25,480 nt of DNA. It comes from a virus. Both the position numbers and the translations under genes were made by a program. The notes under the pieces are model-generated. The model was not told the origin of the DNA and did not search any database. It saw only the letters and a list, made by a program, of their open reading frames with translations. Location of the stretch: positions 1 through 25,480 of the IMG/VR virus record IMGVR_UViG_3300029309_000316; one strand, written 5' to 3'. Positions 1 through 25,480 of this stretch are shown here, piece by piece (position 1 is the stretch's first letter; each line of letters begins with the position of its first letter).

Positions 1-875
1 GATGTTTCTTTTGGTATTGTATAACCAGTCGAGTTCTGTATTTGCTTGTATATTTTTTGCTCTTCTTCGGCAGCTTTTAAACCGTCTTTTTCTAACTGCT
101 CTCTATCTTCTAAACTAAAGTTTTTTCTATTTGATAAATACCCTTGTATTTCATCTGCTGTACCTGTAAAAGCAACCTCACCGTCTTTTTTTATATTGTA
201 CGTTAAAGTCCCTTGTTTTCTTGCACCACTAGCATTGATTTCTAAACCTATGTTTTTATAAGCTACATTAGCTCTTCTTAAATCATCGTTTTCAAATCTT
301 TGTTTACCTGTACCTCTAGCACGTGTGTCAGCACCAACTAAAACGTTATAACCAACACCTTCTTTAATAACATTTTCTTTTGCTCTATCTAAATCTGCTT
401 TTAGTATGTTTAACTGAGCAATAGAAGAATCACTACCATCAAGAGTTATGTTTTCAGTACTTCCATCAGGTCTTTTAATGACAACGCTATTACCTCTTGT
501 TGGTTCAATACCAAAGTCTACATCATCATATTCTTGTCTAAACCTAGCTACAATGTCATCATTATTTTTTGAAGCCCAAGTTACAGAGTTACGCCAATCA
601 AAATCACTGTTTTTATTCATTGCAGCAACCTCTTTTGCTTCTGCTTCTTTTCTATCTTTTTCGTCTTGTGCCGCTTGCTTTTTATCTTCTTCAATTTTTT
701 GATTAGCCAGCTTTTGCCTTTCTATTTCCTGAGCTTTTTGCTGAGCATACACAGATTGTCTGTTTTTTATAAAAGTATCAATTAAAGCTTGAGCTCGCTG
801 CACAGGAACCCTATCAGCTTTCATTTGAGCTACCGCATCTTTAAGTTTTTGTTTATCTTGAGGATTTAAATACAT
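1..875 (-). CDS. N-terminal part of a large internal virion-like protein (cut by window edge)
   Basis: The reading frame starts at ATG 875 and stays open to base 1, giving 291 visible residues. I do not recognise its full function. Residues 1 to about 90 are strongly helical and charged, with many K, Q, E and A, and are probably coiled coil. A mixed alpha/beta stretch follows, with a short strand-turn pattern (VVIKRPDGS) near residue 125. The start lies 1 bp downstream of the stop of the EF-hand gene, so the two are probably cotranslated. It has no signal peptide or membrane segment in the visible part. Its place after the two internal-protein genes suggests a third ejected virion protein. 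In related phages this position often holds a very large protein (lysozyme or virion RNA polymerase fusions), but nothing visible here proves either. Confidence 0.75.
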   Translation of the reverse strand, partial: MYLNPQDKQKLKDAVAQMKADRVPVQRAQALIDTFIKNRQSVYAQQKAQEIERQKLANQKIEEDKKQAAQDEKDRKEAEAKEVAAMNKNSDFDWRNSVTWASKNNDDIVARFRQEYDDVDFGIEPTRGNSVVIKRPDGSTENITLDGSDSSIAQLNILKADLDRAKENVIKEGVGYNVLVGADTRARGTGKQRFENDDLRRANVAYKNIGLEINASGARKQGTLTYNIKKDGEVAFTGTADEIQGYLSNRKNFSLEDREQLEKDGLKAAEEEQKIYKQIQNSTGYTIPKET

Positions 876-876
876 A

Positions 877-2022
877 TTAAATTAAACCGTAAGTGTTTAG
901 TTGACCAGATTCTTTTTTATAAGCTTGAGCTATGTCTGCTCTTGCGCCGCCATAGTTTTTTTCTAGTATAGATGTATAGTAATTACCAACAGCTTTTTTA
1001 GTGATACTTTCTTCATAATAATCATTTTTAGGATTAACTAACGCATCAAATATTTTGTCACTATCTTCTTGTGATATAAGTTTAGCTTCTTCCATAGATA
1101 TTTTACCATTACCATCTGTATCGTAAACCTGACCGCTAGACGACACAGTATCTATGCCTAGCGCTTGATATGACAAACCACCAATGTAATCTTTAATATT
1201 TTCAGCCATAGTAGCTTCACCAGTAAATACGTTGTCATTTAATATAGACTGTATGTTTGCTGTTTCTAAAACTTGCATTACTTTTCTGTTTGTTTCGTCT
1301 TTATTAAATTCTTTATATTTATCATTGTCTGTACTTAAACCTTCGTTTATAGCAGCTTCATTCATTAAAACCTCGTTTATACCTAATAAATCATTATGAG
1401 TTTTAACATCTCTTTTTGAGTCATCTAATATTTTTTCAAGATCACCTTTGCTATATAGCTTGCCATCAGGACCTTTTATTTTAGATACACCGTCTTCAAA
1501 CACAACTTCAGTATTAGAGTCTAGTATAGAGTTTAATAGGTTTTGTGTATCTGAATCTAAACCTTTTATTAAGTTTGGCAAAGCTTTACCATCAACACTT
1601 TTTGTATCTATAGTTTGAGCTACTTCTTTTCTAAAATCTACCCATGTTGCAGTGTCTGAGCTAAGGTTATTTAATTGGCCTAATAACTTTTGCTCTTCTT
1701 CTTTGTTTCCGTCTTGAACAGCTTTGTCGTATTTGGCTTGTAAATCTTCTACTTGAGGTCTATAAGCGTTTAAATAATTTTCGTTTAAAGCGCCGCTTCT
1801 ATCTAATACTTTTGTAGCAAGATCTTGTCCTGTTTTTTTACCATCAGATATTCTTTTAGCTTCTGTTTTAGCATCAGTCTCTCTTTTATTAGCTAAATCA
1901 GTACCTAACTTATTAAGGTCTTTACCAATTTTACCAATAACATCTACTCCTCTTTGACCAAAGCTTTTTTGTGCTTCAGACATTTTAGCAGCTTTATATG
2001 CGTTTACTAAATTTACATTCAT
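877..2022 (-). CDS. Putative internal virion protein with one EF-hand loop
   Basis: This is a 381-residue soluble protein without signal peptide or membrane segment. Residues 15-70 and 85-120 are charged, helical and coiled-coil-like. Residues 301-312 (DTDGNGKISMEE) match the canonical EF-hand calcium loop: Asp, Asp and Asn at positions 1, 3 and 5, Gly at 6, Ile at 8 and Glu at 12. Helix-forming sequence follows, but the segment before it is rich in Ser and Gly, so a full two-helix EF-hand is less certain. The gene lies between the T7 gp14-like protein (7 bp gap) and the next large protein (1 bp gap). That setting suggests a minor capsid-internal or ejected protein. The ATG at 2022 has an A-rich leader and no Shine-Dalgarno. 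The virion role is inferred from context; the calcium loop is read directly. Confidence 0.75.
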   Translation of the reverse strand: MNVNLVNAYKAAKMSEAQKSFGQRGVDVIGKIGKDLNKLGTDLANKRETDAKTEAKRISDGKKTGQDLATKVLDRSGALNENYLNAYRPQVEDLQAKYDKAVQDGNKEEEQKLLGQLNNLSSDTATWVDFRKEVAQTIDTKSVDGKALPNLIKGLDSDTQNLLNSILDSNTEVVFEDGVSKIKGPDGKLYSKGDLEKILDDSKRDVKTHNDLLGINEVLMNEAAINEGLSTDNDKYKEFNKDETNRKVMQVLETANIQSILNDNVFTGEATMAENIKDYIGGLSYQALGIDTVSSSGQVYDTDGNGKISMEEAKLISQEDSDKIFDALVNPKNDYYEESITKKAVGNYYTSILEKNYGGARADIAQAYKKESGQLNTYGLI

Positions 2023-2029
2023 ATCTTTA

Positions 2030-2686
2030 TTATTGTTTTTTCCAGAAAGGATTTTGGAAATCCATTTTACCTCCTACACCACCAGTTAAAGCACTAGTAA
2101 CACCTCCAGCTGCTTGCGATATTCCGTCGTACATTTGTTGATTAGCAACTTGCTCTTTCATATTTGCAGCTTGCATATCGGCAGCGTCCATACCCATAAG
2201 TGTAGATATTTTGTTTTCTTCAGCTTGTCTCTTTTGCATTTCACCTCCTATTTGCATGTCTTGTATTCTACTAGCCTCAGCTCTTTCTAATTGTTGATTA
2301 GCTTGCTCTTGTTTACCAATAGATATAGAAGCAGTCTTAGCGTCCATAGCACCTTGATTAGCTAGTGTTTGTGCTAACGCCGCTATACCAGAACTACCTG
2401 CTGATTGTTTCATTTGGTTTAATATATTTGCTTGGCTTTGTTGCTGTTGTTCTTTTATAAACTCTGCTTCTTGCTGGTTAACTGTTAAGTCCTCCATTTT
2501 ATTTTCCATGTTCATGTAAGGATTGCTAGTATCTAAAGCTGCAAAATCTGCTTTTCTTTTCATCATTGATGCTTTTGCTTCAGCAGCTTCAGCTTCAGCA
2601 GCTTTTCTTCTTTTATTTGCACCAATAGCTTTAGCTACACCAGCACCAACAGATACAGCAGCAGCACCGACTAGTAAAAAACTCAT
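2030..2686 (-). CDS. Putative internal virion (ejection) protein, T7 gp14-like in build
   Basis: This 218-residue protein opens with a hydrophobic Gly/Ala/Val segment (residues 3-22) followed at once by a basic cluster (NKRRK). The rest is almost entirely polar helix rich in Q, A, M and E, with a conserved-looking core around SNPYMNMENKMEDLTVNQQ (residues 55-73) and SGIAALAQ (98-105). A short hydrophobic N-terminus followed by long Q/A-rich helix is the architecture of podophage internal core and ejection proteins such as T7 gp14 and P22 gp7. Those proteins are released with the DNA and help it cross the envelope. I recall similar sequences beside tail-hub genes in uncultured marine phages, but could not search. 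The family assignment is inference. Confidence 0.75.
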   Translation of the reverse strand: MSFLLVGAAAVSVGAGVAKAIGANKRRKAAEAEAAEAKASMMKRKADFAALDTSNPYMNMENKMEDLTVNQQEAEFIKEQQQQSQANILNQMKQSAGSSGIAALAQTLANQGAMDAKTASISIGKQEQANQQLERAEASRIQDMQIGGEMQKRQAEENKISTLMGMDAADMQAANMKEQVANQQMYDGISQAAGGVTSALTGGVGGKMDFQNPFWKKQ

Positions 2687-2689
2687 AGT

Positions 2690-3142
2690 TTATTTATTTT
2701 GATTAATGTATTCTTCATATTCTTTTATATCTTTTGCAACAATGTCTTTTTCTAATTGTTGTATATCTTGTGTGTTTGTTGGGTTTTTATGTATGTTAAC
2801 AAATATGCTATTATCATTTGCATATATAACTCTTTTAGTACCTGGTTTTGCAACCACATAACAAGGCGCAACATAATCTTCTATACCTTTTTCTGTAGCT
2901 ACTGATATGTGACCTGACAATAAAAACCATACATGTAAGTGTTTATGTATAGCTCCTACTACAACAGAGCCTTTTTCCATTGACATTTGTCTAACATATA
3001 TACCGTCTGCAAAAGTATGTTTTAAAGGAAAGTGTTTAGAATCTTGATGAGTTACAATATCTACCTCATCAGCTTTATTTATCAATGCCGTTTGAAAATT
3101 TAAAATTTTCTCACGAGTAGATAATTTTACATCTTTATTCAT
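2690..3142 (-). CDS. Cupin-fold protein of phage type
   Basis: This 150-residue protein has a central beta-rich cupin-like segment (about residues 35-118). The first motif appears as HKHLH (66-70) followed by WFLLSGHISV, matching the His-x-His and Gly turn of cupin motif 1. The usual motif-1 Glu is not in place. In motif 2, PGTKR (100-104), the usual metal-binding His is replaced by Arg104; His118 lies further on. Metal binding may therefore be altered or absent. Substrate and role are unknown. It sits between a small virion protein and the internal proteins, so it may be a virion component or an enzyme or sugar-binding factor made late. The leader holds a 41-bp gap with an AT-only palindrome. 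The fold call is good; the function is open. Confidence 0.75.
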   Translation of the reverse strand: MNKDVKLSTREKILNFQTALINKADEVDIVTHQDSKHFPLKHTFADGIYVRQMSMEKGSVVVGAIHKHLHVWFLLSGHISVATEKGIEDYVAPCYVVAKPGTKRVIYANDNSIFVNIHKNPTNTQDIQQLEKDIVAKDIKEYEEYINQNK

Positions 3143-3147
3143 ATTTA

Positions 3148-3165
3148 ATTTAATTATAATTAAAT
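3148..3165. repeat. 18-bp AT-only perfect palindrome in the gap before the cupin gene
   Basis: The sequence ATTTAATTATAATTAAAT is its own reverse complement. It lies 5 bp upstream of the cupin start codon, in one of the few real gaps between genes. It could be a weak regulator site or simply the low-complexity A/T leader typical of starts in this phage. Confidence 0.4.
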
Positions 3166-3183
3166 AATCACACTTTTTTTACA

Positions 3184-3525
3184 TTATTTACTACTTTCAA
3201 ACATATCTACAGCAACTCCAAACAGTTCAGATTTTATTGTACTTGTGTTTTTCATTTTTACTTCTGCAAAATAACCTAAAATACTACTTAAATTAGCCTT
3301 ATTATCTTTCATAAAAAATATAAAAGACCCACTAGGTGGTACTGCTAAATGGTTTTGTATAGTTATGGCGTTACCACTTATACCTGTTATTGTACCAATA
3401 CTAACTATATTAGACTGTGTAGCTATTGAAAAACTACCAGAAGAACTAGTTGGCACGTAGTATGCAAAATCACCTACTTGGCAAGATACGTTTAATGGTT
3501 GGCTAAATGTTAATGTTACTGGCAT
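3184..3525 (-). CDS. Small conserved virion-associated protein beside the tail-hub gene
   Basis: This 113-residue protein has a beta-rich first half (residues 1-75, with many S, T, V and I) and a conserved-looking tail including FFMKDNKANLSS (69-80) and ELFGVAVDMFESSK at the C-terminus. I recall this C-terminal pattern in small proteins next to the giant hub or stabilisation protein in uncultured marine phages, where no function is assigned. Its start is 1 bp after the stop of the 2453-residue gene, so it is probably translationally coupled to it and may act as a small partner in the same tail structure. No enzyme motif, membrane segment or signal peptide is seen. Confidence 0.7.
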   Translation of the reverse strand: MPVTLTFSQPLNVSCQVGDFAYYVPTSSSGSFSIATQSNIVSIGTITGISGNAITIQNHLAVPPSGSFIFFMKDNKANLSSILGYFAEVKMKNTSTIKSELFGVAVDMFESSK

Positions 3526-3526
3526 G

Positions 3527-6500
3527 TTATGTTATTGTTATAAAATTAGGTTGTAGTATTACGTTACCGTCAGGTATTGAAGCTGTAGACTTTCTACCAT
3601 AGCTATTTACTTTTATTACACCTGTTACAGTTACAACTGTAGCCGCTTCATTTATAGTTGCTACAGCGCTTTTTAAAGTATAATCGTAGTCACTAGTAAA
3701 TTCTATTGTTTCTTCTTGAGGAATAGCAGCTGTTGTATTCGCACTTAAAGTAACGCTATCGTTAGTTGTAACAGTAATTACTGTTGTACCTACAGGTATT
3801 GCTTCGTGAGAAGCTACCATACCAACCTTTATACCCGCTGTATCTGCTATATGTATAGTGTTAACATTAGAGTTTTCATCAGATATAGGTTTAGCTTTTG
3901 TTAAAGAACCTTTGAAATCTCTTACTGTAGGTTGTCTATCAAGTGTCATTGTACCTGATGATTTTGTATAAGTAAATGTAAAAGCTCTTTCACCAGAAGT
4001 TTCACCTAACTGTGTTAACTCAGTAGCACTATGTATAGTTGTACTACCACTTGCATTTAAGTTTGTTTTAGTTGTAGGTGTAAAAGTTTGATTACCTGTT
4101 TCTTCTAAAACTGTAAAGTTTAACTCGTTTATAGCATTAGGCACGCTACTGTCTAAAGCTAAACTACCAGCAGAGCATATAATACTATATGTACCAGCGC
4201 CATTGCTAGGTATTGCAACAGTAAAATCTTTTTGAAATACGCCAACAACACTAGTTTGATCTGAAGTAGCAAAGGTTGAGGTTAATACGTTACCACTTCC
4301 TTCTAGCGCTTCAAAAGTTTGGTTTGAAAAATTATAAGTTGAATCAACTGCATTACCAGCTGCGTTTAATTTAGCTACTTGTAAACCAAAGTTACCAGTT
4401 GCGTTTGATCTTACTAATATACCCTTACTACTAGACAAAATAGCATTAGGACTAGTTAAAACGTTTGTTATTCTATTGCTTACAGTAGGCAATGCTTTTA
4501 CTTCGTAAGTAAATCTAATGTCATGTAACAATGCGTCAAAGTCAGAAGGATCTGGGTCTAGACCTGATATACCAACTGGAGGTGTATAAGATATTTCTAT
4601 TGTAGAGCTTTTTATTCTGTTTGTTTGTCCAGTTGCAGTATGCATTGTGTTTATAACATTAAAAGCATATTGATTTTCATAACCTAAGTTTGCTGTTAAA
4701 GGGTTCCAAAATACATTAACACCTTTGTCACTACCTTGTAAAGGGCTTAAATGACTATCGTTTGTTGAAGTAACTGTATACGTAGCAACTATTGTAGATT
4801 GATTACCTGCTACAACACCAGAGTGTTTGTTAGTGTTAGACATTGAAGAATAGCCGTTAGCAGAAACGTGTGAAATACTACTACCACCAACAGAAACTGA
4901 AGAGTTGTTTTGAGGTGTAAAGCTAACTCTAAAAACAGAAGTTCTGTTAGGTGTATTAGCTACTATAGGTGGTGTTGAAGCAGAACTCTTTAAATCAACA
5001 TCTACAAATATAGTTTTATCAGAACTAGGCATTGTAAAAGAGTTGTAAGATATTCTTACAGAAACTCTGTTACCAGGATCACCAGCTATACCTTGATTAA
5101 AAAATTCAACTTGACTAACTTCAGGATCTGCGTTCCAACCCGAGGCCTTAGTGTAAATATAAATTGTTGAATTACCAGAGCCGCTAGTTGTAAGCGTACC
5201 ACCTGGAACTTCAAAGTCTGCAGCGTCTAAATCAAAACCAGAGTATTGAGCAACTTGTTGTGAGTTTAAAACCATGTTACTTATAGTATCAGTTACAATG
5301 CCGTTACCTGTTGGTTGTTGCTCTGTCATTGTAGGTGTTGAGCTAGGACCAAGGAACCTAAATGTAGAAGGATCAGCGCCGCTAGAGTCCCAGTTAGTAC
5401 CATCAGAAGCTGTGCTATTAACTTTTACTGTTATTTTAAATATTCTACCTGTACTACCACTTGAGCTTATAGAAGCAACACCTAAGCCTTGAACAGAAAA
5501 CTCTCTTTGGTCTAAGTTAGCGTCTGTAGATGTAACTCCTTTTAAACTAGCAAACCACTTGCCTTCTTTTTCTTTAAACTCTATGTTTTCAGCGTCTTGT
5601 AAATCTGTTTTTAAATTGTCTAAGTACCAACCAGCTTTGGCGTTTAAGTTGTAATACTCACCATCTGTATAATTAACACCGCCTTGAGTTACGGTTGAAA
5701 ACTCAGTTATTCTAGCCTGCGTGCCTTCGTAGTTTATTAAGTTAAAACTTTTTACAGAGCTAGGCATCTCGTTAAATATCATTGTAATATCAGAAAAATA
5801 TTGAACGCCGTAAAAATTGTTAACAGTGTTGTTAGTATGATGTTTCCACATTGAACCTTGTCTAAATGTGTAATACTCATTATTTAAACTAACACCAAAC
5901 TCTAAACCATTAAAGTCCTTAAAGCTTGTCCAACCTTGAGCTCTATCAGACCAACTAATAGTTGTTGTAGTAGGTCTATATTGATACCTGCCGTTCATTT
6001 GGGCCAGCGTTAAATTATACTCTGATTTTTTATCATCGTAACTACCTATAGCAAAGTTTATATCTTTTAAATTATCGTTAAAATAATCTTTCATACCAGC
6101 TTCAGATATTACACTTATGCTAGATCCACCTTGTAGTTTAAGAACCTGGCTTCTCATTTGATCACACCAGTATATAGCGTCAGATGTAACAGACACAGAC
6201 TCTGGGTTTGTAGATATACCGTAGTCACCAGGTATTGGTGTTGCGTTACCTAAAACTTTATTGCTAGCAGAAACGTTAGCACCACCATCAGCATTAAATA
6301 AAGCATCTTTATTTGTTAATATACTTAATATTTTATCTTCACAAAAAGCTAAAGTGTTAGTATTTCTAGCTACAATTTTTTGTATGCTACCATGACTTGG
6401 GTTTAAGTCTTTTGTTATTGGCTCTGCTTGTATAAACTGGTTTAAATTATTAGTACCACTAATAGAGTTAAATATACCAGACCATATAAAACCACTAGCT

Positions 6501-9500
6501 CTATGCTCTTCGGCATATTCCTGAGCGGCTACAGAAGATGCTTTTACACCGTTTGCTATTTGCGTTAAAGCAAAACCATCTCTAACTCTATCTGACTCTA
6601 TACCGTTACCAAAAGCAAAACAATTACTCCAACCTAATTTTAAAGGATTAAAATGTGGAGCTCTCCATGGTACAGGGCCTCCTTGAGGATCTGTAGGCGA
6701 CTTACCTGTTAATATTCCTACAGCTGTAGCACCAGCAGCGTAGTTGCCAGACTCTTTTACAATGTACAAAGATATACATGAACCGTCGTACCTATCAATT
6801 GCTACTATTTGATTGTGGTTAATAGCGTCAGTTAAGCCCATTGTATTGTCAATAGTATTTCTAACAGTTAAGTTGGTAATATCTTTGTTGCCATCTTGAT
6901 TTACAGCTGTTACTTCATATATTACATCTGTAATACCATCAGCTGCTAAATGAAAATTGCCAGATGGATTTCTAACTTTAAATGTAGAGCCAAGAGGTAT
7001 TAACAACTCATTGTTGTCAGCATCAACATCAAGAGGTAAACAACCTGTAGCTTCGTAATAAATATCTAGTCCTATATCTTCTTTTGGTTCAGTTTCCCAT
7101 ATAGCAGGGTTTTCTGTAGATAATTCAGAGCCACCGCTTTCTGAAACGTAGTCTTCTCTTAAAATATCTATAGCAGTTGTGCTACCACCATCATGTCTCA
7201 TTAAGCTTAATACGTCAAACTCTTTTGGGTCCATTGGTCCACCACCATCAAGTTTTTCAAACATAACATTAAAGAAACTACTTTTACAACCAGTTTTATG
7301 AGGTTTACAGTTTTTACAACCACTAGTTCTTGCAAAATTATAAACTTCAGCTGCACCACCTCTGTCTATAACTTTATAAGCTGTTTGTGTTGGGTCATCT
7401 CTAAACCTAAATATAGTTCCAGATGTTTTCATTAACTCGTAAAACTTGTGTATTCTTGACTGTGCAGCGCTGTGATCTGCAAACCAACCCATAAAGCCAA
7501 AGTATATTCTACTATAACTAGAGTAATGTCTTATACCACCACAGTCATCACCTCCTTGAGTACCATAACCACTTCCCGGTGTTGCTGGATCTCCACTGTG
7601 TGTGAAGTGAACACCATTTCTATTGTTATGGTGAGGATGTCCTGATGACTTCCAATTATATCCATTTACTTTTATACCTTCTATATAAAGTCTATCACCG
7701 CTAAAAGACTCCCACCAATCTTTTGTTCTGCTGTTAGAGTTGTTATTACCACAATGGCCAAACTCATGTCCTCCACCAGCCGTGAAGCTAGCAAAACCAC
7801 CACCACTGAAAAAGTTTGCGTTAAACTTTGTGCTTTGACCGCTTTGACCTGAGTATGTTACGTTACCTGATCTATTAAAAGGGTGAGTATGGCCAGCTGT
7901 ACTTGTAGCTGTTCTTGTAGGGTGTTTTTGAAAGTTTTGATTATTTCTATTTCTTGGACCAACTAAAAGCCTTATGTCAAAAGAGTCTTGTATACTTAAA
8001 GCTATTGAAGGATCTTGATCTACCATTACAGCGTCTTTTAATAATAGGTCTTTGTAAATTTTTACAAAAAACCTACCGTTAAATTCTGGTCTGTTAGTAA
8101 CAACATCTTCTCTTAACTCTAAAGAATAATTAATAGTACCAGACAATATAGAAGACATGTCTGCTTCATCACCAAACTTAGTAGCAATTCTTATACTAGT
8201 GTCGTTACCACTATTACTAGCAAGTCCTTTTATACTAACAACTTGAACCCAGTCAGTTGTTGCTGTATTACCACCTGAAGATCCTACTATTCTAGCATAA
8301 CCAAAACCACTAGATATTTTTGACCAAGTATCTGCTAAAAACTTATCTCTATCGCCAAAACCAGCTTCAAAATTAGCTTTAGAAAATATAAAATTAACAG
8401 CATTTTTATTTACCGACGCAACTTGCGAGTCCATAACAATTGAACCATGACTAACTTTTTTAGTTTTTATATAATCAGGCGCGTCGTTTTCAATAGCTAT
8501 AATTTTATATCTAGCTCTTTCTAACACAGGAATATCTGAGTCGTGTTGTTTTTTAAGTATTAAGTAAGTATCTATATCTACTTTATTTCTTTCAGCTGAT
8601 GGAAAGCTAATCCAAACGTTACCATCTTCAGCATCGTACCAACGGTCCATCGCTAAATTGTAATACTCGTTAGAAGTTTCTTTTATATAATACTTTAAAT
8701 ACTTAGCCCAACTAGGAACAGTAGTACCAGTATAGTCTAATCTAGTTCTTATTTGGTTTAAATTAACAGACCATTTTTTATCTAACGTTATACTACTACT
8801 TTTCTTAGGAACAAGCACTGGTGTTTCTCTACCGCACTTATCACCAAAAACTACACCTAATTGATATGTTCTAAGTGTTTTAATAGAAGGTAAACCGTTT
8901 GCGCTAGGCTGTTTATAGTTTTCTCCAAAACCGTGATAAAAAGAAACTCCTAAGTCAATATCGCCAGACAAGCTGTAATTTTGTTTGTAGTTACCAAAAA
9001 CAAGTCTGTTACCTGTTATAGCTAAAGCTTTAGCGCTTTTAGGTACGTTATCATAAGGTCTTAATAATTGATTAGACTCAACAAGAGCGTGTATCATTTC
9101 AGACGTTATGGTATAAGCACCTCTGTTTCTATTATTAGTTCTATCTGGCCACTCTGGATTGTCGTTTTTTGATGTTAAAGTTTTTACAGTGTAAATAGCT
9201 GGTGATGACTCTTCTTTGTATAATAAGTCTATAGCTACAACTTCTGCAGGCACTAAACTAAACTCATGAAAATAATCTTTTAGAGTTATAAATTTAACTC
9301 TATTTGTCATACCTATGTTAAAACCTTTTTTACATACGTAGTCAAAGTCACCTGGTATAAAAGCTACTTGTGTCCAAGGTGCATAAGCAGAATACTCACC
9401 ATCTACGTATTTGTATCTATATGAAAATCTAGGAAACTTAAATTCAAATAAATTAGCATCACTTTCTAATCTCAATGCAAAATCAGTATCTACGTTTTGA

Positions 9501-10888
9501 ACATCTTCACTTACAGAGTTTATTGTTAATTCATAAGGACCTGTTGAACCACCGTTGTTTGGCATACCACCAGGAGCATCTGACACTGTAGCTCTTACTA
9601 AAGCGTCACTACCATCTAAATCATCTATATCAGAAGTTATGTCATCTGTTAATATAACTATATCACCTACTCTTAAATCAATAGGACTTACAAAATTAAT
9701 ATTACTAACAATATGACCAGGCTCAAAAACATCACCGCTACTGTCTCTAAACTTTGTTTGAGCAGATAAAAAACCACTAGTAGCATTAGCATCTCCTAAA
9801 TTACCACTAGACAAGACAGGTATTCTTTTTAATACTGTCTCTGACATTTCAAGTCTAAGAGGAAACTTTGGTGAAGGTTTTATTACTGTAATGTCACTAA
9901 GTTCAGAAAACACAGGTTCGTTATCTGTTCTTGACATTGCTAACTCATTTTTTAAAGATATTCTAGTATGAAAATTTGAGTTATCTCCAGAAAATACTAA
10001 TCTACGGTTTGGATTACCTGAAGCTAAGTTTGTTGCAGCAGATCTTGCTTGAGTGTTATCCCAGTCTCTAACCCTTGCATTACCACCTGTACCTTGTATA
10101 GATCTTTGAATATTTATTTTTTTAGGCTCATTATTACCATCAGTCCAAAGCAATAAACCATCAATATCATCTATAGCTGTAATTTTTATAAAAGGATCAA
10201 ATTCTAAAACTCTTTTTGCAGAAAAAGTTACGTTATCACCAACTGAGCTAGCAACACCTTCTGATAATACTATATGCCAACCATTTGAACCATCTCTAAT
10301 AACATCTTCAACTGTTACGTTATCATTTTCACTTATAAAATAATCATTACCATTAGTTACAGTATTTCCATTAGGCGCTGTTATATTACCACCAGTATTG
10401 TTAGTAAAAGTACCTGTCATAACCATACCTCTTCTTATACCAGTGTAGTTGTAAACATTGCTTGATCCTGATGGTACTCTAACTTTGTTGCTATTAAGAG
10501 CTTGATTAAGCGTTTGTTTTACTTTATATATATCTACAAAAACATATGTTGATGTTTGGTTTATTGTATCGTATTGTACAATACAGTCTTTGTATATTAA
10601 TGGTTGAAAGCTTTGAAGTTTAGGATGTCCACCGCTATGTACAAAATAATATATAAAATCTTTTTCAGGTAATTCATGTACGCCAACACAAGTAGAATAA
10701 TCATTAAGAACTACATTAGTTGTTACTTCTGTATTTCCTAAAACAGTTTGTACTGAACCAGCGTCAGACTCATCAGAAGTTGCTATTTGTACATTGTTAG
10801 CGTCACGATACTGACCAGGCTCCACGAGTCTTTCATCGCGGTCTTTATTCATTTTCGCTTGCCCAAAATTTCTTTTTAGTTCTGCCAT
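3527..10888 (-). CDS. Giant tail hub / stabilisation-like structural protein (2453 aa)
   Basis: The N-terminus (residues 5-55) carries the pattern NFGQAKMNKDRDERLVEPG...YRDANNV, followed by SDAGSVQ and LGN. I recognise it from the 'stabilisation' or structural proteins of crAss-like and uncultured marine phages, where it belongs to the tail or muzzle assembly. Residues 220-900 are beta-rich repeats with short signatures such as DDIDGLLLW and GNRLVFGN. Residues 998-1201 form an unusual Cys/His/Gly/Trp-rich segment (13 His and 5 Cys, including CKNCKPHKTGC at 1191-1201). The region around 1480-1700 reads like a propeller or adhesin core. The last 700 residues are Ser/Thr/Asn-rich beta domains, including one near 2345-2400 like the 'VGTTV...VTLSANTTA' modules of phage tail proteins. 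Start ATG 10888 follows the connector gene by 3 bp. The structural role is confident; the exact position in the virion is inferred. Confidence 0.85.
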   Translation of the reverse strand: MAELKRNFGQAKMNKDRDERLVEPGQYRDANNVQIATSDESDAGSVQTVLGNTEVTTNVVLNDYSTCVGVHELPEKDFIYYFVHSGGHPKLQSFQPLIYKDCIVQYDTINQTSTYVFVDIYKVKQTLNQALNSNKVRVPSGSSNVYNYTGIRRGMVMTGTFTNNTGGNITAPNGNTVTNGNDYFISENDNVTVEDVIRDGSNGWHIVLSEGVASSVGDNVTFSAKRVLEFDPFIKITAIDDIDGLLLWTDGNNEPKKINIQRSIQGTGGNARVRDWDNTQARSAATNLASGNPNRRLVFSGDNSNFHTRISLKNELAMSRTDNEPVFSELSDITVIKPSPKFPLRLEMSETVLKRIPVLSSGNLGDANATSGFLSAQTKFRDSSGDVFEPGHIVSNINFVSPIDLRVGDIVILTDDITSDIDDLDGSDALVRATVSDAPGGMPNNGGSTGPYELTINSVSEDVQNVDTDFALRLESDANLFEFKFPRFSYRYKYVDGEYSAYAPWTQVAFIPGDFDYVCKKGFNIGMTNRVKFITLKDYFHEFSLVPAEVVAIDLLYKEESSPAIYTVKTLTSKNDNPEWPDRTNNRNRGAYTITSEMIHALVESNQLLRPYDNVPKSAKALAITGNRLVFGNYKQNYSLSGDIDLGVSFYHGFGENYKQPSANGLPSIKTLRTYQLGVVFGDKCGRETPVLVPKKSSSITLDKKWSVNLNQIRTRLDYTGTTVPSWAKYLKYYIKETSNEYYNLAMDRWYDAEDGNVWISFPSAERNKVDIDTYLILKKQHDSDIPVLERARYKIIAIENDAPDYIKTKKVSHGSIVMDSQVASVNKNAVNFIFSKANFEAGFGDRDKFLADTWSKISSGFGYARIVGSSGGNTATTDWVQVVSIKGLASNSGNDTSIRIATKFGDEADMSSILSGTINYSLELREDVVTNRPEFNGRFFVKIYKDLLLKDAVMVDQDPSIALSIQDSFDIRLLVGPRNRNNQNFQKHPTRTATSTAGHTHPFNRSGNVTYSGQSGQSTKFNANFFSGGGFASFTAGGGHEFGHCGNNNSNSRTKDWWESFSGDRLYIEGIKVNGYNWKSSGHPHHNNRNGVHFTHSGDPATPGSGYGTQGGDDCGGIRHYSSYSRIYFGFMGWFADHSAAQSRIHKFYELMKTSGTIFRFRDDPTQTAYKVIDRGGAAEVYNFARTSGCKNCKPHKTGCKSSFFNVMFEKLDGGGPMDPKEFDVLSLMRHDGGSTTAIDILREDYVSESGGSELSTENPAIWETEPKEDIGLDIYYEATGCLPLDVDADNNELLIPLGSTFKVRNPSGNFHLAADGITDVIYEVTAVNQDGNKDITNLTVRNTIDNTMGLTDAINHNQIVAIDRYDGSCISLYIVKESGNYAAGATAVGILTGKSPTDPQGGPVPWRAPHFNPLKLGWSNCFAFGNGIESDRVRDGFALTQIANGVKASSVAAQEYAEEHRASGFIWSGIFNSISGTNNLNQFIQAEPITKDLNPSHGSIQKIVARNTNTLAFCEDKILSILTNKDALFNADGGANVSASNKVLGNATPIPGDYGISTNPESVSVTSDAIYWCDQMRSQVLKLQGGSSISVISEAGMKDYFNDNLKDINFAIGSYDDKKSEYNLTLAQMNGRYQYRPTTTTISWSDRAQGWTSFKDFNGLEFGVSLNNEYYTFRQGSMWKHHTNNTVNNFYGVQYFSDITMIFNEMPSSVKSFNLINYEGTQARITEFSTVTQGGVNYTDGEYYNLNAKAGWYLDNLKTDLQDAENIEFKEKEGKWFASLKGVTSTDANLDQREFSVQGLGVASISSSGSTGRIFKITVKVNSTASDGTNWDSSGADPSTFRFLGPSSTPTMTEQQPTGNGIVTDTISNMVLNSQQVAQYSGFDLDAADFEVPGGTLTTSGSGNSTIYIYTKASGWNADPEVSQVEFFNQGIAGDPGNRVSVRISYNSFTMPSSDKTIFVDVDLKSSASTPPIVANTPNRTSVFRVSFTPQNNSSVSVGGSSISHVSANGYSSMSNTNKHSGVVAGNQSTIVATYTVTSTNDSHLSPLQGSDKGVNVFWNPLTANLGYENQYAFNVINTMHTATGQTNRIKSSTIEISYTPPVGISGLDPDPSDFDALLHDIRFTYEVKALPTVSNRITNVLTSPNAILSSSKGILVRSNATGNFGLQVAKLNAAGNAVDSTYNFSNQTFEALEGSGNVLTSTFATSDQTSVVGVFQKDFTVAIPSNGAGTYSIICSAGSLALDSSVPNAINELNFTVLEETGNQTFTPTTKTNLNASGSTTIHSATELTQLGETSGERAFTFTYTKSSGTMTLDRQPTVRDFKGSLTKAKPISDENSNVNTIHIADTAGIKVGMVASHEAIPVGTTVITVTTNDSVTLSANTTAAIPQEETIEFTSDYDYTLKSAVATINEAATVVTVTGVIKVNSYGRKSTASIPDGNVILQPNFITIT

Positions 10889-10891
10889 TAA

Positions 10892-11887
10892 TTAGTGTTT
10901 AATCCATTTAGATTTACCTCTCATTATTTGAGCTATTTCTTCTATCTTTATATTTGATAATCTTATTTTTGCTTTTCTAGTTTCTGCAAACTTTTCTTTT
11001 TTAAGTAACGCTAACATGCCTGGTGGCTGCTGCATTCTAGCTTGCATACAACCATACAGCACGTGCTTTATCATAGCTTCTTGAGCAAACTTATGTACAA
11101 TAAAATCTTGCTCAGTATGTATTTCGTTGTTAAAAGGAGGGTCACTATGCACACCTGTTTGTAAAGCTCCAACGCCGTCACTTATATATTTTAATGTTAT
11201 AACTTTACCTACTAAATTACCAGATAAATGTAATCTACCTTTTAAGTAATCTATATAAAAAGATCCATGAGCATTCATGTGTCTAGGCTCAGAACCAAAT
11301 CTTTGACCTTCTTGCAAATCATAAATGTCATACTGATCAGCGTCGTTTTGATGTGGAGTAGCTACACCGGTATTACCACTTAAAACACCAGTGTTAACTG
11401 TATTACCATGATAATCAAACCAAGTGTTTGAATCACTAGCATGAGTAGCAGCGCCATCACTATCAAACTCTAGCTTGTAATCATTATCTTGCTGATAAGG
11501 CGTTGGGTTGCTAGTTACTATCGCTGGCATTAAAGTTCTTTCAATACCGTCATCACCTTTGTAAGTAACTTTAGTATAACCTACAAAATCAATAGGTAAA
11601 GCCATTATAAGTGATGGTGGTATTTCTATCTCCATAGATTTTACAGATCTAAACGTATCAAAGCTTAATTCTTGTAAAGATCTATGAGCATGGTATGTTA
11701 CATCTGATTTTCTTACGCCTTCAAGTATTTGATCTTTTTGACAATAAGTTGCTAACACGTCGTTTATAACGTCGCTTACTTTATAAAACTGATAATTACC
11801 ATATTGTCTGTCATCACCGGTTAACTGCAGCCCGTCTTTTCCTTCAAAATATTGTTTTTCTGTTAATGTTATTAAGTTTACTGACAT
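10892..11887 (-). CDS. Putative head-tail connector (tail tubular / ring) protein 2
   Basis: This 331-residue protein has an N-terminal helical part (KVSDVINDVLATYC around residues 36-49) and a beta-rich centre beginning with ...IEIPPSLIMALPIDFVGYTKV (88-108), the strand pattern seen in gp4-like tail accessory factors. The C-terminus is helical and basic, ending in KIRLSNIKIEEIAQIMRGKSK, which I recall from marine phage homologues. In podophages a protein of this size between the capsid genes and the hub gene forms a ring under the portal that extends the DNA channel. It is 6 bp downstream of the other connector candidate and 3 bp before the hub gene, so all three probably assemble one after another. 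A direct match to P22 gp4 or T7 gp11 is not shown. Confidence 0.7.
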   Translation of the reverse strand: MSVNLITLTEKQYFEGKDGLQLTGDDRQYGNYQFYKVSDVINDVLATYCQKDQILEGVRKSDVTYHAHRSLQELSFDTFRSVKSMEIEIPPSLIMALPIDFVGYTKVTYKGDDGIERTLMPAIVTSNPTPYQQDNDYKLEFDSDGAATHASDSNTWFDYHGNTVNTGVLSGNTGVATPHQNDADQYDIYDLQEGQRFGSEPRHMNAHGSFYIDYLKGRLHLSGNLVGKVITLKYISDGVGALQTGVHSDPPFNNEIHTEQDFIVHKFAQEAMIKHVLYGCMQARMQQPPGMLALLKKEKFAETRKAKIRLSNIKIEEIAQIMRGKSKWIKH

Positions 11888-11893
11888 GTTATA

Positions 11894-12715
11894 TTATTTT
11901 GTTTGTGCGTCGTTTTGTTGTTCTTCACCTGAAGCTATTTGTACTAAACCTGGCTTGTTTATTGTAATACCAGCAAGCTCTAATATTTTTATAACTAAAT
12001 TAGTTTCTTCTGATCTATGTAAATTAAAATCTACTGAAGTTGAAGCGTTATATAATGCTTGTTCGTTTACAACAACATAACCCCACTCAACGGCTCTAGG
12101 TACTTCAGCTACAACTTCTATTTTTAAACCTGTTGTTAAAGGAGTTTTACCCGTGCTTTCTCTATATAAAGAAAAAGTACCGTCTGTGTTTTCTGTGTAA
12201 TAAAAGTTTTCTTGATTATTAGTGTGCCACCTTGAATTAGTTTTAGCATCATATAAAGATTTTATATGATCTAAATGGTAGTAGTCAACAAGTTGTAATG
12301 GAATACTAGAACCGCCTGTGCCAGAGTAATACATTCGGCCAGTTCTATATATAGATGATGACAAAGGTGGTAAGCTAAAACTACCATTAGTAGCGTTGTA
12401 TGTTAAAGCTACATCTGTACCTTTGTATATAGATATTTTTTCTCTTAGAATATTTACAGTATCACCAAAGTCTGGTTCTAATGGGTTGTTAGCTCCAGGG
12501 TTTAGTTGAGGTGCTTCTGCTCTTTTATTTAAATTAACCATAGCAGCTAAATCATAAAAGTATTGCTCAAATATATCTAGTTGAGCTTGATTAGCATGCA
12601 AGTTAAATTCTTGTGGCGTAATATAGCCTCTTTGCTCTTTGTTAGCTAAAGCTAATACTCTTTGGTAAACTGTATTTATACTTATGGTCGTTTGACCAGC
12701 TATTATTAATGCCAT
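11894..12715 (-). CDS. Putative head-tail connector (ring) protein 1
   Basis: This 273-residue protein begins with a helical segment containing INTVYQRVLALANKEQRGYI (residues 13-32) and then TPQEFNLHANQAQLDIFEQY. I recognise that pattern from structural proteins encoded just before the hub in crAss-like and uncultured marine phages. The middle is beta-rich (about residues 85-205) and the end is helical with a polar tail. No catalytic motif is present. It lies downstream of a hairpin terminator and begins the connector-hub set. The role as a ring or adaptor on the portal is inferred from position and size. The ATG at 12715 has an A/T-only leader. Confidence 0.7.
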   Translation of the reverse strand: MALIIAGQTTISINTVYQRVLALANKEQRGYITPQEFNLHANQAQLDIFEQYFYDLAAMVNLNKRAEAPQLNPGANNPLEPDFGDTVNILREKISIYKGTDVALTYNATNGSFSLPPLSSSIYRTGRMYYSGTGGSSIPLQLVDYYHLDHIKSLYDAKTNSRWHTNNQENFYYTENTDGTFSLYRESTGKTPLTTGLKIEVVAEVPRAVEWGYVVVNEQALYNASTSVDFNLHRSEETNLVIKILELAGITINKPGLVQIASGEEQQNDAQTK

Positions 12716-12727
12716 ATATATTTTTTT

Positions 12728-12762
12728 AAAATAATGTAACCACCCTATATAAGGGTGATTAC
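12728..12762 (-). terminator. Hairpin terminator after the post-capsid gene
   Basis: On the minus strand, GTAATCACCC pairs with GGGTGGTTAC over 10 bp (one T-G wobble) around the 7-base loop TTATATA. ATTATTTT follows as a short U-rich tail. It lies in the 58-bp gap between the 272-residue and 273-residue genes, 12 bp after the stop codon at 12774. Confidence 0.7.
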
Positions 12763-12773
12763 ATATTATTGTT

Positions 12774-13592
12774 TTACTTTAATTGTTTTTCAATTGAAGT
12801 TAAAACCTCCATACCTTCGTCAGTTTTAAACCAAGCGGCTAAAGCTGAATATGGGTGCTCATCAAATGGAACATTCATTAGTTTTCTATTGTTTGAAGTC
12901 CATGAAAACATCCTATTGTCAGGCGATAATGATAATATACCAAGTTCTGTAGCTTTTATACCTACATTTCTTAAGTGTATATTATCGTCATTCATTAAAT
13001 CTAAGAACAGTTTTGGATTTCTTTTAGCAAATACAAGTAAATCTCTTTTAAGTTCCTTAGATGACATCTTAGCAACGCTAGAACCTAATTCTACACGCAT
13101 TATTGCTTCAGTCATATCTATATCAAGAGTTCTTGCTGCTACTAAAGCATCAACTTCTAATTCTATTTCTTCTAACTCGTTTATCGCTCTTTCTTGAGGT
13201 TTAATTTCAAAGTAATGTACATCTTTTGATGGTGAATATAAAGATAAATACTTTTGCAAAATAACTTCATTTGCAGGTACTGCTAAAACTCCGTTTCTAA
13301 AAACTATAGAACCAAGTATTTGATCGCCTTTCATTTCATCAACAAAAACTGTTTTTTGATTTTTACAGTATTTTATTTCTCTCTCATAACCAGCTTCTCT
13401 ATCAAAGTAATATTGACCTCTTGATTTTACGGTAAATGTTAAAGGAGATTTATTTTCTGTTAGCTTGTAAACTCTATCTTTAATTTCCCAACCCCCAACT
13501 ATATTTTTAGTTGGTTCTTTTCTTTTTGGTTTTGTAGTTTCAACAACTGTTTCAACTACAGGCATCTCTGCCTTTTCTATTTTTTTTGCCAT
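12774..13592 (-). CDS. Conserved post-capsid protein of unknown function
   Basis: This 272-residue protein starts with a charged, probably disordered Lys/Glu/Val stretch (residues 1-30). A small beta domain follows (about 33-125, with IVFRNGVLAVPAN at 96-108), then a helical domain (about 130-210). The conserved-looking block NDDNIHLRNVGIKATELGIL spans 202-221. The C-terminus FDEHPYSALAAWFKTDEGME resembles the end of homologues I recall next to marine phage capsid genes. It may be an accessory head or head-completion protein, but no enzyme motif supports a function. It is flanked by a terminator on each side, so its expression is set by read-through or by its own weak promoter. The start ATG lies in a period-5 A/T repeat. 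Confidence 0.65.
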   Translation of the reverse strand: MAKKIEKAEMPVVETVVETTKPKRKEPTKNIVGGWEIKDRVYKLTENKSPLTFTVKSRGQYYFDREAGYEREIKYCKNQKTVFVDEMKGDQILGSIVFRNGVLAVPANEVILQKYLSLYSPSKDVHYFEIKPQERAINELEEIELEVDALVAARTLDIDMTEAIMRVELGSSVAKMSSKELKRDLLVFAKRNPKLFLDLMNDDNIHLRNVGIKATELGILSLSPDNRMFSWTSNNRKLMNVPFDEHPYSALAAWFKTDEGMEVLTSIEKQLK

Positions 13593-13609
13593 AATATAAT
13601 ATAATATAA
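13591..13609. repeat. Short period-5 A/T repeat spanning the start of the post-capsid gene
   Basis: The plus strand reads ATAATATAATATAATATA, nearly four copies of ATAAT, ending inside the ATG. It forms the whole A/T leader of the 272-residue gene and takes the place of a Shine-Dalgarno. A slipped-strand change here could alter expression, but that is speculative. Confidence 0.45.
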
Positions 13610-13615
13610 GTTAAT

Positions 13616-13647
13616 AAAAGAAAGGGTCGAGGCCGAAGCCTCGATCC
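13616..13647 (-). terminator. Strong UUCG-loop terminator after the major capsid gene
   Basis: On the minus strand, GGATCGAGGC and GCCTCGACCC form a 10-position stem with one A-C mismatch around the loop TTCG. The closing pair makes C(UUCG)G, an exceptionally stable RNA tetraloop. TTTCTTTT follows directly as the U-tract. It lies 15 bp after the capsid stop codon. It should end most transcripts at the capsid gene and protect their 3' ends, which would favour high capsid output. Confidence 0.85.
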
Positions 13648-13661
13648 TTAATAAATAATGA

Positions 13662-15116
13662 TTACGTAGTCATTAATAAGAAGTTGTTTGCTCCTTGAAC
13701 TACTAAACATCTTTCTGATAAGAAGTGCATTTCCATCGCATCTAAGTCAGAAGTAGTAGCACCAACTGAACCAGTAGTCCATGTTTTGTACTTTCTGCTT
13801 TCCATGTTAGAAGCTCTGAATCTTACGTGTAAGAAAGGTCTTTTTAGGTTTTTACCTAATACCTCATCATATACAGTAGAAACACCAGCTGGTATCATAA
13901 CACCAGTAATGTTATCTATAACACCTCTAGTACCTTTGTCGTTTAGGTATTTAAAGTCAGACTTGTAGAAGTCATAAGAACCTCTTCTGAAACCAGTAAA
14001 GCCTAAGTTTAACGCCATTTCTTCTGAGTTGTTAAATACTCCCCAAGAAGTACCATTTGAATGGTAAGCGTTTAAAGAAGCTAACCAGTCGTCAAAGTTA
14101 AGAGTTACAGCTCTATTTAAGAACATCATGTTTTCTTCAATAGCACCTTGCTCATCTAACTTAGCGATTAAGTCATCAACTTCAGAAGTTACAACACCAT
14201 TGTTAAAGTCAGATGTTACATGACCTCTATCAGTGATAGCTGCAAACAAACCTTCAGTACCAGTAATTTTACCAGCTGCACCAGTAATAGTTGAAGGTAC
14301 CATTGGGTTTGAACCTGCATTAGCAGTTGACTTTTCTGACTCAAGCATAGCCATTTCTAAGTAATCGTTGAAACGAGCTTTAGTATCACCAGAAGCTTTT
14401 AAGTACCAGTAGTAACCGTTTTGTCCGTCTTCACCAGAAATTTCAACCCAACCTATTTGAGCAGCATCAGATCCAGAGATCTCATACTTGTCTTTTAATA
14501 TGATTGGCTTGTTAGTTCTAGTTTGGAATTGTGGCTTGTTAGCACCAACTCTACCTACAGAACCTTTTACATACTCAGAACCAAAAACCATAATAGTTGC
14601 TGCTTCAGAACCTGTTAAACCAGTTGACATGTCAGCTGCATTAGTGTCATAAGCAAATGCAGTTATTGTACCAGTAGTTACTGCGTTTACGAAGAACTTC
14701 TTAACAACTGTAGTTTTTCTAACTAAAAGCATGTCACCAGGTCTTACGCCGTGGTTATTACCTATTGTGTTACCATCAACATCTTTAGCCGCTGACATAG
14801 TAATTGTTACATCACCATCAAGCGAACCAGAAGATACATTAGCAACTGTACAGTTAGTATAAGTTAGGTGTAATCTACCTTGCTCTGACCAAATAACTTG
14901 ATCTGCAGACATAGACTCTTCTGCACCTACTCTTGATAAGAAACCAGAGATAGTTCTATTACCAAATATCTCAGCTTCTTTTTCAATTAAGTCTGGCAAA
15001 TATTGTTGTGCCCAGCCTTTTTCATCAGCTGAGGTAAAATCAATATAGTTTGTTGCCAGCGTTTGTTTTATAGGAGCTGGTGTCATTTTACCAGTTCCTT
15101 GAAAATTTATCGCCAT
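13662..15116 (-). CDS. Major capsid protein
   Basis: This 484-residue protein lies after a scaffold-like gene and before a strong terminator, the normal place of the major capsid gene. The N-terminal part (residues 30-85) has the pattern EKGWAQQYLPDLIEKEAEIFG, then SGFLSRVGAEESMSADQVIW, which I recognise from capsid proteins of crAss-like and uncultured marine phages. An HK97-type fold is expected for the family. A beta-rich insert (about 87-200) and a helical region follow; the C-terminus ends in LSERCLVVQGANNFLLM. Codons for two-fold amino acids more often end in C than in neighbouring genes (for example 7 of 9 in 13938-13979), consistent with very high expression. There is no sign of a maturation-protease gene in the window. 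The start has an A/T leader without Shine-Dalgarno. Confidence 0.88.
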   Translation of the reverse strand: MAINFQGTGKMTPAPIKQTLATNYIDFTSADEKGWAQQYLPDLIEKEAEIFGNRTISGFLSRVGAEESMSADQVIWSEQGRLHLTYTNCTVANVSSGSLDGDVTITMSAAKDVDGNTIGNNHGVRPGDMLLVRKTTVVKKFFVNAVTTGTITAFAYDTNAADMSTGLTGSEAATIMVFGSEYVKGSVGRVGANKPQFQTRTNKPIILKDKYEISGSDAAQIGWVEISGEDGQNGYYWYLKASGDTKARFNDYLEMAMLESEKSTANAGSNPMVPSTITGAAGKITGTEGLFAAITDRGHVTSDFNNGVVTSEVDDLIAKLDEQGAIEENMMFLNRAVTLNFDDWLASLNAYHSNGTSWGVFNNSEEMALNLGFTGFRRGSYDFYKSDFKYLNDKGTRGVIDNITGVMIPAGVSTVYDEVLGKNLKRPFLHVRFRASNMESRKYKTWTTGSVGATTSDLDAMEMHFLSERCLVVQGANNFLLMTT

Positions 15117-15141
15117 TTTAAAATTGTTTTTAAATTAATTA

Positions 15142-16248
15142 TTAGTTTCGTGTTTTAATACGCAATTTCATATCATCAGAGCTATCTCCTAAAACCTTAA
15201 CAGTTATACCGTCTTTTGTCACTGTGTGTGACTGTCTAGAAGTATTAATGTTTTTGGCTTCAGCAACCGATGTTTTTATAGCATCAGCTTTACCTTGCTC
15301 ATAAAAATGATTTGCAATTGCATCAGGATTCATTGCCGTAAATAAACCTTTGTGATAACCAGCAGCATCTTCCATAACACTGTCTTTATTCAAAAACTTT
15401 TCGATAAAGTTATTTATGTCACTTTGTTGTTGCTTCACTTTGTCTATGTTACTAACATTGTATGTTACCTGCTTGTCACCAACTTTAAATTCAAAACCTT
15501 TGAAATCGTTGTTAAAAACCTTTTCGGTTTTATCTAAGAATACATCAGCTTGCATCTGTACAATTTTAGCTTGTTGCTCTTCTTCCTGCGTGTAGTTATT
15601 GTAGAAATCAATTGCTTCTTCTTGCTCGCTCGTAAGCTTTGCAGAATTACCTTTAATTTCTTCATAGTATTTAGACTTTTGCCCGTCTAAGTAGGCTTTA
15701 GCCTCAGCAACTTGCTCTTTTAAGGCTAATTTTTTTCTTCTTATTTCTTTGTCATCAGCTTCGTCTTCATCGTATGAAAACTGATCTTCTAACATAAAAT
15801 TAATTTCTTCGTTATTAAGATGCGGTTTAGTTCTTTTGTAATAATCTTGTAAAACTTCTGAGTCATCTAACTCATTAACATCTGTATTAAGTTTTACATA
15901 ATCATCTAAGCTACCACCAGTTTCTTCCATAAACTGTTTTAGCTTTGCTAAGTCGTCCTGTGTTACTTCTTCTTCTTGAACTGGTTGTTCAACTGGTTGC
16001 TCCTCATCTGAAACGGCGCTTTGTACTTCTTCAACCACTTCTTCGCTACTTTCTTCGTTTTCGGGTTGTCCGACAACAGCATCGCTATCATTTGTTTCTG
16101 GTTCTTGAACGGCATCTTCTTGTTTTACTTTTGTTAAATCTATTTTATAATCACCATCTTCGTTTACCGATACTGGTGATTCTTGTTCTGTAGTTTCGTC
16201 TACAGGTTGTTGTGTAGTTTCTTCAACTACTTCTTTGTTTTCTTCCAT
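15142..16248 (-). CDS. Putative scaffolding protein (acidic, pre-capsid)
   Basis: This 368-residue protein lies between portal and major capsid genes, where scaffold proteins are usually encoded. Residues 1-105 are extremely rich in Glu, Gln, Val and Asp (many VEE, QPV and EEV steps) and are probably disordered. Residues 105-210 are helical and charged, with the recognisable block DEADDKEIRRKKLALKEQ (about 161-178). Residues 210-330 are also helical. The C-terminus is short and basic (KLRIKTRN), like the capsid-binding basic tails of known scaffolds. There are no catalytic motifs. The role is inferred from position, composition and helical build. The 24-bp gap before it is A/T-rich, with no Shine-Dalgarno. 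Confidence 0.65.
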   Translation of the reverse strand: MEENKEVVEETTQQPVDETTEQESPVSVNEDGDYKIDLTKVKQEDAVQEPETNDSDAVVGQPENEESSEEVVEEVQSAVSDEEQPVEQPVQEEEVTQDDLAKLKQFMEETGGSLDDYVKLNTDVNELDDSEVLQDYYKRTKPHLNNEEINFMLEDQFSYDEDEADDKEIRRKKLALKEQVAEAKAYLDGQKSKYYEEIKGNSAKLTSEQEEAIDFYNNYTQEEEQQAKIVQMQADVFLDKTEKVFNNDFKGFEFKVGDKQVTYNVSNIDKVKQQQSDINNFIEKFLNKDSVMEDAAGYHKGLFTAMNPDAIANHFYEQGKADAIKTSVAEAKNINTSRQSHTVTKDGITVKVLGDSSDDMKLRIKTRN

Positions 16249-16272
16249 GATATAATAATATTAAATAATTAG

Positions 16273-18615
16273 TTAAACGTCCATATCCAAGCCTTGACCC
16301 ATCACGTCATTACCTGACGACTCAAACTTTTCTGGACTTTCTCTTTGATCTTTACGATCTTCTTTCATACTGTCTTGCTGTACTTTAGCATCTGCTTCCA
16401 TACCTTTGAGTTTTCTATTTATTTCAAACTCATGATCCATTAATTCTTTTTTAAGCCTAGCCTCTTCTCTCATGTATTGCATTTTTAAATCATTTTGAGT
16501 TTTAGCCATATCCATTTGAGACTGAGTTCTAGCTTGTTCTTCTTGCATTTTAGCTTGTGAGGCAGCTTGTGCAGCTTGTTGATTTGTTTGTGACTGCATT
16601 TTCATGTTTCTTTCAGCTGCTTGTTGATCTTTTTCAGCTTTCTTTTTTCTACGTAGTTTTAACAACTGATTAGCCATTTTTATATTTTTCACCTCGCGTA
16701 AATCAATAGCATCATCTAAATCTATTAACTTAGCTTGTAAAGCCATTTGTATGTTGTTTTCTAACACTTGTTTTTCTTCTTCATCTGGCATTAGCTGTAT
16801 AAATATACCAAAGTCATACAAGTGTAATTCTGCTAATTCTTTTAACGTAGCTACATTGTGAGCTCCTATAGCTTGTATAAACGCTTCTTTAGTTGGTGAA
16901 TATTCTATAATATCAGATATTCTTAATGATAACTGTTCTGCAGCTTCTACTGTTAAAAATAAACTAGCATCTAGTATATGCCTTGTTGCTACATTAGAAT
17001 TAGCAGCTGCTATTTTTTGTATACCTACTAACGATCTTGAATCAGGTGTAGAAGCATCTCTAGCCTCATTTAAACCGGTTACATCTCTAATCATTTGTAA
17101 GTAATAATTATAATTACCTATTAATGATTGTAATTTACCACCAGCACCTTGACCATTTGATATTTCTTGTATTGGTATTTTACCAGGATTACCATCACCG
17201 TCTTGAGTAAACGATCTACCAATAACACTACCTGTTTGGAAAAACATGTTTAATGCTTCTTGCGGATTATAATTTGTTCCGTTACCAAGATCAACTTCTG
17301 CTAAACCATCAATATCTAAATAAACACCGTCTGGTACCATACGTGATAATACTTGTTGTATTTTTAAATGAGTTAGCTGTATCATATCAGCAAAACCAGT
17401 TATTCTACTAACAACTGATTCTATTTTACCTCTATACATTTTAGGTGCAACTAAAGAATAATTCATTTTTACTTTATTAAAATCACTCTTATCTCTCATC
17501 ATGTTGTCTGCTTTTTGCCACTTCAACATAATATCTGTACCTAATATTTTAGCGCCTTCAAACAAAACCTCACAAGCTTTTTGTGTTCTTACAAAATCAA
17601 CTTGTTTTTCTGCTGGAGGATTAAACGTGTCATCTTTTTTTATAGCTTTTTCTCCGCCAGTACTAGTTGTTTTAATTTTATAAACATCGTTCATATATGT
17701 TTTATAATTAAAATACAACACAGATATTTTATTTCTATCTCTATTATAGCTTTGCATCCTATTATCTGCCATTCTAGTATATCTTTTATCTATACTTTCG
17801 AGATCAGCTTCTGTTAATTGAGGAAACTCTTTTACAAGTTCATTTATAGGTATGTATTTAACTTCACCTATATAATATATGTCTTCAAAATAAGGAGAGT
17901 CACTGTGTGAATAAACTATATTTGCCGGATCAACATACTGTACTCTAGCCCCTTCAGACCAATCAAAAGTTGTTTTTACACAACCAATACCTAGTACAGT
18001 TAAATCTTCTAAACATCTTCTTCGTACTAAATCATACTTACTACCTTCTAGCAAAACATTTATAGCTTGTTCATTTGCCATTTCAACTTCTTGTTTGTAA
18101 GTTAATTGCATATGAAGCCTTAACTCTTCTAATGTTTCTGGCAGCTGCTCAGGATCTGTTTTAGATAAATCCATATTAAACTGCTGTTTAGCTTGATTGT
18201 TAAAATCTTTTGTACGCATGTCTTTTAACAAGTCTTCCATGTACTCTGTTCTCTTTGCCATACCATACTGGTCTTGAGAATATGCTTTTATATCAAAACT
18301 TCTATTTGCCATACCGTTGACAACTATATCAACAAACTTAGGTATAATAGGTACTGGCGTCCAGTCTAAATTAAGATAAGACAAATCACCATTTATAGAC
18401 AACTCGTCTTTGTATTTTTGTATTGATTGTTCACCTCTCGCGTATAATCTAAGATTATGAAACTTTCTCTGCGTTTGAGAATATCGGTTAGAAGCAGGAC
18501 CATCAAACCACTCTAGCTCAATAGCTCTAGCTACTTTTAACCCGTACTTGTCAGAAACTTTTTCTAAGTCACTAACAACTTGAGAAGGAAATTCTTTATA
18601 TAGAGAATCTGCCAT
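16273..18615 (-). CDS. Portal protein
   Basis: This 780-residue protein follows terminase by 1 bp. The early region (residues 30-110) with ...YSQTQRKFHNLRLYARGEQ and VPIIPKFVDIVVNGMANR is the typical opening of podophage portals. The centre carries VLGIGCVKTTFDW and YVDPANIVYSHSDSPYFEDI, the wing-domain pattern. YYLQMIRDVTGLNEARDAS (about 505-523) marks the helical crown-stem part, with the Gln/Asn/Ala-rich helices that line the channel. The last 140 residues are a long Lys/Glu/Gln-rich coiled coil, comparable with the C-terminal barrel of P22 portal. It forms the dodecameric ring for DNA entry and docks TerL and the connector proteins. The length fits large podophage and crAss-like portals (700-800 residues). 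Confidence 0.9.
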   Translation of the reverse strand: MADSLYKEFPSQVVSDLEKVSDKYGLKVARAIELEWFDGPASNRYSQTQRKFHNLRLYARGEQSIQKYKDELSINGDLSYLNLDWTPVPIIPKFVDIVVNGMANRSFDIKAYSQDQYGMAKRTEYMEDLLKDMRTKDFNNQAKQQFNMDLSKTDPEQLPETLEELRLHMQLTYKQEVEMANEQAINVLLEGSKYDLVRRRCLEDLTVLGIGCVKTTFDWSEGARVQYVDPANIVYSHSDSPYFEDIYYIGEVKYIPINELVKEFPQLTEADLESIDKRYTRMADNRMQSYNRDRNKISVLYFNYKTYMNDVYKIKTTSTGGEKAIKKDDTFNPPAEKQVDFVRTQKACEVLFEGAKILGTDIMLKWQKADNMMRDKSDFNKVKMNYSLVAPKMYRGKIESVVSRITGFADMIQLTHLKIQQVLSRMVPDGVYLDIDGLAEVDLGNGTNYNPQEALNMFFQTGSVIGRSFTQDGDGNPGKIPIQEISNGQGAGGKLQSLIGNYNYYLQMIRDVTGLNEARDASTPDSRSLVGIQKIAAANSNVATRHILDASLFLTVEAAEQLSLRISDIIEYSPTKEAFIQAIGAHNVATLKELAELHLYDFGIFIQLMPDEEEKQVLENNIQMALQAKLIDLDDAIDLREVKNIKMANQLLKLRRKKKAEKDQQAAERNMKMQSQTNQQAAQAASQAKMQEEQARTQSQMDMAKTQNDLKMQYMREEARLKKELMDHEFEINRKLKGMEADAKVQQDSMKEDRKDQRESPEKFESSGNDVMGQGLDMDV

Positions 18616-18616
18616 G

Positions 18617-20833
18617 TTATTGTTTAATTATTTTTGAATTTGTTCCTTTATTGCTATACTTAGCAATTTTTATATTTACCGGTGCCTTTTTCATTAGTGG
18701 GTTTGGTTTGTATAAGTGTCTATTACAGGCCATTATAGCTAAACCAGAACTAATAGTTGCATCGTATTTTGTTCTTTTATTTATATCAAATCTACTCCAG
18801 TCATTTAACGTAGAATTAAAATACATATTACCAAAGCCGTTTTTAGTTTGTCCAACTTTTTCTTGTATATACATTTCAATAGCAGCAGCGTGCGCTTGCT
18901 TTATATCTTCGCTAGTGTTTGGTATACCACCTATTTCTTTTTCTGTTGTAGACAGTTTGTTCCAAACTTTATCAGGTCTGTTCATACTAAAACCTCTATA
19001 ACCTCTACGCCTTAAATGATATAACAGCCTAGGTTTGTTGTTTTCAGCAAGCATAGGCATGCCATAAAAAATTAAAGCCATTAATACGTCTTCAAAAAAT
19101 ATTTCAGCTGTTTGTGGTCTAGCTACGTATTCTAAAAAAAATTGACTAGGTGGACAGTCTTCCATGCTAAACTTAGTTAAACCATGTAAAGCGCCTTTTG
19201 AACCTTTACCGTCTACCGTGCCACTAATATCGTAGCTATCGCAACCAAAAGCACCCATATGATCGTTGCCCGGATATTTAATGCCATTTTTTATTATTAT
19301 GTTATTTTGTAGGTGTGTAGGTGGTACCCAAGTTATTTTAAACCTACCGTTAGCATCAGGGTAAAAAATAACTCTTGAGTCTTTAATACCGTTTAACCAT
19401 TGAAAACTTCCTTGACTAACACCTAAAGTTCTACCTAATTCTTCGTTATAATCTATTTGCTCGTATATTTTAATAAGATTAAATATACTGTTTTGAGCCT
19501 CATCTCTAAACGCGTGTTCTGTAGTTCTTGGAAACTGCCTGTAAAACTCGTTTAACGCGTCTTGATCGTTTTTTAAACCATCAGCTTCGTTTTGCCAATG
19601 ATCTATTACTCCTATGTCTATTAACTCTCCGTCTGGGGCGAAGACATCATCACTAGGCGTATCAAAAACAGGACGTCCGTATTCGTCAATAAAGCCTTCG
19701 TAGTTCCATTCCATTGGGATAAAGAGAGAATACAAGCCAGACTTTGTTTGTCCATTCCTATTTCTTTGAGTAACGTCTGATGCATTGTATAGTTTTTTAA
19801 AGTTATCACCTCCTTTATCTAACGCGTTAGATGTTGAACCCATCATACACTTACCTATAATTCTACTACCTAATCGTAAACATGTTTTTGTAACACGCCA
19901 GTTGTTTAATATGTTATCAGGCCTTTCCCATTTACCGCTTTCATCATGTACTAGCAGCTGAAGCTTTTCTCCATCATAACTGTTGTCACCTGTATTTTTC
20001 CAATCAATAGTAGTATCAAGTCCAACCAAGTCTTCCTGCTTTTCGTTAGCAGTAATTTTTTTACGAGTAAACTTACTCGCAGGTACACGGTAAGCAAGCT
20101 CAGACTTAGGTCTATCCATACCATCTTGTATCGGTTTAAAAAAGAACGGGTAATTAACCGATATTGGTACAATTTTATCTGTAAACATTTTCTTAGCATC
20201 AGCTCCAGTTTTTGATAATACACCAAACCTTGCATCACTAGATATTGTAGCTTGGTTAACTGTTTCAGATGAAGACATAAAAGAAAAGCCAGATCGTCTG
20301 TTTTTAAGATAACACATACCATAGCATCTTTTGTCAGCCTTACAAGCTTCCCAGAATATATAAAACAATCTGTTTGCTTCTCTAAAATCTGGTGCGCCTA
20401 CATCAATTTTACTCCATTGTAAATACATGTAGTGTGTTCCTGTTATATATGTTGGTTTTTTATTATTGCTAAACCAAAAACCTTCTTCTCTTCTTTTAAA
20501 CTCTTCGTCTATATAATCATACCATTTGTCTTTAGACTCTTCAGGATATGATCTCCAGTCAAATATATTTTTAAGTTTTGATAATTCTTTTGGGTAGGCT
20601 ATTTGCTGCCATTTATTTTCTTCATGCAAGTACACATTTTTTGGTTGCATTGGTAAAGCAATTTGCAACCCTTGTATTTCATATATTTCACCAATAGTAC
20701 CATCTTTTGATATAATGATAATATCATGCTCTTTATTATATCCATATTCCCATTTTTTATTTCTGTTAAACCTTTTTAAAGTATTGCTTTTAACAGGTTG
20801 TACTATTTTGTACAGTGTTTGCTCGTAACTCAT
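18617..20833 (-). CDS. terL: Terminase large subunit (TerL)
   Basis: This 738-residue protein is the DNA-packaging motor with ATPase and nuclease domains. A deviant Walker A is seen at KNRRSGFS (177-184). The lysine stands at the first position rather than before the Ser, as in lambda gpA. Walker B is LQLLVHDES (291-299), with Asp297 and catalytic Glu298. A coupling motif GSTS follows at 332-335. The C-terminal RNase H-like nuclease is marked by GAFGCDSYD (Asp532), LAENN (Glu598 region) and KYDATISSGLA (Asp691). The N-terminal 110 residues are an extra beta-rich extension before the ATPase. Its ATG overlaps the stop of the upstream 91-residue gene by 4 bp (ATGA), so translation is coupled. 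An AAGGA sequence lies upstream, but inside coding sequence, so it may be coincidence. Confidence 0.95.
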   Translation of the reverse strand: MSYEQTLYKIVQPVKSNTLKRFNRNKKWEYGYNKEHDIIIISKDGTIGEIYEIQGLQIALPMQPKNVYLHEENKWQQIAYPKELSKLKNIFDWRSYPEESKDKWYDYIDEEFKRREEGFWFSNNKKPTYITGTHYMYLQWSKIDVGAPDFREANRLFYIFWEACKADKRCYGMCYLKNRRSGFSFMSSSETVNQATISSDARFGVLSKTGADAKKMFTDKIVPISVNYPFFFKPIQDGMDRPKSELAYRVPASKFTRKKITANEKQEDLVGLDTTIDWKNTGDNSYDGEKLQLLVHDESGKWERPDNILNNWRVTKTCLRLGSRIIGKCMMGSTSNALDKGGDNFKKLYNASDVTQRNRNGQTKSGLYSLFIPMEWNYEGFIDEYGRPVFDTPSDDVFAPDGELIDIGVIDHWQNEADGLKNDQDALNEFYRQFPRTTEHAFRDEAQNSIFNLIKIYEQIDYNEELGRTLGVSQGSFQWLNGIKDSRVIFYPDANGRFKITWVPPTHLQNNIIIKNGIKYPGNDHMGAFGCDSYDISGTVDGKGSKGALHGLTKFSMEDCPPSQFFLEYVARPQTAEIFFEDVLMALIFYGMPMLAENNKPRLLYHLRRRGYRGFSMNRPDKVWNKLSTTEKEIGGIPNTSEDIKQAHAAAIEMYIQEKVGQTKNGFGNMYFNSTLNDWSRFDINKRTKYDATISSGLAIMACNRHLYKPNPLMKKAPVNIKIAKYSNKGTNSKIIKQ

Positions 20834-21105
20834 TTTGATCTTCCTTCTGCAAAGCCTTTAAATACTCTTTCTTTTTTTTCTTCGGTATTTTTCCCCTCAA
20901 GTATGTTTTCTTCTTCCTGTATTCTGTTAAGTATCTCAAATGCGTCAAATATAGCTAGTTTTTTAGTAGCTGCGGCATTTTTAAGTCTATCAGCTGATAT
21001 ATCATCTCCAGAGTCAACAATGTCTTCTTTAGCTACTTTTATTAACTCTTCAACAGCTCTATGCCCAGCTTGGATTATACGTTTCTTCGTTTCCTTGACA
21101 TTCAT
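20830..21105 (-). CDS. Small helical protein before TerL; possible terminase small subunit
   Basis: This 91-residue protein is almost entirely helical, with two parts. A basic N-terminus (KETKKRIIQAGHRAVEELIKVA) is followed by a second helical region with the pattern ADRLKNAAATKKLAIFDAFEIL (about 39-60). The C-terminus is charged. It ends in a 4-bp ATGA overlap with TerL, the classical place of the small terminase subunit, and its size suits a minimal DNA-recognition subunit. No helix-turn-helix is clear, so the assignment is inferred only from position and helicity. It overlaps the end of the GroES-like gene by 47 bp in another frame. It has no alternative in-frame Met, so this start seems real. 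Confidence 0.7.
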   Translation of the reverse strand: MNVKETKKRIIQAGHRAVEELIKVAKEDIVDSGDDISADRLKNAAATKKLAIFDAFEILNRIQEEENILEGKNTEEKKERVFKGFAEGRSK

Positions 21106-21655
21106 ATTTTATTGTAATTAAATTTAAGTTGACTTTATAAAGTCTTTGTCCATCTATAACAAACTCATACCTAGCTCCTTTTTGAGCAAAACCAAGTATA
21201 TCACCTTTTTTATACTCGTCGTTGCCGTAAACAACTTTACCAATAAATTTTTCTTTTTCATTTGAAAACTTATCGTCTTGTTTTAATGGTTGTAAAAATA
21301 TATAACCTTTTAAAGGTTTCCAGGTATTATTTTGTTTTACAGCGTATATTTGGTCATGATATACAGAGTATAAGTTTTCGCTAATAAAATTAGAGCTATT
21401 TCTTTCATTACCCTGCACATCGTGCCACCTTCTAAATACATTGTGGTGTATTATAATTTCATCGCCTTTTTTTACACCTGTGTTATTTTCTAGTATAGGA
21501 TTAGATACAACACGTGCTTTTCTATTTATAAATTTGTGATTGAATATATCTGTGTTTAAAACTAATTCTTTTTCACCTAATTTTTTTACGTTGTTATATC
21601 TATTCCCAATAGGCTCTACAATAAAATTATAGATACTTTTCATTTGCCTTAGCAT
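21059..21655 (-). CDS. Tandem GroES-like (co-chaperonin fold) protein
   Basis: I chose ATG 21655 (198 residues). The frame extends to TTG 21667, and ATG 21643 is also possible. The sequence reads as two GroES-like halves. Residues 8-107 run from YNFIVEPIGNRYNN through a hydrophobic LVL (31-33), then ARVVSNP and VKKGDEIIIHHNV (61-73), ending in SVYHDQIYAV (97-106). Residues 117-183 run GYIFLQPLK, FIGKVVYGN, YKKGDILGFAQKG, then YEFVIDGQRLYKVNLNLI. The order 'barrel strand, GKVV, KxGD, IDG...Y.V' is that of Cpn10. LVL could correspond to the IVL tripeptide of the GroES mobile loop. T4 gp31 is a known phage GroES substitute needed for capsid folding. A similar role in capsid folding is inferred here. 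No search was made. Confidence 0.75.
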   Translation of the reverse strand: MLRQMKSIYNFIVEPIGNRYNNVKKLGEKELVLNTDIFNHKFINRKARVVSNPILENNTGVKKGDEIIIHHNVFRRWHDVQGNERNSSNFISENLYSVYHDQIYAVKQNNTWKPLKGYIFLQPLKQDDKFSNEKEKFIGKVVYGNDEYKKGDILGFAQKGARYEFVIDGQRLYKVNLNLITIKYECQGNEETYNPSWA

Positions 21656-21663
21656 TTCTTTTT

Positions 21664-21894
21664 TCAATACTGCAAGTTGTATTCTACAGACACAGCCATG
21701 TTTTTATTAAAATCTTTCCAAGGTATAACCTCTTTGTTTTTTTTAATATAAATAGAATATTTATCTACCTCTTCTATTATATCACATATCGTGTGTCCAC
21801 CATAAACTTCTTGACCAACTGCATAATGCATTGCATCGTTTTTATAGTCTTTACCTACGCTAATTTTACGAATCAGCTTGTCCATTATCTTCAT
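21664..21894 (-). CDS. Conserved small protein of unknown function
   Basis: This 76-residue basic protein (start ATG 21894, or the second ATG at 21885) has the pattern DYKNDAMHYAVGQEVYGG (about 16-33) followed by HTICDIIEEVDKYSIYIKK and VIPWKDFNK. It looks like a compact alpha/beta domain, possibly SH3-like (short strands around a VGQ turn), with no enzyme motif. It overlaps the 92-residue gene by 29 bp. Its stop lies just before the GroES-like gene and would overlap a TTG start at 21667 by 4 bp. I recall similar small proteins in this position in uncultured marine phages but not their role. Confidence 0.7.
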   Translation of the reverse strand: MKIMDKLIRKISVGKDYKNDAMHYAVGQEVYGGHTICDIIEEVDKYSIYIKKNKEVIPWKDFNKNMAVSVEYNLQY

Positions 21895-22144
21895 GATATT
21901 TTAATGAACCATCTCTTACGTCAACATCTGCTTTACCGTAAGCTTTTTCAAGTTCTCCTTGCATTTCAGTAACTTGATTTTGAAGAGTAACAAGAGCGTG
22001 TAAAGAGTTATGTTTTCTTTGCTCTAAAGCGCCAATTTCTCTTTGATGCATCTCTATTTGAGTTACAAGTTCTTGTAAGCTTTTTAATTCTTCTTCAGTT
22101 AGTTTTTGTGGTTTAAGGTCCACCACCTCTTCTTTTTTTGCCAT
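21866..22144 (-). CDS. Small coiled-coil protein of unknown function
   Basis: This 92-residue protein has a coiled-coil centre (about residues 15-70: EEELKSLQELVTQIEMHQRE and GALEQRKHNSLHALVTLQNQ, with heptad-like L/I/V spacing). The acidic tail includes DVDVRDGSLKYHED. It starts with ATG behind an A/T-only leader (TAAAATAAAATAAA before the ATG), the clearest example of the Bacteroidota-style leader in this window. It is the first gene after the 63-bp gap that follows the fibre gene, so it opens the packaging-capsid operon. The function is not known; it may bind another virion or packaging protein. Confidence 0.7.
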   Translation of the reverse strand: MAKKEEVVDLKPQKLTEEELKSLQELVTQIEMHQREIGALEQRKHNSLHALVTLQNQVTEMQGELEKAYGKADVDVRDGSLKYHEDNGQADS

Positions 22145-22207
22145 TTTATTTTATTTTAGTTAATTTCTATTTATAATATCACATATAATAACGAGTAATT
22201 ACACTTG
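22145..22207 (-). promoter_or_regulatory. A/T-rich gap between fibre gene and packaging operon (possible late promoter)
   Basis: This 63-bp gap is one of only three longer gaps and separates the fibre gene from the packaging-capsid genes. On the minus strand it holds TATTATAAAT, a -10-like sequence, and GTAATTAC, an 8-bp palindrome. No good TAnnTTTG (Bacteroidota -7) box and no terminator hairpin were found. A promoter here is plausible but weakly supported. Confidence 0.25.
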
Positions 22208-25200
22208 TTATCCTCCTCCTTCTGCTTGTTCAAAGGCCGCTAGCGTTCTAGTTACAGTACCTTCTTCACCGCTTATTTTTACTTTTACATTACCACTACT
22301 ATCTAAATATATTACAGCTTTACCAGAATCTGGATCACTAGGTGTTGCGCCAGCTGTTAAATGTATTGGTTTTTGAAAATCAATTTTATCATGTTCAAAC
22401 TGTACTACCGTAACTTCACCACTAGCTCCAGCTGTAGAATTATTTGCTCTTATTTGAACCTTACCACTAGAAGCTCTATTGGTAATAGCAACACGGTTTG
22501 AACCTGGGAACAACATAGCATACTTATTACTACCAGTAGAATCTTTATATGTTATACCTTCGTTACCACCACCGTTAGTACCTGTAAATTGTAGTTGTCC
22601 AGCTGCACTAGTAAATAATAAATTATCTTTAACAGTAACATCATCGCTACTTAAACCTAATTGAGCATTACCAGCAGTACCTATAGTTATGGTATTTGTT
22701 CCAAAAGTTATTTTAGTATCAGTATCACCTGTATGTATTATATTTCCAGCAACATTTATATCTGTAAAACTACTACCACCACCACCACCAGCATTAGCAT
22801 CTACATAAGCTTTTGTTGCAGCGTGTAAATTTGAAGTTGGAGCACCTGATAGAGTTAAAGCGCCTGTCATTGTTCCACCGTCTTTTTGTAAAGCACCACT
22901 AGCTAGTTCTTGATTACTTACTACAGTAGTATTATTTGAAACCTCAGTATCAAAATCTGATATTGTACTAGCAGCTTGTGTACCCGTGTGGTTTGATCTA
23001 GTTAACAACGTTTCATCATCAGAGTTTGCAGTAGCACTAGTAGCTATGCCATCTAGTTTAGTTTTGTCACCGTTAGCAAAAGCTCCTTCTGATGGCTTTG
23101 GCTGTAAGCTACTTAAATCTTGATCACCAGTTAACGTAGTACCATTAGCAACTACATTACCTGTTACTGTTACACTACCACCTAAAGTTAAAGCCCCACT
23201 TATATCAGCGTTACCATTAATGTCTAAGCTACCACCTGTTAAAGAATAACTACCAGCAGAAAGAGGACCACCAAAAGTTGTTTGAACAGGGTTTGCTGAA
23301 AGATCTGCGGTAAATATAGCTGCATTATTGCCAACGTCATCTATTCTAAAAGTATTACCATTAACATCCATCTCAATAGATCTACCATTTGTATCTTCAA
23401 GAATTAAATTTGGAGCAGTGCTACTTATTGTTAAATCTCCTGTCATCGTATCACCTGACTTAGCAACACCACCAATATCTAAAAGCGATTCTGCTCCAGT
23501 TCTATAATAAATTCTGTTACCAGAATCAATAACTAAAAATTTATCTAAGTCAACTGTTGAGTTGGTTACTGTGTCCACAGATAAGTGACCAGATATATCA
23601 GCATTACCGTTTATGTCTAAAGAAGTTGCTTGTAGTTCACCAGTTACAACTGTATTATCTTGAAGTTGAATAGTACCTCCATTAGTATTAATTTTAACAT
23701 TTCCACCTGATATTTCATTTACAATAGAAAAACCATTATCTGTTGCACCTCCAAAACCTGTGAATGCTTTTCTACCATCGCTAATACCGTCAGGGAACCA
23801 TTGTATGTAAGAATGGTCAGTGCCAACTAAATTCATAGTAGCGGCGTTTTGCGTTACTTGAAGATTACCAGCTATATCAGCGCTGCCATTTATGTCTAAG
23901 CTACCAGCTGTTAAAGAGTTGCTACCAGCTGTAACGTTAGTTGAGAAAGTTGCAGCAGTTGAACTAAGAACTAAATAGTTTGCAGACGCATCGCCATTTC
24001 TAAAATTATGTGCTGAACCATCTACAAATATTTGATTGTTAGGTGATTTTATATGAACATAACTTGAATCTGCTTGTATAAGTAAATGATTGCTACCTCG
24101 GAAATTTGAACCCTGACTTAAACTAAGTGAGCGTCCAGATGATGAGTGGCTATTAGAAATATCACCTTGAAAAGTTGCATTACCACTTGAGTTAACTTTA
24201 AACCTTTCGTTACCACCATTAAGAACTGCAAAGTCGGCACCATCTACTTTTACGTGTCCCCATCTTACTGATGACTGCCCAATATTAAGCGTGTCAGAAT
24301 TATCAGCGTCTGATTGTATGTAAGAATTGCTTCTGCTTAAAACTAATCCTGAGGATTTAAGAGTTGATGTATCACTACCATCTGTTGCAATAACATCTCC
24401 AGTGGCTGTTATATTGCCGGATGTTGCTATAGTACCTCCAGTAGCATCTAAAGTAATAGCTGCAGTTGTATTATTATATAATCTTAATAAACCTTCATTT
24501 GTTTTCCCATAGTTTATCGCTACACCACTAGCATGATCGGCAAATATATGAAAATGACCACCACCTTGTTGTAATGTTGTGGTTCTACCATGTGAACTTG
24601 CTAATTCAAGTTGAGCTTCAGCTGCACTAGACTGTATTTTGCCAGTTGATGTTATAGCGCCTGAACCAATTGTACTATTAAAAGTTGCAGCACCAGTAAA
24701 AGCAAGTGCTGAACCTTGAAGAGTTGTGGCTGCGCTAGAAGAACCAAATGTTGATACTCCATTGTTTAAATCTATAGACGAAGCGTTACCAACAACAAAT
24801 ATTTGTCTATCACTTAAAAACCTATGATAATTTGTAGTATCACCAGAATGATAAATATATTCAGGTATAGTTAAACTTCCTGTATTTAACACTACGTTTC
24901 CTGCAAAAGTTGATGTACCTGTAGATATAGTTGTTGTTGCAGCTACAGCAGCATCTGTATTTGATTTGTATAAATTAAAAGTGGTATCACTACCGTTATA
25001 CGAAGAGTTTATTTCTGCATATTCAAAGTTATTCCAACTTGTTTCAAAACGTGTAGAGTGCACAAAGTTACCACCTTTAATTTTCATACGTGAATTACCA
25101 CCTTCATTAAAAGAAGTTAAAGTTGTTCTTGCCGTGGTAGCGTTGGCTGTATCTCCTAATCTTAAACCATTATCATGGTTAATAAGAAGCTGACCAGTCA

Positions 25201-25480
25201 TTGTATCGCCTGACTTAGCTACTTTTCCAGCTATACTATTTGTAACAGTTGTACTAAAGTTTACATCATCACCTAACGCTGCGGCTAATTCATTTAGTGT
25301 GTTTAAAGCAGGAGGAGCAGTATCAACTAAGTTTGACACGGCTGTATCAACATAGGCTGTCGTGGCTACTTTGGTTGAATTGTTGCCAGCAGACTGTGTT
25401 GTAGCTGTTGTTGTTGTATTTATAGTACCGTTTAAATCTCCAGAAAAAGTTGTAGCTGTAGAAGTGTCTGCAAATACATT
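22208..25480 (-). CDS. Tail fibre protein, N-terminus beyond window
   Basis: The frame is open to the right edge, so the true start is outside; about 1090 residues are visible. Near the right edge it has the module NNSTKVATTAYVDTAVSNLV, then PALNTLNELAAALGDD, typical of phage fibre shafts. Repeats follow: (S)GDTMTG-type motifs three times and SLDINGNADISG-type motifs three times, with beta-structural Asn/Gly/Ser/Thr-rich sequence between. Near the C-terminus are a GGGGG hinge and the block ATPSDPDSGKAVIYLDSSGN, a common fibre C-terminal pattern, then TRTLAAFEQAEGGG. It is a trimeric beta-helical fibre of the kind used for host attachment. No intramolecular chaperone domain was recognised. A GTG at 25339 lies inside the frame and is not the start. 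Confidence 0.88.
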   Translation of the reverse strand, partial: NVFADTSTATTFSGDLNGTINTTTTATTQSAGNNSTKVATTAYVDTAVSNLVDTAPPALNTLNELAAALGDDVNFSTTVTNSIAGKVAKSGDTMTGQLLINHDNGLRLGDTANATTARTTLTSFNEGGNSRMKIKGGNFVHSTRFETSWNNFEYAEINSSYNGSDTTFNLYKSNTDAAVAATTTISTGTSTFAGNVVLNTGSLTIPEYIYHSGDTTNYHRFLSDRQIFVVGNASSIDLNNGVSTFGSSSAATTLQGSALAFTGAATFNSTIGSGAITSTGKIQSSAAEAQLELASSHGRTTTLQQGGGHFHIFADHASGVAINYGKTNEGLLRLYNNTTAAITLDATGGTIATSGNITATGDVIATDGSDTSTLKSSGLVLSRSNSYIQSDADNSDTLNIGQSSVRWGHVKVDGADFAVLNGGNERFKVNSSGNATFQGDISNSHSSSGRSLSLSQGSNFRGSNHLLIQADSSYVHIKSPNNQIFVDGSAHNFRNGDASANYLVLSSTAATFSTNVTAGSNSLTAGSLDINGSADIAGNLQVTQNAATMNLVGTDHSYIQWFPDGISDGRKAFTGFGGATDNGFSIVNEISGGNVKINTNGGTIQLQDNTVVTGELQATSLDINGNADISGHLSVDTVTNSTVDLDKFLVIDSGNRIYYRTGAESLLDIGGVAKSGDTMTGDLTISSTAPNLILEDTNGRSIEMDVNGNTFRIDDVGNNAAIFTADLSANPVQTTFGGPLSAGSYSLTGGSLDINGNADISGALTLGGSVTVTGNVVANGTTLTGDQDLSSLQPKPSEGAFANGDKTKLDGIATSATANSDDETLLTRSNHTGTQAASTISDFDTEVSNNTTVVSNQELASGALQKDGGTMTGALTLSGAPTSNLHAATKAYVDANAGGGGGSSFTDINVAGNIIHTGDTDTKITFGTNTITIGTAGNAQLGLSSDDVTVKDNLLFTSAAGQLQFTGTNGGGNEGITYKDSTGSNKYAMLFPGSNRVAITNRASSGKVQIRANNSTAGASGEVTVVQFEHDKIDFQKPIHLTAGATPSDPDSGKAVIYLDSSGNVKVKISGEEGTVTRTLAAFEQAEGGG
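23199..23929 (-). repeat. Direct repeats inside the fibre gene (SLDINGNADISG modules)
   Basis: The 59-bp units at 23199-23257 and 23871-23929 agree at about 50 of 59 bases. A third, more diverged copy lies at 23591-23632. They encode the repeated ...ADISG/ADIAG elements read on the minus strand. A second family of repeats, at 25194-25222, 23439-23467 and 22863-22890, encodes the SGDTMTG-type elements. Confidence 0.75.

Follow-up and report, generated by a model that had tools for sequence, protein, structure and literature searches.

Muzzle Gene and Its Neighborhood

The window, i.e., the whole stretch of viral DNA analyzed here (25,480 nucleotides of IMG/VR record IMGVR_UViG_3300029309_000316), carries at 3527..10888 (-) an open reading frame (ORF) of 2453 aa, whose product an earlier sequence-only reading had described as a giant hub protein. 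The family PF25729 (crAss_MUZ_C) matches residues 1688–1782 of its product (33 bits against a cut-off of 27, E = 8.4e-8). Ten ORFs of the window, this one among them, are collinear with gp088–gp097 of Cellulophaga phage phi38:1, and the muzzle ORF has its place in the structural gene block, behind the genes for TerL, the portal and virion structural proteins; altogether 11 of the 18 window ORFs compared match phi38:1 (the match to gp088 was obtained by phmmer only, E = 1.7e-5). Moreover, a profile built from 76 rows matches residues 1277–1723 to residues 841–1280 of crAss001 gp44 (hhalign, E = 2.4e-8), the N-terminal match of the profile to gp44 being weak (E = 0.014). Because of the PF25729 hit, the phi38:1 gene order and the gp44 match, the 2453-aa product is, on sequence homology, the muzzle (tail-tip) protein of a crAss-like phage rather than an unnamed hub. 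PHROG 14478 (virion structural) has its best match at residues 1414–1813 of the 2453-aa protein, and a BFVD search returned as top match an entry named crassvirus muzzle (E = 2e-33). The PDB sequence search with the full protein gave a best E of 0.02, with no recognizable muzzle among the matches.

According to the published account of crAss-like phages, the muzzle is a hexamer. Besides a ring-joining domain and a propeller it has a pair of Ig-like domains, and its tip is formed by a "crass" domain; muzzles vary in length because the crass region and the IG2 region take up insertions, and the muzzle is thought to gate genome release (PMC10172136). The crass domain is expected to touch the host (PMC10172136, PMC10136315). 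Within the open-licence literature searched, these two articles alone were found to treat the muzzle; by word search, histidine, zinc and iron are absent from the searched text of both, and "metal" occurs once in that of PMC10172136, in a reference title.

The alignment of related loci divides the muzzle into a core common to distant relatives (approximately residues 1–975 and 1250–1813) and an extension (residues 1814–2453). A second ORF, of 113 aa at 3184..3525 (-), follows directly on the muzzle gene and is the eleventh of the ORFs with a match in phi38:1; it shares homology with a portion of gp097 itself (31.5% identity over 73 aa, E = 4e-7), and in phrog_18548 it covers positions 162–236 while the muzzle ORF covers positions 3–94. 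It is probably the C-terminal part of the muzzle carried as a gene of its own, downstream of the 640-aa extension of the main protein.

Phage records matching the 2453-aa protein numbered 87, each with less than 60% identity, and were assigned to Flavobacterium (68), Cellulophaga (15), Tenacibaculum (2), Maribacter (1) and Caudoviricetes (1). Phage phi38:1 was isolated from seawater. A search of genome contigs gave a single partial match, locus L173 on a Flavobacteriaceae MAG contig; a fragment there has 43% identity to query residues 290–352, at the conserved end of the query, and gives a hint of the host group.

Several related muzzles, denoted here by the L numbers of their loci, show Cys-rich regions in other parts of the protein. 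In L025, L031, L054, L072, L126 and L147 the C-terminal extension carries, after the propeller, a Cys-rich unit, GCTDPxAxNYDPxAxxDDGSC, repeated in tandem (in L025, for example, at aa 1920–2120), which we take to be a repeat of Bacteroidetes surface proteins. The extensions of L056, L059 and L069 carry a second Cys-rich repeat, approximately YDCxxGxCVDPGxGxGxYxxLxxCxxxC, and the L059 muzzle has 88 Cys. A Cys-rich insert in L122 (aa 80–280) lies near the N-terminus, in a different slot. In L051, the muzzle reading frame is interrupted by a stop codon at 9788–9792, which leaves one ORF of 597 aa and another of 1283 aa.

Composition of the Cys/His-Rich Stretch

Translation of the ORF places 7286–7897 exactly at residues 998–1201, for which 13 His and 5 Cys had been reported; both counts and all motif positions proved exact (HTH at 1000–1002, HPHH at 1084–1087, HFTH at 1094–1097 and CxxCxxHxxxC at 1191–1201). 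These are 13 of the 41 His and 5 of the 15 Cys of the muzzle protein, and the combined His and Cys rate is about five times that of the rest. Of the residues said to be abundant here, His (6.4% versus 1.2% elsewhere in the protein, P = 1.4e-5), Cys (2.5% versus 0.4%, P = 0.006) and Gly (P = 2e-4) are enriched, while Trp, with 4 of the 28 in the protein, is not (P = 0.20); the hypergeometric P-values for His, Cys and Gly are uncorrected for the choice of window. The 204-residue windows richest in His plus Cys (18) begin at residues 998–1000, and the best such window without overlap with the stretch has 8. The natural unit is longer than the one reported, approximately residues 985–1214, and one of the histidines discussed below, H989, falls outside 998–1201.

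Position and Variability of the Slot

Within this unit, residues 985–1147 at 7448..7936 (-) form a His-rich variable slot, and alignments together with the predicted model place in residues 1148–1214, at 7247..7447 (-), an FRFRDDP strand, a CxxC...C loop and a return strand. Among 15 non-redundant rows (the window and 14 relatives, after seven near-copies had been dropped from 22), mean pairwise identity was 34% in residues 985–1147 and 70% in the core, and the slot had the lower value in 105 of 105 pairs. On these alignments, the slot is shown to be a fast-evolving part of the muzzle protein. In the 74 related loci, the closer rows (to approximately L024) align without a break over whatever length they have; most of the distant rows align over approximately 1–975 and 1250–1813, with an alignment gap between. 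Between fixed landmarks, the complete rows among the matches listed have from 205 to 687 aa, and in other muzzles the slot differs in size and sequence or is nearly missing. Rescans for more slots of this type (A3, A4) produced no additional contigs. Two further scans added L182, L186 and L195, which together with L092 form a sister group.

We modeled residues 655–1425, at 6614..8926 (-), which would correspond to the IG2 and crass domains of crAss001 gp44, as a single chain (pLDDT 83.3, pTM 0.58). VIA comparison of this model with 7qok_A gave Z 6.2 and rmsd 5.3 for 220 aligned residues, the alignment ends running from model 2..771 to chain 347..945; unrelated small-barrel proteins scored up to Z 7.6, as high or higher, so this match agrees with the fold without proving it; the BFVD result is the clearer one. 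Foldseek of the 771-aa model against the PDB gave nothing at E 0.001 or better. A second model of 353 aa was weaker (pLDDT 66), and its best VIA matches, phage neck proteins at Z 4.2, lie within the noise. From the gp44 correspondence we infer that the stretch belongs to the muzzle's crass domain, where residues 985–1147 would be a distal excursion and residues 1148–1214 a hairpin of the crass barrel.

Pfam searches at E up to 10 gave no family for window residues 950–1260 or for the corresponding regions of L009, L011, L016 and L092; the slot profile had a sole match among PDB sequences (E = 2.2), and residues 950–1260 had no match at E 1 in the phages collection. The earlier statement that no known domain name fits is incorrect for the protein, which is named through PF25729, and would be so for the place, that of the crass domain, though the slot is by itself without a Pfam family.

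Conserved Histidines of the Slot

Five His were found to be conserved among the 14 relatives, all encoded on the minus strand: H989 (7922..7924, kept in 14/14 relatives and in 4/4 rows of the sister group), H1087 (7628..7630, 13/14 and 2/4), H1094 (7607..7609, 11/14 and 4/4), H1097 (7598..7600, 14/14 and 4/4) and H1121 (7526..7528, 13/14 and 0/4). At position 1094, L004 and L006 have Asp and L012 has Ser; at 1087 L004 has Tyr, and at 1121 L010 has Asn. Nine of the 13 His in 998–1201 are poorly conserved, the HTH pair and the His of the CxxCxxHxxxC group among them (H1000 is kept in 4 of the 14 relatives, H1002 in 7, H1041 in 2, H1045 in 4, H1084 in 5, H1086 in 2, H1139 in 3, H1147 in 2 and H1197 in none). 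Conservation in close relatives, as the sequence-only reading expected of the His, is therefore seen for five of them (11–14 of 14) and not for the other nine (0–7 of 14). The 18 most conserved slot columns include the five His (P = 0.007, with the cut at 11/14 chosen after looking); over the whole of 985–1205, His are only marginally better conserved than other residues (P = 0.04).

The sister group (L092, L182, L186, L195) carries part of this His set. In 13 more distant rows, His stands at 1094 in three, at 1097 in two and at 989, 1087 and 1121 in none. In a tree of the core built without the slot, its 14 slot-bearing rows and L092 form one set with support 100. Both models place residues 1095–1098, with H1097 and adjoining H1094, in a short helix and residues 1119–1121 in a strand; around the His, the models are of moderate confidence (pLDDT, in blocks of ten residues, 65–86 in the 655–1425 model and 51–91 in the 353-aa model).

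Two enzymatic readings of the stretch were considered. The HEFGH at 1041–1045 resembles the HExxH of metalloproteases; this candidate was rejected because H1041 (2/14) and H1045 (4/14) are little conserved and the stretch is coil before a helix in the 655–1425 model. More generally, the slot might be an inserted enzyme, a metal-dependent hydrolase acting on the host surface, as conserved His lie within an insert of a tail-tip protein and two Asp are kept as well (D1057 in 11/14 and D1165 in 14/14 relatives). D1165, however, looks structural because the FRFRDDP strand in which it lies is common to muzzles without the His set. No catalytic motif was recognized by our judgement, and the Pfam search up to E 10 and the one PDB match at E 2.2 likewise count against an enzyme, which we regard as unlikely, with only a slight chance of being right.

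The HTH at 1000–1002 recalls the HxH iron sites of T4 gp37 and the alterophage R22Y tail fibre, and sites of this kind have been proposed for marine phage fibres (PMC11705849), where they would engage iron-uptake receptors (the Ferrojan horse idea). Neither His of the window's pair is conserved (H1000 4/14, H1002 7/14), and a relative of 87% identity, L022, reads ETH there, so the motif was rejected as a conserved HxH. T4 gp37, in addition, is a trimeric fibre, whereas the solved muzzle is a hexamer. An HxH iron site is accordingly also unlikely, with a very small chance of being right.

The five conserved His could thus be regarded, from their alignment, as a candidate metal or pH-sensing site. 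Metal binding, proposed earlier for the whole segment, is possible for these five only, of which four lie in 998–1201. Conservation of His can have causes other than metal, and the residues may instead be structural or pH-sensing, forming hydrogen bonds or stacking with Gly-rich and aromatic loops on a receptor-contact surface without any metal. The slot is Gly-rich and fast-evolving, its domain is expected to meet the host (PMC10172136, PMC10136315), and single His are replaced by Asn or Asp in L010, L004 and L006, all of which agrees with such a role. However, five separate His are kept at a mean slot identity of 34%, and in both models two of them, spaced by three residues, sit at a short helix; the Asp at H1094 in L004 and L006, being a possible ligand, is counted for the metal site. 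We consider a non-metal role a real possibility, nearly as likely as metal-holding His, though one to which we would not give an even chance.

Co-variation of the Cysteines

Four of the five Cys of the stretch recur in other muzzles, namely C1046 (7751..7753), C1191 (7316..7318), C1194 (7307..7309) and C1201 (7286..7288), all on the minus strand; the fifth, C1116, is kept in none of the 14 relatives. Distant muzzles that do not have the His set (L094, L095, L098, L107 and L201) carry all four, as do L047, L053, L057, L219, L224 and L225, where the segment has few His. The four are missing from L008, L009, L013, L014, L016, L017 and L020 of the window's own group. Because the four Cys recur in far muzzles without the His set, His and Cys are, as far as their distribution tells, two separate systems.

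We scored the Cys states of 41 chosen rows by eye after inspection, of which 36 were assigned and five ambiguous ones (L191, L178, L179, L125 and L223) set aside; the counts are no random sample, since rows were picked for an alignable hairpin. C1046 and C1191 agree in 36 of the 36 assigned rows and C1194 and C1201 in 35 (the exception is L049); for C1046, disagreements number 5 with C1194 and 6 with C1201. All four Cys or none are present in 30 of the rows (none in nine), and one or two in six. Rows with 1194 and 1201 only (L010/L018, L154) and with 1046 and 1191 only (L097, L040) occupy four places on the tree, which is unrooted, so that gain and loss of Cys are indistinguishable. A sign test on 5–6 independent pairs gave the two proposed Cys pairs only P = 0.03–0.06, compared with a median of 0.25 for the cross pairs seen.

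A single structural zinc site, with the knuckle C1191xxC1194, C1201 and C1046 as ligands and independent of the His, would account for the recurrence of all four Cys with CxxC spacing in distant muzzles and for the nine assigned rows that are without all four. It does not predict the four places on the tree where one of these pairs is present and the other missing, the pairs being the same two each time, and the solved crAss001 virion uses disulfides to stabilize its tail barrel and fibre hubs (PMC10172136). The co-variation fits two putative disulfides, C1046–C1191 and C1194–C1201, better than one four-Cys zinc site, without settling the question, and we judge the zinc site doubtful, at roughly one chance in a handful or somewhat better. 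The alignments lend no support to the CxxCxxHxxxC group as a metal site, given that H1197 is kept in 0/14 relatives and that its Cys and C1046 vary as two pairs in a disulfide-like manner.

In several distant muzzles, e.g., L049, L060 and L121, the conserved NPAIWETEP motif is changed to xAACWETEP or SAACFETEP, which gives an extra strand Cys.

Proposed Model of the Slot

The reading we prefer, and hold with about even confidence, is that of a fast-evolving slot in the crass domain with two disulfides and a His metal site, in a muzzle that closes the tail tip. The slot would face the host, and six copies of the muzzle would surround the tail exit, as in crAss001. The disulfides C1046–C1191 and C1194–C1201 would staple the hairpin onto the base of the slot. 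A local site made of H989, H1094 and H1097, with H1087 and H1121 added in the window's clade, would most likely bind a divalent metal (zinc or iron) and hold the long Gly-rich loops together. We propose that, with the loops fixed by such a site, they would be free to vary while the site itself is kept.

A bolder version, which we offer as speculation with a small chance of being correct, is that the five His form a metal-locked belt at the muzzle tip, each subunit having one site and the virion six, and that ejection starts when the belt is opened by contact with the host or by exchange of metal at the cell surface. If this were true, host-choosing loops would be free to vary around a fixed metal switch. 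The analysis separates two features that by eye resemble one metal cluster, and a slot that is quick to vary save for a handful of His, and whose Cys pairs evolve separately, offers specific residues at which a metal dependence of tail opening may be sought.

Comparison With Known Systems

T4 gp37 and the R22Y fibre share with the window protein a His-rich segment in a phage tail protein. They differ from it in that the conserved His of the window are not HxH pairs and in being trimeric fibres versus a hexameric muzzle. The likeness to trimeric phage spikes drawn in the sequence-only reading is likewise not borne out, the solved homologue being a hexameric muzzle (PMC10172136).

The muzzle of phi38:1 (Pervagoviridae), gp097, is alignable over residues 1–1825 of the window protein (profile E = 2e-100) and lies in an equal gene order. 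Unlike the window protein, it has no counterpart of most of residues 985–1230 and has three Cys in all, and part of gp097 corresponds to a separate ORF in the window.

With crAss001 gp44 (PDB 7QOK/7QOL), the likeness lies in the match of its residues 841–1280 to the window muzzle. Gp44 is without Cys between residues 462 and 949 and so has no counterpart of the Cys of the slot. It is also far shorter, with 1371 aa versus 2453 aa, and the His-rich slot and the C-terminal extension belong to the window protein.
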